Source: Thalassolituus maritimus | Lineage (GTDB): Bacteria; Pseudomonadota; Gammaproteobacteria; Pseudomonadales; Oceanobacteraceae | Assembly: GCF_900156675.1 (NCBI RefSeq) | Contig: NZ_FTOH01000001.1 | Coordinates: forward strand, 186,001 to 250,000 | DNA length: 64,000 bases | Reading direction: 5' to 3' | Part shown: positions 1-64,000 of the stretch, one piece after another | Numbering within the stretch: the first letter of the stretch is position 1 | How the letters are laid out: the number at the start of each line of letters is the position of its first letter | Program-made: the position numbers and the translations under genes | The notes under the pieces: model-generated | What the model was told of the DNA's origin: nothing | Seen by the model: only the letters and a program-made list of their open reading frames with translations | The model's database searches: none

Positions 1-1946
1 GTGACGATCATCGTAAGAAGGCTAAAACGCCAGAGCGTAAGCGCACTGACAAAGACAGCCGCTTCGATAACGAAGACAACAATGGCGGGCGCAATCAGCG
101 TCGACCAAAAGCTAAACTTAAGACTAAAGGTCGCAGCAGTAATCGTAATGCGAATAACGAGCATGCGTTTACTAAACCGACTGCGCCAGTGGTTCGCGAA
201 GTTGAGCTGCCTGAAACCATTACGGTTGGTGACCTGGCATCCAAGATGTCTGTGAAAGCCGGTGAAGTGATCAAAGAGCTGATGAAAATGGGTGTTATGG
301 CAACCATTAACCAGCCTCTGGATCAGGATACTGCGACTCTGGTCGTCGAAGAAATGGGTCATAAAGTATCTAAGCTGATCGCAGACAACCAGCTTGAGCA
401 GGATGTCACTGAAGCCGTTAACTATGACGGTGACCAGACGACTCGTGCGCCGGTTGTTACCGTGATGGGTCACGTTGACCACGGTAAAACGTCACTGCTG
501 GATTACATCCGTAGCTCACGCGTAGCGTCAGGCGAAGCGGGTGGTATTACTCAGCACATTGGTGCGTATCACGTTGAAACTGATCATGGCATGGTCTCTT
601 TCCTCGATACACCGGGACACGCAGCGTTTACCTCAATGCGTGCGCGTGGTGCACAGGCGACGGACGTGGTTATTCTCGTTGTTGCTGCCGATGATGGTGT
701 GATGCCTCAGACGGAAGAAGCGGTTCAGCATGCGAAGTCAGCAGGTGTACCTCTGGTTGTTGCTGTTAACAAGATGGATAAAGAAGGTGTTGACCCGGAT
801 CGTGTTAAAAACGAACTGTCAGCGCGTGATGTTATCCCAGAAGATTGGGGTGGTGACGTTCCGTTTATCCCGGTTTCTGCGAAAACGGGTATGGGCATCG
901 AAACCCTCCTCGAAGCCGTACTGCTGCAAGCTGAATTGCTTGAGCTGAAAGCGCACTTCGATGGCCCGGGTCAGGGTGTCGTGGTTGAATCACGTCTGGA
1001 TAAAGGTCGTGGTCCGGTTGCCACTCTGCTGGTTCAGAACGGTACTTTGAAGAAGGGCGACGTTGTTCTCGCCGGTACCTGTTACGGCCGAGCTCGTGCA
1101 TTGCTGGATGAAAACGGTAAACAGACTGATTCAGCGGGCCCGTCTATTCCGGTCGAGATTCTCGGCTTAAATGGCACGCCGGATGCTGGTGACAACTTTA
1201 TGGTTGTCGAGAACGAGAAGAAGGCTCGTGAAGTGGCCGAGTTCCGTGAGACCAAGCTGAAAGAACAGCTTCAGCAGCGTCAGCAGGCCGCGAAACTGGA
1301 TGCACTGTTTGCCGGCATGGCGGAAGGTGAAGTTGCTGCACTGAACGTGGTTGTTAAGACCGACGTACGTGGTTCACTCGAAGCGATCGTGTCTTCACTG
1401 CAGAAGCTCGCGACCGATGAAGTGAAAGTAAACGTTGTTGCCTCAGGTGTTGGTGGTATCACCGAAACTGACGCCACCCTGGCCGTTGCGGCGGGTGCGG
1501 TACTGTTCGGCTTCAACGTCCGTGCCGATAACGCAGCGAAGAAAGTTGTCGAGAACAACGATGTGGATATGCGCTACTACAGCGTTATTTACGATCTGAT
1601 TGATGACGTGAAACAGGCAATGGCTGGTCTGCTGGCGCCTGAGCTGCGTGAAGAGATCGTCGGTATTGCTGAAGTACGTGACGTATTCAAGTCGCCTAAG
1701 TTTGGTCAGATTGCTGGCTGTATGGTGACCGAAGGTACGATTTACCGTAACAAGAAGATCCGCGTACTGCGTGAAAACGTGGTGATCTATGAAGGTGAAC
1801 TTGAATCCCTGCGTCGCTTCAAAGACGACGTTCAGGAAGTTCGCCAGAGCACAGAGTGCGGTATCGGTGTGAAGAACTATCAGGACGTTCGCCCAGGCGA
1901 TCAGATTGAAGTCTTCGATGTGAAAGAGGTCGCACGTACTCTGTAA
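1..1946 (+). CDS. infB: Translation initiation factor IF-2 (5' end outside window)
   Basis: IF-2 is the GTPase that brings initiator fMet-tRNA to the 30S subunit and promotes 50S joining. The reading frame is open from base 3, so the gene enters from the left edge; about 648 residues remain of a protein usually near 850-900. The first ~60 residues are the Lys/Arg/Asn-rich linker of the N-terminal region, followed by an IF2_N-type segment ([11 protein letters not shown]...). The G domain is intact: GHVDHGKTS (P loop, near base 468), [13 protein letters not shown] and a SAK motif. Domains II-IV follow and end at a normal stop. The GTG at 189 is internal and not a start. rbfA follows, the usual gammaproteobacterial order (nusA-infB-rbfA-truB). 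Very sure of identity. Confidence 0.98.
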
Positions 1947-1970
1947 TCACGAGTGTGTGAGCCATAGACC

Positions 1971-1992
1971 AGAGCCCGGCCATGCCGGGCTT
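1971..1992 (+). other. infB-rbfA intercistronic hairpin
   Basis: AGCCCGGC (1973-1980), loop CAT, GCCGGGCT (1984-1991): an 8-bp perfect G+C-rich stem just after the infB stop. It is followed by TTGGTG and not by a T run, so it is more likely an RNA-processing or stability element, or a partial terminator, than a full terminator. Confidence 0.6.
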
Positions 1993-2060
1993 TGGTGTCT
2001 CTGGGCGATGCCCGGAATCCGCATTTACCAGGCCGTAAAGCTGGCCTCAGAGAGATAAAA

Positions 2061-2492
2061 ATGCCTAAAGATTTCAGCCGTACTTCCCGCCTTGGGGAGC
2101 AGATCCAGCGCGAAGTTGCGCAGATGATCCAGTTTGAAATGAAAAACCCGAAGCTGGGTATGGTGACCCTGAATTCGGTCAAGGTCGCGAAAGACCTCGG
2201 TTATGCCGACATCTACTTCACCGTGATGGGTGCAAAGGGTGAAACCGACGCCGAGATTCGTGCCAACACCAGTAAGATTCTGAACGAAGCCGCAGGCTAC
2301 CTGCGTTCTCAGCTGGCCAGAATTCTGACCACACGTGTTACGCCACAGCTGCGTTTCCATTACGACGAGACGCTAGAACGTGGTCATCACCTGACGGGTC
2401 TGATTAAGCAGGCGCGTGCCGCAGACGATGCCCGTCATCCCGACGAGGCATCAGACGACGCTGCAACTGACGGGGACGACCGTCAGGACTGA
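2061..2492 (+). CDS. rbfA: Ribosome-binding factor A
   Basis: RbfA binds the 30S subunit and helps mature the 5' end of 16S rRNA; it is needed for growth in the cold in model species. The protein is 143 residues, with the family start MPKDFSRTSR and the KH-like fold core (residues ~10-105: REVAQMIQ...MVTLNSVKVAKDLGYADIYFTV). The C terminus is an acidic, Asp-rich tail, common in this family. I place the start at the ATG at 2061, preceded by an AGAGAG-type purine run. An upstream in-frame ATG (1992) would add residues unlike the family and would lie in the infB-rbfA hairpin. truB starts two bases after the stop. Confidence 0.96.
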   Translation: MPKDFSRTSRLGEQIQREVAQMIQFEMKNPKLGMVTLNSVKVAKDLGYADIYFTVMGAKGETDAEIRANTSKILNEAAGYLRSQLARILTTRVTPQLRFHYDETLERGHHLTGLIKQARAADDARHPDEASDDAATDGDDRQD

Positions 2493-2493
2493 T

Positions 2494-3456
2494 ATGGCGC
2501 GTAGAAAGAAAGGCCGGGATATTTCCGGCATCCTGGTGGTGAATAAACCGCTCGGGCTCAGTTCCAATCAGGTTCTGCAACGCGTAAAGCGCCTGTATAA
2601 CGCCAACAAGGCAGGGCACACGGGGGCGCTGGACCCTGAGGCCACCGGTGTTCTACCCATCTGCTTAGGCGAAGCCACCAAATTCTCACAGTTACTGCTC
2701 GACTCCGACAAAGGCTATGACACTCGCGGTGTGCTAGGGCAGGTGCGCAGTACTGGCGATAAAGAAGGCGAGATTCTGCAGGAGCGTCCGGTCCCCGAGC
2801 TGAATACTGAAACAATCGAAACTGTGCTTAGCCGGTTTCGTGGTGACGTCGAACAGGTGCCGCCGATGTTTTCTGCGCTTAAAATGGATGGCAAGCCGCT
2901 GTATGAGCTGGCACGCCAGGGCATGTCGCAGGAGGAAATGCGCGCTGTCGCTGAAAAGAAGCGTCGCGTTATCCGTATCCACGAATTGACCCTCAACAGC
3001 TACACTCCGGATTCGCTGAGCTTGAGTGTGCGTTGTTCGAAGGGCACTTATATCCGCACTTTAGTGGAAGATATCGGCGAAGCTCTGGGGTGTGGTGCTT
3101 TCGTTCAGGACCTTCACCGCACGCATTCCGGGCCATACAACGAAGCCATGTCTCATACGCTTGAAGAGCTGGAGCAATTGGCGGAGCAGAGCGAAGATAA
3201 AGCCGCCCTGGACGCACTGTTAATGCCTCCTGAAACTGCCTTGCCAGAGACCTGGCCGGAAGTGTCACTGACCCTCGCCGAAGCCGCACGGTTACTGCAA
3301 GGACAGGCGATTAAGACTGGCTTAACGGATAACCCTTCTGTACAATTATGGGCCGTTGAATCTGGGGTTCGTATTCTGCTTGGTATTGGCCGGGTTGAAA
3401 ACGGCGCCATCCGGTCACAGAGACTGATGCAGGTGAGCCTGCCAGATCTGGCCTGA
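2494..3456 (+). CDS. truB: tRNA pseudouridine(55) synthase
   Basis: TruB isomerises U55 in the T loop of almost all tRNAs to pseudouridine. The 320-residue protein starts MARRKKGRDISGILVVNKP and carries the catalytic motif GHTGALDPEATG with the nucleophile Asp at about residue 47. The thumb/insertion region and a C-terminal PUA-like part (after ~residue 250) follow. The start at 2494 is one base after the rbfA stop, so translation is probably coupled. It is the third gene of the infB-rbfA-truB unit, with rpsO close downstream. The length is normal and nothing is broken. Confidence 0.97.
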   Translation: MARRKKGRDISGILVVNKPLGLSSNQVLQRVKRLYNANKAGHTGALDPEATGVLPICLGEATKFSQLLLDSDKGYDTRGVLGQVRSTGDKEGEILQERPVPELNTETIETVLSRFRGDVEQVPPMFSALKMDGKPLYELARQGMSQEEMRAVAEKKRRVIRIHELTLNSYTPDSLSLSVRCSKGTYIRTLVEDIGEALGCGAFVQDLHRTHSGPYNEAMSHTLEELEQLAEQSEDKAALDALLMPPETALPETWPEVSLTLAEAARLLQGQAIKTGLTDNPSVQLWAVESGVRILLGIGRVENGAIRSQRLMQVSLPDLA

Positions 3457-3490
3457 AAAAGATTTAACCGTCACATAAGTGACACCGCAT

Positions 3491-3523
3491 ACCACTGTAA
3501 ATGTGCACGGTGGTGATGTGATT
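3491..3523 (+). other. rpsO upstream stem-loop
   Basis: ACCACTGT (3491-3498) pairs with ACGGTGGT (3507-3514) with one wobble and an 8-base loop. A TTTTTT run comes at 3522-3527, eight bases after the stem. A smaller GTCAC/GTGAC hairpin lies just before (3475-3486). It lies between truB and rpsO and could be a weak attenuator or part of the rpsO leader, where S15 autoregulates in enterobacteria. The exact role cannot be read from sequence. Confidence 0.4.
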
Positions 3524-3550
3524 TTTTGCACATTAGACGGAGTAAAGAAC

Positions 3551-3820
3551 ATGGCACTGTCTGCTGAAAAGAAAGCCGAAATCGTAAAAGAATTCCAGAC
3601 CGCTGAAGGCGACACTGGTTCTCCTGAAGTTCAGGTTGCACTGCTGACTTACAACATCAATGGTCTGCAGGGTCACTTCAAATCGAACAAGAAGGATCAC
3701 CATTCACGTCGCGGCCTGATTCGCATGGTTAACCAGCGTCGTAAGCTGCTGGACTACCTGAAAGGCAAAGATGCAAACCGCTACCTTGAGCTGATCAAGA
3801 AGCTGGGTCTGCGTCGCTAA
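3551..3820 (+). CDS. rpsO: 30S ribosomal protein S15
   Basis: S15 is a primary 16S rRNA-binding protein of the 30S platform and contributes bridge B4 to the 50S subunit. The protein is 89 residues, the standard size, with the S15 signature in [29 protein letters not shown] and the C-terminal KLGLRR. The start at 3551 follows a GACGGAG-type Shine-Dalgarno. An in-frame upstream ATG at 3479 would add 24 residues foreign to the family. It is followed by a terminator and then pnp, the classical rpsO-pnp arrangement. Confidence 0.98.
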
Positions 3821-3830
3821 GACAGCAAGA

Positions 3831-3862
3831 TAAGGGTCGCCAAGTGCGGCTCTTATTTTTTG
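3831..3862 (+). terminator. rpsO rho-independent terminator
   Basis: AAGGGTCGC (3832-3840), loop CAAGT, GCGGCTCTT (3846-3854): nine pairs including two G-U, followed by ATTTTTTG. It sits just after the rpsO stop. In E. coli a partial terminator here lets some transcripts run on into pnp. Confidence 0.85.
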
Positions 3863-3939
3863 TGCTTCTCTGACTCTGTAAATTAAGACCATCCTGCGCA
3901 AGCTGTGGTGCCAACCCCGTGTATCAAGTAATCCACGGT

Positions 3940-4003
3940 GGTGCTTCTAACCATTTATCTTCTTTCGGGTCGTATCGATCGAAGGTCAATGCTTAGAAGC
4001 ACC
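3940..4003 (+). promoter_or_regulatory. pnp leader stem-loop (RNase III/PNPase autoregulation type)
   Basis: GGTGCTTCTAA (3940-3950) is perfectly complementary to TTAGAAGCACC (3993-4003), 11 bp, enclosing about 42 bases that themselves fold (CTTC at 3960-3963 with GAAG at 3981-3984). It lies 47 bases before the pnp start. The position and form match the E. coli pnp leader hairpin that RNase III cuts, after which PNPase represses its own translation. That function is inferred from the family, not shown here. Confidence 0.75.
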
Positions 4004-4049
4004 GGCAGTGACGTAGGGAATTTACTGTATACATTTAAGGAAAGACTGA

Positions 4050-6152
4050 ATGAGCAATATCCCTGTTGCTAAGACAAAAACCTTCGAATTCGGCGGCCAG
4101 ACCGTCACTCTCGAAACTGGTCGTATCGCCCGTCAGGCAGACGGCGCTGTGCTGGCCACCATTGGCAAGACTCAGGTGTTGGCGACTGTTGTAGCCGCCA
4201 AAACTACTAAGCCGGGCCAGGATTTCTTCCCGCTGTCTGTTCACTATCAGGAAAAAATGTACGCCGCTGGCCGTATCCCTGGTGGTTACCTGAAGCGTGA
4301 AGGTCGTCCTTCTGAGAAAGAAACACTGACTTCTCGTCTGATTGACCGTCCTATTCGTCCTCTGTTTCCGGAAGGCTTCCTGAACGAAGTTCAGGTAATC
4401 CCTACTGTAATGGCCTCTGAAAAGGGTGTTGATCCGGATATCTGTGCAATGATCGCTGTATCTGCGGCGCTGGCAGTGTCTGGTGTACCTTTCAATGGTC
4501 CTATCGGTGCAGCCCGCGTTGGTTTCACTGACGAAGACGGTTACATGCTGAACCCAACTGATGCGCAGCTTGAAGAGTCTCTGCTGGACATGGTTGTGGC
4601 GGGTACTAAAGACGCGGTTCTGATGGTTGAATCAGAAGCTGACGAGCTGACCGAAGACGAAATGTTGGGTGCGGTACTGTTCGCACACTCATCTTTCCAG
4701 AGTGCGATCACTGCGATCAGCGAGTGGACTGCTGAGCTGGGTGTTGAGCGTTGGGACTGGAGTGCAGAAGCTCGTAACGAAGCGCTGTACAACGCTGTTA
4801 AAGAAGAAGCTGCGGCTGGCATTGGTGAGGCTTACACCATCTCTGACAAGATGGCTCGTTACGCTAAGCTGGACGAAGTTAAAAAGGCAGCCGTTGAAAA
4901 ACTGGCTGCTGCTGAAGGCGAGGAAGGTTTCTCTGCTGACGAAATCGCCGAGATGGTTGGCGAACTGAAGTACGAAGTGGTTCGTAACCGCGTTATCGAA
5001 GGTCAGCCACGTATCGACGGTCGTGACAACGACACCGTACGTCCGCTGACCATCGAAACTGGCGTTCTGAAGACGACTCACGGTTCTGCGATCTTCACCC
5101 GTGGTGAAACTCAGGCGATTGTTGCGACTACACTGGGTTCTGCCCGTGACGCACAGATGATCGACTTCCTGCACGGTCTGACAACAGATCCGTTCCTGTT
5201 CCACTATAACTTCCCTCCATTCTCTGTGGGTGAAGCGGGTCGTATGGGTTCTCCAGGTCGTCGTGAGATTGGTCACGGTCGTCTGGCCCGTCGTGGTGTA
5301 CAGGCAATGATGCCGACTCAGGACGAATTCCCATACACCATCCGTGTTGTATCTGAGATCACTGAATCTAACGGTTCGTCTTCTATGGCGTCTGTGTGTG
5401 GCGCATCTCTGGCGCTGATGGATGCAGGTGTGCCGATTAAAGCCCCTGTTGCCGGTATCGCTATGGGTCTGGTTAAAGAAGGCGAGCAGTTCGCTGTACT
5501 GACCGACATTCTGGGTGACGAAGACCATCTCGGCGATATGGACTTTAAGGTAGCTGGTACTGACGAAGGTATCACTGCACTGCAGATGGATATCAAGATC
5601 GAAGGTATCACTGAGCAGATCATGGAAATCGCTCTGGAAAAAGCCAAGGCTGCACGTCTTAGCATCCTGAGCGACATGAACAAAGTGATCGCAGAACCTC
5701 GTAAAGAGCTGTCTGAGAACGCTCCGACCATGACGACCATGAAGATTGCATCTGACAAAATTCGTGACGTGATTGGTAAAGGTGGTGCGACTATTCGTGA
5801 CATCACCGAGAAGACTGGTGCTTCTGTTGATATCAACGACGACGGTGAGATCAAGATCTTCGCGACTGATAAAGCCAGCGCAGATGCAGCGGTTAACATG
5901 ATTGAAGGCATCACTGCGGATATCGAAGTTGGCGTTACCTACGAAGGTAAAGTCAGCAAGATCGTTGATTTCGGTGCGTTCATTACCGTACTGCCAGGCA
6001 AAGACGGCCTGCTGCACATCTCTCAGATCAGCGAAGAGCGTGTTGAGAACGTCTCTGACTACCTGAGCGAAGGCCAGACCGTTAAGGTTCACGTCATGGA
6101 CGTTGATCCGAAAGGTCGTGTGAAGCTGACCATGAAGGGTGTTGAGCAGTAA
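4050..6152 (+). CDS. pnp: Polyribonucleotide nucleotidyltransferase (PNPase)
   Basis: PNPase degrades RNA 3' to 5' by phosphorolysis and is a core part of the RNA degradosome. At 700 residues it has the normal length and order: RNase PH domain 1 (~15-145), all-helical linker, RNase PH domain 2 (~310-540), KH domain ([15 protein letters not shown], ~565-580) and S1 domain ([20 protein letters not shown], ~635-655). The ATG at 4050 follows an AAGGAAAG ribosome-binding site. The upstream leader stem-loop suggests post-transcriptional autoregulation. A strong terminator follows. The long antisense reading frames inside it are codon-structure shadows. Confidence 0.98.
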
Positions 6153-6172
6153 GTTCTGCTGATATCGTTCAA

Positions 6173-6205
6173 TAAAAAAGCCGCTCATTGAGCGGCTTTT
6201 TTTAT
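6173..6205. terminator. Bidirectional terminator between pnp and the subtilase gene
   Basis: GCCGCTC (6180-6186), loop ATT, GAGCGGC (6190-6196), with an A run before and TTTTTTT after. It is placed between two convergent genes and would serve both. Confidence 0.9.
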
Positions 6206-6220
6206 GCGAAGATTATGTGA

Positions 6221-7927
6221 TTACTGCACTTCATCCTGAGAAGCAGCGAAGTAATTCAGGCTGCCCCGGTTACCCGGAGTGCGGTCGACGACGGTCAGAG
6301 TATAAGTGCCGCTGATACCGTTAGTGGTCGTAGCATACTGCCCGGCAGTGCCAGCCACCGAGGTACGGCTCATGGCTGTTTGCGTACCATCCGGCGCTGT
6401 CAGCGTTACACTCAGCTCGTTGTGGTTACTGTGATTGATTACAACGTTTGCCTGCCCGTTTTCACCACTATTGCCAACATTCAGGGAGATCCTTGAAACC
6501 CCTTCGCGGGTGAAGAACCACCAGTAACGACTTGCGTCATTGAGCGTGACATTGGTAGCACCGCCATAGGTGATTGTTTCAATAATGGGGTCTGGATCTA
6601 CCGGGTCCGTTGGGTCGGTCGGATCCGTCGGGTCGGTAGGTTCACCATCGGTCACGGCCAGTAAGGCCGCATAGGCATCTACCAGGCCCGTGCCACAGCC
6701 ATCACAGTTTCCAATGAAAGGACGAGCCGTATCCTTCAGAACATCTTCAATGGCCTGAGGCGTGAGGGATGGATTGGCCGAGCGAAGCAGAGCGACAACC
6801 CCCGCCACCTGAGGCGCTGCCATTGATGTGCCCTGATATTTTGCGTAAGCCGCGCCTGCACGTCCCTGCGATCCACTATCAACAGTACTGAGGATGCCAT
6901 CACCGTTGCCACCACCAGGTGCTGCGATATCAACAACATTGCCATAGTTAGAGTAGCTCGCCCGGCTACCATCGACGCCAACGGAGGCGACGGTGATAAC
7001 ATTATTACAGTTCGCAGGAACTGAACCTGACGCGTCGGTGTTTTCATTACCGGCTGCCACGACTACCACGGCTCCTGCCGCAGTGGCTGCATTAATGGCA
7101 TCCTGCATAAAGCCCGGGCAGCTGCCTGCACCACCGAGAGACATATTGATAACATCTGCCGGGTTGTTGTTTGTTGGCAAGCCAGCAACAGTCAGGCCAG
7201 CCGCCCACTGCACACCATCGGCGATATCAGAGAGTGATCCGCCACAGGTGCCCAGAACGCGTACCGGAACATGCTTAGCCTGAGGCGCTACGCCAGTGAT
7301 TCCTATGCCATCATCAGCAGAAGCGTTGGCAATACCGGCGACATGGGAGCCATGCCATGATGAGTTGCTGGAATAACCACAGGTCCAGAAAGTGGTGTAG
7401 TCTCCTTCATCGATCGCGTTGCTATCACGACCATTGCCATCCCGTGCGCTGCTTGAGCTACTGATCATGTCATAGCCGGGGAGAAGGTTGTCGTTCAGAT
7501 CGGGGTGAGGGACATAACCTGTGTCTGCGACCGCGATCACTGCACCAGCCCCCTGAGTGATATCCCAGGCGTCCTGGGCATTAATACCTGCCGCAGCACT
7601 GAATAGTCCCCATTGCTGACTGAGGTACGGATCATTCGGTACCAGGTTGGCCTGAACCTGTATATCCGGCTCTACGGCTTCAATCAGGTTGTAGCGCTGC
7701 AGCGCTTCGATCAGGCGGGTGTTGTGGTCAGGCAGATTAATTACCCAGCGGCGACGGTCTGCCATACGGCGTTTAACGGCCATTTCAGGGAACCACTTCT
7801 GAAAGCGTTCCCCGGCATCGTCTTGCGCGACTCGGGTGGTTACAACGTATTGCCCAGCCTGTGCAGGGTTAGCCCCCAGTGCCACTAATGCAGCCAGAGC
7901 TGCAGGCACATACTTTTTTATTGTCAT
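6221..7927 (-). CDS. Secreted S8 family serine peptidase (subtilase) with C-terminal P/PPC-type domain
   Basis: This is an extracellular subtilisin-type protease, 568 residues. A signal peptide ends at about residue 24 (NPAQA-GQ), followed by an inhibitor-like propeptide (~25-95). The catalytic triad is complete: Asp135 (VADTG), His192 (WHGSHVAG) and Ser in GTSMAAPQVAG (~370); the oxyanion Asn is in AAGNEN. After the catalytic domain comes a TDP-repeat linker and a ~110-residue beta-rich domain of the P-proprotein/PPC kind (GTYTLTVVDRTPGNRG near the end). Several Cys (CDGCG, TCGYS, GTCGG) may form disulphides. It is monocistronic, convergent with pnp and divergent from the next gene. The substrate cannot be deduced. 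Confidence 0.93.
   Translation of the reverse strand: MTIKKYVPAALAALVALGANPAQAGQYVVTTRVAQDDAGERFQKWFPEMAVKRRMADRRRWVINLPDHNTRLIEALQRYNLIEAVEPDIQVQANLVPNDPYLSQQWGLFSAAAGINAQDAWDITQGAGAVIAVADTGYVPHPDLNDNLLPGYDMISSSSSARDGNGRDSNAIDEGDYTTFWTCGYSSNSSWHGSHVAGIANASADDGIGITGVAPQAKHVPVRVLGTCGGSLSDIADGVQWAAGLTVAGLPTNNNPADVINMSLGGAGSCPGFMQDAINAATAAGAVVVVAAGNENTDASGSVPANCNNVITVASVGVDGSRASYSNYGNVVDIAAPGGGNGDGILSTVDSGSQGRAGAAYAKYQGTSMAAPQVAGVVALLRSANPSLTPQAIEDVLKDTARPFIGNCDGCGTGLVDAYAALLAVTDGEPTDPTDPTDPTDPVDPDPIIETITYGGATNVTLNDASRYWWFFTREGVSRISLNVGNSGENGQANVVINHSNHNELSVTLTAPDGTQTAMSRTSVAGTAGQYATTTNGISGTYTLTVVDRTPGNRGSLNYFAASQDEVQ
6599..6641 (-). repeat. 9-bp tandem repeat coding for the Thr-Asp-Pro linker
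   Basis: About four to five imperfect 9-bp units (coding TDP, TDP, TDP, TDP, VDP) join the protease and C-terminal domains of the subtilase. Such Pro/Thr/Asp linkers keep domains apart in secreted enzymes, and the unit number may vary between strains by slippage. Confidence 0.75.
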
Positions 7928-8212
7928 TATCGTGTCCTGTTTTTCTTCGTTTTAATTCCATTGCTCAACCCTATATTCCACTCTATTCGAATGCGCATGG
8001 CAATGGCATGACGTGCCACGGTTAAGGTGTTAGTGTGTACGCGTGGCGTTCTGGTTTATCCGATGCTGAATGCGAACACAGTGCGACAAGCTTTATAATT
8101 GCGTTCGTGATTTTTGCGTTAAGGCCAGATGTGCTACTACACTTATATAGCTGTCTATCATGTCTCTTCGATTGATCGAAGGCACAACAATAACAATCTG
8201 GTTCGTACCGGC

Positions 8213-9121
8213 ATGAAAAACTCGTCAAAATCCTGGTTACTTGGTGGCATCCTGTTGCTACCCGGAGCGCTGATTGCGCTCACTATGCAGTTCCTTTCAC
8301 CTGAGCTATTGTCCTCAGATCAACATCAGTCTATTCGTGTCCTGTCTGCATTACCCCCCACGGCGGCGGGCGAGGCTGACCTGACGGATATTGGTGGAGA
8401 CATCTGGTCCGGAGCCTTGAAACCTGTCACTTCTACTGAGCGGATTCGTACCGATGAAATGACTGGCAGCCTGACCTTACAGGTGCTCAAGTACAGGTTC
8501 CGCCGAAATCAGCAGATTGCTGCACGGATGCAGTTCGCCCCTGAGTCTGGTGAGCCGCCGAGGGGCTCACACATGTCTTTGGCAGTGACAACCCGTCAGG
8601 GAAATTACATCGCTGAGGCAACGCCTGAATGGATCACCACGGGTAACGGCACCGTTGGCAGTGCGATGATTACCCCTGAAGCAGGCTGGCCGGATCAGTT
8701 GACCCTTATTCTGACTCTTAAGGCACCAGAACGTTTACCGATTGAGTCCACGGTCGACATTGAACTCTTCAATCCAAAAGTGCTGATAAAGGGTGTTGGT
8801 AATATCTCAAGTGAGGGGGACGAGTGGTTGATCCCTATTATGGCTGAGGTGTACGAGCCTGGGGTGGTTGTCGTATCGGCTCGTCTGCTTGATAAGGCAG
8901 GTAATCTGGTGACGCACATCCATAGTCGTAGTCACTTTGACGAAAATGGAACTCTTGAAGTCCGGTTGCGCAAAAAGCTTATCGAAGCATCGATGCTGGA
9001 CGAAGGACTTGTGATGACGGATATTTCAGTGCGTCATATCGCAGATTCGCTCAATGCGGACATGGGGTGGGGAGATTCTGCTCAGGGCAGTTACAGGATT
9101 GATCCTGTGTCGGCGCAGTAG
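8213..9121 (+). CDS. Hypothetical exported or membrane-anchored protein
   Basis: I do not recognise this protein. It has 302 residues with an N-terminal hydrophobic segment at ~8-30 (WLLGGILLLPGALIALTMQFL) that is either a signal anchor or an uncleaved signal peptide, leaving the rest in the periplasm. The body appears beta-rich with alternating hydrophobic residues and no Cys, and looks like two sandwich-type domains (~75-185 and ~190-290); no catalytic motif is visible. I start it at the ATG at 8213, directly before the hydrophobic segment; an upstream ATG at 8129 would add 28 polar residues before it. It is divergent from the subtilase; a functional link is possible but unproven. Confidence 0.75.
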   Translation: MKNSSKSWLLGGILLLPGALIALTMQFLSPELLSSDQHQSIRVLSALPPTAAGEADLTDIGGDIWSGALKPVTSTERIRTDEMTGSLTLQVLKYRFRRNQQIAARMQFAPESGEPPRGSHMSLAVTTRQGNYIAEATPEWITTGNGTVGSAMITPEAGWPDQLTLILTLKAPERLPIESTVDIELFNPKVLIKGVGNISSEGDEWLIPIMAEVYEPGVVVVSARLLDKAGNLVTHIHSRSHFDENGTLEVRLRKKLIEASMLDEGLVMTDISVRHIADSLNADMGWGDSAQGSYRIDPVSAQ

Positions 9122-9128
9122 TACCGCA

Positions 9129-9410
9129 TCAGATGTAAAGGTCGAGCAGTCGGCCTCGATTTTCTTCTACTGACATAGCCGCGACCTCACCATAGGCTGA
9201 GGTTGGTCCGGCTGGTTTTTCACGCTGAAAGCTGTTTGCCATGGCCTCAAGATCGGCTTCATCCGGTATTGCCGGGATATATTCTACTTTTCTGCTACTT
9301 TCTCGCTCGTCAATAGTCTGCGTGCTTTGTCTGCGCGCAGAAGTTTCCCCCCGTTCATTATCCTGAACGGGAGGAACAAAGACGGGAGGTAGAATCGTAT
9401 TTGAGACCAT
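9129..9410 (-). CDS. Small hypothetical protein
   Basis: A 93-residue, hydrophilic, likely disordered protein of unknown function. It begins with a proline/valine stretch (ILPPVFVPPVQ), has an Arg/Glu/Ser-rich middle, and ends in a short conserved-looking helix (NRGRLLDLYI). There is no membrane segment and no Cys. It is the last of a run of co-oriented genes (DUF3530, MCP-like, ODP, PhzF-like), lying 43 bp after PhzF. The terminal GRLLDLYI motif resembles short tails of small gammaproteobacterial proteins of unknown role, but I cannot name a family. Confidence 0.6.
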   Translation of the reverse strand: MVSNTILPPVFVPPVQDNERGETSARRQSTQTIDERESSRKVEYIPAIPDEADLEAMANSFQREKPAGPTSAYGEVAAMSVEENRGRLLDLYI

Positions 9411-9453
9411 AGCTCAGAGTTTAGCTGGTTTTGACGAGCTGGGCACTGACTTG

Positions 9454-10278
9454 TCAGTCGGGTATGCGAATAACGCCCTGCATGTAGTGGTAGGTGGTTC
9501 CCGTGATCCTGACGCGGCTATCTTTCAGGTCGAGGCTGAGTTGGCCGCCTCGCTGAGATATCTGTCGGGCTTGCAGGCGGTTCTTCCCGAGTTTCTCGGC
9601 CCATAGTGGGGTCAATGAACAGAAAGACGAGCCTGTTACAGGATCTTCGTTAATCCCCTGCTGCGGTGCAAAGAAGCGGCTGACGAAATCAATGCGACCC
9701 TGCTGGGCTGGAGCGGTTATGGCCAGAGCAAAGCAATCCAGTTCGGCGAGAGCAGCGAAGTCGGGTGTGCAGTCCTGCACTGCTTTTTCATCCTTCAGAA
9801 TGGCGATGAGGTCGCGGGACTGCATGAGCTCAACGACTTCCGTGTTGAGTATTTTACTGACCTTGTTCAGTAACCGTTTGCCCGTGACCGCCTCCGGCGC
9901 ACGCTCTGGAAACTCAAGACAATAGCGGACAGGAGACTTTTCACTCAGTACGGTGACCGATATATCACCCGCCTGGCAGGTCATTGGAAGTTGTTCTCGT
10001 GTATCCCCCAGAATCTGATGGATCACATGGGCTGTCGCCAGTGTTGCGTGCCCACATAAATCGACTTCGCTGGTCGGCGTGAACCAGCGTAAGTGATAGG
10101 TGCCGTCTTCCTGTTTAACAAAGAATGTCGTTTCGGAGAGGTTGTTCTCGGCAGCAACTTCCTGCATCTGGCGATCGTCCAGCCAGTCATCAAGCGGAAC
10201 AACAGCTGCCGGATTGCCACTCAGGGAACGCGAGTTTTTCAGAGTAAAAGCGTCGATCTGAAATATAGGGAGATCCAT
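9454..10278 (-). CDS. PhzF family isomerase/epimerase-like protein
   Basis: PhzF-fold proteins share the diaminopimelate-epimerase fold; PhzF itself isomerises a phenazine precursor, but most family members have unknown substrates. There are 274 residues. The family landmarks are all present: SGNPAAVV near the N terminus, NNLSETTFFV with the catalytic Glu, DLCGHATLATAHV, and NEDPVTGSSFCSL in the second half-domain. The start is the ATG at 10278 (MDLPIFQIDAFT), which matches the family start; an upstream Met at 10317 is unlikely. No phenazine genes lie nearby, so phenazine synthesis is not implied. Confidence 0.88.
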   Translation of the reverse strand: MDLPIFQIDAFTLKNSRSLSGNPAAVVPLDDWLDDRQMQEVAAENNLSETTFFVKQEDGTYHLRWFTPTSEVDLCGHATLATAHVIHQILGDTREQLPMTCQAGDISVTVLSEKSPVRYCLEFPERAPEAVTGKRLLNKVSKILNTEVVELMQSRDLIAILKDEKAVQDCTPDFAALAELDCFALAITAPAQQGRIDFVSRFFAPQQGINEDPVTGSSFCSLTPLWAEKLGKNRLQARQISQRGGQLSLDLKDSRVRITGTTYHYMQGVIRIPD

Positions 10279-10355
10279 GCGCGATGTTCCAGAGAAAATT
10301 CGCAGGCATGCTATCACGACGACTCGTTTAACGGGAGCAGTAACAGAAGAGGTAA

Positions 10356-10376
10356 CGGGAGCGAGTCAGGCTCCCG
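10356..10376 (-). other. Hairpin after the ODP gene
   Basis: CGGGAGC (10356-10362) and GCTCCCG (10370-10376) form a 7-bp stem with a 7-base loop, 20 bp after the end of the ODP-like gene. No T run follows on the minus strand, so termination is uncertain. TAACGGGAGC occurs twice within 30 bases here. Confidence 0.4.
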
Positions 10377-10396
10377 GGAGTGTTACTAATCAGGGA

Positions 10397-11134
10397 TTAG
10401 CCTTTGATGGCGACACCGACAGGCAGTTGCTCGAACCAGCGCAGGAAGTCAGCAACGTGTGGTGGCTTAAACAAACGGCCGTGCTGGGGCGCCATGATCT
10501 TGATATCGAGTGCACTTACCCGACGGATCCAGTCGTGTTTAGCGGCATCGGAGGGCATCCAGCGCTGGTGAAATTTTTTCATTTTTGGGGCATGCCGCTC
10601 CATGCTGTCTACCCACAGCGGGGCACCGGGCTCTTCGAGGGCGGCACCGACGTCACCACTCATCAGAATGCCGGCTTTAGCATCCCATACATGAAAATTA
10701 CCTGAGGAATGCAGGTAGTGCGCGGGAATGAATTGCAGCTGGATACGCCCGAGCGTAATCGTCATGCCTTCATCCGGAATCGCTTTATACGTGATGTTGT
10801 TCATACCAAAGTGGCGAATAAAACTTTCCCATAACCATGGAGAATAGAGTTCCGCATTCGGTAGCGCCTGATCCCAGAGACCGAGAGACGAAATAATGTC
10901 CGGGTCCTGATGAGAGGCGAACAATTTAGTGATGCCCTCGGCCGGGACGTACTTCAGCACAGAGGACAGCATAGGGGCGAACAGCTCAATACCACCAGGA
11001 TCAAGGAGAATGGCCTCGTTCCCGCTTTGAATCAGGTATTGGTTGGTATCAATGATGCCATCTGGCTTACCTGGATCACGCGCGAACATAATCCAGCGGT
11101 GATCGCCATCTTCATACAAAACGGTGGCTAGCAT
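10397..11134 (-). CDS. Metallo-beta-lactamase-fold di-iron protein, ODP (oxygen-binding di-iron) type
   Basis: This 245-residue protein has the MBL fold of flavodiiron proteins without a flavodoxin domain. Candidate iron ligands are visible in order: SHQDPD (~74-79, replacing HxExD), PAHYLHSSGN (~136-145), SGDVGAA (~158-164) and PQHG (~216-219). Stand-alone proteins of this type, called ODP, act as O2/Fe(II) sensors that talk to chemotaxis receptors in Treponema denticola. Here the gene overlaps a mini MCP-like gene by 7 bp, supporting such a partnership. It could instead be an O2- or NO-reducing enzyme lacking its electron-transfer domain, but the missing flavodoxin argues for a sensor. Cytoplasmic. 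Confidence 0.82.
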   Translation of the reverse strand: MLATVLYEDGDHRWIMFARDPGKPDGIIDTNQYLIQSGNEAILLDPGGIELFAPMLSSVLKYVPAEGITKLFASHQDPDIISSLGLWDQALPNAELYSPWLWESFIRHFGMNNITYKAIPDEGMTITLGRIQLQFIPAHYLHSSGNFHVWDAKAGILMSGDVGAALEEPGAPLWVDSMERHAPKMKKFHQRWMPSDAAKHDWIRRVSALDIKIMAPQHGRLFKPPHVADFLRWFEQLPVGVAIKG

Positions 11135-11736
11135 GCTATTTTCCTTTCCCTGTGGTTCTGGCTGAGCAGACTGTTAGCGCGATTAAGATGGGCTGCAATC
11201 CGGTCTGCTGTTTTACGGATGTTGTCGGCAATTACCTCAAGCTGTTCACGGAAATCGCCCGCGGTAGCCGCTTCTACGTGGCTGGAGGTTGCAATCAGGT
11301 TTGCAGTTCGAATGTGTTTGTAACTCTCATCGATCTGGCCAATCAGGTCTCTGAGACCGATCTGGAGTTCGTGATTCAGTGCGTCGAGTTGCTTATCGCA
11401 TTGATTAATATGCGGGCGGATAGAAGCAAGGTGCTCCGGCTTCTGGGCTTCAACCCAGCGAAAATGTGCCATGGCGTTATCCGAATGCCAGGCTGTTACG
11501 GCCTGAGTCGATAGTTTCTCAGCGTGATGATTGATCACCCTCGATTGCGAGATAATGGCACTGGCGAGTTCTTCAATAAAATCCGTGATCGCACGGAAGC
11601 CAACAGTCTTACTCCCGGCACGAACCGCCAGCGCCCTGGCATTCTTTGCTGTCAGGGCCAGACCTCTGGCTTCTATCATTGCCTGGTGCAACTCGGCGGA
11701 TACGCTGGCTGCAATTATGAATACTGGCGCGGCCAC
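11128..11736 (-). CDS. Short soluble methyl-accepting-chemotaxis-like signalling protein
   Basis: A 202-residue, almost wholly helical protein with no convincing membrane segment. Residues ~20-60 (LALTAKNARALAVRAGSKTVGFRAITDFIEELA) resemble the hairpin tip of chemoreceptors (ALNAxIEAARAG..GxGFxVVAxEIRxLA), but the signature is degenerate and there are no periplasmic, HAMP or full-length adaptation helices. The rest (~75-195) is a predicted helical bundle. The start codon is GTG at 11736 with a GGAGAG site about eight bases upstream. It overlaps the downstream ODP-like gene by 7 bp. It could be an ODP-linked input to CheA/CheW arrays, or an independent helical-bundle sensor. No che genes are in the window. 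Confidence 0.7.
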   Translation of the reverse strand: MAAPVFIIAASVSAELHQAMIEARGLALTAKNARALAVRAGSKTVGFRAITDFIEELASAIISQSRVINHHAEKLSTQAVTAWHSDNAMAHFRWVEAQKPEHLASIRPHINQCDKQLDALNHELQIGLRDLIGQIDESYKHIRTANLIATSSHVEAATAGDFREQLEVIADNIRKTADRIAAHLNRANSLLSQNHRERKIAC

Positions 11737-11788
11737 AATCTCTCTCCATCAGGTGGGTATTCCCACTAAGCTTAGAATAGATTCTGAA

Positions 11789-12925
11789 TTAGGGTAGTTC
11801 TGTCCCTGCAGCATTTGTTCGCAGCCAGCCTCTTATCCTTCGAAGTACGGTATTGCTGTCGGCAGAGGCACTGCTGAGGTGAATTTGTTGATAACGGTCG
11901 CGATGGCGACGCTTCATTGCGCCCATTCTCTGTTTGTCCTGCCATGAAGAGGACCTCGCCTCTGCGGTAAGGATATCGAGCACGGGAACTTCCAGCGTTT
12001 CCAGAACCTGAGAGAGACGCAGAGGGCTCAGAGGGTGTTCTCTCGGATCAACCAGAACCAATACCAGACCGTTTGAGTTTTCAGTCTCACGTTGTCGGGT
12101 CTGTACGGCATTCGCAGCCCATACGGCACTGTCACCATGAGCGATAACGACATTGTTCAGCTGGCCGCGGCTGGCCAGATAACCCAGGCCGGAGCGAATG
12201 CGCCCGGCAATGCCTTCGGTGTAGGCTTTGCGCTTCTGTTCTGCCGTAAGGCCAGTATCGCTCTCTTGCAAATCACTCTCAGTCGTCGCATTTACGGAGC
12301 CTTCATCTGGCGCGATATCCTGAATGGCGGTGCCGTCAGCATCTTCCTGAGTCGGTTCGTCGTTGGCTGGTTCTGCGTCTTCATTGGCCGTGTCTTCCTC
12401 AGTTGTGTCGTCTTCGGAAGTATTACCACCTTCTAGCGCAGCATCGGTACTGGTGGGTACAGGCTGCCGGATAGGTAGCCTTTCTACTGGTGCGGTTGGC
12501 AATTCAATCGCCAGGGTGGTCCAGCCATAGTCGGTCAGTGCCTCCCGCAGGGGGGCTACCAGTTCGGGCCAGTGAGCGTGTTGTTCGATGTCGTGAAGTA
12601 TCAGCGCTCCGCCCTGGGGTCTACCGCTTTGTTCCCGTAGGAATAGTCCATGAAAAGAGTCGGGGCCGGCGACAAGGGTCACAACTTCATCTGATCGTTG
12701 AAACAGTGCCAGATGCTCTATGATGCTCTGATGTCGCTCTGAATCGGGGTAGGGGAGCGCCCGGACAGGTGCCACGGGGGCGGGGCTTCCTGAGTCATCC
12801 GTTGCCTGTTCTGCCGTTTCCTCCGGCGGAGTACTTTCATTCTCTTCCTCTTCACTGAACGCCGGCAACGAGACGGCAATCAGGAGCAGGCAAGTGGCAA
12901 AGCGGCAGGCAAACATTGGTTTCAT
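11789..12925 (-). CDS. DUF3530 family exported protein (alpha/beta-hydrolase-like)
   Basis: Exported protein of unknown function, 378 residues, matching the DUF3530 pattern: signal peptide ~1-24 (MKPMFACRFATCLLLIAVSLPAFS), Glu-rich mature start, a domain with GPDSFHGLFL, GGALILHDIEQHAHWP and DYGWTTLAIELP, then a long acidic low-complexity insertion (~150-225, Asp/Glu/Thr), and the second half with VIAHGDSAVWAA, where the hydrolase nucleophile would sit. The HGDSA motif looks like a nucleophile elbow. I chose the ATG at 12925, which gives a clean signal peptide; an earlier Met (13039) adds a Cys-rich unlikely extension. First of five co-oriented genes, divergent from rpe. Confidence 0.8.
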   Translation of the reverse strand: MKPMFACRFATCLLLIAVSLPAFSEEEENESTPPEETAEQATDDSGSPAPVAPVRALPYPDSERHQSIIEHLALFQRSDEVVTLVAGPDSFHGLFLREQSGRPQGGALILHDIEQHAHWPELVAPLREALTDYGWTTLAIELPTAPVERLPIRQPVPTSTDAALEGGNTSEDDTTEEDTANEDAEPANDEPTQEDADGTAIQDIAPDEGSVNATTESDLQESDTGLTAEQKRKAYTEGIAGRIRSGLGYLASRGQLNNVVIAHGDSAVWAANAVQTRQRETENSNGLVLVLVDPREHPLSPLRLSQVLETLEVPVLDILTAEARSSSWQDKQRMGAMKRRHRDRYQQIHLSSASADSNTVLRRIRGWLRTNAAGTELP

Positions 12926-13097
12926 AGTGTCAGAAATATCGCGAATCAGGGACATACATGAACGACAGCAAAAACCGTTCCCCAATACAGAATGGCACAG
13001 GGAGCAGAATGGCACAGGAAATGGCCTGGTAAATGGCATAGGAGAGGGAGAGCACGTACAATAACGCCAAATTCACTGTCCCCTGGAATCCAAGCCC

Positions 13098-13772
13098 ATG
13101 AAGGAATGTCTGATTGCCCCGTCTATCCTGTCCGCCGACTTTGCCCGCTTAGGTGAAGAAGTCGACAACGTTCTGGCAGCCGGTGCCGATGTCGTTCATT
13201 TCGATGTGATGGATAACCACTACGTTCCGAATCTTACGATTGGCCCTATGGTGTGTAAGGCTCTGCGTAATCACGGCGTGACCGCGCCCATTGATGTTCA
13301 CCTGATGGTCAGCCCGGTTGATCGCATGATCGCGGATTTCGCCGAAGCGGGAGCGACTTACATCACCTTCCACCCTGAAGCCTCGGACCACATTGACCGC
13401 AGCCTGCAATTGATTAAATCTGCCGGCTGTAAAGCGGGTCTGGTATTCAACCCGGCAACGCCGTTGCATTACATGGACTACGTCATGGACAAGCTCGATG
13501 TTGTCTTGCTGATGTCAGTTAACCCAGGGTTTGGTGGTCAGTCTTTTATTCCTGCAACGCTGGACAAGTTGCGCGAAGCACGTAAGAAGATTGACGAGTC
13601 AGGCTATGACATCCGCCTCGAGATCGACGGTGGTGTGAAGGTCGATAATATTGGTGAAATATACGCTGCTGGCGCGGATATGTTCGTTGCGGGTTCTGCG
13701 ATCTTTAATGCAACAGATTACAAAACCGTCATTGACGACATGCGCGCGGAAATCGCCAAAGCGGGCAGCTGA
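13098..13772 (+). CDS. rpe: Ribulose-phosphate 3-epimerase
   Basis: Rpe interconverts ribulose-5-phosphate and xylulose-5-phosphate in the pentose phosphate pathway. There are 224 residues forming a TIM barrel with the signatures [30 protein letters not shown], the metal-binding His/Asp residues and [14 protein letters not shown], and the phosphate loop near VAGSAIF. The length is standard. gph begins 3 bp after the stop, and the pair commonly heads a trpE operon in this group; here rmuC follows instead. Confidence 0.97.
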
Positions 13773-13775
13773 TCC

Positions 13776-14465
13776 ATGTTCAATACAGACGTCTGCGCAC
13801 TGACAGGCGATGGTCAGCCGCAGCTGGTACTGCTCGATCTGGATGGCACGCTGATCGACAGCGTACCCGATCTGGCAGCAGCAACCGACAACATGCTGGT
13901 GGCACTGGGGCGTAAGGCAGCGGGTCCACAACAGGTTGCGCATTGGGTAGGTAACGGTGCTGATATGTTGGTGCGTCGTGCGCTCGCAGAAGGAAACGAA
14001 GACGCTGCATTAGCGCTTGATGCTGATCAGGTATCGTCCGCACGGCAGCACTTTGATGACGCGTACCTGGCGTGTCTTCATCACGCGACCGGCGCGTTTG
14101 CCGGTGTGGATACGTTTCTCCAGACCATTGAAGTCAGAAAAGTATTGGTGACGAATAAACCGCGTTTGTTTACTGAGCCCCTGATTCGTTCTATGGGCTG
14201 GCAAACATACTTTGCTTTTATGCTTTGCGGCGATGACCTCGCTGAAAAGAAGCCATCGCCTGTTCCGGTTCTGCATGCCTGTAAAGAAACGGGAGTTAAG
14301 CCTTCTCAAACCATCATGATTGGTGACTCCCGCCATGATATTGCCGCAGCGAAAGCGGCAGGCGTTGCGACGGTCGCAGTGACCTACGGATACAATCATG
14401 GCGACGATATCCGTAACAGCGCTCCGGATCTGGTGGTCGACTCATTGAGCGAATTACTTGTTTAG
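13776..14465 (+). CDS. gph: Phosphoglycolate phosphatase
   Basis: Gph hydrolyses 2-phosphoglycolate, which arises from repair of oxidatively damaged DNA ends. It is a HAD superfamily protein of 229 residues: motif I LLDLDGTLIDSVPDL (nucleophile Asp near residue 21), motif II in VLVTNKPR, and motifs III/IV in KKPSPVP...MIGDSRHDIAAAKAAG. The N-terminal cap is helical. It is tightly packed with rpe (3-bp gap) and seven bases before rmuC, so co-transcription is likely. HAD substrate calls are less certain than the fold, but the rpe neighbour supports gph. Confidence 0.93.
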   Translation: MFNTDVCALTGDGQPQLVLLDLDGTLIDSVPDLAAATDNMLVALGRKAAGPQQVAHWVGNGADMLVRRALAEGNEDAALALDADQVSSARQHFDDAYLACLHHATGAFAGVDTFLQTIEVRKVLVTNKPRLFTEPLIRSMGWQTYFAFMLCGDDLAEKKPSPVPVLHACKETGVKPSQTIMIGDSRHDIAAAKAAGVATVAVTYGYNHGDDIRNSAPDLVVDSLSELLV

Positions 14466-14472
14466 GTAAATC

Positions 14473-16098
14473 ATGACCGAATCCCTCCAATTTCTTTCAG
14501 ATTCACCGTTACTGGCTGCAGTAATAGCAGCTTTTGTTCCGGCTGCATTTGCTTTGGGCTGGTTGTTGCGTGAGCGCAAAGCAGCGTCAGACAAAGAAGC
14601 GTCAGCGCTGCAGGTTCAGCAACTGACGGCGGACGCAGAGCGCCTGCGCGAAGAAAAGTCCTTGCTGGCTGATCAGCTCAATGCTGAACGGTCGGCGCGC
14701 CAGGAAGCAGAAGCCCGTGCCAATGATTCGGGGCTCGCGCTGGCCAGAGAACAGGAAAAACTCGCTGCGTTAGTTCGTCAGGAGGCGTTACTGAATAATC
14801 GCATATCGGAGTTGGATTCGAAGTCATTACAGCTCCAGATGCAACTCAGTGATGTGCAGTCGCGACTGGCGACCGAGCAGGAGGCCCGACAGCAGGAGCA
14901 GCGCAGCGCCGATGAAAAGCTTGCGGTTATTAATGAGTCACGTGAGCAGCTGCTAAAAGAGTTTGAAAACCTGTCACAAAAAATCTTTGAGCAGAAAACC
15001 AAGCAGTTCAGTGAGCAGAGTCAGCAGGGCATTAATGCCTTGTTGAATCCTTTCCGCGAACAGCTCGACGGACTGAAGAAAAAAGTAGAGGACGTGTATG
15101 TATCCGACGCTAAAGACCGTGCGTCCTTGCAAGCACAGATCGGTGAGCTGCATAAACTGAATCAACAGATGAGTGCAGAGGCGCACGCTCTGACAACCGC
15201 TTTGCGCGGTGAAAAGAAAAAGCAGGGTAACTGGGGTGAGCTTGTACTGGAAACGGTTCTGGAAAAATCCGGATTGCGTGAAGGCGAAGAGTTTGCTCGC
15301 GAGCAGTCACTCAATGACGACCAGGGTAAGCGCTATCGCCCGGATGTCATTATTAATCTACCGGACGATAAACACATTATTGTCGATTCTAAAGTCTCGC
15401 TGAATGCCTATACCGATATGGTCAATGCCGAAACGGACGCCGAGCGTTCGCAGTATGCGCGCCAGCATGTTGAGGCCATCCGACAGCATATCCGCACTCT
15501 GAGCGAAAAAGCTTATCAACAACTCGAAGGTCTGAACTCGCCGGATTTTGTGTTTCTCTTTATGCCGGTAGAGCCTGCGTTTATGGCTGCATTCGAGCAG
15601 GACGATACTCTGTTTAATGAAGCGTTTGAGCGTCGGATTGTTGTGGTGACGCCGACAACTCTGCTGGCAACTTTGCGCACGGTAGCCAGTATCTGGGCAA
15701 TTGAGCGACGTAATAAAAGCACCGAAAAACTCGCCGACCAGGCCGGTAAGATCTATGACAAGCTGGTGATTGTTGCTGAGCGGATGGAAACCATGGGGCG
15801 TCAGATCAACACAGTTCAGAGTACCTACGACGACACCTGGAAAGCACTCAAAGGCGGACGCGGAAACCTGATTAATCAGGCGGACCAGTTCCGTAAGCTA
15901 GGCGTCCGGGCTAAGAAGGAAATGGCAAAATCACTGGTAGAAGAAGCAAATGCTGAACACGAGTTGCATGAGGCTCAGGCTTTAGAGTCGACTAAACCAG
16001 AGTTTAAAGAGTCAGGTCGTCAGTCTGGCTCTGGCGCTGATGACGATGACTTCTCCCTGACTTCGGCACCTTCAGAGAAAGAGACGTCAGACTCATGA
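14473..16098 (+). CDS. rmuC: DNA recombination protein RmuC homologue
   Basis: RmuC limits inversion-type rearrangements at short inverted repeats; its biochemical role is poorly known and a nuclease-like fold has been proposed. The protein has 541 residues: an N-terminal hydrophobic segment (~12-32), a long coiled coil (~35-200), then the conserved RmuC domain (~215-440) with GKRYRPDVIINLPDDKHIIVDSKVSLNAYTDM and a variable acidic, Ser-rich tail. The D...VDSK arrangement recalls PD-(D/E)XK nucleases. It overlaps cmoA by 4 bp (ATGA). Confidence 0.94.
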   Translation: MTESLQFLSDSPLLAAVIAAFVPAAFALGWLLRERKAASDKEASALQVQQLTADAERLREEKSLLADQLNAERSARQEAEARANDSGLALAREQEKLAALVRQEALLNNRISELDSKSLQLQMQLSDVQSRLATEQEARQQEQRSADEKLAVINESREQLLKEFENLSQKIFEQKTKQFSEQSQQGINALLNPFREQLDGLKKKVEDVYVSDAKDRASLQAQIGELHKLNQQMSAEAHALTTALRGEKKKQGNWGELVLETVLEKSGLREGEEFAREQSLNDDQGKRYRPDVIINLPDDKHIIVDSKVSLNAYTDMVNAETDAERSQYARQHVEAIRQHIRTLSEKAYQQLEGLNSPDFVFLFMPVEPAFMAAFEQDDTLFNEAFERRIVVVTPTTLLATLRTVASIWAIERRNKSTEKLADQAGKIYDKLVIVAERMETMGRQINTVQSTYDDTWKALKGGRGNLINQADQFRKLGVRAKKEMAKSLVEEANAEHELHEAQALESTKPEFKESGRQSGSGADDDDFSLTSAPSEKETSDS

Positions 16099-16820
16099 GC
16101 GAAAGAGACGATATTTATACCCGGCCGCATGAATCGGTAGCCGACTTTGAGTTTAACAGCGCAGTCGCCCGTGTTTTCCCGGATATGATCAAACGCTCGG
16201 TACCCGGATACGCTGAGACCGTGGCGATGTCGGGCATTATTGCAGCGAGATACGCACAGCCGGGGACGAACTTATATGACCTGGGCTGTTCTCTGGGGGC
16301 GGTGACTCTGGCCATGCGTCATGCACTGAAGAACAGCGATTGCAGAATCATCGGTATTGATAATTCACAGTCTATGCTGGAACGCGCTGGACATTACCTT
16401 GCTCTCGACGATGATGGTCCAGAGGTTGACCTGATCTGCGCCGATATTTGTGAACATCCGATAGAAAATGCGTCAGTAACTGCACTCAATTTTGTTCTGC
16501 AATTTATAGAACCTGAAAAACGTCTGAGTCTTCTTTCGCGTATTGCAGAGGCTACCTGTGACGGTGGTGCACTTATTCTTTCTGAAAAAATAGCATTTTC
16601 AGACAGTGAGCAGAGCATTCAGGATACTCTGCACCATGACTTTAAGCGTGCAAACGGCTATTCGGATCTCGAAATAGCACAGAAGCGCAGTGCCATCGAA
16701 AACGTACTGATTCCTGAAACTGAAGAAGTGCATCGTGACCGACTGAAAGCAGCTGGTTTCTCTCAGGTGATCCGCTGGTATCAGTGTTTTAATTTTGTTT
16801 CTTACCTCGCTGTTAAATAA
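16095..16820 (+). CDS. cmoA: Carboxy-S-adenosyl-L-methionine synthase
   Basis: CmoA turns SAM and prephenate into carboxy-SAM, the donor used by CmoB in wobble-uridine modification (cmo5U34) of tRNA. 241 residues, with the family N terminus (DDIYTRPHESVADFEFNSAVARVFPDMIKRSVPGY; first part typical) and SAM-binding loop LYDLGCSLGAVTL. It overlaps the rmuC stop by ATGA and is followed after 25 bp by cmoB, the usual pair. Length and motifs are normal. Confidence 0.96.
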   Translation: MSERDDIYTRPHESVADFEFNSAVARVFPDMIKRSVPGYAETVAMSGIIAARYAQPGTNLYDLGCSLGAVTLAMRHALKNSDCRIIGIDNSQSMLERAGHYLALDDDGPEVDLICADICEHPIENASVTALNFVLQFIEPEKRLSLLSRIAEATCDGGALILSEKIAFSDSEQSIQDTLHHDFKRANGYSDLEIAQKRSAIENVLIPETEEVHRDRLKAAGFSQVIRWYQCFNFVSYLAVK

Positions 16821-16845
16821 ATAGCTCAATAAATCGATAAAAAAA

Positions 16846-17850
16846 ATGACTGCCGCCGACAACTCTTTGCTGCCATGGTTTGATGATGTTCACGCGTTTC
16901 TCTGTGAAGGGAAATTCAGCCCGTGGAGCAATATTCTGCGCGAACAGTTACAGACGTTTCTTCATGATAAAGAACACGGCGACCAGGCGAGATGGCTTGA
17001 AGCGCTGGATAGCCTCCCAGCGATTACACCAGACGCGTGTGACCTCACATCCTATGATCTTGCATTGACCAAAACACAGCTTGATGATGCACAGCGCGAT
17101 GCTGTGGAGCAGGGGCTGCGCGGCCTGATGCCGTGGCGTAAAGGTCCATTCCGCTTCTTTGATACCTACGTCGATACTGAATGGCGGTCAGATTGGAAAT
17201 GGGATCGCGTAGCTCCGCATCTTGCCCCCTTAAAAGGGCGCAATATTCTCGATGTGGGTTGTGGTTCTGGCTACCACATGTGGCGCATGCTGGGAGACGG
17301 TGCGGGGCGGGTGATTGGTATTGATCCGTCACGCCTGTTTTTAATGCAGTTTCAGGCCTATAAAAGATACGCAGAACGCGCCCATGGGACGTTAAACATC
17401 GATCTTCTACCGCTACGTATGGAAGACGTTCCGCCGCGTTTGCGCGCATTTGATACTACCTTCTCTATGGGGGTGCTGTATCACCGGAAATCCCCGATTG
17501 ATCACTTGCAGGAATTACGGGATACATTGCGCCCGGGTGGCCAACTGGTACTCGAAACTCTGGTGATAGATGGTGAGCTGGGTGAAGTACTGATGCCCGA
17601 AGACCGGTATGCCATGATGCGTAACGTCTGGTTTTTGCCTTCTGTGGAAACACTGCTTTTATGGTGTCGTCGCGCGGGCTTAAAGAACCCCAGGGTCGTA
17701 GATTTGAATCAGACGTCTTTGGATGAGCAACGCAGCACTGACTGGATGCGCTTTAATTCGCTGCCTGATTTTCTCGATCCGGAAGATCGTAAGAAAACGG
17801 CGGAAGGCTACCCGGCCCCACTGCGAGTGGTCGTTCTGGCTGAGAGTTAA
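16846..17850 (+). CDS. cmoB: tRNA U34 carboxymethyltransferase
   Basis: CmoB transfers the carboxymethyl group from carboxy-SAM to 5-hydroxyuridine at tRNA position 34. 334 residues: an N-terminal helical part, then a Rossmann methyltransferase domain with NILDVGCGSGYHMWRMLG (~128-145), and FSMGVLYHRKSPIDHL and LRPGGQLVLET motifs typical of the family. It starts at ATG 16846, preceded by an A-rich stretch with no obvious Shine-Dalgarno. It ends 15 bp from the convergent NYN gene, with no clear terminator between them. Confidence 0.96.
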   Translation: MTAADNSLLPWFDDVHAFLCEGKFSPWSNILREQLQTFLHDKEHGDQARWLEALDSLPAITPDACDLTSYDLALTKTQLDDAQRDAVEQGLRGLMPWRKGPFRFFDTYVDTEWRSDWKWDRVAPHLAPLKGRNILDVGCGSGYHMWRMLGDGAGRVIGIDPSRLFLMQFQAYKRYAERAHGTLNIDLLPLRMEDVPPRLRAFDTTFSMGVLYHRKSPIDHLQELRDTLRPGGQLVLETLVIDGELGEVLMPEDRYAMMRNVWFLPSVETLLLWCRRAGLKNPRVVDLNQTSLDEQRSTDWMRFNSLPDFLDPEDRKKTAEGYPAPLRVVVLAES

Positions 17851-17865
17851 ACCCGGTTTTACTCA

Positions 17866-18348
17866 TTACCTGGAAGGTAACAGGTGCGCCTCTGTAATGG
17901 AGATGAACCGGTCTGCGGCGTCGATCAGAGACTTTGCCGTAAGAGCCTCCACGCCGACCACCCAGCATTGCGCACCGTCTCTTCGGGCACGTTCCAGCGC
18001 CAGATCAAAATCTCCGTCACCAGATAACAGCACGATAATATCTGACGACGGTGCTGCATCCAGCAGGTCGATGGTAATACCAACGTCCCAGTCGCCTTTG
18101 GCTGAGCCGTCGCGTCGCTGAATATAAGGCTTCAGGCGAACGTGAAAGCCAATGTCTTTCAATATGCGCTGGAAGTTCATCTGCCCGGCATCGCCACGAT
18201 CAATCGCATACGCGACGGCGGTATGTAGTTCACGTTCCTTGGTCAGCTCATCCCACAAGGCCCGGTAATTAAAGTGACGCCCGAATTCCTGACGGCAGGT
18301 GTAATAAATGTTCTGTACGTCTGCAAACAGGGAAATTCTGGGTGTCAT
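17866..18348 (-). CDS. NYN (LabA/DUF88-type) domain protein, putative RNase
   Basis: NYN domains are PIN-like folds thought to cut RNA with metal ions. This 160-residue protein consists of one domain: FADVQNIYY (Asp9 and Asn12 region), the central acidic segment KGDWDVGITIDLL (~84-96) and LLSGDGDFDLALERARRDG (~107-125), together giving a complete acidic constellation. It matches the LabA-like subgroup. It is convergent with cmoB and 38 bp upstream of the stop of no shared reading frame; DUF2061 lies upstream on the same strand, divided by 38 bp from it. Target RNA unknown. Confidence 0.88.
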   Translation of the reverse strand: MTPRISLFADVQNIYYTCRQEFGRHFNYRALWDELTKERELHTAVAYAIDRGDAGQMNFQRILKDIGFHVRLKPYIQRRDGSAKGDWDVGITIDLLDAAPSSDIIVLLSGDGDFDLALERARRDGAQCWVVGVEALTAKSLIDAADRFISITEAHLLPSR

Positions 18349-18386
18349 CTGAAGGCCATGGTTAGCGAATAGGGGGATTCAGGATA

Positions 18387-18608
18387 TCAGGCTTTGACCA
18401 TTGCAGCCCCATTCTGGTTGATATCAAAGGCCTGAGCCGCAACGTGACGGCGGGCCCATATCTTCTCGTGGAAGTAGTACCCGACCGTGTTAATGGCGGG
18501 CTCTACGATGGCGATCGCCCCACCAACAATAAAGCTACCACTCAGGGCGTAGGCCACAGAAAAGGCAATGGCGAAGTGCATAATTGCAAAGCTGATAGTC
18601 TTAGTCAT
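18387..18608 (-). CDS. Small DUF2061 membrane protein
   Basis: A 73-residue protein with two predicted membrane helices (~3-20 and ~24-42) and the DUF2061 pattern: KTISFAIMHFAIAFSVAYALSGSFIVGG, then EPAINTVGYYFHEKIW. Function unknown for the whole family. I start it at the ATG at 18608 because the DUF begins there; an extension to 18671 would run into the Fur-box-like sequence. A likely Fur site 43 bp upstream suggests iron control. The NYN gene lies 38 bp downstream on the same strand and may be co-transcribed. Confidence 0.83.
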   Translation of the reverse strand: MTKTISFAIMHFAIAFSVAYALSGSFIVGGAIAIVEPAINTVGYYFHEKIWARRHVAAQAFDINQNGAAMVKA

Positions 18609-18650
18609 GAGTCTGATCTCGCTGTAGGTTGCTTTAAGAACTTTAGAATA

Positions 18651-18669
18651 GCACTTGAGAATCATTATC
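18651..18669 (-). promoter_or_regulatory. Candidate Fur box upstream of the DUF2061 gene
   Basis: The 19 bases gcacttgagaatcattatc match the palindromic Fur consensus GATAATGATAATCATTATC at 14 of 19 positions, with one half-site (AATCATTATC) perfect. It lies 43-61 bp upstream of the DUF2061 start, where a repressor would cover the promoter. Binding is inferred from the match alone. Confidence 0.6.
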
Positions 18670-18720
18670 ATATTTGGTCTTATCCATTATCCCGATAGGG
18701 GTTCGCTATGACGAAAGTGC

Positions 18721-18757
18721 TTGACCGATACCTCTAAGGGTGTATACATTTGTATGC
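18721..18757 (+). promoter_or_regulatory. Promoter with overlapping inverted repeat for the RHH-pspA-yqiJ-yqiK operon
   Basis: TTGACC (18721-18726), a 16-bp spacer and TATACA (18743-18748) form a good sigma-70 promoter. Over the -10 lies GTATACA-TT-TGTATGC (18742-18757), six of seven arm bases matching. A small DNA-binding protein encoded just downstream could use this as its own operator. Confidence 0.55.
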
Positions 18758-18789
18758 AGACAAGGAAAGCCAACCTCAAGGAGGGTAAG

Positions 18790-19254
18790 GTGCTCAATAA
18801 ATCCCAATCCATCAGCGTCAGACTGTCTCCGGAAGATTACGCGTATCTTATGCGTATTGAGCAAAATGGTGCTGTCACCCAGAGTGAAAAAGTACGCGAG
18901 CTTATTCGTATGGCTCGGGAGCAGGTCGGCACCGAAAGTTTTACCCGAGCCTACTTGTCGTCTTCAGAAGTAGCAGCGCCCATCCTTGCAGAATGTAAAT
19001 CTGACCCTGAATCACGCAGTGATGTTTGTGAAGCCCTGCTCGCTGGGGTAGCAGAGACCGCAGCTTGCGTACAGGCCACGATGGGTGATGATGCCTTTCT
19101 GAGAAACCTGGAGCAGAGATTACTCCCTGTAGCTGAGCAATTGGTTAAGCAACTGCTACCTGCTCTGATATCTGAACATGCCAATCGTATTGAAGACGTC
19201 GATGTCGACCGTAAGCAGCGGCTTCTTCATTTGATTGAAACTCTGACTGAATAG
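18790..19254 (+). CDS. Putative ribbon-helix-helix-type regulatory protein
   Basis: I do not recognise an exact family. The 154-residue protein begins LNKSQSISVRLSPEDYAYLMRIEQNGAVTQSEK (first ~30 residues), which has the strand (SISVRL) then helix-helix layout of ribbon-helix-helix DNA-binding proteins; the remaining ~110 residues are mostly helical with no membrane segment. I start it at GTG 18790 because AAGGAGGG lies four bases before it; the upstream ATG at 18754 has no such site. It is the first gene of the PspA-like/YqiJ/YqiK operon and might autoregulate it. RHH assignment is by eye and moderate. Confidence 0.72.
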   Translation: MLNKSQSISVRLSPEDYAYLMRIEQNGAVTQSEKVRELIRMAREQVGTESFTRAYLSSSEVAAPILAECKSDPESRSDVCEALLAGVAETAACVQATMGDDAFLRNLEQRLLPVAEQLVKQLLPALISEHANRIEDVDVDRKQRLLHLIETLTE

Positions 19255-19280
19255 ATTAACGACACACTGAGGAATACATT

Positions 19281-19934
19281 ATGCCGGAAGGATACATCGC
19301 AAGAATCGGGCGCCTGGTAGCAGCATCCGCGAATACCCTGATCGATTCGTTGGAGAATGTCGCACCCGTTATGGTAATGGAGCAGACGATCCGCGAAATT
19401 GACGAAGCCATTGAAGAAGTCAGGCAGCAGCTAGGCAAGACAGAAGCGGCCCGTTATCTCAGCAGCCAGTCTCTGAATAAAGATAACGCCCGCCATGTTG
19501 AGCTTCAGGAGCAGATTGAAATTGCCGTCAACGAAGGTCGCGATGACCTTGCAGAAGCAGCGATCGCGCGTCAGATGGACATAGAGGCCATGCTTCCGGT
19601 GGTTGAGAAATCAATTACTGATGCCGATGCTGAAATTGTTGAACTGAATTCTTACATTCAGGCTCTGCAGGCGAAAAAGCGTGAAATGGAAGAAGCGAAG
19701 GAAGAGTACCGGAAAGCAGAAGCGCAGGTTTCTGGTGAACCCGGTGTTCCAGGCAGTAGCGAACCCTCCCGCCGTGTAGAGAAAGCTACGGCAGCGTTTA
19801 ACCGTGTGATGAATAATGCCGGTGCGCCGGGCGTCAGTGGAAATCAGGATGCTGCTAAGTTAGCCGAGCTGGAATCACTGTCGCGCAGTAACCGTATTAA
19901 AGAACGTCTAGCACGTATTAAGTCGGAATCGTAA
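19281..19934 (+). CDS. PspA/IM30 family protein
   Basis: PspA/IM30/Vipp1 proteins are ESCRT-III-like coiled coils that coat stressed membranes. 217 residues, nearly all helical: an amphipathic N-terminal helix (IARIGRLVAASANTLIDSLENV), the family stretch VMVMEQTIREIDEAIEEVR (two parts), a long coiled coil (~50-160) and a Gly/Pro-rich hinge (~150-165, GEPGVPGS) before a C-terminal helical piece. The hinge and last part differ from classical PspA, so this is the YqiJK-linked subgroup. The stop is followed without a gap by yqiJ. Confidence 0.88.
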   Translation: MPEGYIARIGRLVAASANTLIDSLENVAPVMVMEQTIREIDEAIEEVRQQLGKTEAARYLSSQSLNKDNARHVELQEQIEIAVNEGRDDLAEAAIARQMDIEAMLPVVEKSITDADAEIVELNSYIQALQAKKREMEEAKEEYRKAEAQVSGEPGVPGSSEPSRRVEKATAAFNRVMNNAGAPGVSGNQDAAKLAELESLSRSNRIKERLARIKSES

Positions 19935-20588
19935 ATGGAATTTCTGCTCGCTGACAATAACTTCCCGTTCAGTGTTGCCTTGATGCTAATGCTGATTATT
20001 GCTCTGACTGAAGGCGTGTTGACGGTCATCGGTGCGGGTATGTCCGAAGCGATAGACAGTCTGCTTCCCGATATTGAGTTTGATATTGACGGGAATATCA
20101 GTTCGGGAGGGGTATTGACCAGTTTTCTTGGCTGGATTCGTTTTGGTCAGGTTCCTGCGTTGGTACTTCTGGTTATCTTTCTCGCTACTTTTGGGCTTGC
20201 GGGGTTGGTTCTTCAGTCAGTTCTCGAAAGTATCCTGGGTTTTACGCTACCCGCATTAATTGCTTCGCCCCTGGCAGTCGTTGCTGCGCTGCCAATGGTG
20301 CGTGGATGCAATGGGGTATTAGCGAAAGTAGTTTTCAAAGACGAGACGGAATCTATTTCCTCCAGCACCTTTGTGGGTCGCGTTGCGGTCATCACCATAG
20401 GTGAAGCTCGTCAGAATTCTCCGGCGGAAGCCCGTTTTAAAGATCGCCACGGCACTACCCATTACGTCATGGTCGAGCCAATGGAAGACGTTGTTTTTAA
20501 ACAGGGCGACAAAGTACTCCTGGTCGAGTCTGCTGGGGCGACGTTTAAAGTGATAGAACCTGCTAACCCGAATCTGGGGCAGGTATAA
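19935..20588 (+). CDS. yqiJ: YqiJ-type inner-membrane protein with OB-fold (NfeD-like) domain
   Basis: YqiJ/NfeD proteins pair with SPFH (flotillin) proteins in the inner membrane. 217 residues: membrane helices at ~12-35, ~72-95 and ~98-128, then a C-terminal OB fold (~140-205: TFVGRVAVITIGEARQ, PAEARFKDRHGTTHYVMVEP, KQGDKVLLVE). The start ATG directly abuts the pspA-like stop codon, so translation is probably coupled. yqiK follows 35 bp later. Likely role: membrane organisation or stress together with the PspA-like protein and YqiK; no substrate is implied. Confidence 0.9.
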   Translation: MEFLLADNNFPFSVALMLMLIIALTEGVLTVIGAGMSEAIDSLLPDIEFDIDGNISSGGVLTSFLGWIRFGQVPALVLLVIFLATFGLAGLVLQSVLESILGFTLPALIASPLAVVAALPMVRGCNGVLAKVVFKDETESISSSTFVGRVAVITIGEARQNSPAEARFKDRHGTTHYVMVEPMEDVVFKQGDKVLLVESAGATFKVIEPANPNLGQV

Positions 20589-20623
20589 ATATTAGTGAAT
20601 CCCTCATAAGGAATTGAAGAAAA

Positions 20624-22306
20624 ATGAGTAATCTTGGTTCAATTATTTTTATTTCAGTCGTGCTGTTTGTTGCGCTGCTGGTGGTCGGTATTATTTTTTC
20701 CCGGTTATATACCCGAGCGTCTAAAGAACGGTCTTTTGTTCGTACTGGTATGGGCGGACAAAAAGTAATTCTGAATGGTGGGGCAATGGTATTACCGGTA
20801 CTTCATGAGGTGATTCCGGTAAATATGAATACCTTGCGTCTGGCTGTATCCCGTAAGGAACAGCAGGCACTGATTACTAAAGATCGTATGCGTGTTGATG
20901 TTCTGGCTGAATTCTATCTGCGTGTAAAGCCAGAGAATGATGCGATCGCAAACGCTGCTCAGACACTGGGTGCGCGCACGCTTGACCCTGAAGCTCTGAA
21001 AGAAATGATCGAGGGTAAATTTGTTGATGCTCTACGCTCCGTAGCGGCTGAAATGGAAATGGCCGAGCTGCACGAGCAGCGTAGCCAGTTCGTTCAGAAA
21101 GTGCAGCAGGTCGTGAGTGAAGACTTGTTAAAGAATGGTCTGGAGCTCGAGTCTGTATCGCTCACAGGTTTGGATCAGACCCCGCGTGAATTCTTCCAGC
21201 AGGACAATGTGTTCGATGCTGAAGGTCTTTCGAGAATGACCCGCTCCATCGAAGCACGGCGTAAAGAGGTGAATGATGTAGAGCAGGAGACCAGAGTTCA
21301 GATTGAAACCAAGAACCTGGAAGCTGAACGCCAGCGTCTCGAAATTCAGCGTGAAGTCCGTTATGCACAGATGGATCAACAGCGCGAAATTGAAAATCGC
21401 GAAGCCCAGCAGCAAGCGGATATCGCAAAAGAAAGAGCAGACAAAGAGCGTACTGCATTGCAGGCTGAGATCATTGCAAAGCGTGAGGTCGATGAATCCC
21501 GTATTGAAGCGGAGCAAACCACTCGTCTGCTGGAAATTGAGAAAGAGCGTCGTCTCCGTGAGCAGGAAATTGAGCGTGAACGCCAACTGGAAGAGCGCGA
21601 AATTGAGAAGCAGAAATCTCTGGAGATTGCTCAGCAGGAACGTGCCATTGCCGTTGCTCAGAAATCGAAAGAGCAGTCGCTGGCTGATCAGGAAGCTAAC
21701 GTAGCCCGCTCAGAAGCAGTAAAAGCCGAAGAGAAAGTAACGACTGCGAAGCAGGTAGAAATTGCCGAGCGTGAAAAAGAGATCGAACTGATCGAAGCCA
21801 AGAAAGAAGCTGAACGTCAGGCGACGGGTGTGAAAGTATCAGCCGAAGCTGAGAAATTTGCAGCCGAAGACAAAGCCGAGGCGCTGCGCTTGCAGGCACA
21901 GGCCGAAGCAGATGCGATTCGCGTCCGGGTTGAAGCTGACCGTGAGAAATACATCGTAGATGCAGAAGGTCAGCGTGCAATGAATGAGGCACTGAACAGC
22001 CTCAGCGAAGCACAGATTGCACTGAAGCGTGTATTGAGCCTGCACGAGAGTCTGCCAATGATTATCCGTGAAAGCGTCAAGCCTCTGGAGAATATCGACG
22101 GTATGAAGATCGTATCAATCGATGGGCTCAGTGGTTTGGGCGAGGGTGGCCACAAAGGTATTCTGAGTGCAGACAAAGAAGCCGGACAAAGCTTACCTGA
22201 GGCTTTGGTCGATAGCGCCCTGAAGCATCGCGCCATGGCACCTTTGGTAGATTCACTGTTAAAAGAAGCCGGTGTGAATGATCTGACGGCAGATCTGAAC
22301 TCCTGA
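20624..22306 (+). CDS. yqiK: YqiK flotillin-like SPFH protein
   Basis: YqiK is a bacterial flotillin that oligomerises at the inner membrane. 560 residues: one N-terminal membrane helix (~8-28), SPFH/band-7 domain (~30-210, FVRTGMGGQKVILNGGAMVLP at its start), then a very long Glu/Arg/Lys-rich coiled coil (~215-480) with repeated EIE/EREL-type heptads and Ala-Glu repeats near its end (EAEKFAAEDKAEALRLQAQAEADA in part), and a C-terminal globular tail ~490-560. The ATG at 20624 follows AAGGAATTG. Last gene of the RHH-pspA-yqiJ-yqiK unit. Confidence 0.94.
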   Translation: MSNLGSIIFISVVLFVALLVVGIIFSRLYTRASKERSFVRTGMGGQKVILNGGAMVLPVLHEVIPVNMNTLRLAVSRKEQQALITKDRMRVDVLAEFYLRVKPENDAIANAAQTLGARTLDPEALKEMIEGKFVDALRSVAAEMEMAELHEQRSQFVQKVQQVVSEDLLKNGLELESVSLTGLDQTPREFFQQDNVFDAEGLSRMTRSIEARRKEVNDVEQETRVQIETKNLEAERQRLEIQREVRYAQMDQQREIENREAQQQADIAKERADKERTALQAEIIAKREVDESRIEAEQTTRLLEIEKERRLREQEIERERQLEEREIEKQKSLEIAQQERAIAVAQKSKEQSLADQEANVARSEAVKAEEKVTTAKQVEIAEREKEIELIEAKKEAERQATGVKVSAEAEKFAAEDKAEALRLQAQAEADAIRVRVEADREKYIVDAEGQRAMNEALNSLSEAQIALKRVLSLHESLPMIIRESVKPLENIDGMKIVSIDGLSGLGEGGHKGILSADKEAGQSLPEALVDSALKHRAMAPLVDSLLKEAGVNDLTADLNS

Positions 22307-22318
22307 TTTCTATCCTGT

Positions 22319-22357
22319 TAACTGACCTGCCAACTGGCCTGCACTGCAGGTCAGTTA
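22319..22357. other. Hairpin between yqiK and dusC
   Basis: TAACTGACCTGC (22319-22330) and GCAGGTCAGTTA (22346-22357) are perfect 12-bp complements with a 15-base loop. It lies 12 bp after yqiK and before convergent dusC. There is no T run, so it may protect mRNA ends or act with Rho. Confidence 0.55.
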
Positions 22358-22396
22358 GCGCGGCAGTTAGACTGGCATTCAGATAAGCAAAGTCCG

Positions 22397-23380
22397 CTAC
22401 AGGCTTGAACCGGACGCTTGTTTTATCTTGTTAAAAAATGCTTCCCTCGAGCGTTCGCGCTTTACCGTATCGAAGACGGATTTAATCGTCTCTGAATGCA
22501 TCGAAAAATAGTGCAGCCATTGTTTCAGCCTGTCCGTGAGCTGCTTATCCGTTAAGTGTTCCAGCGATTCAGACAGCTTTTCGAGTAATCCGAGGTGTTG
22601 TTGCCATGTCATGGGCTCATAGCCGGGCTCTTTAATTACCTGAGCCAGATCCGGAGTAGCGACCAGGCCCCGTCCAATCATCAAAAGATCAGACTGACTT
22701 TCCTGTTGGCATTGTTGCGCCTGCTCAGGCGTCCAGATTTCACCATTGGCGAGTACCGGAATATCAACCACTTGCTTGATGTCGGCAATCCATTTCCAGT
22801 AAGCCGGTGGCTTATAGCCTTCTGTTTTCGTACGGGCGTGAACCGTTAACCATTGAATCCCTCCTGAGGTGAGTGCAGATGCATTCTCAAGTGCCAGGCT
22901 TTTATCCTTAAAACCTAATCGCATTTTGGCGCTGACAGGAATGTTCTCAGGTACCGCATCGCGAACTGCACTGGCGATACGGTTGAGAAGGTCTGGATAC
23001 TGCAGTAACACAGCGCCACCCTGGCTGCGGTTGACAGTCTTTGCCGGGCAACCAAAATTCAGGTCAATGGCCAGAGCACCCAGCTCAGCAGCTTTTGCAG
23101 CATTGCCTGCCATGAGTTCAGGGTCGCTGCCGAGCAGCTGCACGTGGACTGGTGTGCCTGCGAGGGTGCGCCCGCCGTTGTGTAATTCGGGGCAGAGACG
23201 GTAGAACACTTTCGATGGAAACACCTGTTGCGTCACACGGATGAACTCTGTGACGCAGTGATCAATGCCGCCTACGGCGGTCAGCAGCTCCCGGAATGTT
23301 CCATCCATCAGGCCTTCCATCGGCGCCAGAGCAATATAAGGGCGATGAGTATCTGTGAAAGGAAGGGTTCCGGTAAACAT
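22397..23380 (-). CDS. dusC: tRNA-dihydrouridine synthase C
   Basis: Dus enzymes reduce uridines in tRNA with FMN and NADPH; the DusC subgroup acts on U16. 327 residues from the ATG at 23380 (MFTGTLPFTDTHRPYIALAPMEGLMD begins the protein; the last part is the family start). Signatures: DLNFGCPAKTVNRSQGGAVLL with the catalytic Cys, and KMRLGF, VHARTKTEGY and NGEIWT flavin-site segments. The DusC-like features are the EFIRVTQQVFP region and the C-terminal helical domain. An upstream Met at 23464 would add 28 non-family residues. Divergent from oadG. Confidence 0.93.
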   Translation of the reverse strand: MFTGTLPFTDTHRPYIALAPMEGLMDGTFRELLTAVGGIDHCVTEFIRVTQQVFPSKVFYRLCPELHNGGRTLAGTPVHVQLLGSDPELMAGNAAKAAELGALAIDLNFGCPAKTVNRSQGGAVLLQYPDLLNRIASAVRDAVPENIPVSAKMRLGFKDKSLALENASALTSGGIQWLTVHARTKTEGYKPPAYWKWIADIKQVVDIPVLANGEIWTPEQAQQCQQESQSDLLMIGRGLVATPDLAQVIKEPGYEPMTWQQHLGLLEKLSESLEHLTDKQLTDRLKQWLHYFSMHSETIKSVFDTVKRERSREAFFNKIKQASGSSL

Positions 23381-23610
23381 TGATCTGTCTCGGGGAAAGT
23401 GTTGTTGAGTGGCGCGCGAGTATACGCGAGCTGTCAGCGCATATGCTACCGCCGACCAGTGCATGAGCGGCCTGTGGCCGTTTTAGGCGGTTGCTTTGGC
23501 TGGTCAAGTTAAGTACTCTAGCGCAGCTTGCCGGACTCCGTGGCAGGACGTTTTGTGTCTGCCAGACGGATACGGAGAGATCCACAGAGACCAATTTGAG
23601 GAGCGCCTGC

Positions 23611-23859
23611 ATGGCTGAGCCAAGCATCGTATCACAAGGTCTGGAGCTGATGATTTTCGGTATGGGCGTCGTATTTGTCTTTCTGACAATGCTGGTGTTC
23701 GTTACTGGAGCCATGTCCAGAATTGTGAACAAAATTGCTCCTGAGGTAGAAGTGCCAGCGGCTAAACCAGCCCCAGCGCCACAGACCACAGGGGTGGATC
23801 CGCAGTTGTTAAAAGTATTATCTGCGGCAGTAAAAGAGCATCGTGCCCGCCAAAAGTAA
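23611..23859 (+). CDS. oadG: Oxaloacetate decarboxylase gamma chain
   Basis: OadG is the small membrane subunit that holds the Na+-pumping oxaloacetate decarboxylase together and binds zinc through its tail in known enzymes. 82 residues: one membrane helix (~12-35, MIFGMGVVFVFLTMLVFVTG), an Ala/Pro-rich linker and a C-terminal helix ending in HRARQK. The ATG at 23611 follows GAGGAG. Order G-A-B with oadA 63 bp downstream is the classical operon. Confidence 0.93.
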   Translation: MAEPSIVSQGLELMIFGMGVVFVFLTMLVFVTGAMSRIVNKIAPEVEVPAAKPAPAPQTTGVDPQLLKVLSAAVKEHRARQK

Positions 23860-23922
23860 GGCGCGATATAAGAAGAACTCAACGTTAATTAACAACGTTT
23901 ACGGAAGAAAAGGCCATCATCC

Positions 23923-25704
23923 ATGACCGATTCTAAGAAACCATTAGGTATTACCGACGTCGTCCTGCGTGATGCTCACCAGTCTATTCTGGCGACCCGC
24001 ATGCGTATCGATGACATGCTCCCTATTGCTGAAAAACTCGACCAGGTTGGTTATTGGTCACTTGAGTCCTGGGGCGGCGCAACATTTGACTCCTGCATCC
24101 GCTTCCTCGGTGAAGATCCATGGGATCGTATCCGCGAATTCAAGAACGCAATGCCAAAGACCAAGCATCAGATGCTGCTGCGTGGTCAGAACCTGCTTGG
24201 CTACCGTCATTACGCTGACGACGTGGTTGAAAAGTTTGTAGAGCGTGCGGCTACCAATGGCGTAGACGTTTTCCGTGTGTTCGACGCAATGAACGACCCG
24301 CGCAACCTTGAGACAGCATTGAAAGCTGTTAAGAAACAAGGCAAGCATGCGCAGGGTACGCTGTCTTACACCACCAGTCCGGTCCACACTCTGGATTCCT
24401 GGATTGATCTGGCAAAACAGATCGAAGATATGGGTGCTGATTCCATCGCCATTAAAGATATGGCCGGCATCCTGACGCCGTACCAGGCTTACGAGCTGGT
24501 ATCTCGTCTGAAGTCACAGACTGACCTTGAAGTTCAGCTGCACGCACACGCGACAGCGGGTATGTCTGACATGACCATTCTGAAAGCGATCGAAGCGGGT
24601 ATTGACCGCGTTGATACTGCGATCTCTTCTATGTCGATGACCTACGGCCACACGGCAACAGAATCTGTTGTTGCTGCATTGGTGGGTACGGATCGCGACA
24701 CAGGGCTGGATCTGTTGCTGATCGAAGAAATTGCTGCTTACTTCCGTGACGTCCGTAAGAAGTACGCTAAGTTTGAAGGCGCACTGCGCGGCACTGACAG
24801 CCGTATCCTCGTTGCTCAGGTGCCAGGTGGCATGCTGACCAACATGGAAAACCAGCTGCGCGAGCAGGGTGCGTCTGACAAGTTCGACGACGTTCTGAAA
24901 GAAATCCCACGCGTTCGTGAAGACCTGGGGCATATCCCTCTGGTTACTCCAACGTCTCAGATTGTTGGTACTCAGGCAGTACTCAACGTTCTGACAGGCG
25001 AGCGTTATAAGTCTATCTCGAAAGAGACTCAGGGTATCCTGAAAGGCGAATACGGTGCTGCTCCTGCGGCAATGAACGCTGAGCTTCAGGCTCGTGTTCT
25101 GGATGGCAAAGAAGCCATCACCTGTCGTCCGGCTGATCTGATCGAAAACGAACTCGATAAAGTGATCGCTGATGTCGATAAGCTTGCTGCAGAGAAAGGC
25201 ATCGAGCTGTCTGCCGACAAGATCGACGATGCTCTGACCTACGCTATGTTCCCTCAGATTGCGCCTAAGTTCCTTGAGAACCGTAATAACCCAGACGCGT
25301 TTGAGCCAGCTCCAAAAGGCGCTGATGAAGACACCTTCACTGTGACTGTCGATGGCAACGAGTACGTTGTTAAAGTTGACGACGGCGGTGAGGTGACCGA
25401 CCTGGCTCCAGTGAATGGCGCGCCGATGTCGTTCGGTGGTGACTCAGGTAACGCTGGTGCTGCGACGTCTTCTCCAGTTGCTGCGGGCGGTGGTGACCCT
25501 ATCTCTGCTCCACTGGCTGGTAACGTCTGGAAAGTACTGGTTCAGCCAGGCCAGGCTGTGAATGAAGGTGATGTCGTTATCATCCTTGAAGCCATGAAGA
25601 TGGAAACTGAAGTGCGAGCACCTCGCGCGGGTACCGTCGGCAGTGTGACAGCCACCGAAGGTGCTGCTGTGAAAGTGGGTGACACCCTCTACACACTGGG
25701 TTAA
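23923..25704 (+). CDS. oadA: Oxaloacetate decarboxylase alpha chain (biotin-containing)
   Basis: OadA carries the carboxyltransferase that moves CO2 from oxaloacetate to biotin; OadB then decarboxylates biotin while exporting Na+. 593 residues: a TIM-barrel carboxyltransferase domain (~8-270; [21 protein letters not shown]), the conserved PYC_OADA region (~290-470), an Ala/Pro/Gly linker (~495-520), and a biotinyl domain with EAMKMETEV (Lys near 560). Cytoplasmic, bound to the OadB-OadG membrane part. It depends on biotin, whose synthesis genes lie at 56-61 kb. Starts at ATG 23923. Confidence 0.96.
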
Positions 25705-25717
25705 TGGGAGCTGACTG

Positions 25718-27019
25718 ATGGAAAGTTTACTCCGCCTCTGGAATGACACTGGTATCGCCCACATTGAGGGTGGTCAGGCGTTCATGATGCTGGTTGGCTT
25801 CGGTATGCTGTACCTGGCCATCAAGAAAGGTTTTGAACCGCTTCTGCTGCTGCCAATCGCAGTTGGTACTCTGATGGTAAACATCCCGAGTGCTGGCCTG
25901 GGTTGGTCTGCGGCTGAAGGTGCAATCCGTTCTGCTGATCCTGCACTGCTTGCTCAGTTCCGCGACCTGTTCGGTCTGGCGGCTGATGCGACCGTGCACA
26001 ATATACTGGATGCGTATCACAGCGCAGAATCGGCGCTGTACAAGAAGGCGCTCCTGTTGGGTAAAGAAGCTGGTTTTGAAAACGGTATGCTCTACACCTT
26101 CTACAGTGTGACAATCGCCAGCGGCGTTGCGCCTCTGTTGATTTTCATGGGTGTTGGCGCAATGACTGACTTTGGTCCGCTTCTGGCTAACCCGAAAACA
26201 CTGCTGCTCGGTGCTGCTGCTCAGTTTGGTATCTTTGGTACCGTTGCTGGGGCGGTGCTCCTGACCGACGCTGGTCTGATGGACTTTACCGTTCAGCAGG
26301 CAGCTGCGATCGGTATTATCGGTGGTGCAGATGGCCCAACCTCGATCTTTATTGCATCTAAGCTGGCTCCTGAGCTGCTCGGTGCGATTGCTGTTGCTGC
26401 GTATTCCTACATGGCGCTGGTTCCTCTGATTCAGCCTCCGATTATGAAGGCACTGACGACAGAAGCTGAGCGTAAGATCCAGATGGAACAGCTGCGTACG
26501 GTGACAAAAGGCGAGAAAATCGTCTTCCCGATCGCGGTACTGATTCTGGTTGCATTGTTACTGCCTTCAGCAGCACCGCTGCTGGGGATGTTCTGCTTCG
26601 GTAACCTGATGAAAGAATCTGGTGTTGTTGAGCGTCTGAGTGATACTTCTCAGAACGCTCTGATCAATATTGTGACTATCTTCCTCGGCCTGTCAGTAGG
26701 CTATAAGATGAGTGCTGATGCCTTCCTGAATGGCAGTACCCTGGCGATTATCGTTCTGGGTCTGGTTGCCTTCATGGTAGGTACTGCGGCAGGTGTTCTG
26801 ATGGCGAAGCTGATGAATACCCTGTCCAAAGATCCAATTAACCCACTCATCGGTTCGGCAGGTGTTTCTGCGGTACCTATGGCGGCACGTGTGTCGAACA
26901 AAGTGGGTCTGGAAGCCAACGGCCAGAACTTCCTGCTGATGCATGCGATGGGCCCGAACGTTGCGGGTGTTATCGGTTCAGCAGTTGCGGCAGGTGTGAT
27001 GATCTCGTTCTTCGGATAA
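25718..27019 (+). CDS. oadB: Oxaloacetate decarboxylase beta chain (Na+ pump)
   Basis: OadB is the membrane subunit that couples carboxybiotin decarboxylation to Na+ export. 433 residues with about nine to eleven hydrophobic segments and the family motif [15 protein letters not shown] (Asp around residue 204 in the Na+-binding region), plus the conserved C-terminal half with [13 protein letters not shown] and [19 protein letters not shown] (two stretches). Starts 13 bp after oadA and is followed by a strong terminator. Confidence 0.97.
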
Positions 27020-27040
27020 GGCTCACAACCCTGCAGTCCA

Positions 27041-27073
27041 AAACGGCACCCTTTTAGGTGCCGTTTTTTTTTT
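27041..27073 (+). terminator. Terminator of the oadGAB operon
   Basis: AACGGCACC (27042-27050), loop CTTTTA, GGTGCCGTT (27057-27065) followed by an unbroken T run of about ten. A textbook rho-independent terminator 22 bp after oadB. Confidence 0.95.
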
Positions 27074-27170
27074 GCCTGTTGTTTGTACTCAGGACTGTCA
27101 ACCAGCTAATCAGAGGAACCTCGTAGTGTGCTTTGCGCTCTCAATGGTAAGAGATTAGTGGAGTAGTTAC

Positions 27171-27653
27171 ATGACAGAGCTTGAATGGACACAAATGTTA
27201 AATCACTTTGTTCACCTTGGTATTGCTTTCTTGCTGGCCGTGCCGGTCGCTGTAAACCGTGAACTCAGAAGCAAAGGCGTTGGCCTACGTACGTTTCCTC
27301 TGGTGTCTGTGGCGTCCTGTGGATATATGTTGCTGGCGATGCAGGTTTACAGCGGCTCAGATGCTGAGGCACGGGTGATGTATGGGCTGATTACCGGGAT
27401 AGGTTTTATTGGTGGTGGTGCAATACTTAAGAACGGCAGTAATGTGTCAGGTACAGCAACGGCTGCGAGTATCTGGAACACTGGAGCGATTGGTGTCTCC
27501 GTGGCGTATAGCTATTACGAAATTGCGATTACTCTGTCACTGATTAACTTCCTTGTATTGCAGTTTGGTGGTGTGATCAAGCAGGAGACCAGAGCGGTAT
27601 CCCGAAAGGACGAAGCCGACGAACCTCAGCGTGTCGCGAAAGAAAGCGAATAA
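27171..27653 (+). CDS. MgtC/SapB family membrane protein
   Basis: MgtC-like proteins are small inner-membrane proteins linked to Mg2+ limitation or virulence in some species; in others the role is unknown. 160 residues with four to five membrane helices (~12-30, ~42-62, ~72-90, ~100-130) and the family motif YGLITGIGFIGGGAILKNG followed by GTATAASIWNTGAIGVS. It lacks the C-terminal ACT-like domain of true MgtC, having only a short polar tail, so I give no symbol. Preceded by a GGAGTAG site; single gene. Confidence 0.9.
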   Translation: MTELEWTQMLNHFVHLGIAFLLAVPVAVNRELRSKGVGLRTFPLVSVASCGYMLLAMQVYSGSDAEARVMYGLITGIGFIGGGAILKNGSNVSGTATAASIWNTGAIGVSVAYSYYEIAITLSLINFLVLQFGGVIKQETRAVSRKDEADEPQRVAKESE

Positions 27654-27705
27654 AGCCGTCGACGTAGATCAGGACTGATCAGTTTTTTCGACGGGGCAGC
27701 GGAAA

Positions 27706-27736
27706 CAAAAAAGCCAGGCAGGTGCCTGGCTTTTTC
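27706..27736. terminator. Bidirectional terminator between mgtC-like gene and mqo
   Basis: AGCCAGGCA (27712-27720), loop GG, TGCCTGGCT (27723-27731), with A run before and TTTTT after. It serves the two convergent genes. A second, weaker hairpin with a T run (ATCA...TGAT, 27668-27686) lies nearer the mgtC-like gene. Confidence 0.9.
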
Positions 27737-27750
27737 AGTTATGCGGGCGT

Positions 27751-29232
27751 TTACTCGCCGATCTTCAGAGTGCTTAGCACTTCTGAACGGATACAACCAA
27801 GGAGTTCTGCATCGTTTTTCAGGGACTCGCCGTAAGAAGGAATCATTTCCTTCAGGCGCTTATCCCAGCCTGATGCCATCTTCTCAGGGAAGCAACGCTC
27901 CAGCACTTCGATCATCGCCTGTACTGCGACGGATGCGCCCGGAGATGCGCCAAGAAGAGCGGCCAGTGAGCCGTCTTTGGCTGCAACGAGTTCGGTACCG
28001 AACTCGAGTTTACCTCGACCGCTGGCGTCTTTCTTGATGATCTGAACGCGCTGACCGGCACGGGCAAGTGTCCAGTCGCCGGCTTTGCAAGCCGGGTAGT
28101 AACCACGGAGAGTGCCGACGCGCTCTTTATGTGACTGGCGAACTTCGCTGATCAGATACTTGGTCAGATCCATGTTGTTAAAACCTACATCCATCATAGG
28201 CATCAGGTTGCTGACGCTGACAGATTTAAGCAGGTCAAACTTAGAGCCAGACTTCAGAAACTTCATTGTGAAGCCGGCGAATGGGCCAAACAGCAGGGCG
28301 GGTTCACCGTTGATAATGCGTGTATCCAGGTGAGGTACTGACATTGGCGGCGCACCAATCGCAGCCTTGCCGTACACCTTAGCGCTGTGCTGAGCAACGA
28401 TCTCAGGGTCTTTGCAGACCAGCCACTGGCCCGATACTGGGAAACCACCATAGCCATCAGCCTCGTCGATACCTGAAGCCTGCAGGAGTGGCAGAGCACC
28501 ACCACCGGCGCCGAGGAAGACGAAGTTAGCCTGAATGGTTTTCGATTTGCCTGACTTGCGGTCTTTCACGCGAACGTGCCAGCTTCCGTCTTTAGCATGG
28601 TCAAAATCGTTGACTTCATGATTCAGGCAAAGAGTGAAGTTGTCGTCGTTCTGGAGGTTCTTGACCATGTTACGGGCCAGTGAACCGAAGTCGACATCTG
28701 TGCCGTGAGCAATGCGGGTCGCGGCAACTTTTTCCGAAGGATCGCGATCCTTCATAACGAGCGGCATCCATTGTTCCAGTACAGCTGGATCTTCGGAGTA
28801 CTCCATCTCTTTGAACAGATGGTGAGCGCTCAGCTTTTCATGACGGCGACGCAGGAACTCAACGTTGTCCTCTCCCCAGACAAAGCTGAGGTGTGGCGTT
28901 GTATTGATAAAGTTCTTTGGCTCGGGCAGGCCGCCTTCGCGTACCAGATAGCTCCAGAGCTGAAGTGAGATTTCAAAGTTTGCGTTGATCGACAGTGCCC
29001 GGTCGATTTCGACATCGCCATCGGCGGTTTGTGGCGTGTAGTTGAGTTCACAGTACCCGGCGTGTCCGGTGCCAGCGTTGTTCCAGCCATCTGTACTTTC
29101 GTGTGCTACGTGGTCGAGGCGTTCAACCAGGGTAATTTGAAGGGATGGGTCCAGTCTGCGTAGCAGTGTGCCCAGGGTTGCGCTCATTGCACCGCCGCCA
29201 ACCAGCAGTACGTCGACCTTTTCTGTCGTCAT
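27751..29232 (-). CDS. mqo: Malate:quinone oxidoreductase
   Basis: Mqo oxidises malate to oxaloacetate and passes electrons to the quinone pool, an FAD-dependent peripheral membrane enzyme. 493 residues, normal size. It has the N-terminal Rossmann motif VDVLLVGGGAMSATLGTLL, ESTDGWNNAGTGHAGYCELNYTP (two family stretches), and RIAHGTDVDFGSLARNM. The ATG at 29232 lacks a strong Shine-Dalgarno. Located next to the oad operon, so the malate-oxaloacetate-pyruvate node is served by neighbouring genes. Confidence 0.97.
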   Translation of the reverse strand: MTTEKVDVLLVGGGAMSATLGTLLRRLDPSLQITLVERLDHVAHESTDGWNNAGTGHAGYCELNYTPQTADGDVEIDRALSINANFEISLQLWSYLVREGGLPEPKNFINTTPHLSFVWGEDNVEFLRRRHEKLSAHHLFKEMEYSEDPAVLEQWMPLVMKDRDPSEKVAATRIAHGTDVDFGSLARNMVKNLQNDDNFTLCLNHEVNDFDHAKDGSWHVRVKDRKSGKSKTIQANFVFLGAGGGALPLLQASGIDEADGYGGFPVSGQWLVCKDPEIVAQHSAKVYGKAAIGAPPMSVPHLDTRIINGEPALLFGPFAGFTMKFLKSGSKFDLLKSVSVSNLMPMMDVGFNNMDLTKYLISEVRQSHKERVGTLRGYYPACKAGDWTLARAGQRVQIIKKDASGRGKLEFGTELVAAKDGSLAALLGASPGASVAVQAMIEVLERCFPEKMASGWDKRLKEMIPSYGESLKNDAELLGCIRSEVLSTLKIGE

Positions 29233-29682
29233 TCGGGAATCGCCTTTAATTCAGATACTCTTTCAATGCAGGCAGAAGGCGGGAGCAAGGGGTGTCCTTT
29301 TAAGCCAGCTTCTGATCCGATACAGAACGGGATATCCGTCTGAACCTGCTCGTCTGTATGAAGAGAATAGACCTGCAAATCAGGCCTGGGCCAGTATCGC
29401 GTCTACACTGGCTCTACATAACATATGTCTTTTCATTCGCTCGCGAAAATACCCGAAAACCCTATACGGGTCAATTGGATAGCGACTTTGTCAGGCTTTG
29501 ACGAGTGGCTTTGAGGCGTGATTCTGAGGCGGGTTTTCCGGCACATTGGTATGCATTGGAGAGTGTCAGGAACCTTGATCAGTTCCCTCCATCAGAAGAA
29601 TGACCAGAACGTCGGGCGTAATCGGCCATAGAGGGGTGATTACTTTGTGCCATGCGTTAGGGTGAAATGAGAGGAGGACACT
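29233..29682. other. 450-bp divergent intergenic region, mqo / GH13 phosphorylase
   Basis: No gene seen. It holds the candidate mqo promoter, a GCCAGT/ACTGGC inverted repeat (29390-29412) that would fold in the mqo leader, and the strong GAGGAGG ribosome-binding site (29670-29676) of the phosphorylase gene. I could not identify a convincing plus-strand promoter. Confidence 0.5.
29446..29474 (-). promoter_or_regulatory. Candidate mqo promoter
   Basis: On the minus strand TTGACC (29474-29469), a 17-bp spacer and TATTTT (29451-29446) form a sigma-70-like promoter about 210 bp upstream of the mqo start, giving a long leader. Confidence 0.45.
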
Positions 29683-31125
29683 ATGTCGTTGAAGAATGCC
29701 GTACAACTAATCGCCTATCCAGACCGCATAGGTCAAGACCTGAAAGACCTCGCGGGCTTCATGGAACAGCATTTGAGCACTGCAGTCGGGGGCGTCCACA
29801 TACTGCCGTTTTATCCGTCGAATGCCGATGCTGGCTTTTCACCGTTAACGCACAAAGAGGTTGATCCGGCGTATGGCGGCTGGGCAGACATTGAGCGGAT
29901 CGCAGCACAGTTCGATATCTGCGCAGACCTGACAGTGAATCACATCTCTGACGAATCGGAAGAATTTAAAGACTTTCTGCAAAAGAAAGACGAGTCGAAG
30001 TACTCTGAGCTATTTGTCCGCGTCGATAAAATGGGTGAATTCTCACCAGACGATATGGCGAAAATTCATATCCGCAAAGAGAAAGAACCCTTCCGTGAGG
30101 TTACCTTTGCCGATGGCTCGACCGAACGCGTCTGGTGTACTTTCACCGAGCAACAGATCGATCTTAATTATGAGGCGGATGCTACTTATGAACTGATGGA
30201 AGATTACATCGGTTTTCTCGCTTCAAAAGGTGTAAAACTCTTTCGTCTCGATGCCTTCGGCTACACGACTAAACGCGTGGGTAGTACCTGCTTTCTGGTA
30301 GAGCCTGATGTTTACCGTAATCTCGATTGGGTGAACTCCGTTGCGCAGAAACACGGAGCGCGCTGTTTACCCGAAGTTCATGACCACAGCAGCTATCAAT
30401 ACGCGATCAGTCGGCGCGATATGCATCCTTACGGCTTTGCTCTGCCTCCTCTGGTGCTCTTCTCGCTGCTTGATGCCAACAGCGTCTATCTCAAGCACTG
30501 GCTGCGTATGTGTCCGCGGAACATGGTGACCGTGCTGGATACCCACGATGGTATCTGTATTCCGGATGTTGAAGGTGTGCTGCCGGAAGAGAAAATTGCT
30601 GCTTTGATCGACAACCTGCAGCAGCGCAGTGCCGATCCGATTATGCGTAAGTCAGCCGCGAATATTCACAGTGTTGGGGCTATTTATCAGATTACCTGTA
30701 CTTTCTATGACGCACTGATGCAGAACGACGACGCATACATTGCAGCGCGTGCGATTCAGTTCTTCACGCCGGGTATTCCCCAGGTCTACTACGTTGGCTT
30801 GCTGGCCGGTGTTAATGATGAAGACCTGATGGAAGAAACCGGCGAACTACGCGATATTAATCGTCACTATTACAGCCTTGAAGAAGCGAAAGAATCTCTC
30901 ACCAGCCCGGTTGTTAAACGTTTACTCAAGCTGATGGAATTCCGCTCTAACTACCCGGCATTTGATGGCCGATTCGAGCTGCATTCAAGTAATGATAGCA
31001 GCGTTCATATGGCATGGCGTCATGGTGAATACTATTGCGAAGTGTTCGTAGATCTGAACTTTAATACTGCTGTATTAAGTTATCTTGATACTGAGACACT
31101 GGAAGAAGTGTCCTTTACCTGCTGA
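29683..31125 (+). CDS. GH13_18 glycoside phosphorylase, probably glucosylglycerol phosphorylase
   Basis: The family (sucrose phosphorylase and relatives) splits alpha-glucosides with phosphate to give glucose-1-phosphate. 480 residues forming an (alpha/beta)8 barrel: GGVHILPFYPSNADAGFSP, ADLTVNHIS, the nucleophile Asp in FRLDAFGY (~190), acid/base Glu in CLPEVHDHSSYQ (~232) and transition-state Asp in VLDTHDGI (~287). Substrates in this subfamily include sucrose, sucrose-6-phosphate, glucosylglycerol and glucosylglycerate. Nearness to a glucosylglycerol-phosphate synthase gene favours 2-O-alpha-glucosylglycerol, as found in Marinobacter. The HDH rather than HSY after the acid/base Glu differs from classical sucrose phosphorylases. 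Cytoplasmic; starts at ATG 29683. Confidence 0.85.
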   Translation: MSLKNAVQLIAYPDRIGQDLKDLAGFMEQHLSTAVGGVHILPFYPSNADAGFSPLTHKEVDPAYGGWADIERIAAQFDICADLTVNHISDESEEFKDFLQKKDESKYSELFVRVDKMGEFSPDDMAKIHIRKEKEPFREVTFADGSTERVWCTFTEQQIDLNYEADATYELMEDYIGFLASKGVKLFRLDAFGYTTKRVGSTCFLVEPDVYRNLDWVNSVAQKHGARCLPEVHDHSSYQYAISRRDMHPYGFALPPLVLFSLLDANSVYLKHWLRMCPRNMVTVLDTHDGICIPDVEGVLPEEKIAALIDNLQQRSADPIMRKSAANIHSVGAIYQITCTFYDALMQNDDAYIAARAIQFFTPGIPQVYYVGLLAGVNDEDLMEETGELRDINRHYYSLEEAKESLTSPVVKRLLKLMEFRSNYPAFDGRFELHSSNDSSVHMAWRHGEYYCEVFVDLNFNTAVLSYLDTETLEEVSFTC

Positions 31126-31161
31126 TCGCTCTGGGTCAGCAATTATTCGTTAAGGTATCGC

Positions 31162-32493
31162 ATGCTTAAACAACTCCGACCGGTTCTTTCATTGCTGGCT
31201 GGAGTAAGCCTGTTGCTTCTCGGCAGCGGCCTGCTCAACACCTTACTGGCAGTGCGGGGCAGCGAAGAATCCTTCAGTGATCAGGCCATGGGTTTGATCA
31301 TGTCGGGTTACTTCGTTGGCTTTTTTGTGGGCACCTTTCTCGCGTTGCCACTCATCCGGCGCGTGGGCCACATCCGCACCTTTGCGATGTGCGCTGCCGT
31401 GGGTTCTGTATCTGTACTTCTGCATGATGCGTTTGCCACACCCTGGGCCTGGGGTGGGCTGAGAATCCTGACCGGGACAGCGCTGGTGATTCTCTACACA
31501 GTGATTGAGAGCTGGCTGAATGCAACGACACCGCCGCAGAATCGCGGTCAGGTGTTTGCCGTCTATATGGTGGTGAATCTCGGGGCATTAGCTGTTTCTC
31601 AGCAGTTTATGTCGCTGGCACCGGCGTCCAGTTATCTGCTTTTCGCACTGGCATCGGTATTGGTGACACTATCTTTGGTCCCTGTCACAGGCACACGCTT
31701 TGGCCCTCCAGAAGTCCAGCAGGTTAAACGCCTGGGCATACGTTTTCTCTGGCGCATTGCACCTCTGGCGATCAGTGCCGCGTTTCTCTCGGGGCTGGCG
31801 ATGGGGGCATTCTGGGGGATGAGTGCGCTCTATGCCTCACGAATTGGGTTACCAACGTCAGAGGTAGCAACCTTTGTGACCGCCGGCATTATTGGTGGTG
31901 CTTTATTGCAGTATCCCGTAGGACGTTTATCCGACAGGTTTGATCGTCGCCGTGTACTGGCGGGGATTGTTGGCGTGGCTGCTCTTTCTGCCTTGCTGAT
32001 TATCCCGGCGTCGTTTGCCTCGGTGGAATTTCTTTATGCCGCTATCGCTTTGTACGGCGGGTTGGCTTTTGCAGTGTACCCCGTGGCCGTTGCTCATTTG
32101 ATTGACCACCTGGAAAGCGGGGACATCCTTCCAGGGGGCAGTGCGTTACTCTTGGTGCACGGTATTGGTGCAGCTATTGGGCCAGCACTGAGTGGGCAGT
32201 TGATGTCCATGACCGGCGCAAGTGCACTGCCTGTGTACTTTGCCGCAGTTCAGGGCACCCTGTTCCTGGTGGCGGTATGGAAAATGCATCAACGACAGAA
32301 GGACGAGACGACAGGCGAACCAGCTCAGTTCGTACCCATGGTAAGAACGACGCCTACTGCTCTGGAAATGCATCCGGATGACAGTGAACATTCGCCAGAT
32401 CTGACTCCAGACATAACACAGGGAACCAGTGAGGAATCGGACATTCATGAGGAGGGTAGGGAACCACCTCCGTCTCAGGCAGCTCAAAGCTGA
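31162..32493 (+). CDS. MFS transporter (YcaD-like)
   Basis: 443 residues with about twelve membrane helices (residues ~8-375) and a hydrophilic acidic C-terminal tail of ~65 residues rich in Glu, Asp and Pro. The helix 2-3 loop has LPLIRRVGHIRTF and the helix 8-9 loop YPVGRLSDRFDRRRVL, the duplicated MFS signature. It resembles the YcaD/UMF2-like subgroup, whose substrates are unknown. It sits between a GH13_18 phosphorylase and ggpS, 36 bp after the former, so transport of glucosylglycerol or glycerol is a reasonable guess but only by context. Confidence 0.85.
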   Translation: MLKQLRPVLSLLAGVSLLLLGSGLLNTLLAVRGSEESFSDQAMGLIMSGYFVGFFVGTFLALPLIRRVGHIRTFAMCAAVGSVSVLLHDAFATPWAWGGLRILTGTALVILYTVIESWLNATTPPQNRGQVFAVYMVVNLGALAVSQQFMSLAPASSYLLFALASVLVTLSLVPVTGTRFGPPEVQQVKRLGIRFLWRIAPLAISAAFLSGLAMGAFWGMSALYASRIGLPTSEVATFVTAGIIGGALLQYPVGRLSDRFDRRRVLAGIVGVAALSALLIIPASFASVEFLYAAIALYGGLAFAVYPVAVAHLIDHLESGDILPGGSALLLVHGIGAAIGPALSGQLMSMTGASALPVYFAAVQGTLFLVAVWKMHQRQKDETTGEPAQFVPMVRTTPTALEMHPDDSEHSPDLTPDITQGTSEESDIHEEGREPPPSQAAQS

Positions 32494-32674
32494 AAAGCTC
32501 CGGTTGCTTCTGATTGTACTTCTACAATCGCCCGGTGATACCAGCCGCCCTGACCCGGCGGTACTCCGGAGCATCTCACAATCGCGGTCGCATACTGGTT
32601 ATTAATTAACCCGCACTGCAGTCGGCAGATCATCGCTGGTTGAAATGAGAGCGGTGCGGACAGCGGAGAAAATT
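32494..32674 (+). other. Structured intercistronic leader of ggpS
   Basis: The 181 bases before ggpS can fold into a multibranch structure: outer stem GCTCCGG (32497-32503) with CCGGAGC (32566-32572), enclosing hairpin A GATTGTA/TACAATC (32512-32518/32523-32529, loop CTTC) and hairpin B CCGCC/GGCGG (32545-32549/32557-32561). No T run follows, so it is not a plain terminator. It may be an RNA-processing site, a regulatory leader or a diverged intergenic repeat. Confidence 0.5.
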
Positions 32675-34954
32675 ATGCTTCTTGCAACAGATCTTGATGG
32701 AACCTTTCTTGGTGGCTCACAGGAGCAACGTCAGCAGCTTTACCAACTGATTGCTGCGCATCCCGATATTGATCTTATTTTTGTGACTGGCCGTGGCCTG
32801 GAGTCGGTCATGCCTCTACTGGCAGATCCGACGATTCCGCAACCGGATTACATTATCTGTGACGTGGGCTGTACTGTCGTTGATGGCGAGAACCTTCACC
32901 CGGTGGTGGAAGTTCAGGGTCGCATTGATGATAAATGGCCAGGCGAGTACACGATTCATGCTGCCGTCGAACATATTGACGGTCTGGTGCGTCAGGATGT
33001 TCCACAAGAACGTCGCTGCTCCTATTTCGTTGCCCCGGACGTGATGGAAAAACACCGCGAAGAAATTGAAAAAATAGGTGAATCACTGGATTGTGATGTC
33101 TTGTATTCCGCTGATTTATATCTCGATTTTTTACCGCGTAACGTTAACAAAGGCTCAACGCTGACTGCACTGATCGAACACCTGAAGCTGGATAAAGCCG
33201 ACGTCATGGTGGCGGGTGATACCCTCAATGACCTGTCGATGTATGAACACGACTTTATCGGAGTATGCGTAGGTGAGTCTGAGAAAGGTCTGACAGAAGC
33301 CACTGAAGGTCGTGCCCGTGTTTATCACGCATCAGCACCGGGGGCTGGCGGTATCCTCGAGGCTATCAGTCACTTTGGTTTCTTAGGTGTTGAGGGTATT
33401 GATGCCGAAGGTCGCGATGATATCGAGCCAGGCGCTTCCGATCTGGTGATTGTTTACCACCGTTTGCCGTACGAAGAATATATCGAAGACGGTGAAATGA
33501 AACGCCGTAACCACCGCTCACCGAATGGCATTATTCCGACGTTAGCGAGTTTCTTTAAAGACGGCAGAAAAGGCGCTTGGGTCGCCTGGTCTATTACCGA
33601 CCCGTCTTTGAAAGAGTTTGAAGTTCATACTGAAGTCGATAAAGAGCAATATCCCAACCTGGTAGCGGCGCGTGTTGCATTGACGAAAGAAGAAGTCGAT
33701 ATTTTTTATAAGCGCTTTTCGAAAGAAGCTTTCTGGCCAACCTTGCATACCTTCTGGGAGCGTGCGAGTTTCGTTGAAGATCATTGGAATGTGTTCTGTA
33801 AGGTAAACCGTAAATTCGCCGAGCAGACAGCAAAAGAAGCTGCAGAAGGGGCTACTGTCTGGCTGCATGACTACAACCTCTGGATGGTGCCTGCCTATCT
33901 GCGCGAAATTCGCCCGGATTTAAATATCGCCTTTTTCCACCATACATATTTCCCCTCGGCTGACGTCTTTAACGTACTGCCATGGAGAAAGGAAATTGTC
34001 GGTAGTCTGTTGCAGTGCGATTACATTGGCTTCCACATTCCACGTCAGTCAGAAAACTTTATCGATGTGGCAAAAGGTGTCATGCCGTTTGAAGTGACGG
34101 AAAAATCAGGCTGTGCACCGCGCTTCCTGACTTATGGTTGTGCCGTAGGTCTGGATGAAATGACCACAGAAATTAAAGTGAATGATCGAACTATCCGGTT
34201 GGGTGCGCATCCGGTGGGGCTGGATTTAAAACGCGTCGATAGCGCGTTAGAAAAACCTGAAATTCAGAACCGAATGAAAGAACTGCGTGAAGAATTGCAC
34301 GGTATTAAATTGGTTCTTTCTGTCGAGCGCCTGGATTACACCAAGGGTATACCGGCTAAGCTTGAAGCGTTCGAGCGCTTACTCGAAGATCACCCTGAGC
34401 TTCACGGGAAAGTTACTCTCGTGACCGTTTGCGTACCGGCAGCGAAAGAAATGACCGTATATAAAGAATTACAGAATGAGATTGAACAGGCAGTGGGTCG
34501 GATTAATGGCCGCTATGCGCAGGTCGGTTGGACGCCAGTTCAGTTCTTCTTCCGTGCTGTTCCGTTTGAAGAGTTGGTGGCCTACTACGCAATGGCCGAT
34601 GTTATGTGGATTACGCCCCTTCGTGATGGTCTGAATCTGGTCGCTAAAGAGTACGTTGCTACTCAGGGTAAAACCGAAGGTAAAGGCGTGCTGGTACTGT
34701 CAGAGTTTGCTGGTGCCGCTGCTGAAGTTAAGGGCGCGGTATTGTGCAACCCGCATGATCCAGCCGAAATGGCAGAGACATGTTATTTCGCTCTGTCGAT
34801 GCACCCTGATGATGCGGCGGCTCGCATGAGTGAGGCTTATGATGTTGTCAGTTACTACGACATTGCTCATTGGGGGCAGGACTTCCTCGATGAGGTTGCC
34901 GACAGCGCCCGCAAAAATGGTCGTGGTAGTGCTGATCTGACGGTTGTCGCCTGA
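32675..34954 (+). CDS. ggpS: Bifunctional glucosylglycerol-phosphate synthase/phosphatase (HAD-GT20 fusion)
   Basis: Makes the osmolyte glucosylglycerol from ADP-glucose and glycerol-3-phosphate, then removes the phosphate. 759 residues. The N-terminal HAD phosphatase (~1-240) has DLDGTF near residue 6, FVTGRG and MVAGDTLNDLSMYEH. The C-terminal GT20 domain (~260-745) has HDYNLWMVPAYLRE, SVERLDYTKGIPAKLEAFE and the typical TPLRDGLNLVAKEYVATQ. The same N-HAD/C-GgpS fusion is known in salt-tolerant Pseudomonas. The GT20 fold is shared with trehalose-phosphate synthase, but the fusion order and the neighbouring phosphorylase support glucosylglycerol. I start at ATG 32675, six bases after GGAG, rather than ATG 32645. 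Confidence 0.88.
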   Translation: MLLATDLDGTFLGGSQEQRQQLYQLIAAHPDIDLIFVTGRGLESVMPLLADPTIPQPDYIICDVGCTVVDGENLHPVVEVQGRIDDKWPGEYTIHAAVEHIDGLVRQDVPQERRCSYFVAPDVMEKHREEIEKIGESLDCDVLYSADLYLDFLPRNVNKGSTLTALIEHLKLDKADVMVAGDTLNDLSMYEHDFIGVCVGESEKGLTEATEGRARVYHASAPGAGGILEAISHFGFLGVEGIDAEGRDDIEPGASDLVIVYHRLPYEEYIEDGEMKRRNHRSPNGIIPTLASFFKDGRKGAWVAWSITDPSLKEFEVHTEVDKEQYPNLVAARVALTKEEVDIFYKRFSKEAFWPTLHTFWERASFVEDHWNVFCKVNRKFAEQTAKEAAEGATVWLHDYNLWMVPAYLREIRPDLNIAFFHHTYFPSADVFNVLPWRKEIVGSLLQCDYIGFHIPRQSENFIDVAKGVMPFEVTEKSGCAPRFLTYGCAVGLDEMTTEIKVNDRTIRLGAHPVGLDLKRVDSALEKPEIQNRMKELREELHGIKLVLSVERLDYTKGIPAKLEAFERLLEDHPELHGKVTLVTVCVPAAKEMTVYKELQNEIEQAVGRINGRYAQVGWTPVQFFFRAVPFEELVAYYAMADVMWITPLRDGLNLVAKEYVATQGKTEGKGVLVLSEFAGAAAEVKGAVLCNPHDPAEMAETCYFALSMHPDDAAARMSEAYDVVSYYDIAHWGQDFLDEVADSARKNGRGSADLTVVA

Positions 34955-34970
34955 TCACTTCCAGGTGGTA

Positions 34971-35072
34971 TTGTTTTCCATTACTGCTTCACAACTCGCC
35001 GTAAATACATCCATGTAGGCTCAGTTATGGCATCCGTGCCATAAACGGTTGCTCAGCAGCGACGGAAAACAA
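34971..35072 (+). repeat. 102-bp palindromic repeat, copy 1
   Basis: TTGTTTTCC...GGAAAACAA outer stem (about 16 bp with few mismatches; CAGCAG/CTGCT part included). Inside are two short hairpins: TACAT-CC-ATGTA (35006-35017) and TTATGGCA-TCCG-TGCCATAA (35025-35044). It differs from copy 2 at seven of 102 positions. Non-coding, in a convergent intergenic region. Confidence 0.9.
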
Positions 35073-35119
35073 CATACCTTTATGCGGATGTCGCGGTGTA
35101 TAAAAGATCGCTGGGAGGC

Positions 35120-35191
35120 GTCGCGTGACCGTATGCAGCAGGGATGCTGCATTCGAGACTACATGGAAGTACTTGTGTCGTGTCACGGGAT
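35120..35191 (-). repeat. Diverged inverted member of the same repeat family
   Basis: Read on the minus strand this copy has the same order of parts: outer stem CGTGAC/GTCACG (35182-35187 with 35124-35129), TACTTCCATGTAG, CTC, then ATGCAGCA-TCCC-TGCTGCAT. The loops and the ACGG after the second hairpin are shared with copies 1 and 2. The second hairpin stem is changed on both sides so that pairing is kept. Confidence 0.75.
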
Positions 35192-35227
35192 GCAATCCAG
35201 TGATCTGTCTAGAATGTGATTTATAAC

Positions 35228-35329
35228 TTGTTTTCCATCACTGCTTCACAACTCGCCGTGAATACATCCATGTAGGCTCAGTTATGGTATCCACGCCATA
35301 AATGGCTGCTCAGCAGTGACGGAAAACAA
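35228..35329 (+). repeat. 102-bp palindromic repeat, copy 2
   Basis: Near-identical to copy 1 (seven substitutions, same length), 257 bp downstream. Outer arms GTTTTCCATCACTGCT and AGCAGTGACGGAAAAC pair at 15 of 16 positions; the inner hairpins are TACAT-CC-ATGTA and TATGG-TATCCACG-CCATA. One substitution pair (C to T at the start and G to A at the end of the 4-base loop region) loosens the second hairpin slightly. Confidence 0.9.
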
Positions 35330-35369
35330 CACATCGATGTCAATGAGCTGAATCTGGTGGGAGCAGCGC

Positions 35370-36728
35370 TCAGGCTGCCCATATCTGTTTGATATTCACG
35401 AACTCGCGAATACCGTGTGGTCCCAGTTCACGCCCGTAACCGGATTTGCCTATACCTCCACTAGGAAGTCGAGGATCGGTTTTGACGATCCCATTGATAG
35501 CGACCTGGCCTGCGTTTAATTCACGAGCGGCTCTCTGAGCACTGGTCTCACTGCCAGTCCAGATGCTGGAACCAAGACCATACTCAGTATCATTGGCAAT
35601 GGTCAGTGCCTCATCAAGGTTCGCTGCTTTGCAGACGGCCAGGACAGGGCCGAAGGTTTCCTCACGGAAGACTGCCATCTCAGAAGTGACGCCAGCCAAT
35701 AGAGTAGGCGGATAAAAGAAACCTGGCATATCTGGTTTCTCGCCACCCGTTAAGCATTCAGCCCCATCCTGAATGGATCGCATAACCTGACTGTGCAATT
35801 GGTCGCGTAAGTCTTCGCGCGCAATAGGACCGATGCACTGGTTTTCCAGCGATGGGTCTCCCAGTTCCAGTGCATTAAAACGCTCGGTCAATTCGCGGCA
35901 GACGTCGTCGTAAACGCCAGCTTCAACGATGACACGTTTCGCAGCAATACACGACTGACCCGCATTAATCATGCGTGACAGTGTGATGACGTCACAGGCC
36001 TTTTCAATATCAGCATCGTTGAGAACAATACAAGGGTCTGATCCCCCGAGTTCAAGAACGGCGGGTTTTAAGCCAGCGGCAGCGCGTGCTGCAACTTTCT
36101 GGCCTGCACCACTTGAGCCGGTAAATGAAACGGCTTTAATACCCGGATGATCGATGGCATCACCCACGATTTCCGTTGTGATGGGTAAATTCTGCATAAC
36201 GCCATCAGGCAGGTTTTTCTGAAAAATGCGTGTTAAACACGCGGCAGATTCAGGAACATTCGGGTCGGGTTTCATCACGCAGGTGTTGCCCGCCATTAAT
36301 GCCGGCGCCAGAAAACGCAGGGCCAGCCATACAGGCGCATTCCACGGCAGAATTCCTAAGACGGTGCCCAGCGGTTGGTGGCAAACGTAACTGTCAGTGG
36401 CGTCGGAAGCCAGTGTTTCCGGCTCTAGGAAGGCTTCTCCATTATCAGCGTAATATTCCGCGCAGAAAGCAGATTTTTCCACTTCGCCCAGGCCCTCACG
36501 CAATGGCTTGCCCATTTCTTTTGCCATCAGTTGTGCCAGTTCTTCTTTGCATTCGCGCATTTCGGCAGCGATATTGATCAGGCACTTTGCCCTTTCGCTG
36601 TAGCTGAGTGCAGCCCAGGCTGGTGCTGCCGCGACAGCGCGTCCGATAGTGTCTTCGGCTTCCGCCAGAGTCAGAGATTCGACTTCTGGTAACGCAGTGC
36701 CGGTGGTCGGGTTAATTGGCTTAAGCAT
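35370..36728 (-). CDS. doeC: Aspartate-semialdehyde dehydrogenase of ectoine degradation (aldehyde dehydrogenase family)
   Basis: Last step of ectoine breakdown: aspartate 4-semialdehyde is oxidised to aspartate with NAD(P). 452 residues, typical aldehyde dehydrogenase of the succinate-semialdehyde type: cofactor region GILPWNAPVWLALR, FTGSSGAGQKVA, catalytic Glu in LELGGSDPCIV and Cys in NAGQSCIAAKR. The substrate is inferred from the doe operon; on sequence alone it could be a succinate-semialdehyde dehydrogenase. I prefer the ATG at 36728, seven bases after GGAGG; the ATG at 36734 is too close to that site. Fourth gene of doeBDAC, 12 bp after doeA. Confidence 0.85.
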   Translation of the reverse strand: MLKPINPTTGTALPEVESLTLAEAEDTIGRAVAAAPAWAALSYSERAKCLINIAAEMRECKEELAQLMAKEMGKPLREGLGEVEKSAFCAEYYADNGEAFLEPETLASDATDSYVCHQPLGTVLGILPWNAPVWLALRFLAPALMAGNTCVMKPDPNVPESAACLTRIFQKNLPDGVMQNLPITTEIVGDAIDHPGIKAVSFTGSSGAGQKVAARAAAGLKPAVLELGGSDPCIVLNDADIEKACDVITLSRMINAGQSCIAAKRVIVEAGVYDDVCRELTERFNALELGDPSLENQCIGPIAREDLRDQLHSQVMRSIQDGAECLTGGEKPDMPGFFYPPTLLAGVTSEMAVFREETFGPVLAVCKAANLDEALTIANDTEYGLGSSIWTGSETSAQRAARELNAGQVAINGIVKTDPRLPSGGIGKSGYGRELGPHGIREFVNIKQIWAA

Positions 36729-36740
36729 GGTCATTCCTCC

Positions 36741-38027
36741 TCACGCGGTCGCATCGCTTTTGCTGTCTACTTCTTTGTTATTTTCAACAGCGGAAGACTT
36801 ACTTTTTGCACCTTTTTTTGAACGGGCTGACCCCAGATCAATAGCGGCGCTTTTATGTGTCTCTTCAGGCTTTACCGTGAAATCCCTATCCAGTGAGAAG
36901 AATGATTCACAGCCGTCTTCAGTGACATGAATGGTGTCTGAAATACCGCAGGTTTTATCGCCATCTACGCCCCACATCCATGGGATCAGGTGGAAGGTCA
37001 TACCTTCTTTCAGAACGGTACCGTCACCTTGTTTCAGGCTGACGATATAGCCTTCGTCCCAGCTTGGTGGGAAGGCGATACCAATGGAGTAACCGGAGCG
37101 GGTGATCAGTCTCGCCCCCACGGTGTTATCTGAAATAATATTGCGCACCAGGTTATCAACGTCCGACACTGTCATGCCGGGTTGAACGATGTTGTGCACG
37201 GCATCCAGTGCTTTTTTCATGGTCTCCTGTGCCTGGTACATAGAGTCCGGCATATTGCCCAGCATGACGGTACGCATCATGGCGGTGTGGTAACGGCGGT
37301 AGCAGCCACCCACTTCAAGAAATACATGCTCGTCGGGCTGAATAACACGACCTTCCCAAGTGGCGTGACCAATCATAGTGCGAGGGCCGGACGTCACGTA
37401 CGGCATGACCGAAGGAAATTCACCACCGGCGCGGAACATGGCTGCGCTGATGGCAGCACCGACTTCATTCTCGGTTGCACCGGCATGACAGGCTTCGATA
37501 CCTGCGACCATGCCGGCTTCAGTGGCGATAGCCGCGCGTTTCATTATTTCTATTTCCACGCGCGACTTGCAGACGCGGCCTTCCTCAACAATGCCAAAGC
37601 AGTCGAGCAGCTTTCCATCTTTAAGTGATGTGTGAATCACATCCTGATGGTAAGCCGGGAAGAAGTAACTATTACGCTCGTAACCGATGCGTTTATTAGC
37701 TAGCCCAAATTCGCGCAATGCATCGACCAGCATCTGAATGGCATCACCAGTATCGGGGTAGGGGCGTGTGACCTCTACCCAGGTCCGGGCGATAACATTC
37801 GATTCTTCGAGTGCACGCGTAATCATGAAAGGCTCTTTCTCGAGCGGTACGACTAAGGCCTGAAAAAAGCTGTACCCTGTGGTCTGGTAGTCCGTCAGGT
37901 ACATGATATTTTCAGGGTCAGAAATAACGACGGCATCCAGATGTCGTTCCTGAATCCGCTGGCGCAGTTCTTCGATCCGGCGCACGTACTCTTCGTGCGG
38001 GAAAGTCATATCATCACGTTCAATCAT
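36741..38027 (-). CDS. doeA: Ectoine hydrolase (M24-fold)
   Basis: DoeA/EutD opens the ectoine ring to N-acetyl-diaminobutyrate. 428 residues: creatinase N-terminal domain (~8-150) and a pita-bread M24 domain (~165-390). The usual M24 metal ligand pattern (D..G..Y..Y..D.TR) is replaced by LEVGGCYRRYHTAMMRTV, consistent with the ectoine-hydrolase branch rather than a metallopeptidase. The last ~45 residues form a Ser/Lys/Ala-rich polar tail beyond the normal family end. The ATG at 38027 overlaps the doeD stop (ATGA). Context with doeB, doeD and doeC makes the assignment firm. Confidence 0.9.
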   Translation of the reverse strand: MIERDDMTFPHEEYVRRIEELRQRIQERHLDAVVISDPENIMYLTDYQTTGYSFFQALVVPLEKEPFMITRALEESNVIARTWVEVTRPYPDTGDAIQMLVDALREFGLANKRIGYERNSYFFPAYHQDVIHTSLKDGKLLDCFGIVEEGRVCKSRVEIEIMKRAAIATEAGMVAGIEACHAGATENEVGAAISAAMFRAGGEFPSVMPYVTSGPRTMIGHATWEGRVIQPDEHVFLEVGGCYRRYHTAMMRTVMLGNMPDSMYQAQETMKKALDAVHNIVQPGMTVSDVDNLVRNIISDNTVGARLITRSGYSIGIAFPPSWDEGYIVSLKQGDGTVLKEGMTFHLIPWMWGVDGDKTCGISDTIHVTEDGCESFFSLDRDFTVKPEETHKSAAIDLGSARSKKGAKSKSSAVENNKEVDSKSDATA

Positions 38028-39298
38028 GCGGCTTTCTCCATAACGCTGCGGACAGATTCAGTCAGAATTTCCAGACCTGCAATTAAGTCAGATTTAGGGA
38101 TGGTCAGCGGTGGGATAATTTTCAGGACTTTGCCTCCCGTTCCGCAGGCCGCAATGATTAATCCTTTTTTAAAGCATTCCTGAACCACGGCAGCACTGCG
38201 CTCACCGGAACCCATGTCCAACCCGAAGATCATGCCTTTGCCGCGTAGTTGCAGACTTTTATCCGCGTGGAGCAGTGGTTGCAGGTATTGATCAACCAAT
38301 ACTGATTTATCTTTTACTTCCTTCATGAAGTCGTCATTCCGGAAATAATCGAGGGCAACCTTACCCGCAACGAAGGAGAGGTTCTGGCCTCGGAAAGTCC
38401 CTGTGTGCTCACCCGGCGACCAGTGCTTATCCAATTCAGGGTGGACAAGGTTCATCGCCATGGGGGTGCCTATGCCACCGATACCTTTCGCCATGCAGAC
38501 GATATCCGGCATCACGCCCAAATCATCGAAGCTGAAGTAATTACCTGTACGACCGCAGCCGACCTGAATGTCGTCAATAATCAGAACCGCACCGAGCTCT
38601 TTTGCGAGGGCGGCGACACCTTTCATCCATTCTTTGCCGGCGACGTTTACCCCGCCTTCCGCCTGAATGGTTTCCAGCAAAATGGCCGCAGGCTTCGCCA
38701 TACCGCTCGAGGTATTCAGGTAGCGCGCACGAAGATGGTCGAGCGCTTCCAGGCCACATCCTTGGTTACAACCACTGCAGGGAACTTCGCAGCCAAATGC
38801 TTCGTGGCGGACGTGATTGAGTGGTACACCAGAGGCGTTGCGAAAGTACTCGTTTGCAGTAGCGGCAAGTGAGCCAAGTGTCATACCGTGGAAGCCCTGA
38901 CTGAAGGCCAGAATTTCGGTTCTGCCCGTTGCCCGGCGCGCAATTTTCATCGCTGCTTCAACGGCATTGGTACCTGTCGGTCCCATAAATTGTATGCGGT
39001 GCGACATATTACGCGGCTCAAGAATCAGATCCGTGAAGGTCTGCATAAACTCAGCTTTTGCACTGGTCTGCATATCCAGACTATGAAGTACGCCGTCGTT
39101 TTTCATGTAATCAATCATGGCGTTAATCATGGCTTCGTTATTGTGGCCAAAATTCAGCACACCTGCGCCAGCAAAGAAGTCGATATATTCCTTGCCAGTA
39201 TCATCGGTCTGGCGTGCGTTTTTAGCGGTCGTAAAAGTAACAGGGTAAACGCGGCTGTAGCCGCGCACATTTGATTCGCGCTGCTCAAAAATAGTCAT
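38024..39298 (-). CDS. doeD: Diaminobutyrate-2-oxoglutarate transaminase of ectoine degradation
   Basis: Converts L-2,4-diaminobutyrate to aspartate semialdehyde; the related EctB runs the reverse in synthesis. 424 residues, class III PLP aminotransferase: FFAGAGVLNFGHNN, GPTGTNAVEAAMKIARRATG (start of the family core), FSQGFHGMTLGSLAAT, IIDDIQVGCGRTG and PLP Lys in MAKGIGGIGTPMA. A CSGCNQGC segment (~175-182) is a Cys cluster inside the family. No ectA or ectC is next to it, and the doe neighbours show it works in breakdown. Second gene of the operon, 48 bp after doeB. Confidence 0.87.
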   Translation of the reverse strand: MTIFEQRESNVRGYSRVYPVTFTTAKNARQTDDTGKEYIDFFAGAGVLNFGHNNEAMINAMIDYMKNDGVLHSLDMQTSAKAEFMQTFTDLILEPRNMSHRIQFMGPTGTNAVEAAMKIARRATGRTEILAFSQGFHGMTLGSLAATANEYFRNASGVPLNHVRHEAFGCEVPCSGCNQGCGLEALDHLRARYLNTSSGMAKPAAILLETIQAEGGVNVAGKEWMKGVAALAKELGAVLIIDDIQVGCGRTGNYFSFDDLGVMPDIVCMAKGIGGIGTPMAMNLVHPELDKHWSPGEHTGTFRGQNLSFVAGKVALDYFRNDDFMKEVKDKSVLVDQYLQPLLHADKSLQLRGKGMIFGLDMGSGERSAAVVQECFKKGLIIAACGTGGKVLKIIPPLTIPKSDLIAGLEILTESVRSVMEKAA

Positions 39299-39346
39299 GA
39301 GTCTGATCCTCTCGTTAATAGGTATTTTTTAGGAGTGGATCAGGTC

Positions 39347-40507
39347 TCAGGGGGGAGTACGCATCCCGGTTAAACGACAGAACCAACGACAGACATCTTC
39401 AATCAATCGGTCGTTGAAGTCGTAGTGTGGGCTGTGACATGGATGCGGATTACGGCGTCCGTCATCGCTTCCGATCAGTGCGAAGGCACCGGGAATTTTC
39501 CTTAAGTAATAACTGAAATCTTCTGATGCCATGACCGGCATAGGCCGCCCATGTTCCAGCGCCTTTTCGCCGTAGAGCCCAGTCCAGGCAGCTCTCGCAG
39601 ATCTGGCTTGTTCGGGATGATTAATGGTCGCCTGGTAGCGGCCGTGATGTGTTACCTGACACTCAACACCATACGCTGCTGCCGTATTTTCGGCGGTTGT
39701 AGTAATGGAGTGATTGACCAGTTCGCGGGTTGCTTCGTCAGGCACGCGGATGCTGCCAGCGATGGTCGCACTGTCAGCCATGACCGTAGGGGCGTTACCC
39801 GCATTGAACTGAGTCACGCTGACCACCGCATTTGCCTGAGGTGGTAACCGGCGGCTGACCACCTGTTGTAAGGCGACCACGATAGCAGAGCCTGCTAATA
39901 CAACATCGTTGCAGACTTCTGGTTGACTGGCGTGCCCACCTTTACCCGACAAGCGGATATCGAACGTTCCGTTACCACACATAACCAGCTCATCAGGGCA
40001 GGCCATTGTGCCGTAAGGCAGTGCCGGCCAGTTGTGCCAGCCGTAGATTTCGCTGACGCCTTCCAGTGCACCTTCGCGAATCATTTCACGGGCGCCATGG
40101 CCGCCTTCTTCAGCAGGTTGGAACAACAGAATAACCTGACGGGAAAGTTCGTTTTCGTGGAGCTTCAGCCAACGTGCAGTGGCAAGCAGAACCGCGGTAT
40201 GGCCGTCGTGACCACAGGCATGCATGCAGCCTGATGTCGTGGATGACCAGTCAGCGTCTGTGGCTTCGTTGATGGGGAGTGCGTCGATATCCGCACGCAG
40301 TGCAATGGCTGGCGTAGTGCCCTGTTCATTAATAACAGCAACCGTGCCGGTATCAGCGCAGGCTTTCCAGCGTATTTTAAGATCAGTCAGGAGCGAACGG
40401 ATTTTCTTTGCCGTACCGTGTTCCTCCCAGCTTAACTCCGGGCGCTGATGTAACTCGCGACGAATATTTTTTGCGAAGCTTAATGTCTCTTGCCAGTCGT
40501 CAGACAT
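39347..40507 (-). CDS. doeB: N-alpha-acetyl-L-2,4-diaminobutyrate deacetylase
   Basis: DoeB removes acetate from N-acetyl-diaminobutyrate, the second step of ectoine use. 386 residues, M20 amidohydrolase family: HACGHDGHTAVLL and AEEGGHGAREMI give most of the zinc ligands, HNWPALPYG and the C-terminal ASEDFSYYLRKIPG (last ligand region) complete the site; a dimerisation domain lies at ~180-290. On sequence alone it resembles hippurate hydrolases; context decides. First gene of doeBDAC, start ATG 40507 with GGAGA upstream. Confidence 0.88.
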   Translation of the reverse strand: MSDDWQETLSFAKNIRRELHQRPELSWEEHGTAKKIRSLLTDLKIRWKACADTGTVAVINEQGTTPAIALRADIDALPINEATDADWSSTTSGCMHACGHDGHTAVLLATARWLKLHENELSRQVILLFQPAEEGGHGAREMIREGALEGVSEIYGWHNWPALPYGTMACPDELVMCGNGTFDIRLSGKGGHASQPEVCNDVVLAGSAIVVALQQVVSRRLPPQANAVVSVTQFNAGNAPTVMADSATIAGSIRVPDEATRELVNHSITTTAENTAAAYGVECQVTHHGRYQATINHPEQARSARAAWTGLYGEKALEHGRPMPVMASEDFSYYLRKIPGAFALIGSDDGRRNPHPCHSPHYDFNDRLIEDVCRWFCRLTGMRTPP

Positions 40508-40993
40508 AACGTCTCCTGCCTGTCATGAGAGAGCAGTGTTTGCTCTTTCAGAGAATTGTTTGCTGTTTACTCTCCGTGCCCTGAAATAGTTATTGCAACG
40601 TGCAGGCCAGTTTTTTAACTGTTTAGGGGGCTAAGTTTTCAATCTTTTGAAATATGAATTTAAAAAAATATTAGTTTTCAATTGCTTGTAGTTCAGAAGT
40701 TAAAGAAGAAATAAATCAAAGAAGCTGAATCTGTTTAGGCCCTAAAACAGTTCAGGCGTCTATCCACGGCTACGAATGTAACCTTGTGGTGCACCTGCGC
40801 AATATCGGGGCAATGTTTGAGGTGACGGGTAACAAGTATGATTTACACTAGCAAACGCCTCTATTCACGCCAGAGTAGACAAGGGATACGTCATATCTGG
40901 CCAACCGGTTGAAGGTCTGCAAGCGAAGGAAGTAGCATCATTGATCTGTGTGAAAACACACCATAAAAATAATGATAAATATCTGGGGTTACT
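40508..40993. other. 486-bp divergent regulatory region, doeB / beta-propeller gene
   Basis: No gene seen. The middle (~40630-40720) is A+T-rich. Two related motifs occur: CTGTTTAGGGGGCTAA (40619-40634) and CTGTTTAGGCCCTAA (40731-40745), 112 bp apart, both with TTAG/CTAA arms; the second is extended to a CTGTTT/AAACAG palindrome. They are candidate operators for the doe operon, whose regulator is not in the window. Confidence 0.45.
40941..40969 (+). promoter_or_regulatory. Candidate promoter with GTGTG/CACAC palindrome
   Basis: TTGATC (40941-40946), 17 bp, TAAAAA (40964-40969). The spacer holds GTGTG-AAAA-CACAC (40948-40961), a likely operator. It lies 25 bp upstream of the beta-propeller gene. 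Confidence 0.4.
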
Positions 40994-42292
40994 ATGAACT
41001 TCCGTAAAACAGGCCTGACACTGGCGTTTGCGTCAGCGGCGGCCGTATTCTCTGCACCAGCGTCGGCTGGTTGGTTCGACTGGCTCTTTCCTTCGCCTCC
41101 TGCTGAAGAGGAAGAAGAGGTCGTTGTTGATCAGCCTGACTACTCTGATGGTTTACGTCCGGCTATTTTCGTAGGTAACAACTGGGACGGTACTATCGAC
41201 GTTATCGATGGTGATAACTACGAAATTCTGGGCCGCGTTAACGGTATTCCTGATTACGAAGAGCGCATGGAGGAAATCAAAGCTGATTTCTGGCGTTACA
41301 CGGTATTCCTGGGTATACGTCAGCTTATTGGTGAAGGGAACGACCAATACGTAGATGACATGTACAGCACCAACGACGGTGAGCTTCTGATCGTTTCCCG
41401 CCCAAGCTTCGCGGACGTAGTAGCACTGGATCTTGATAACGGTGAAATCGTCTGGCGTTTCGAAGTAGATGGCGTTCGTTCCGACCATATGGCGCTGTCT
41501 CCAGACGGTACTCAGGTGGCTGTATCGGCGTCTACGGGCAGTGTTGTTCATCTTTTGAATGTGTATACGGGTGAAGAAGAAGGGCGCTTCCCTACCGGCA
41601 ATTCACCGCACGAAAACCTGTATTCCGATGATGGTAAGTATATTTACCACTCGAGTATCGGTTTCGTATTTATGCCGTTTGATGGCAGAGTTCTGCGCGA
41701 TACTACGCGTGGTGAGCGTAAGTTCATCGTGTACGACACAGAAGCTGAACAGATCGTTAAGGATATCGACATCAAGGCGAAGCTGAAAGAGGCTGGTCTC
41801 GGTGATCTGAGCCCGTCGATTCGTCCGATGGCACATACCAGCGATTATCGCTTCTTCTACTTCCAGTTGTCGTTCCTGCATGGTCTGGTTGAGTTTGATA
41901 TGGAAACTGAAACCATCACGCGTCTGGCGGAGCTGCCGAATATGGTTCCTTATCTGCCTAAGGTTTACTACGTGAATGACTCTGCGCACCATGGCCTGGC
42001 GATGAGCGCTGACGATTCAGCGCTCTGTGTTGCTGGCACCATGGATGACTACGCGGCGATCGTTGACCGTGAAACGTTCGAGTACACCATTCTGGAAGGT
42101 CTGGGTAAGAAGGCCTACTGGGCAGTATCAGACCGCAGTGGTGAGAACTGTCTGATTTCCTGGAGTGAGACTGATCAGGTATCTGTCATCAACTATGCGA
42201 CTCGTGAAGAGATTAAGCGCATTGATGTGGGTAACCATCCTCAGCGTATCCGTGAAGGTATGCTGAAGGCCGACTGGTTGTCTTTGTACTGA
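40994..42292 (+). CDS. Exported YncE-like beta-propeller protein
   Basis: Secreted or periplasmic protein, 432 residues. Signal peptide ~1-25 (FASAAAVFSAPASA-GW), then a short acidic Glu-rich spacer and repeated propeller blades with the pattern seen in YncE/surface-layer propellers: IFVGNNWDGTIDVIDGDN, LDLDNGEIVWRFEVDG, ALSPDGTQVAVSASTGS, VYDTEAEQIVKDID, MSADDSALCVAGTMDDY (blade ends), VINYATREEIKRIDVG. About six to seven blades. No catalytic motif. Single gene with its own promoter and a strong terminator. Role unknown; binding or cell-envelope function is a guess. Confidence 0.78.
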   Translation: MNFRKTGLTLAFASAAAVFSAPASAGWFDWLFPSPPAEEEEEVVVDQPDYSDGLRPAIFVGNNWDGTIDVIDGDNYEILGRVNGIPDYEERMEEIKADFWRYTVFLGIRQLIGEGNDQYVDDMYSTNDGELLIVSRPSFADVVALDLDNGEIVWRFEVDGVRSDHMALSPDGTQVAVSASTGSVVHLLNVYTGEEEGRFPTGNSPHENLYSDDGKYIYHSSIGFVFMPFDGRVLRDTTRGERKFIVYDTEAEQIVKDIDIKAKLKEAGLGDLSPSIRPMAHTSDYRFFYFQLSFLHGLVEFDMETETITRLAELPNMVPYLPKVYYVNDSAHHGLAMSADDSALCVAGTMDDYAAIVDRETFEYTILEGLGKKAYWAVSDRSGENCLISWSETDQVSVINYATREEIKRIDVGNHPQRIREGMLKADWLSLY

Positions 42293-42331
42293 TCTCCCGG
42301 TCTGGGCTCCCTAGGCGAGTCCTTCAGACGC

Positions 42332-42368
42332 AAAAAAGCCCCGTCAGATGTATCTGACGGGGCTTTTC
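42332..42368. terminator. Bidirectional terminator, beta-propeller gene / bfr
   Basis: AAAAGCCCCGTCAGAT (42334-42349) pairs with ATCTGACGGGGCTTTT (42352-42367), 16 bp, with A and T runs built in. Serves both convergent genes. Confidence 0.93.
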
Positions 42369-42386
42369 TAGTTCGCGACAGTCTGA

Positions 42387-42866
42387 TCAGTCGTCGTCTT
42401 CTTCCAGCTGTGACTGCTGGTAACGCTCAATGCCGATCTTATCAATCAGGCTAAGTTGAGTTTCAAGCCAGTCGACGTGTTCCTCTTCTGATTCAAGGAT
42501 GTCGTTGAGCATGTCACGACTGACGTAGTCTTTTACTTCTTCACAGTAGGCAATAGCTTCACGCAAGTCTGGGATGGCCTTCATCTCGAGCTTGAGGTCG
42601 CACTCGATCATTTCTTTGGTGTTCTCACCGATCATGAGGCGGCCCAGATCCTGAAGATTGGGTAAACCTTCCAGAAAGAGGATGCGCTCGATCAGGACAT
42701 CTGCGTGTTTCATTTCATCAATTGACTCGTGGTACTCGTGATCTGCAATTTTCTTGAGCCCCCAGTCTTTGTACATGCGCGCATGCAGGAAGTACTGATT
42801 AATGGCCACCAGTTCATTGGCCAGAATTGTATTGAGGTGTTCGATAACCTTAGCGTCGCCTTTCAT
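42387..42866 (-). CDS. bfr: Bacterioferritin
   Basis: Iron-storage protein forming 24-mers with haem between subunits. 159 residues: [31 protein letters not shown] begins the four-helix bundle. Ferroxidase residues are present: Glu18 (ANELVAIN), Glu51/His54 (DEMKHAD), Glu94 (LEMKAI) and Glu127/His130 (EEEHVDW); the haem-ligand Met52 (DEMKH) is also present. Start ATG 42866 with GGGAGA upstream; the longer frame to 42929 adds non-family residues. bfd, encoding its partner ferredoxin, lies upstream on the same strand behind its own terminator. Confidence 0.95.
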
Positions 42867-42899
42867 TGCCAGCGTCTCCCTGTGAGTGAATATGACTCT

Positions 42900-42929
42900 A
42901 TTCTGGATACTGATTTGGTCTTGAGTCAA
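42900..42929 (-). promoter_or_regulatory. Candidate bfr promoter
   Basis: On the minus strand TTGACT (42929-42924), 18 bp, CAGAAT (42905-42900), 34 bp before the bfr start. It lies just after the bfd terminator, so bfr can be transcribed on its own. Confidence 0.5.
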
Positions 42930-42950
42930 ACGATTAGGGAGCTTTGGGGT

Positions 42951-42998
42951 GAAAAAAATAAGGGACTGAAAACGATTTAGTTTTCAGTCCCTTATTTG
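42951..42998 (-). terminator. bfd terminator
   Basis: An 18-bp perfect stem (42956-42973 with 42980-42997; arm core AAGGGACTGAAAAC) with a 6-base loop, followed on the minus strand by TTTTTTTC. It separates bfd from bfr. The strength is unusual for two functionally linked genes and means separate control. Confidence 0.9.
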
Positions 42999-43084
42999 GG
43001 GGATATTTGGCCATAAATGATAGGCATTTATGGCTTAATACAGGTCGAAATCGTAACGAATCAGATTTGTCAGGTGTCCGCTGA

Positions 43085-43285
43085 TCAAGCCGCAGAGAAG
43101 AGGTGGCTCATCTGCGCGGCCGTCTGTTTGGCTTCGTTAAAGATGGCTTTGGCATCACGAGCACATTTTCCACACTGACTTCCAAGACCGGTACACTCTT
43201 TCAGCTGGCTCATGCGGGTAGCACCTTGCTCAGCAGCAGCAACGATGTCGCGGTCAGTTACTCCTTTGCAGATACATACGTACAT
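43085..43285 (-). CDS. bfd: Bacterioferritin-associated ferredoxin
   Basis: Bfd is a small [2Fe-2S] protein that reduces bacterioferritin iron so that it can be released. 66 residues with the four cluster Cys: Cys4 and Cys6 (YVCICKGV) and CGKC (38-41, in GSQCGKCARD), the typical CxC...CxxC spacing, and a fifth Cys in ECTGLG. Single Fer2_BFD domain. bfd usually rises under iron limitation; its upstream region holds a weak Fur-like match. Confidence 0.94.
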   Translation of the reverse strand: MYVCICKGVTDRDIVAAAEQGATRMSQLKECTGLGSQCGKCARDAKAIFNEAKQTAAQMSHLFSAA

Positions 43286-43638
43286 TTAAGCCCACCTGAG
43301 TTGTTGTTAAGAAACTGATGCCATTATAAATACGAATTACTATCAAACGCAAGTTTTCAGAGGATGGAAGTGCGAATGATTTGTAACAATTAAGCTCGTA
43401 TGAAGCGTTTAGGCCAGGGGGCAGAGAGTAGGGAGGGTTTACTGACAGTTCTGTCAGGTAGGGGCCGTTTGTTGAGTAAAGATCAATTAAAAAACGAACA
43501 AACGTTAATCGGGTCACATTTTCTGGTGTACACTTGTTTAGAATAAGTGTTGTCAGGTGTGGTTCTGATTTACCGGATTCATATCTACGCTCAGGGAAGG
43601 CACTACAAATAATAAAAATACGTTTTGGTGCGCACAGC
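43286..43638. other. 353-bp region between bfd and the GGDEF/EAL gene
   Basis: Holds the bfd promoter and a perfect palindrome CTGACAG-TT-CTGTCAG (43442-43457) about 180 bp before the GGDEF/EAL gene, a possible operator. No gene or RNA recognised. Confidence 0.45.
43323..43352 (-). promoter_or_regulatory. bfd promoter with weak Fur-like site
   Basis: On the minus strand TTGCGT (43352-43347), 18 bp, TATAAT (43328-43323). The spacer GATAGTAATTCGTATTTAT matches the Fur consensus at about 10 of 19 positions. The promoter is convincing; the Fur site is not secure. Confidence 0.5.
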
Positions 43639-46308
43639 ATGTTGATGTCGAACTTCTTCCCAAAGAATTTGCGGGCTACTGAAGAGTACGCAGATGAGAG
43701 AACACTTTCGCTGATGAAGAGAGCGATTGCAGGAGCTTTTGTTGCATTGGGCTTCAGCATTGCCGCTCTGTCTATGGTTGCTCTCCGTACGGGTTGGCCC
43801 CACTGGGATATAGTATCTGCCTTACTGACTTTCTACCTGGTGCCTGCAACCTACGCCTACCGTTATATTCGTACGCCAGAAGAGAAGAGGCGCCCAACAA
43901 CTGCAAGGCGCAACCTGCTCTACATGTCCATCGCTATGGTTACGCTCTGGAGTATCGTGGGCATGATCATCCTGCCCGGGCTGGATGCCGATACCCGCCT
44001 TGTTGCGGTGTCTATTTTTATTGTCGTTGTGTATGCGCATTGCCTGCCGTTCGCCCTGTTTCCCTTAATCGGCATGGGGCTAATGGCTCTCAACCTGTTG
44101 CCTTTGGCTATCCAGCTGACCTTACTCAATGATGACTCTGTCATAGCCTTCGGCCTGTGTGGTGTAATGTTGTTGTTCATGGAGGTGGGGACTTTCTGCT
44201 GGCTTCATCGTAAAGACATGCTCGCACTCAAGAAAAACGAAGCCGATGGCGCTCCTGATCAGGAGCCCGACATGTCAGAGGAGGGCTTTCGCAAGCGCCT
44301 CGTATTTTCTCTCCATGCTAACAGCACCCCTGCGGTAATGATGCAGTCGGTTGCCGCTTTCTTCATGGTCATTACCCTAAGGGTTGAAGCATACGAAAGC
44401 CTGCTTTGGTGCTGGTTACTGGGCTATCTGTCGGTACAGACGTTGCGGACTGCAGGATTCCTGGCGCATGGTGAAAACCCAGAAAGGCTGCGTCTCCGGG
44501 ACTGGCGTTTGCTCTTTGGTGCCGGCGTAGTTCTGAATCAGCTTGCCTGGTACAGCTTACTGATTCTCTTCCATGACATCATGAGCGGTTTCAGCCTCGG
44601 TGTCGTTAGCGGTATGTTCATCGTCATCGCGGTGATCAGTACGGTGGGCATTACCAGCGACCGTCTTCTGCTCTACCTCAACAGTGCTATGTGTCTGGTG
44701 CCGCCGGTACTGATCCTGTTCTCAGGTGAAGAGGTCTGGTCGATGGTGTCTCTGGGAATGCTGGCTTCTGTTTCCTTACTGATCGTGGTTGAGAATATCC
44801 ACCGGTCAGCACTGCATTCGCAGAAAGGTCGTCTTCTTCAGCGTCTGACCGAATTTCGTTCCCGTGAAATGGCCGAACTGAATAATGATCTTACTGATGC
44901 ACGCGAGCGCTTGACGGAGGTTAATGCGAACCTTGAGAAGCAGATCGAGGAGCGCACAGAGGAACTTAACTATCAGGCCACTCATGACATGCTGACCGGC
45001 CTCGGCAACCGTTACTATTTCTCACGTAAAGTCAGTGAAGCACTGAAAGAACAGAACGACGAGCAGGCAGGCTTTGCTGTTTACCTGCTTGATCTCGACC
45101 GCTTTAAAGAGGTGAATGACGGTCTGGGGCATCTTGCTGGTGACCATGTACTACGCGTCATCGCAGCACGTATTGCAAACGCTTGTGGCGATCAGGTGAT
45201 CTGTGCTCGCTGGGGAGGCGATGAATTCGTCATTCTGGAGCGTCGTGATGTCTCTGAAGTTCAGGTTGAAGAGTTCGCTACTCAGCTGGTCGCTGAACTT
45301 CGTAAGCCTATAGATCTTGATAGTGGCCCGGTGTCTCTCGGAGCCAGTGTCGGTATTGCGCTTTGCCCTGAGCACGGAACCAGTGCAGAGCAGCTCCTCG
45401 AACACGCCGATATTGCTGTCTACCGTGCGAAATCACGCAAAACGGGCGTATCAGTTTACGATGACAAGTGGGGCCATGAAGCATCCGAGCGATTGCAGCT
45501 GGTGCAGGCCCTTGGCTACGCCATTGATAACGATGAGATCGAAATTGCTATGCAGCCCTTCGTATCCGTAGAAAATGGCAGCCTGACCGGTTTCGAAGCT
45601 CTGGCACGTTGGCACGATAATGTTCGCAATGTTGCTATCAGCCCCGGAACCTTTATTCCTCTCGCAGAAGAATCCGGTTTGATGCCCGCAATGGGACGTA
45701 TGATTCTTCGTAAGGCCTGCCAGACTCTTATGAAAGAGGTGCCTGAGTCTGATTTACGTGTTGCGGTGAACATTTCTGTGATGCAGCTGAGGCAGCATGA
45801 TTTTGTCGACGATGTTGTGTCTACATTGGCAGAGGCCAATATGCCAGCCAGTCGACTGGAACTCGAACTGACGGAATCTGTATTTGCCGGGGACGTACTT
45901 CAGATCCGCCAGGTTCTGAGCACCCTGCGTGATCTCGGTGTACGTATCTCAATCGACGATTTTGGCACAGGCTACTCATCCATCAGCTACCTGCGCGATT
46001 TCCCGCTGGATACTCTGAAGATTGATCAGTCCTTCGTGGCTGGTCTTCGCAACGGTGGTGAAGGGCTCTTTTCGAGTATTGTCTCGCTGGCGCATGGTTT
46101 GAAACTGTCAGTTATCGTTGAAGGTGTAGAGAGTCGACACGATCTGGATAAAGTTCTGTCGTTAGGGGGGGAAGAGATTCAGGGCTACTTTTTTGCCCGG
46201 CCGATTGACTCCGGCAAGTTGGGTGATTGGTTGGAGAAACACAGTTCCCGCCCGTTCTCTATGAAGCGGCGCCATCTGTCGGTTGCTGTAGATAATCACT
46301 CCGGTTAA
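43639..46308 (+). CDS. Membrane GGDEF-EAL protein (diguanylate cyclase / c-di-GMP phosphodiesterase)
   Basis: 889 residues from the ATG at 43639. Residues ~25-190 and ~230-395 each hold about five hydrophobic helices; the two blocks share a layout (helix, Arg-rich loop, RNLLY/WRLLF, helix) and look like a duplicated sensor module. A coiled coil follows (~395-440, LTEVNANLEKQIEERTEELN). GGDEF domain: DMLTGLGNRYYF, DLDRFKEVND, intact RWGGDEF; the inhibitory RxxD at the usual spot is missing. EAL domain: TGFEALARW, ELELTES, DDFGTGYSS and DTLKIDQSF, all apparently intact, so both activities are possible. The upstream TTG at 43534 would add 35 unlikely residues. Ligand unknown. Confidence 0.9.
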   Translation: MLMSNFFPKNLRATEEYADERTLSLMKRAIAGAFVALGFSIAALSMVALRTGWPHWDIVSALLTFYLVPATYAYRYIRTPEEKRRPTTARRNLLYMSIAMVTLWSIVGMIILPGLDADTRLVAVSIFIVVVYAHCLPFALFPLIGMGLMALNLLPLAIQLTLLNDDSVIAFGLCGVMLLFMEVGTFCWLHRKDMLALKKNEADGAPDQEPDMSEEGFRKRLVFSLHANSTPAVMMQSVAAFFMVITLRVEAYESLLWCWLLGYLSVQTLRTAGFLAHGENPERLRLRDWRLLFGAGVVLNQLAWYSLLILFHDIMSGFSLGVVSGMFIVIAVISTVGITSDRLLLYLNSAMCLVPPVLILFSGEEVWSMVSLGMLASVSLLIVVENIHRSALHSQKGRLLQRLTEFRSREMAELNNDLTDARERLTEVNANLEKQIEERTEELNYQATHDMLTGLGNRYYFSRKVSEALKEQNDEQAGFAVYLLDLDRFKEVNDGLGHLAGDHVLRVIAARIANACGDQVICARWGGDEFVILERRDVSEVQVEEFATQLVAELRKPIDLDSGPVSLGASVGIALCPEHGTSAEQLLEHADIAVYRAKSRKTGVSVYDDKWGHEASERLQLVQALGYAIDNDEIEIAMQPFVSVENGSLTGFEALARWHDNVRNVAISPGTFIPLAEESGLMPAMGRMILRKACQTLMKEVPESDLRVAVNISVMQLRQHDFVDDVVSTLAEANMPASRLELELTESVFAGDVLQIRQVLSTLRDLGVRISIDDFGTGYSSISYLRDFPLDTLKIDQSFVAGLRNGGEGLFSSIVSLAHGLKLSVIVEGVESRHDLDKVLSLGGEEIQGYFFARPIDSGKLGDWLEKHSSRPFSMKRRHLSVAVDNHSG

Positions 46309-46340
46309 TAAAAAAGCCCGCGTACGCGGGCTTTCTTATA
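46309..46340. terminator. Bidirectional terminator, GGDEF/EAL gene / gcvP
   Basis: AAAGCCCGC-GTAC-GCGGGCTTT (46313-46334), flanked by A and T tracts; sits between convergent stops. Confidence 0.9.
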
Positions 46341-46360
46341 TCAGGACGGGTCACCGGAAC

Positions 46361-49276
46361 TCAGTCTTCGTAGTTCTCAATCGCTGGGCAAGAGCAGATC
46401 AGATTGCGGTCCCCGTATACATCATCGATACGGCCTACCGTTGGCCAGAACTTATGAGCACCCAACTCCTTCACAGGGAAAGCAGCGAGCTCGCGTGAGT
46501 ATGGGCGCTCCCACTCTCCGGTAACGACTGCCGCGGTATGCGGTGCGTTCTTCAAAGGGTTGTTTTCGGCGTCCAGAACACCGTTCTGTACGGCATCAAT
46601 CTCAGCTTTAATGGCAATCATGGCGTCGGCGAAGCGATCGATTTCAGCTTTGCTCTCAGACTCCGTGGGTTCGATCATAAAGGTACCCGCCACTGGGAAG
46701 GACATGGTCGGTGCGTGGAAGCCGTAGTCCATCAGACGCTTGGCGATATCTACTTCAGTGATACCGGTTTCTGCCTTAATCGGACGCAGATCAACGATAC
46801 ACTCGTGGGCAACACGACCGTTCAGGCCTGAGTACAGGATCGGGTAGTGCGCAGAAAGGCGCTTCGCCAGATAGTTAGCTTTCAGTAGAGCGTTCTGTGT
46901 TGCTGTACGCAGACCTGAAGAGCCCATCAGAGTGATATACATCCAGCTGATGGTGAGAATACTGGCAGAGCCGTACGGTGCTGCAGAGACTGCACCGTTG
47001 CCTTTAGATGCGTCGTCAATAGGGCGTACAGTGTGGTTGGCAACGAAAGGTGCCAGGTGCGCAGCGACACCAATCGGACCCATGCCCGGACCGCCACCAC
47101 CGTGTGGAATAGCGAAGGTCTTGTGCAGGTTCATGTGAGAAACGTCTGCGCCAATAAATGCCGGCTGAGTCACACCCACCTGAGCATTCAGGTTAGCGCC
47201 GTCCATGTACACCTGACCACCGTGCTGGTGGATCAGGTCGCAGATTTCTTTCACGCCTTTCTCGTACACGCCATGTGTCGAAGGATAGGTCAGCATCAGG
47301 CACGACAGCTGATCAGACAGCTCTTCGGCCTTCTTCTTGAGATCGTCGAAATCTACGTTACCCTGCTCATCACACTCAGTGACGACAACCCGCATCGACG
47401 CCATCTGCGCAGACGCTGGGTTAGTACCGTGTGCCGAGCGGGGAATCAGACACACATTACGGTGACCTTCGCCACGGCTTTCGTGGTACTTCTTGATCGC
47501 CAGCAGGCCAGCGTATTCACCCTGAGCACCTGAATTGGGCTGCATACAGATAGCATCGAAGCCGGTGATATCACGGAGATAGCCATCCAGTTCACTCACG
47601 AGTTGCTCGTAGCCGGGGGTCTGTTCCTTCGGTGCAAACGGATGGATATTCGAGAACTCAGGCCAGGTCACCGGGATCATTTCGGTGGTGGCATTCAGCT
47701 TCATGGTGCATGAACCCAGCGTGATCATGGAGTGATTCATCGCCAGGTCTTTGCTTTCGAGACGCTTCATGTAACGCAGCATCTCGTGTTCGGTGTGGTA
47801 TTTGTTGAACGTCGGGTGCTCCAGGAAGCTGGTCAGGCGTTGCAGACCTGCGGGCACGCTGTCTGAACCAGCTTTGACCACGACCTCGTCGAGGTCGTAA
47901 ACATCAAGTCCGTGGCCAGCGCCGAGGAAAATATCAAACAACTCGGCGACATCGCTTGCCGTGGTCTTTTCTCCCAGTGTCACACCCAGGGTGTCATTAC
48001 CCAAACCGAGTGCTCTATCATCACGGAGATTGACTTCCCGGTCTGCAGCGCGCTTCAGAACGTCTTCTCGGTTGTCGACCTTGATCGTCAGGGTATCGAA
48101 CCAGGTAGTGTTGAGAAGTTCGACGTTTTTGCTCTTCAGGCCTGCGGCCAGAATATCGGTCAGACGGTGGATGCGGTTGGCGATGGTTTTGAGGCCTGTC
48201 GGGCCGTGATACACCGCATAAAATGAGCTGAGGTTTGCGAGCAGCACCTGTGCAGTACAGATGTTGGAGTTCGCCTTTTCACGGCGGATGTGCTGCTCAC
48301 GGGTTTGCAGCGCCATGCGCAGCGCCTGATTGCCCTGAGCGTCGATAGATACACCGATAATACGGCCTGGAATAGAGCGCTTGTAGGCATCGCGTGTTGC
48401 AAAGAAAGCCGCATGTGGGCCACCAAAGCCCATAGGAACACCAAAGTGCTGAGCGTTGCCCAGGACGATGTCTGCACCCATTTCACCCGGCGCTTTGATC
48501 TTGATGAGCGCCATCAGGTCGCTGGCAACCGCGGCCAGAGCGTTCTTTTCATGCAGGGCGCTGATGACATCCGTGAAATCAGTGATTTCCCCCTGACGAC
48601 CTGGGTACTGGAACAGTGCGCCGAAGACGTCATGGTCTGCCGCTTTCTCAGCAGGACCGACGATGATGTCCCAGCCGAAGGCTTCTGCGCGTGTACGGAC
48701 AACGTCGATGGTTTGTGGCAGGCACAGCTCATCAATGTAGAAGGTGTTCGATTTGTTCTTGCGGACTGAACGTTTCGCCATGGCCATGGCTTCGGCGGCC
48801 GCGGTGCCCTCATCAAGCAGGGACGCGTTAGCCAGTTCCATGCCGGTGAAGTCGATGATCATCTGCTGGAAGTTAAGCAGTGCTTCCAGGCGACCTTGAG
48901 CGATTTCTGGCTGATACGGAGTGTAAGCGGTGTACCAGCCTGGGTTTTCCAGGACATTCCGCAGGATGACCGGAGGCATGATCACATCGTGATAACCAAG
49001 TCCGATATAGCTTTTAAATACTTTATTCTGTGCAGCGACAGACTTCAGGCGGGCCAGAGCCTCGGCTTCGGGGGTGGCTTCTCCGAAGGACAGGAATGCA
49101 TCGCGCAGAATGTCAGCGGGGACAATTTCGCTGGTCAGTGACTCGAGAGAGTCGGCACCGACGGCAGCCAGCATGTCTGCTTCTTCACGCAGGTCATAGC
49201 CTGCACCGTCCGAGGCAATATGGCGACTGACAAAGTTATCGCGCTGTTCCAGTTGTCTGAGAGAAGGAGTACTCAT
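46361..49276 (-). CDS. gcvP: Glycine dehydrogenase (decarboxylating), P protein
   Basis: The P protein of the glycine cleavage system decarboxylates glycine on PLP and passes the aminomethyl group to lipoyl-GcvH. 971 residues, the single-chain form: an N-terminal half (~1-440) and the PLP-bearing C-terminal half, with the Lys in [19 protein letters not shown] (~710) and [14 protein letters not shown]. Length normal. Third gene of the gcvTHP operon, separated from gcvH by a 12-bp hairpin. Start ATG 49276. Confidence 0.98.
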
Positions 49277-49344
49277 GATTGAACCTGAATGTAAAAGTAT
49301 CGGCTATATGGGCTGGTGCCCACGCTAAATAAGAAGGTAAAACG

Positions 49345-49371
49345 ACAACGCAGAGGAGGCCTCTGCGTTGT
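49345..49371 (-). other. Hairpin between gcvH and gcvP
   Basis: ACAACGCAGAGG (49345-49356) and CCTCTGCGTTGT (49360-49371) form a perfect 12-bp stem with a 3-base loop, followed on the minus strand by CGTTTTACC. It may lower read-through into gcvP or stabilise the gcvTH mRNA. On the plus strand it is followed by TTT. Confidence 0.6.
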
Positions 49372-49395
49372 TTTAAGCGGGGTCAGAGTAACGTA

Positions 49396-49779
49396 TTACT
49401 CACACGCTGCAGCGTAACCGTCCGCATCTAGAAGCTTGTCCAGATCTGCAGCATCCGCCAGCTCCATTTTGAAGAACCAGGCGTCGCCGTATGGGTCTTC
49501 GTTTACTTTTTCCGGAGCGTCAGCAAGATCGTCGTTCACAGCGATGATTTTACCGGCCAGAGGAGCGTAGATGTCTGACGCAGCCTTTACTGACTCAACC
49601 ACGGCAATGTCCTGATCTGCGGTAACTTCGCTGTCTACTTCAGGCAGCTCTACGAAGACGACATCGCCTAGCTGATCCTGAGCAAAGTCGGTGATACCAA
49701 CAGTTACTGTGCCATCGCTTTCAAGGCGGATCCATTCGTGGGAGGCAACGTATTTCAGATCTGCAGGGATGTTGCTCAT
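49396..49779 (-). CDS. gcvH: Glycine cleavage system H protein
   Basis: Lipoyl carrier of the glycine cleavage system. 127 residues with the hammerhead lipoyl domain; the lipoylated Lys is in [17 protein letters not shown] (~65). [16 protein letters not shown] is the family N terminus and [13 protein letters not shown] the C-terminal signature. 33 bp after gcvT, within the operon. Confidence 0.97.
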
Positions 49780-49812
49780 GGGGTTTCTCCAGTTAAAAAT
49801 TTACGATTTATC

Positions 49813-50892
49813 TCAAAATTGTTTTTGGCCGTTGCGCACGAACGGGAGCTTGATCACACGAACGTCCGTCAATTTGCCACGCAGGTCTACCTGAGCGGTG
49901 TCGCCGGTTGCTGCCGGTACCCGCGCAATTGCAATGGAATACTGTAAGGTCGGCGAAAAAGTGCCGGAAGTAACTTCACCTTCACCGGCGCCTTCCACGA
50001 CGACTTTCTGGTGAGAACGCATCACACCACGGGTTTCCAGAACCAGACCCACCTGTTTCATGGCAATACCGGCTGCTTTTTCAGCTTCCAGTGCAGCCCG
50101 ACCAATAAAGTCGCGACCGGCAGGTTCCCAGGCAACGGTCCAGCCCATACCGGCAATCAGTGGGCTCACAGATTCATCCATATCGTTGCCATACAGATTC
50201 ATCCCCGCTTCAAGACGGAGGGTGTCGCGGGCACCCAGGCCACAAGGCTGGACGCCAGCTTCACTCAACTGCTGCCAGAAATCGGCGGCGTCTTCTTTCG
50301 GGATCATAATCTCAAGGCCGTCTTCGCCGGTATAGCCTGTACGGGCATAAAACCAACCCTGCTGAGGCAGACCCTGGAAGACTTTCAGGCTGTCGATAAG
50401 GTTGGCGGCCTCCGGGCGTACTTTCTGCACCATCCCCAGTGCCTCAGGCCCCTGAACGGCAATCATCGCCATTTCAGGGCGTTCGGTGAGGCTGATATCA
50501 AAGCCTTTGGTATGGGCCGTCATCCACTCGAGATCTTTCTCACGGGTGGCACAATTGACGACGGTGCGAAACCATCCGTCCATGCGATATACGATCAGGT
50601 CGTCGATCACACCGCCGTCGTTATTCAGCATGCCGGTATAGAGTGCTTTACCGGTTTCTTTCAGCTTGTCGACATCGTTGGCGAGCAGCTTCTGCAGATA
50701 GGCTTTGGCGTCGGGCCCGCGAACGTCGACGATTGTCATGTGCGAAACGTCGAACATGCCAGCGGCTTCGCGCACTGCGTTGTGCTCCTGAATCTGGGAG
50801 CCGTAGTGGATGGGCATATCCCAGCCGCCGAAGTCTACGATTTTGCCGCCAGCGTCCAGGTGGCAATCATACAAAGGGGTTTTCTTACCCAT
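49813..50892 (-). CDS. gcvT: Aminomethyltransferase, glycine cleavage T protein
   Basis: GcvT transfers the methylene unit from GcvH to tetrahydrofolate, releasing ammonia. 359 residues from ATG 50892 ([20 protein letters not shown]; typical start). Family landmarks: [23 protein letters not shown] (folate-site Asp region, in two parts), [12 protein letters not shown] and [18 protein letters not shown] (core). A frame extension to 51015 crosses the promoter and is not used. First gene of gcvTHP. I see no glycine riboswitch in the 150 bp upstream. Confidence 0.97.
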
Positions 50893-50965
50893 GTCAGATC
50901 CTGATACGTATGGACGCACTGCGCCCTGAGTTCGGTTGACGACAGAGGTCAACGAAAAGGCGGCA

Positions 50966-50995
50966 ATTATAGCGCTTTCAGAGGCGTGGTTCACA
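50966..50995 (-). promoter_or_regulatory. gcvTHP promoter
   Basis: On the minus strand TGTGAA (50995-50990), 18 bp, perfect TATAAT (50971-50966), 73 bp upstream of gcvT. Confidence 0.6.
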
Positions 50996-50996
50996 C

Positions 50997-51030
50997 AAAA
51001 ATGCGATTGCGGCACAGGAGCGCCGCAATC
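50997..51030 (-). terminator. Terminator of the AraC-family gene
   Basis: Minus strand GATTGCGGC, 8-base loop, GCCGCAATC, then GCATTTTTG. A 9-bp stem right after the AraC-family stop, insulating gcvT. Confidence 0.85.
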
Positions 51031-51042
51031 AGGGGATAGACA

Positions 51043-52017
51043 TCAGTTGCTGTTGGTTCGGTTATCCGGAACCGGCATGCCTTGCTTGGCGTGGGTAGGG
51101 GAGAAGCCACACCACTTTTTGTAGGCTTTAGAGAAGTTAGCGACGCTTGAGTAGCCCAGCAATTCGGCGACCTGACTGACGTTATACATACGGCGACTGA
51201 GCCAGAAACTGGCCTGAACCAGGCGCATGTCAGCAAGCAGCTGCTGATAATGGGTTCCTGCTTCCTGAAGACGGCGTTTGCAGGTTCGCTCGGTCAGGCC
51301 GAGTTTCTGTGACAATTCATTCAGCGTCGGCGGGTTGGCAAGATCGTTGCGTAACAGGTTGGATGCTTTTTGGGCAATCAGGTGCGCTGGGCGCAATACC
51401 CCCTGCGGCTGGAAATTAGCTGTGCGGATGATTAACGCCTGGGTCAGAAACTGCGAAGGTAAGCGCACCGCAAAGTAGGGCGCACCAAAGGTAACCTTCA
51501 TTGGTGCATATTTGGCGTACTCTTCGACATGTTCTGGCTCTGAGTACGGCAAAAATACAGACAGCTGATCGGTGAGACCCTGCAGCAGATTGCTGCCGAC
51601 TGTATAGCCAAAAGCGAGCAGAAGTTCAGAAAGCTCGATAGAAGGCACGCGGGTTGGATCTTGTTTCCAGAAAAACTCGCAGTGACTTACCTGACCATCA
51701 TCAAGAATATGCAGGTCGAACGGGCGCTCGGCAGTGCTGATCTGGGCACACATTGATTGGAATAGCTCAAGCAGGTTACCGGCAGTTACCTGGTTCTGCA
51801 TCGCCATAATCTGACCGTATTCCAGGTAAACTTCGGGCAGTTTCGACGACAACTCGCTGTCGCTCAGCGTTTTAAGAACCTGAAGAAGAGCGGGCGTACT
51901 GCTCTGGAGTCCTTCTCCAGCTGCAGAAAGTTTTGGGGCTGACTTACGCAATTCCTTCTGTGGCATCAACCTGCGCAGGGCCTGTAGGGTCTCTGCGTGT
52001 GGTTTTAACGAATACAT
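51043..52017 (-). CDS. AraC family transcriptional regulator (Arabinose_bd type)
   Basis: 324 residues. N-terminal ~1-200 matches the OruR/ArgR-like Arabinose_bd domain (PF12625 type), including QLSVFLPYSEPEHVEEYAKYAPMKVTFGAPYFAVRLPS in that region. C-terminal double helix-turn-helix (~225-320): LSQKLGLTERTCKRRLQEAGTHYQQLL (two parts) and VAELLGYSSVANFSKAYKKWCGFSP, typical AraC. Start uncertain: I chose ATG 52017; the frame continues upstream to 52128 across a TTGCGC/GCGCAA inverted repeat that looks regulatory. Effector unknown; it precedes gcvT but has its own terminator. Confidence 0.88.
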   Translation of the reverse strand: MYSLKPHAETLQALRRLMPQKELRKSAPKLSAAGEGLQSSTPALLQVLKTLSDSELSSKLPEVYLEYGQIMAMQNQVTAGNLLELFQSMCAQISTAERPFDLHILDDGQVSHCEFFWKQDPTRVPSIELSELLLAFGYTVGSNLLQGLTDQLSVFLPYSEPEHVEEYAKYAPMKVTFGAPYFAVRLPSQFLTQALIIRTANFQPQGVLRPAHLIAQKASNLLRNDLANPPTLNELSQKLGLTERTCKRRLQEAGTHYQQLLADMRLVQASFWLSRRMYNVSQVAELLGYSSVANFSKAYKKWCGFSPTHAKQGMPVPDNRTNSN

Positions 52018-52302
52018 CTGGAGATTATCTACTACTTTGTTATTAGTGGTGAGTAGCGCCAGAGTGCGCGCAGGTGTCCCAAGGCACAATGTCATTTTGC
52101 GCAACATAAGTGCGAAAAAATGGCGCAATATGACTTCCTGTGCCGGTGAGGTCAGAAACGACGCGGCTTACCAATATCCTTATCAGTAAGCATTTAGATA
52201 TATAATTAATGGTAAAATCGCGCCAATGTTAAATATTCATCATAAATGTCCAGGTGTATCATTTTGAGTCGGGGCATGATCTGGCCCCTCTGGCAAGAAG
52301 GA

Positions 52303-54135
52303 TTAACTTGTGCGTGAGACCCCTTGATCATTGGCAGCAATCAAGGCTGGAGTAAACAGACTGATGACTTTCCAGTCATTTTTGGGCTCAAAATTACCAT
52401 CAACTTTGCTGGTTAAAACCTTGCCTTCTGGCGTGATTGCGAATAAAGGAATGGCATCTTTACCGTTTTGCTGTTGAAAATCATTCCACGTAAATTCACT
52501 GCTCAAGCGAGTAGAGTGCAATTCGGCACCTTGCGCCAGCATGCTAGAGAACTTGCTGTACGTCAGGTCTTTACTGAAAAGGTATTGTCCACGGTGCTCT
52601 TCACCGTCGATATGCATTTCCGACAATCTCGCATCGACGGATGTCCGCAGGGCAAAAGTATTGTGTTGCCCAAATTCATTGCCAAAACGCATTCCTGCAA
52701 CGGTATTTATGCTGCGCTCTGGTGATAAACCCAGAAGCTTTCCTAGGCCAACTAAATCGAGCCGTTGTTCGGCATACTCTGAGACAGGGTTGCCGTAAAA
52801 AGTACGAAGTCCGTCCATACGTGCCGCACGGATGTTGTCCCAGTTTGAATCAGTGAGCAGCACATCAACCTTGTTCTTCTTAAGTTCCAATGCGATGGTT
52901 CGGGCAATGTTGTTTGCGCCAACAATCAGGAAACCGTTGGGAGGCGGCTCCGCGACACCCAGCCAGCGTGCCATCATGCGTGAGGTCGCGCTCTGGAGCA
53001 CGACAGTGCCAAAAATCACTGAGAAGGTAAGAGGGACGAGTATCGCTGCCTCCGCTTCTCCGGACTGCTCCAGTTTTATCGCAAAAAGAGCAGAAACAGC
53101 CGCGGCCACAATACCTCGTGGAGCGATCCAGGACAGCAGAGATTTCTCTTGCCAGCTCAGTGTGCTGCCGATGGCAGATACCCAAACAGATAGCGGCCTC
53201 GCGACGAACTGCATAATGGCGAGCAGCGCGAATGGCATCCAGCCCAGAGCGATCAGGTCATCCAGCGTCAGGCGTGCGGCCAGAATAATGAAAAGCCCCG
53301 AAATAAGCAGGACTGTCAGGTGCTCCTTGAAGTTAAGAATTTCGCCAATGCGGATATCCTTTTGATTTGCCAGCCACATCCCCATCAACGTGACCGCAAG
53401 CAGGCCCGACTCGTGTGCAAGCATATTGGCGACGCTGAAACTCACAAAAACCATGGAGAGGGTGGCCATGTTCTCGAGGTATTCAGGAACCCAGCGGCGC
53501 TTCAGGATAAAGCCGAGAATCCAACCCGCGGCGAGACCGAGCACCGTGCCGGACGCGATGATTTCAACAAAGGCGAGCATGCCGCTCACAGCGCCCTGAG
53601 CTTGACCCTGAGCCACGATGAATTCGTATACGACGACCACAAGCAGTGCACCGAGCGGGTCGATCAGGATGCCTTCCCAGCGCAGAATGTTACCAACGTC
53701 TGCGTTTGGGCGAACGGTGCGAAGCATAGGCACGATGACGGTCGGGCCGGTGACTACGGTGAGGGCACCAAAGAGGATACTGAGCTCCCAGCTCAGTTCG
53801 AACAGGTAATGGGTCGCGATGGCGACGACCGCCCAGGTGATCCCCGCACCTACGGTAATCAACCGCTGTACGACGCCTTTCTGTGAGCGTATTTCTTTCA
53901 GGTCGAGGGTCAGGCTGCCTTCAAAGAGGATGATTGCGACTGCCAGGGATATCAGCGGAAACAGCAGGTCCCCAAAGAGTGCGTCTGGATTGAACTGCTG
54001 GGTCACAGGCCCAATCAGTAAACCGGAGGCCAGGAGAAACAGAATCGCTGGTAACTTTACGCGCCAGGCTAACCACTGACTGGCGAACGAAATCAGACCA
54101 ATAAACGCAAACGCAATGATGCCACTATCGAACAC
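52303..54135 (-). CDS. Cation:proton antiporter, CPA1 family with TrkA-N-like domain
   Basis: Inner-membrane Na+ or K+/H+ exchanger. 610 residues: about 13 membrane helices (~1-400), including FEGSLTLDLKEIR, FGALTVVTGPTVIVPMLR (discontinuous helix with TGPT), RWEGILIDPLGALL with an ion-site Asp, and SWIAPRGIVAAAVSALFAI. After residue ~410 a Rossmann/TrkA-N-like cytosolic domain (GFLIVGANNIARTIALEL) may bind nucleotides, then a C-terminal ~100-residue tail. This is NhaP-like. It complements the Na+-pumping OadGAB. Single gene; ion selectivity unknown. Confidence 0.88.
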   Translation of the reverse strand: MFDSGIIAFAFIGLISFASQWLAWRVKLPAILFLLASGLLIGPVTQQFNPDALFGDLLFPLISLAVAIILFEGSLTLDLKEIRSQKGVVQRLITVGAGITWAVVAIATHYLFELSWELSILFGALTVVTGPTVIVPMLRTVRPNADVGNILRWEGILIDPLGALLVVVVYEFIVAQGQAQGAVSGMLAFVEIIASGTVLGLAAGWILGFILKRRWVPEYLENMATLSMVFVSFSVANMLAHESGLLAVTLMGMWLANQKDIRIGEILNFKEHLTVLLISGLFIILAARLTLDDLIALGWMPFALLAIMQFVARPLSVWVSAIGSTLSWQEKSLLSWIAPRGIVAAAVSALFAIKLEQSGEAEAAILVPLTFSVIFGTVVLQSATSRMMARWLGVAEPPPNGFLIVGANNIARTIALELKKNKVDVLLTDSNWDNIRAARMDGLRTFYGNPVSEYAEQRLDLVGLGKLLGLSPERSINTVAGMRFGNEFGQHNTFALRTSVDARLSEMHIDGEEHRGQYLFSKDLTYSKFSSMLAQGAELHSTRLSSEFTWNDFQQQNGKDAIPLFAITPEGKVLTSKVDGNFEPKNDWKVISLFTPALIAANDQGVSRTS

Positions 54136-54217
54136 GGTGTTTCCTTTATATGAAGCGGTGAGAGCGCTTGATTGTAGCGGCGCACTCTAATCCTGTACAA
54201 CGCTTATACGCCGTGTT

Positions 54218-55018
54218 TCAGTCGGTCAGGCGCAGGGTGGGCCGGAACAGGTAAGGCTGTGGCAGGTCTGAAGGCACGGCGGGAACCGGGCTGGTGGCCA
54301 GAATTGCGCGGCGGGCCCACTCATCGGTTGCTGGATCACCACTGCTGACAATGACATCAACGGCGGTGATAACGGCTCCGTACTTAATAGTGACCTGTAA
54401 GCGGACGTCTCCCTGGATACCCGCCGGATGCGCTGGCAATTTCTGGTTCAGGTGGGCCATAAGGCGCTCATAGTACTTCTGCTCGACCGGATCGCTGAAG
54501 CGTTGATCGTCGCCGGCAAACCGGGCTTCGTCAGATGCCGTTGATGAGGCGATGTTGGCAGTAGGTTGTTCTGTGGTCCGCGCTTGAGAGTCTGGCTTCG
54601 TTGAATCTGGTGTTGGCGAAGACTTTACCGAGGATATTGGTCCCGGAGCATCAGGCTTTTGAGTAATTGCAGAGCTGGCCGTTGTGGTGATCGTGTCTGG
54701 CCCCGCGGGTGGCTGAGCCTTCAACGGCTTTTGGGTAACCAGAGGCTCTTTGGCAGCTTCTGGCGTTTTGGCAGGTTCAGGTTTGGGTGGCGTCGATACG
54801 GGCTGGCTGGGTATAGATAGCTCGCCGCGTTGCTCATTCTTATTCGCCCGTTCAGGGACTTCCGTTCTCAAGGTGGCGAGAATAATCCGGGTGTTTTTTT
54901 CGTCAGTGTCGAGGCTCAGGTCCGGCAGAAAAATCAGGTGCAGGCCCAGCGACAGGGTCAGGGCTAACCAAAATCGGCGGCGCGCCCAAAGTGATTTCGC
55001 TGAGTGGCGACTGCTCAT
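54218..55018 (-). CDS. TonB-family energy-transducing protein
   Basis: 266 residues: one N-terminal membrane helix (~14-33, FWLALTLSLGLHLIFLP), a long periplasmic Pro/Lys/Thr/Ser-rich region (~60-165, PPKPEPAKTPEAAKEP and similar) and a C-terminal TonB domain (~185-266: GDVRLQVTIKYGAVITAVDVIVSSG, ATDEWARRAILATSP). No exbB/exbD or TonB receptor is next to it, so it is a paralogue rather than the housekeeping TonB. It overlaps the upstream cNMP/rhodanese gene by ATGA, tying the two together. Confidence 0.85.
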   Translation of the reverse strand: MSSRHSAKSLWARRRFWLALTLSLGLHLIFLPDLSLDTDEKNTRIILATLRTEVPERANKNEQRGELSIPSQPVSTPPKPEPAKTPEAAKEPLVTQKPLKAQPPAGPDTITTTASSAITQKPDAPGPISSVKSSPTPDSTKPDSQARTTEQPTANIASSTASDEARFAGDDQRFSDPVEQKYYERLMAHLNQKLPAHPAGIQGDVRLQVTIKYGAVITAVDVIVSSGDPATDEWARRAILATSPVPAVPSDLPQPYLFRPTLRLTD

Positions 55019-56019
55019 GTCAGTACGCGGGCGTAGAATCCAGCTTCCGAGAGAATGTACGCTGCGGCCTCAGCGCGCCCACCACCTGTTGTTACGTAGA
55101 TAAAATCACGCTCCAGGGACTTCAGTGTCCCCCGAAGTTTAGAGAGAGGGATATTCCGCGCGCGTAGCACGGGAGTTGCGGTTGCTTCCTGTGTATGTCT
55201 GACATCGAGAATGACGACACCGGTGTCGGCCTCGTCAATTAAGGTCTCGAGTTCACTCTCACGGATATAACTCAGTACGGGCTTTTTCAGCAGTGGATCG
55301 AAATCTTCTTTCGACAGCCGCGCCAGCGTTCCAGACGACGTCATGGTCACGCAGGCGTTGCGCGGTAATTCACTGACCAGTGCATCCTCGCCGAACAGAT
55401 CGCCGGGGCCCAGTGCGGCAAGAGTCTCTTCATCCTGTTCTGCTTGTCGCGTGACCAGTGCTCCACCCGTTTTGATTACGTAGCAATGCTCGCCGATTTC
55501 ACCTTCGCGAATAACGACATCACCGAGAGAGGCGGGCAACTCTTCGAAGCGCGATAGCAGTTTCTGGATATTCGCCGGTGGAATCCGGGTAAAAAGATCT
55601 GAGGTGATCAGTCTTTCCAGCCAGTCACTTTCTTCGTCGTGCTGGCTAAGACTTTCGGATTGCCGAAACTCTGACCAGGTTGAGATCAGCTCAAGATACG
55701 TGCGTTTTACGGATACCAGCTGGCACGGTGTTCGTGTAATACCGGTGTAGCGATGCACGACGTGTGTATTGTCCAATGCCATGAAGTTTTCATCGCTGTC
55801 GGCATCTATGCCATTGATATTGAAATCATCGTCGGCCAGGTCGATACCACCGCTGAGCAGGAAGTGACATTCGTCGTCAGACTGGCCGCGTTTAAACAGG
55901 ATTTTTCTCGCGGGAAGCGTGTGCTCGCGAAAGTGAGGTGTCAGTTCTTCGATGATGTCTTCGGACCATTCGTCGAACGGGATGAAATGCTGCAGTCTTT
56001 TACTGAGCGGCGTTTCCAT
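55015..56019 (-). CDS. Cyclic-nucleotide-binding protein with degenerate rhodanese domain
   Basis: 334 residues: two cNMP-binding-like domains (~10-120, degenerate, and ~140-250 with FGEDALVSELPRNACV, a near-intact phosphate cassette), then a C-terminal rhodanese fold (~255-334: VVILDVRHTQEA, then DFIYVTTGGGRAEAAAYIL). The loop that normally begins with the catalytic Cys (Y-C-x-x-G) reads YVTTGGGR, so the rhodanese is probably inactive and used for binding. No helix-turn-helix is seen, so it is not a Crp regulator. It overlaps the TonB-like gene. Cytoplasmic sensor of unknown ligand. Confidence 0.83.
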   Translation of the reverse strand: METPLSKRLQHFIPFDEWSEDIIEELTPHFREHTLPARKILFKRGQSDDECHFLLSGGIDLADDDFNINGIDADSDENFMALDNTHVVHRYTGITRTPCQLVSVKRTYLELISTWSEFRQSESLSQHDEESDWLERLITSDLFTRIPPANIQKLLSRFEELPASLGDVVIREGEIGEHCYVIKTGGALVTRQAEQDEETLAALGPGDLFGEDALVSELPRNACVTMTSSGTLARLSKEDFDPLLKKPVLSYIRESELETLIDEADTGVVILDVRHTQEATATPVLRARNIPLSKLRGTLKSLERDFIYVTTGGGRAEAAAYILSEAGFYARVLT

Positions 56020-56092
56020 GAAATCTCTGTCGATTGTCTCTTTGATATCCTGAAACTATAGCAAGCTGCCGTAACTTCGTCACTGTAACTGG

Positions 56093-56791
56093 TCAATCCG
56101 GCCACTGCAGACGGTCCGAGACCTGTTTCAGTGATTCTTCATCGAAAGGATCAATGCCTCGGATGTGGGGCACGGTTCCCAGGTGTTGTATACCGCGCTG
56201 GTGGAACCATTGTGTCAGATAGCGCAGATTTTCCTGCTGGGCTTCCATATCCGGATCGATGGAATTAGCGACCCATCCTGCAATCGTTAATCCGCACTGG
56301 CGAATCGCCTCAACGGTCAGGCAGGCGTGATTGATGCAGCCTAGTTTAAGACCGATGACCAGTATAACCGGCAGGTTCTGGCTGGCAGCAAAGTCGGCCA
56401 ATGTCTCGGTGTCATTGAGAGGAACGAGCCAACCTCCGGCGCCTTCGATCAACTGCAGGTCGGCGGTCTGTGTTAACCCGTTCTCACACGCTTCGATCAG
56501 CGAGCTGCATGTCAGGCTCAGGCCTGCTTCTTTGGCGGCAATATGAGGCGCAATGGCTGGCTTCAGCGTGATGGGGTTGTGAACCTCATAGGTAAGGTTG
56601 CCTGATGAGTATTTCTGATGAAGAAGAGCATCCCGATTTCTGAGCCCGCTGTCTGTCTGGTCGGAGCCTGAAGCAATTGGCTTCAGCCCGAAGCTGGTGT
56701 GCCCGTCGAGAACAGCTCGCTGCAGGAGTGCTGCGCTGATCAGTGTTTTACCTGCGTCTGTATCGGTACCTGTCAGGAAGTAGCGCTTCAT
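56093..56791 (-). CDS. bioD: Dethiobiotin synthetase
   Basis: BioD closes the ureido ring of diaminopelargonate with CO2 and ATP. 232 residues: P loop FLTGTDTDAGKTLIS, KPIASGSD (substrate Lys), EGAGGWLVPLND and VIGLKLGCINHACLTVEA (partial family motif). Normal length. Last gene of bioFHCD, overlapping bioC by 4 bp. Confidence 0.97.
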   Translation of the reverse strand: MKRYFLTGTDTDAGKTLISAALLQRAVLDGHTSFGLKPIASGSDQTDSGLRNRDALLHQKYSSGNLTYEVHNPITLKPAIAPHIAAKEAGLSLTCSSLIEACENGLTQTADLQLIEGAGGWLVPLNDTETLADFAASQNLPVILVIGLKLGCINHACLTVEAIRQCGLTIAGWVANSIDPDMEAQQENLRYLTQWFHQRGIQHLGTVPHIRGIDPFDEESLKQVSDRLQWPD

Positions 56792-57594
56792 GGTTTCGGC
56801 TCTGTAGGGTGTTCTGGGTGGGCCACTGCATAGATCCAGAGCACTTCGTAGCTCAGTGGATAGGCGGTTTGCCCCATGTGTTGCGTAGTCGGATAGTGCC
56901 TGCTCAGTGCCTCAATGGCTGCGCGGCCGCCCAGGCCAGCCCGGCGGCCTGCGTTCACATTGGTGGCGCCAATGGCTTTCAGGCTGCGTAGCAGGTCAGG
57001 CACGGAATCGTAGTACTCGGTCAGGCAGTCCTGCTTAAACACAATATCTGTGAAACCAGCTTGCATTAACGCATGGTTCAGACGTTCGTGTGCTTCGAAT
57101 TCATTCACATGAGGGCGATCATCAATTGCTCTCCAGGCCTGCTGTAGCTCTTTCTGAGTGCCCGGGAGCAAGGTCGCTATGGCAATACGGCTCCCCGGTT
57201 TCAGTACTCGCCGCCATTCTTTAAGTGTTTTTTCAGGAGCTTCGCTCCATTGCAGCATCAGGCTGGAGATCAGGCCGTCTGCCGAGCAGTCGGGTAGAGG
57301 AAGTTCGTCTGCATCGGCGAGCAAGAGATCAGTCTGAGGATCTGCGTGATTGGCGGCGGCTTCTAGCATGCCTTCGGCGAGATCGATTCCAGTAACCAGA
57401 TTGGCACCTTTTAAGCGCAGGTGCGGCAGGGCGACGCCGGTACCACAACCGATATCGAGCCAGTGTCCTGACAGTGTGGGCAGTTGATTGAGCAATGCCG
57501 TGACAGCGCGCTGCTGAATGCTGGCGGCGTGATCATAACTCTGAGCGGCACGACTGAAATGCTGCGCGACCTGACGTTTATCGCGGCGCGTCAT
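56788..57594 (-). CDS. bioC: Malonyl-ACP O-methyltransferase
   Basis: BioC methylates malonyl-ACP so that the fatty-acid enzymes can build pimeloyl-ACP. 268 residues: RDKRQVAQHFSRAAQSYDHAA typical start, SAM loop WLDIGCGTGVALPHL, DADELPLPDCSADGLISSLMLQW and WRRVLKPGSRIAI. Standard Rossmann methyltransferase. 4-bp ATGA overlaps at both ends place it in the bioFHCD operon. Confidence 0.96.
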   Translation of the reverse strand: MTRRDKRQVAQHFSRAAQSYDHAASIQQRAVTALLNQLPTLSGHWLDIGCGTGVALPHLRLKGANLVTGIDLAEGMLEAAANHADPQTDLLLADADELPLPDCSADGLISSLMLQWSEAPEKTLKEWRRVLKPGSRIAIATLLPGTQKELQQAWRAIDDRPHVNEFEAHERLNHALMQAGFTDIVFKQDCLTEYYDSVPDLLRSLKAIGATNVNAGRRAGLGGRAAIEALSRHYPTTQHMGQTAYPLSYEVLWIYAVAHPEHPTEPKP

Positions 57595-58346
57595 GGCATT
57601 TCCTCTGGTTTGGCTGATTCATGCTGTAGCTGCTCTGCCAGCTGATGCAGCCTTTCCAGTAAGTGATGCTTACCTTCTGTCGTAAGAAAGAAGGCATGGC
57701 TCTCTCCCGGGCTGAGTTCAACAGGGGGCATCTGAGAAGGCTTCAGCGCGTCTGCGTGACCGTACAAATGCAGGCTGCGGGGTGAGGGGGGAAGAACTTC
57801 GTACCTTAGCCATTCAAGTGTGCGGTTAAGCTCGCTCTGTGCGAGGTGTTGGCTGCTCTTTAACTGCTTGATCAGGGAACGTGCTTCAGAGCTGCCCTGC
57901 GCACACAAGCCGGTGAAGCGTTTCAGTGTTGTCTCTGCGTTCGATGTTAAAGACTGAGAAAATGCTTCAAAGTCCTCTCTCGGCATACCACTGCCTGTCT
58001 TATCGGAAAGAAAGCGCTGGCCTGTTGCCAGAGTGACAAGGAACTGACTTCTGGTAGCTGCTGTGCCAGCGCAGGCTGCGGCAGCAAGTGCGCCGCCCAA
58101 TGACCAGCCAATCCAGATGGCAGATGAGCCTTCGAGGCTGTCTGTATCGGGTGCGGTCGCCGCAAGTTGTGATGCTGCAGCTTCGAAGCTGCAATCATTA
58201 CTGAGGTAGTCGGCTCCCCAGTGATGCCCGGGCAGTGAGTCAAAGAATGGCGCGAAAACATCGGCGCGGAAGCTCCAGCCGGGGAGCCACAGCCAGTTCA
58301 GGTCGCTGCCTTGAGTTGACTGGAGCTTTTGCCAGAGCGGTGTCAT
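57591..58346 (-). CDS. bioH: BioH-like pimeloyl-ACP methyl ester esterase
   Basis: BioH removes the methyl ester from pimeloyl-ACP methyl ester. 251 residues of alpha/beta-hydrolase fold: LNWLWLPGWSFRADVF (oxyanion region), nucleophile elbow GWSLGGALAAA (Ser ~82), acid in YGHADALKPS and base His in PGESHAFFLTTEGKH. The sequence is more diverged than E. coli BioH and a BioG-type assignment cannot be fully excluded, but GWSLGG and location between bioF and bioC support BioH. ATGA overlaps on both sides. Confidence 0.85.
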   Translation of the reverse strand: MTPLWQKLQSTQGSDLNWLWLPGWSFRADVFAPFFDSLPGHHWGADYLSNDCSFEAAASQLAATAPDTDSLEGSSAIWIGWSLGGALAAAACAGTAATRSQFLVTLATGQRFLSDKTGSGMPREDFEAFSQSLTSNAETTLKRFTGLCAQGSSEARSLIKQLKSSQHLAQSELNRTLEWLRYEVLPPSPRSLHLYGHADALKPSQMPPVELSPGESHAFFLTTEGKHHLLERLHQLAEQLQHESAKPEEMP

Positions 58347-59503
58347 GACTCATCACCTGCAAATGCTGATTCAAGAGCCGTGAGCAGAGTCTCGATATCC
58401 TCGGTTGTATGAGCAGCGGTGAGGGTGACACGCAGGCGGGCTTCTCCCTGCGGAACGGTAGGTGGCCGTATCGCGGAGATCCAGATGCCCTGATTTTTAA
58501 GTCGGTCGCTGATGCGTAGTGCCCGGTCGCTGGCACCGGTCAGCAGCGGTTGCACCGGACTTTCTGAGGCCATCAATGGCAGCCCTCGTGCTTTGGCGCC
58601 ACTGCGGAACTGCTCGATACGATCGGTCAGCGCCTCGCGCAGCTTGTTGTCTTTCGCCCGCTCAAGATTCCCGAGCATTGCCTGAGCAACGGCTGGTGGC
58701 ATTGCTGTGGTGTAGATATAGGAGCGCGAGAACTGAATCAGATACTCAATGAGCTCTTCACTACCGGCGACAAAGGCTCCGTATCCTCCTAGCGCCTTAC
58801 CCAGAGTGCCTATGTAGACCGGCAGGGCATCCTGTGAGAGGTTGAAGTGCTCTCTGGCTCCCTGACCATACTGCCCGAGAACACCGATGCCGTGCGCATC
58901 ATCAATCATCAGTAAAGCGTTGTGGTGCTGGCTGAGTTCCGCGAGTCTGGCAACGTCTGCGAGATCGCCATCCATACTGAAAATACTGTCGCTGACGACC
59001 AGGCAATCGCCCGCTGCAGCTTCAAGCAATTCATTCAGCTGTTGATAGTCGCAGTGGCGGTAACGGGTCATTTTAGCGCGACTGAGCTGAGCGCCGTCGA
59101 GCAGGGAAGCGTGGTTCAGTTTGTCCTGCAGAATCAGGTCACCCCGCTGGGCCAGCGCACTGATGACACCAACGTTGGCCATATAACCCGTGGAGAAAAG
59201 TAAGGCTCTTGGGTAACCGGAAAACTCCGCAAGTGCGTCTTCGAGATCATGGTGAGCGCGCGTGTGGCCGCAAACGAGATGGGACGCGCCACTGCCGAAT
59301 TGCCATTCCTGAGCAGCGCGGGCCAGGTCTTCGCCGCCGGTATTGGCCAGGCCAAGATAGTCGTTACTGCAGAAATTCAGCAATTGAGAACTTCCACATG
59401 TCACGTGTGTGCTTTGCGGAGATTGCAGCGTCTGCCGTTGGCGCAACAGGTGTTTCTCTTTTCTTTGCTGAAGAGCAGACGCAAAACGGTCTTGCCAACT
59501 CAT
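58343..59503 (-). CDS. bioF: 8-amino-7-oxononanoate synthase
   Basis: BioF condenses pimeloyl-ACP with alanine, a PLP enzyme. 386 residues from ATG 59503, which follows GGAG by six bases; the longer frame to 59590 crosses the promoter and operator and is rejected. Motifs: NFCSNDYLGLAN, GSGASHLVCGH, LMIDDAHGIGVLGQYG and the PLP Lys in IGTLGKALGGYGAFV. First gene of bioFHCD. Confidence 0.97.
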   Translation of the reverse strand: MSWQDRFASALQQRKEKHLLRQRQTLQSPQSTHVTCGSSQLLNFCSNDYLGLANTGGEDLARAAQEWQFGSGASHLVCGHTRAHHDLEDALAEFSGYPRALLFSTGYMANVGVISALAQRGDLILQDKLNHASLLDGAQLSRAKMTRYRHCDYQQLNELLEAAAGDCLVVSDSIFSMDGDLADVARLAELSQHHNALLMIDDAHGIGVLGQYGQGAREHFNLSQDALPVYIGTLGKALGGYGAFVAGSEELIEYLIQFSRSYIYTTAMPPAVAQAMLGNLERAKDNKLREALTDRIEQFRSGAKARGLPLMASESPVQPLLTGASDRALRISDRLKNQGIWISAIRPPTVPQGEARLRVTLTAAHTTEDIETLLTALESAFAGDES

Positions 59504-59529
59504 AGATAACTCCGCCAGTAAGTGCCCGT

Positions 59530-59557
59530 ATCTTATTCCGTCGTGATCAGTGGTCAA
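59530..59557 (-). promoter_or_regulatory. bioFHCD promoter
   Basis: Minus strand TTGACC (59557-59552), 16 bp, TAAGAT (59535-59530), 27 bp upstream of the bioF start. The -35 falls inside the left arm of the candidate BirA operator. Confidence 0.55.
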
Positions 59558-59583
59558 CTGCGGATCAGTAGTCTGGTTTACAG
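59551..59583. promoter_or_regulatory. Candidate BirA (BioO) operator between bioF and bioA
   Basis: TGGTCAACT (59551-59559), 15 bp, GGTTTACAG (59575-59583). Compared with the gammaproteobacterial BirA site TTGTAAACC-N14/15-GGTTTACAA, the right arm matches at eight of nine and the left arm at six of nine positions, with the correct spacing and in the classical place between divergent bio genes. BirA itself is outside the window. Confidence 0.72.
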
Positions 59584-59646
59584 GTGACATAAAACTGCGT
59601 CATCCTAAGGCCTGACGGGAGTACAGCCAGAATCTCAGGAGCACAC

Positions 59647-60945
59647 ATGTCCACTCATTTCATACAACCCGACCTTAATTATGACCGTGAGCATGTCTGG
59701 CACCCGTACAGTTCAATGACTGATCCTGGGTATACCTGGCCGGTGGTCAGTGCTTCAGGGGTGCGACTGAAACTTCAGGACGGTCGGGAATTGATTGATG
59801 GCATGTCGAGCTGGTGGTGCACGGTCCATGGCTACAATCATCCGGTATTAAATGCGGCGCTGAACGAACAGGCTGAACGGATGAGTCATGTCATGTTCGG
59901 CGGTCTTACGCATGGACCGGCGATTGAGCTGGCACGGCGCCTTGTCGCTCTGACGCCCGACGGACTGGAAAAAGTGTTTATTGCGGACTCCGGCTCGGTG
60001 TCGGTCGAGGTCGCGATTAAGATGGCCATTCAGTACCAGCATGCACGGGGTGAAACGACAAGAACCCGCTTACTGGCACTGGAGCGCGGTTACCATGGCG
60101 ACACGCTCGGAGCCATGTCTGTCTGTGATCCCAAGCGGGGAATGCATCACCTCTTCAGCGGTATTCTGCCCGAGCAGTTTTTCGTTCCTGCGCCTCAGAC
60201 GCGGTTTGAAGAAGAATGGAATCCTGATGACATTGCGCCTCTGAGAGAATCTCTCGAAAAGAATCATAAGAGCATTGCAGCCCTGATTCTTGAACCTGTT
60301 GTTCAGGGGGCAGGGGGCATGCGTTTCTATCACCCAGAGTATCTGCGTCAGGCACGCGCCCTGTGTGATGAGTTTGGTGTTTTGCTGATCGCCGATGAGA
60401 TCGCAACGGGCTTTGGACGATCCGGTAAGCTGTTTGCCTGTGAATATGCCGGTATCAGCCCTGACATTATGTGCGTCGGCAAGGCCATTACCGGTGGGTA
60501 CATGACGCTCGCGGCGACACTGGCGACTACCGAAGTCGCAGAGACCATCAGTCGTGGTGAGGCCGGATGCTTTATGCATGGGCCAACCTTCATGGCGAAC
60601 CCGCTGGCGTGCCGCGTTGCCTGTGCCAGTCTTGATCTGCTGATGGAGAACAACTGGAAGGAGCAGGTGTCAGGGATTGAGCAGGGACTTAAGCATGGCC
60701 TGAGCAGGGCCTCTGAGCTCGAGGGGGTTGCCGATGTGAGGGTGTTGGGCGCCATCGGCGTAATCGAACTGAAAGATCCGGTCGATGTGAAGCGACTCCA
60801 GCCTGCCTGTGTCGATCGGGGAATCTGGGTGCGGCCCTTCGCACACAACTTCTATGTGATGCCTCCATACATTATGCGCGACGGCGATCTTGCTTACCTG
60901 ACCAGCAATATGGTCGGTGCACTGGCCCAGACTTTGGGCGAATAA
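59647..60945 (+). CDS. bioA: Adenosylmethionine-8-amino-7-oxononanoate aminotransferase
   Basis: BioA converts 8-amino-7-oxononanoate to 7,8-diaminopelargonate using SAM as amino donor. 432 residues, class III PLP aminotransferase: VWHPYSSMTDP (family start), GMSSWWCTVHGYNHP, HVMFGGLTHGPA, LIADEIATGFGRSGKLFACE (core) and PLP Lys in CVGKAITGGYMTLAATL. AGGAG precedes ATG 59647. Divergent from bioF across the BioO-like site. bioB is not in the window. Confidence 0.97.
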   Translation: MSTHFIQPDLNYDREHVWHPYSSMTDPGYTWPVVSASGVRLKLQDGRELIDGMSSWWCTVHGYNHPVLNAALNEQAERMSHVMFGGLTHGPAIELARRLVALTPDGLEKVFIADSGSVSVEVAIKMAIQYQHARGETTRTRLLALERGYHGDTLGAMSVCDPKRGMHHLFSGILPEQFFVPAPQTRFEEEWNPDDIAPLRESLEKNHKSIAALILEPVVQGAGGMRFYHPEYLRQARALCDEFGVLLIADEIATGFGRSGKLFACEYAGISPDIMCVGKAITGGYMTLAATLATTEVAETISRGEAGCFMHGPTFMANPLACRVACASLDLLMENNWKEQVSGIEQGLKHGLSRASELEGVADVRVLGAIGVIELKDPVDVKRLQPACVDRGIWVRPFAHNFYVMPPYIMRDGDLAYLTSNMVGALAQTLGE

Positions 60946-60999
60946 CTGGACCAGGGCCAGAAGGGAAGTCGTAGATTTGATTATCCTGGCGCCCCTGGC

Positions 61000-61692
61000 T
61001 CAGACATTGCCTGTCTGGGGATGTTCTTTTTGTGGTTCAGCTTGATTGTCGGCAGCTGGGGCGTTTTCAGCTGCAGTAGTATGGTCGTCGTGATGACGAT
61101 GACGGGCCTGGCTTTGTGAAATACCCGCCGTTACCGCGAAGCGCATTGCATCCTCAACTGACCAGTCGACGTAGGTCAGGCGATCCTGAGGTAAGAACAG
61201 GGTGTATCCACCTACCATATAGCTCATCGGCAGATAGACCGGCAAAAGGTTGTCCGCGTGTGCACTTTCTGCAACCTGCTCCGGTACGTGATCTGCGGTC
61301 ACGAAGCCTACAAGCTGACCAATCCCAGGCATCTCGACCAGAACCACCTTTTGTGCCTTTGGTTTGTCTCCGTCAAACATGGCTGCGAAGTCTTTCACTG
61401 CGCCATACAGAGTTTTGACCAGAGGTAATCGCAGGAACGCGTCTTCTACATACTGATAGACCCAGTTGATTGGGTTCAACTGGAAAGCCAGACCCACCGC
61501 AAGCAGAGTGACGAGCATAACCAGGACACCCATACCAGGGAAAAGGACCAGGCTGGGGTGCAGTAATTCTAACGCACGGACACCGAGGTCATTGAGTGAG
61601 GTCAGTGCTGACCATACCAGCCAGACGGTTACCAGAAGTGGCAAAAGCACCATGGAGCCTTTGATGAAGGGCTTAAGCAATAGTTGTTTCAT
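61000..61692 (-). CDS. DUF502 family membrane protein
   Basis: Family of unknown function, 230 residues. Two membrane helices (~12-30, GSMVLLPLLVTVWLVWSAL; ~48-70, GMGVLVMLVTLLAVGLAF) and a conserved cytosolic or periplasmic part (RLPLVKTLYGAVKDFAAMFDG, VVLVEMPGIGQLVGFVT, VYLPMSYMVGGYTLFLPQDRLTYVDWS in pieces). The C-terminal ~30 residues are His/Asp/Glu-rich (RHRHHDDHTT) and not part of the family core. Start ATG 61692 with AAGGAATG upstream; the longer frame to 61815 adds polar residues before the first helix. Convergent with bioA. Confidence 0.87.
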   Translation of the reverse strand: MKQLLLKPFIKGSMVLLPLLVTVWLVWSALTSLNDLGVRALELLHPSLVLFPGMGVLVMLVTLLAVGLAFQLNPINWVYQYVEDAFLRLPLVKTLYGAVKDFAAMFDGDKPKAQKVVLVEMPGIGQLVGFVTADHVPEQVAESAHADNLLPVYLPMSYMVGGYTLFLPQDRLTYVDWSVEDAMRFAVTAGISQSQARHRHHDDHTTAAENAPAADNQAEPQKEHPQTGNV

Positions 61693-61966
61693 TATCAGCG
61701 GCACATTCCTTGGAGAGTGAGAGGAGTGTAAAACGTCTGGACCCGCATTGTCCCTATGTTTCCGGCGACTCTGGCTAATTTTCAGCAGAAACATGAATGC
61801 TGGTATCTCTAACATTTCCGACAGGCCATGGCAGCTCTAAGAACTTAAGTTTGTTAGTGGTCACTCTCATATAATAAAATTGTCTAAAACCGTGTAAGTT
61901 GCCACTAACTTAACAAGTTACTTTAACTATCAATCGCAGATGGGGTGCTTCGTTTGGGTTTTATCC

Positions 61967-61993
61967 CCCACTTCTTCCCACCATTTTCCCCAC
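61967..61993 (-). promoter_or_regulatory. Second, inverted set of GTGGG boxes
   Basis: CCCAC at 61967-61971, 61977-61981 and 61989-61993 reads on the minus strand as GTGGG with start-to-start distances of 12 and 10 bp. The canonical MraZ boxes lie about 96 bp downstream on the plus strand with 10-bp periods. It may be an extra MraZ site; chance in a C-rich stretch is possible. Confidence 0.4.
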
Positions 61994-62051
61994 CTTGGCT
62001 AAGTCCTTGTGTTTATTAAAAAAAATAGGTGATTTCACACCCTCCAAACGC

Positions 62052-62080
62052 TTGCAAAGGGGCAGTCTGATTCCTATAGT
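62052..62080 (+). promoter_or_regulatory. mraZ (dcw) promoter
   Basis: TTGCAA (62052-62057), 17 bp, TATAGT (62075-62080): a strong sigma-70 promoter whose start would be near 62087, inside or just before the MraZ boxes. Confidence 0.75.
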
Positions 62081-62088
62081 GTCTAATT

Positions 62089-62113
62089 GTGGAGAATAGT
62101 GGGTAATTGTGGG
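62089..62113 (+). promoter_or_regulatory. MraZ-binding boxes
   Basis: GTGGA, GTGGG and GTGGG at 62089, 62099 and 62109, each separated by 5 bp (GAATA, TAATT). This is the direct-repeat site through which MraZ represses its own operon in E. coli. Confidence 0.85.
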
Positions 62114-62159
62114 AAGTTAGTGATGTTAGTACTTACCCACATGGATTAAGGACGGACGC

Positions 62160-62615
62160 ATGTTTCGCGGTTTAAACACGATCAATCTGGACGCCAAAGG
62201 GCGCCTGGCGATCCCGGCTAAGTTCCGGGAACGTCTGGCGGTGCTTTGTGGTGGCCATATGGTCGTGACGATCGATACCGAAGAGCGTTCTCTACTTATC
62301 TATCCCGTTAATGAATGGGAAGAAATCGAAGCGAAAATCACCTCACTGCCTACGTTTGACCCGCGTGCGCGTCGTATCCAGCGCTTGCTCGTAGGTCATG
62401 CTACGGATGTGGAAATTGACGGCAGTGGCCGGATTCTGCTCCCAGCAGCATTGCGCGAATACGCGGGCCTTGAAAAAGAAACGGTTCTGATCGGTCAGGG
62501 TAAGAAGCTGGAGTTATGGAGTAAGGCCTCCTGGGAAGGTACCCGGGATGAATATCTGGAACAGGTGAACGACGAGAGTCAGCTGTCTGAACAAATAATG
62601 AGTATTTCCCTGTGA
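62160..62615 (+). CDS. mraZ: Transcriptional regulator MraZ
   Basis: MraZ is a ring-forming DNA-binding protein with two AbrB-like halves, acting on the dcw promoter. 151 residues: first half [24 protein letters not shown], second half [24 protein letters not shown] (both with the DxxGR signature). First gene of the dcw cluster; its boxes lie 47-71 bp upstream. Overlaps rsmH by 4 bp. Confidence 0.97.
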
Positions 62616-63550
62616 CCATTTCTCCTGAGTTAGCACATACCACTGTTTTACTGAATGAGACTGTGGACGGCTGCGTTACTGATCCTGATGGGGTTTACGT
62701 AGACGGTACATTTGGCCGGGGAGGTCATAGTCGTCAGTTGCTAAGCAAACTGAGCGCAGAAGGACGCCTTATCGGTTTCGATAAAGATCCTCGCGCTATT
62801 GAAAGTGGTAACGAACTGGCGGCTGAAGATGGGCGTTTTCAGATCGTGCAGTCCAGCTTTGCTGATATGAGGTCTGCACTCGCTGAACTGGGTATTGAGA
62901 AAGTGAGCGGCATCCTTCTGGACCTGGGTGTTTCGTCCCCACAGTTAGATGATGCTGAACGCGGTTTTAGTTTTATGAAAGACGGCCCACTCGATATGCG
63001 CATGAATCCTGACGCTGGAATGAGCGCGGCAGCGTGGGTGGCTACAATGCCCGAGTCTGAGATTGCCCGAGTACTGAAAGAGTACGGTGAAGAGCGCTTT
63101 GCGAAACGTATGGCAAGAGTGCTCGTTGAAAAGCGTAAAAACGAAGAAATTAATCGCACGCTTCAGCTCGCCGAAATTATTAAGCACGCAAACCCAGCAT
63201 GGGAAAAACACAAGCATCCAGCGACTCGTGCTTTTCAGGCAATACGAATTGCGGTGAATAACGAGCTGGGTGATCTGGAGACTGTGCTGGCCGATAGTGT
63301 CGATCTTCTTTTGCCGGCAGGGCGTTTGTCTGTCATTAGTTTTCACTCTCTAGAAGATCGCATGGTGAAACGCTTTATCCGTGCGCAGGAAAAGGGAAAA
63401 GATTTACCACCGGGCCTGCCTGTGATGGAAGATCAGCTCGGCAAAACGATGAAAAAGATCGGCAAAGCGATTATGCCAACCAAAGCCGAAATTGACCGTA
63501 ATCCTCGCGCTCGCAGTGCAGTATTGAGAATTGCTGAGCGCCTGGCATGA
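62612..63550 (+). CDS. rsmH: 16S rRNA (cytosine(1402)-N4)-methyltransferase
   Basis: RsmH (MraW) methylates C1402 of 16S rRNA in the P site. 312 residues starting with GTG at 62612, overlapping the mraZ stop (GTGA). Motifs: [29 protein letters not shown] (SAM), [22 protein letters not shown] (family core), [20 protein letters not shown] and [13 protein letters not shown]. Length normal. Followed by ftsL with an ATGA overlap. Confidence 0.97.
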
Positions 63551-63798
63551 CATGGGGAAGTGTAGTGCTCTGGAGCGCAGTGCTTATATCTGCAATATCG
63601 CAATTAAGTGTTGTTACCTGGAATCGGGATTTACTGCAGGTTTGGCAGAAAGCTGACGCCGAGCGTCAGACCCTGGCAGAGGAACATAGTCGCCTTGTGC
63701 TTGAGAAAAGTACGCTGACAGCACACGGACGGATTGACACACTGGCGCGTAAGCGTCTCGGAATGAAAGAACCAGAAAATACACGGGTTTTCCGCTGA
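63547..63798 (+). CDS. ftsL: Cell division protein FtsL
   Basis: FtsL is a bitopic septum protein that forms a complex with FtsB and FtsQ and helps activate FtsWI. 83 residues: membrane helix ~6-24, then a coiled coil (~30-60, [22 protein letters not shown] in part) and the C-terminal [15 protein letters not shown] typical of FtsL. The cytoplasmic N terminus is very short. Assignment rests on position between rsmH and ftsI and this pattern. Overlaps both neighbours. Confidence 0.93.
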
Positions 63799-64000
63799 TG
63801 GCACTTGAAGAAAACGAGTTGAAAGAAGGTATTCAACGCTGGCGCTTTGCGCTGGTGCTGGGTGCGTTTGCTCTTCTACTTTTCGTTGTCGCTGCGCGCC
63901 TGGTAATGCTGCACACCGTTGAGCAGCCATTCCTGTTTGAGCAAGGCGAAAAAAGAACCGTACGCAGTGAAGTCCAGCCAGCATCTCGTGGCATGATTGT
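63798..64000 (+). CDS. ftsI: Peptidoglycan D,D-transpeptidase FtsI (PBP3), N-terminal part
   Basis: Only the first ~67 codons are in the window. The ATG at 63798 shares a base with the ftsL stop (TGATG). Visible: a short cytoplasmic segment, membrane helix ~16-38 (RFALVLGAFALLLFVVAARLVML) and the start of the periplasmic part with R..V.PASRGMI, the PBP3 N-terminal motif. The transpeptidase domain lies beyond the right edge. Confidence 0.94.
   Translation, partial: MALEENELKEGIQRWRFALVLGAFALLLFVVAARLVMLHTVEQPFLFEQGEKRTVRSEVQPASRGMI

Follow-up and report, generated by a model that had tools for sequence, protein, structure and literature searches.

A conserved gene pair encoding an ODP-family protein and a putative single-chain protein with two chemoreceptor-like tips in Thalassolituus maritimus

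Results

The window analyzed here, a 64,000-nucleotide stretch of the Thalassolituus maritimus genome, contains two overlapping genes whose products probably work together as a sensor of O2 and Fe(II), with output to a chemosensory array through a receptor tip carried on a single chain; the sensing, the binding of the two proteins to each other, and the control of the kinase are inferred. One gene (positions 10397..11134, minus strand) encodes a 245-amino-acid (aa) ODP-family di-iron protein of the metallo-beta-lactamase fold, assigned from Pfam, PDB relatives, and motifs. The other (11128..11736, minus strand), which uses a GTG start, encodes a 202-aa soluble, helical protein with two putative chemoreceptor-tip hairpins in one chain; we refer to this partner of ODP as SMP, a name coined here. 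The two open reading frames (ORFs) share 7 bp and lie on the minus strand, as the original prediction from the bare sequence had them. An SMP 100% identical to that of the window is encoded in an Oleibacter marinus MAG (L069).

Directly upstream of SMP, on the same strand and after a 52-bp gap, lies a DUF3530 gene (11789..13039, minus strand). This family occupies the place upstream of SMP in close relatives (14 of the 69 loci analyzed) and is not kept there in the wider family; the gene probably lies outside the SMP-ODP system. Because flanking genes differ across the SMP-ODP family, the DUF3530 and PhzF neighbors were dropped as candidate partners. Two ORFs near PhzF (9129-9410, minus strand, and 8129-9121, plus strand) had no Pfam or NCBIfam match. 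A scan for sigma-70 promoters found 2 against 2.3 expected and is therefore uninformative, and terminator-like sites numbered 10 against 2.9 expected.

Sequence comparisons assign the downstream gene product to the ODP family, from which binding of Fe(II) and O2 is inferred. It matches the Pfam ODP profile (PF19583) over its entire length (1-194 of 194) with 238.1 bits against a cut-off of 27.2, and it also matches Lactamase_B; no flavodoxin or other redox-partner domain was matched in the Pfam scan. The closest solved structures are "oxygen-binding diiron proteins" (6qrq, E = 1.9e-59; 6qnm, E = 6.8e-54), and flavodiiron proteins, which belong to the same superfamily, give weak matches. This agrees with the predicted flavodiiron-like, ODP-type metallo-beta-lactamase protein without flavodoxin. 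All four of the candidate ligand motifs that had been named are present on the minus strand, and by homology they are metal-site motifs: SHQDPD (residue 74; 10898..10915), PAHYLH (residue 137; 10709..10726), SGD (residue 159; 10652..10660), and PQHG (residue 216; 10478..10489). Excerpts of a study of the T. maritima ODP place a Gln at "motif 5" in its metal site (PMC7785958), which we infer to be the Gln of PQHG.

The motif string of the window's ODP is identical in 94 of 125 aligned entries and changed in the rest (a genome is in some cases represented by more than one locus), and HQDPD, SGD, and PQHG are kept in 20/20 aligned ODPs that have no SMP. In some pairs the ODP motifs are changed and SMP is retained, which we counted against the array-sensor model. 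One such group comprises 11 ODPs (L101, L102, L105, L113-L117, and L120-L122), mostly from Pseudoalteromonas luteoviolacea strains, in which SAN and PNHG replace SGD and PQHG without exception, so that two metal-site motifs are altered together; SMP and the pairing are retained, and a further locus under the same species name (L096) falls outside the group. Elsewhere, the ODPs of L004 and L071 (Thalassolituus sp. MAG bin78) carry SRQSPD and PAHYLP instead of SHQDPD and PAHYLH beside an SMP 85-86% identical to the window's; these ODPs are possibly decaying or repurposed sensors, or the product of an assembly error.

Profile comparison establishes both hairpins of SMP as homologous to chemoreceptor (MCP) tips. 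An alignment of 59 family members was halved, and the halves were compared by hhalign with a profile of 20 MCP signaling domains from the same genome, each E value referring to one comparison. Hairpin 1 (residues 11-85; 11482..11706, minus strand) aligned with the MCP tips over 75 columns without a gap (probability, 95.5; E = 1.6e-8), and the second half, in which the second MCP-like tip lies (hairpin 2, residues 145-195; 11152..11304, minus strand), aligned over 51 columns, also ungapped (probability, 84.1; E = 7.4e-6). The first half matched the second with a probability of 69.4 (E = 4.3e-5). For hairpin 1, hairpin 2, and half against half, respectively, the scores were 50.4, 36.5, and 29.4, compared to 21.8, 16.8, and 17.4 for the best of the column shuffles, of which 0/60 did as well in each case, and to 18.5, 22.1, and 12.2 for reversed alignments. 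The SMP profile also reaches full-length MCPs outside this genome, with E values of roughly 1e-8 to 1e-10. Matches of single SMP sequences in Pfam, NCBIfam, and the PDB were too weak to decide: MCPsignal (PF00015) matched residues 144-191 with 22.6 bits (E = 1e-4), short of its cut-off of 34.6, and the best PDB match had an E value of 0.077. The subthreshold MCPsignal match falls on hairpin 2 in the window's SMP and on hairpin 1 in that of L216. The original prediction had seen a likeness to a chemoreceptor tip at residues ~20 to 60, which the alignment of residues 11 to 85 substantiates. Its picture of a receptor reduced to a signaling tip was right about the tip and wrong about the number, since there are two and the one at residues ~145 to 195 had been missed.

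SMP had also been described as lacking a membrane segment, a HAMP domain, and a full adaptation region, and each of these absences is supported. A Pfam scan at E values up to 1 gave no HAMP match, and no strong hydrophobic segment was found, the best 19-residue Kyte-Doolittle mean being 1.37. The arms predicted from the model of a relative are about 40 to 60 residues long, too short to reach methylation sites placed as in Tsr, which we take to be about 75 to 110 residues from the tip. A complete MCP signaling domain per unit is not present; only tip ends are kept, about 100 aa each. As far as sequence and modeling can tell, SMP thus consists of two signaling tips in one chain with no membrane segment, its fold being predicted and not solved.

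AlphaFold2 modeled the window's SMP with a pLDDT of 82 and a pTM of 0.68 (DSSP helices at 5-98, 100-157, and 160-201) and the SMP of Pseudoalteromonas amylolytica (L095) with a pLDDT of 87.1 and a pTM of 0.76 (helices at 4-52, 55-106, 110-163, and 166-203). The helix breaks of the Pseudoalteromonas model coincide with tips 1 and 2 and with the distal loop. Hairpin 1 of the window's model is one continuous helix in which confidence merely dips at residues 41-50, and we counted this against the pseudo-dimer model. Single-chain four-helix bundles ranked high in the Foldseek search with the Pseudoalteromonas model (TM up to 0.66-0.68 with 6z0c) and were matched at a TM of about 0.55 by the window's model, and neither model had a match at E ≤ 0.001. 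The MCP entries 2ch7_A, 9a69_B, and 9a72_A stand lower in the Pseudoalteromonas list and carry little weight. From the helix boundaries and these matches, not from coordinates, we infer that both predicted tips sit at one end of the bundle, as in a receptor dimer. With two tips in one chain, SMP would mimic such a dimer, and it looks like a single-chain, asymmetric receptor-tip pseudo-dimer.

We numbered the tip positions by what we take to be Tsr residue numbers, anchored on a Tsr-like tip of the window's genome. N32, R39, G41, and F47 of hairpin 1 fall at the positions of Tsr N381, R388, G390, and F396, and E155 of hairpin 2 falls at that of E385. N32 is present in 74/74 SMPs and, after the addition of 16 members, in 90/90. 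Position 39 is R in 71 and K in 3 of the 74, and R in 82, K in 4, and Q in 4 of the 90 (R or K in 86/90); position 155 is E in 74/74, and E in 86, V in 3, and Q in 1 of the larger set. Hairpin 1 has an acidic residue at the E385 position in 0/90. Hairpin 2 carries T or S at the N381 position in 57/90 and N in 14/90, with R or K at the R388 position in 19/90. The aligned sequences therefore show a strong though not absolute trend for the N/R side to lie in hairpin 1 and the Glu side in hairpin 2. The Tsr L380 position is K in 59/74 hairpin-1 tips, and hairpin 2 has lost Gly at positions G393 and G395; because some MCP tip positions are replaced in SMP, contacts with CheW or within trimers may be altered. 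Conservation across SMP peaks at the tips, with a mean top-residue frequency of 0.72 at residues 31-40 and 0.64 at residues 151-160, and is lowest (0.24-0.25) in the far loop at residues 91-120.

The pairing of SMP with ODP is conserved. Among 35 relatives, ODP lies directly downstream of SMP at all 20 SMP loci (E below 1e-18), and a more distant ODP, unaccompanied by SMP, occurs in 2 genomes. In named genomes (L069-L128), ODP is directly downstream on the same strand at 58/60 loci, the two exceptions being a contig edge (L127) and a locus in which both genes are broken (L124). The latter, in Pseudoalteromonas aurantia S3788, looks as if SMP and ODP had been lost together. A survey of the order with a profile of close members found SMP in 30/390 genomes, and 30 of the 31 matches were fetched, with the pair present in 30/30. 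A class-wide search of 369 genomes used a profile that included divergent SMP members; its weaker matches were mostly full-length MCPs, and a few other short open frames among its matches lie outside the count given here. Thirty loci from this search were fetched, 1 holding a full-length MCP and 29, the window's included, an SMP, and ODP adjoins SMP directly downstream in 29/29. In a sample of the phylum, a clear SMP was found in 5/398 genomes, namely the window's and 4 of the same class. Two genomes (G972 and G787) carry two SMP-ODP pairs each, judged by coordinates.

ODP also occurs without SMP. It was found in 52/274 genomes of the class sample, and SMP lay upstream in 12 and was absent in 18 of the 30 ODP loci fetched. 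No signaling-family protein was found among 10 neighbors of SMP-less ODPs at 8 loci, 8 of the 10 proteins having a Pfam match. One such neighbor (in L211), considered as a hidden partner, is a thiamine phosphate synthase. A maximum-likelihood tree of 66 ODPs splits the 52 SMP-linked members from the 14 SMP-less ones with an ultrafast bootstrap of 100; a first ODP tree had given the same kind of split with a low root support of 0.315.

Some pairs are embedded in chemotaxis operons. In the class-wide search, che genes lie within 1.5 kb of 8 of the 29 fetched SMP loci. STAS, CheA, MCP, CheW, CheB, and CheR genes, confirmed with Pfam, surround the pair in L216 and L217, and che genes in the wider stretches of all eight loci were named by similarity to the genes of these two. 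The order is mcp-cheY-STAS-cheA-mcp-cheW-SMP-ODP-cheR-cheB in L251 and L253, L252 adds a second MCP and CheW to this order, and L249 and L250 have cheY-cheA-SMP-ODP-mcp-cheW-mcp. In the ODP tree, the eight che-operon members and the free-standing L224 form a clade (support, 85) whose sister comprises 41 others, including the window's (support, 98); L219 and L220 branch outside both. The clade that includes the window's pair is mostly free-standing, which we counted against the array model. The original prediction had placed the pair outside any che cluster, and this is true of the window's own pair: the surrounding 19-kb stretch (L159) had no che or MCP match, and none of the 15 CheW-domain matches of the genome lies on the same contig. 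It does not extend to the family as a whole, given the 8 loci in che context. These che-operon relatives had not been foreseen, and they strengthen the sensory model.

A set of 77 longer loci lies almost entirely outside the che-operon clade, and 68 of them have no che or MCP match. An MCP is nearby in L158 and L213, and three further loci have response-regulator matches only. In three genomes of one genus (L149-L151), about 2.4 kb separate ODP from a cheV gene further downstream; in L149 the gene (9588-10532) encodes CheW and response-regulator domains according to a Pfam scan run on that locus only, and L150 and L151 have a matching gene. In L153, which is also outside the che-operon clade, MCP, CheY-like, and CheA genes (7589-13001, plus strand) stand directly beside the pair on the opposite strand. 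Several free-standing pairs neighbor c-di-GMP or HDOD genes (GGDEF, GGDEF-EAL, or HDOD), the upstream genes in L113, L095, and L089 being examples.

With 20 domain matches to MCPsignal and 15 to CheW in the window's genome, arrays are expected in this organism. CheW was found in 34/34 SMP-bearing genomes and then in 16/16 more (best E at most 2e-38); it was also found in 10/10 genomes with a single ODP and no SMP, in 4 of them only at a best E of 5e-18 to 9e-30. Co-occurrence with CheA and CheW had been proposed as a check, and CheW does accompany every SMP examined; since it is common in the order (331/390 genomes sampled), however, co-occurrence alone is weak evidence. On another contig of the window's genome (L255:3564-7039, contig C25 of G000), a 637-aa protein with two complete MCP signaling domains adjoins a 517-aa protein with three CheW domains, followed by CheB-, CheR-, and CheY-like genes and a 1,015-aa CheA. 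The genome of the window therefore also holds a single-chain chemoreceptor system of full size.

Discussion

The original prediction of a sensory pair would have fallen if the 202-residue protein had failed to align with MCP signaling domains in profile searches or if the two genes had not been conserved as neighbors. The alignment was obtained for both hairpins and the adjacency holds in the class-wide and named-genome sets alike, so the model passed both tests, which do not cover O2 or iron sensing, ODP-SMP binding, or kinase control. In the mechanism that we propose, ODP would act as a sensor reporting Fe(II) and O2, a role described for T. denticola ODP (PMC7666581), and SMP would be the cytoplasmic tip of a receptor, reduced to its end and doubled in one chain, such that one polypeptide could make up the four-helix bundle for which a dimer of receptors is normally required. 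ODP would bind SMP in an iron- or oxygen-dependent manner, SMP would use its conserved tip end, where it would meet CheA/CheW or other receptors, to sit within or next to CheA/CheW arrays, and binding or release of ODP would alter kinase activity. Metal and O2 binding by this ODP, contact between ODP and SMP, insertion into arrays, trimers of dimers, binding to CheA/CheW, and the direction of the signal are all inferences.

The main alternative is that the free-standing SMPs have left the array and carry the ODP signal elsewhere, for example to c-di-GMP enzymes, their receptor ancestry being only history. In 27 of 69 loci, all from Pseudoalteromonas, the divergent gene directly upstream belongs to one protein cluster, three scanned members of which all have GGDEF and two also EAL, and a GGDEF gene abuts ODP in L154 (7595-9343) and an HDOD gene in L085 (7324-8187). 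The partly changed tip residues and the 68 longer loci without che or MCP matches point the same way. However, neighbors differ at other free-standing loci, the conserved part of SMP is its tips and not its distal end, every SMP-bearing genome examined has CheW domains, the sister clade sits in che operons, and a few members of the free-standing clade lie near chemotaxis genes (cheV in L149-L151; mcp, cheY, and cheA in L153). We therefore judge departure from the array to be unlikely.

Less likely still is an ODP that serves mainly as an enzyme handling O2 or NO in the manner of flavodiiron proteins, with SMP as a scaffold or localization factor tethering it to arrays. The weak flavodiiron matches within the same superfamily would suit such a role, but no flavodoxin or other redox-partner domain was matched in ODP, a relative in T. 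denticola is described as a sensor in the text available from PMC7666581, and SMP-linked loci occur in che operons (8/29) whereas the scanned neighbors of SMP-less ODPs are not signaling proteins. That SMP is an unrelated helical protein, its tip likeness a chance coiled-coil similarity, we consider close to untenable. Only the weakness of the single-sequence matches speaks for it; both halves outscored all 60 shuffles and the reversed control (50.4 versus 18.5 and 36.5 versus 22.1), the SMP profile finds full-length MCPs elsewhere, and relatives lie in che operons. Chance helical similarity was rejected on the profile comparison with these shuffled and reversed controls.

The division of tip residues between the hairpins admits a narrower and more speculative idea. 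The part of PMC8144572 consulted describes an ionic lock between dimers of a modeled archaeal receptor; its residues, E355-R358', are homologous to E385-R388' of Tsr. With this lock divided between its hairpins, SMP may be an asymmetric tip that joins only as a guest in the trimers of other receptors, capping mixed trimers and forming no closed homotrimer of its own; we put this forward tentatively and would not be surprised to see it fail, and the exceptions at E155 and R39 in the larger set made us slightly less confident of it. If it were true, a soluble di-iron protein could tune an existing array without a membrane or methylation machinery of its own, and the pair would be a portable two-gene add-on sensor, occurring both on its own as a cassette and within che operons.

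Should the broader model hold, the pair would represent a very small receptor-like input to the chemotaxis array, with the intracellular O2 or iron state wired in via two small genes. The che-operon pairs suggest a way for a free-floating sensor to connect to the machinery that controls swimming. A reduced single-chain chemoreceptor with a defined sensor partner and che-operon relatives makes the question of its role directly testable. The inner and outer subunits of a receptor do different jobs that conventional mutations cannot separate, as stated in the portion of PMC4692393 available, and in SMP the symmetry of the receptor tip is already broken by nature.

We found no account of a tip-only, ODP-paired single-chain receptor in the literature searched, the scope of which did not include Muok et al. 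2019, and nothing on the SMP-ODP pair in the available portions of PMC10653840, PMC13401364, and PMC7184735. The nearest counterpart is in T. denticola, where, from partial texts, ODP (TDE2498) is coupled to the soluble receptor TDE2496, which can modulate CheA (PMC7666581), and its interaction with its receptors is said to depend on conformation (PMC6978683); excerpts of the TREND paper report, for two orders, operons that combine ODP and MCP genes (PMC7319448). As in TDE2498/TDE2496 as described there, an ODP sensor gene is coupled to an MCP homolog without a membrane or sensing module. Unlike TDE2496, SMP is a single chain of ~200 aa with two divergent tip hairpins, is found in Gammaproteobacteria, and lies in some cases in che operons. 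Natural single-chain soluble chemoreceptors, their roles called unknown, have been reported in centenum and other genomes, and an engineered single-chain Tsr~Tsr can signal (both from the accessible part of PMC4692393). SMP resembles the natural proteins in having two receptor signaling units in one soluble chain and differs in being reduced to the tip ends (~100 aa per hairpin), in its diverged tips, and in its pairing with ODP. The engineered protein is relevant because a covalently fused receptor dimer can signal, although, from the same partial source, it is full-length, membrane-bound, built of two like subunits, and man-made. ODP, for its part, shares the metallo-beta-lactamase di-iron fold with flavodiiron proteins but has no flavodoxin match and carries the ODP-type motifs HQDPD and PQHG.
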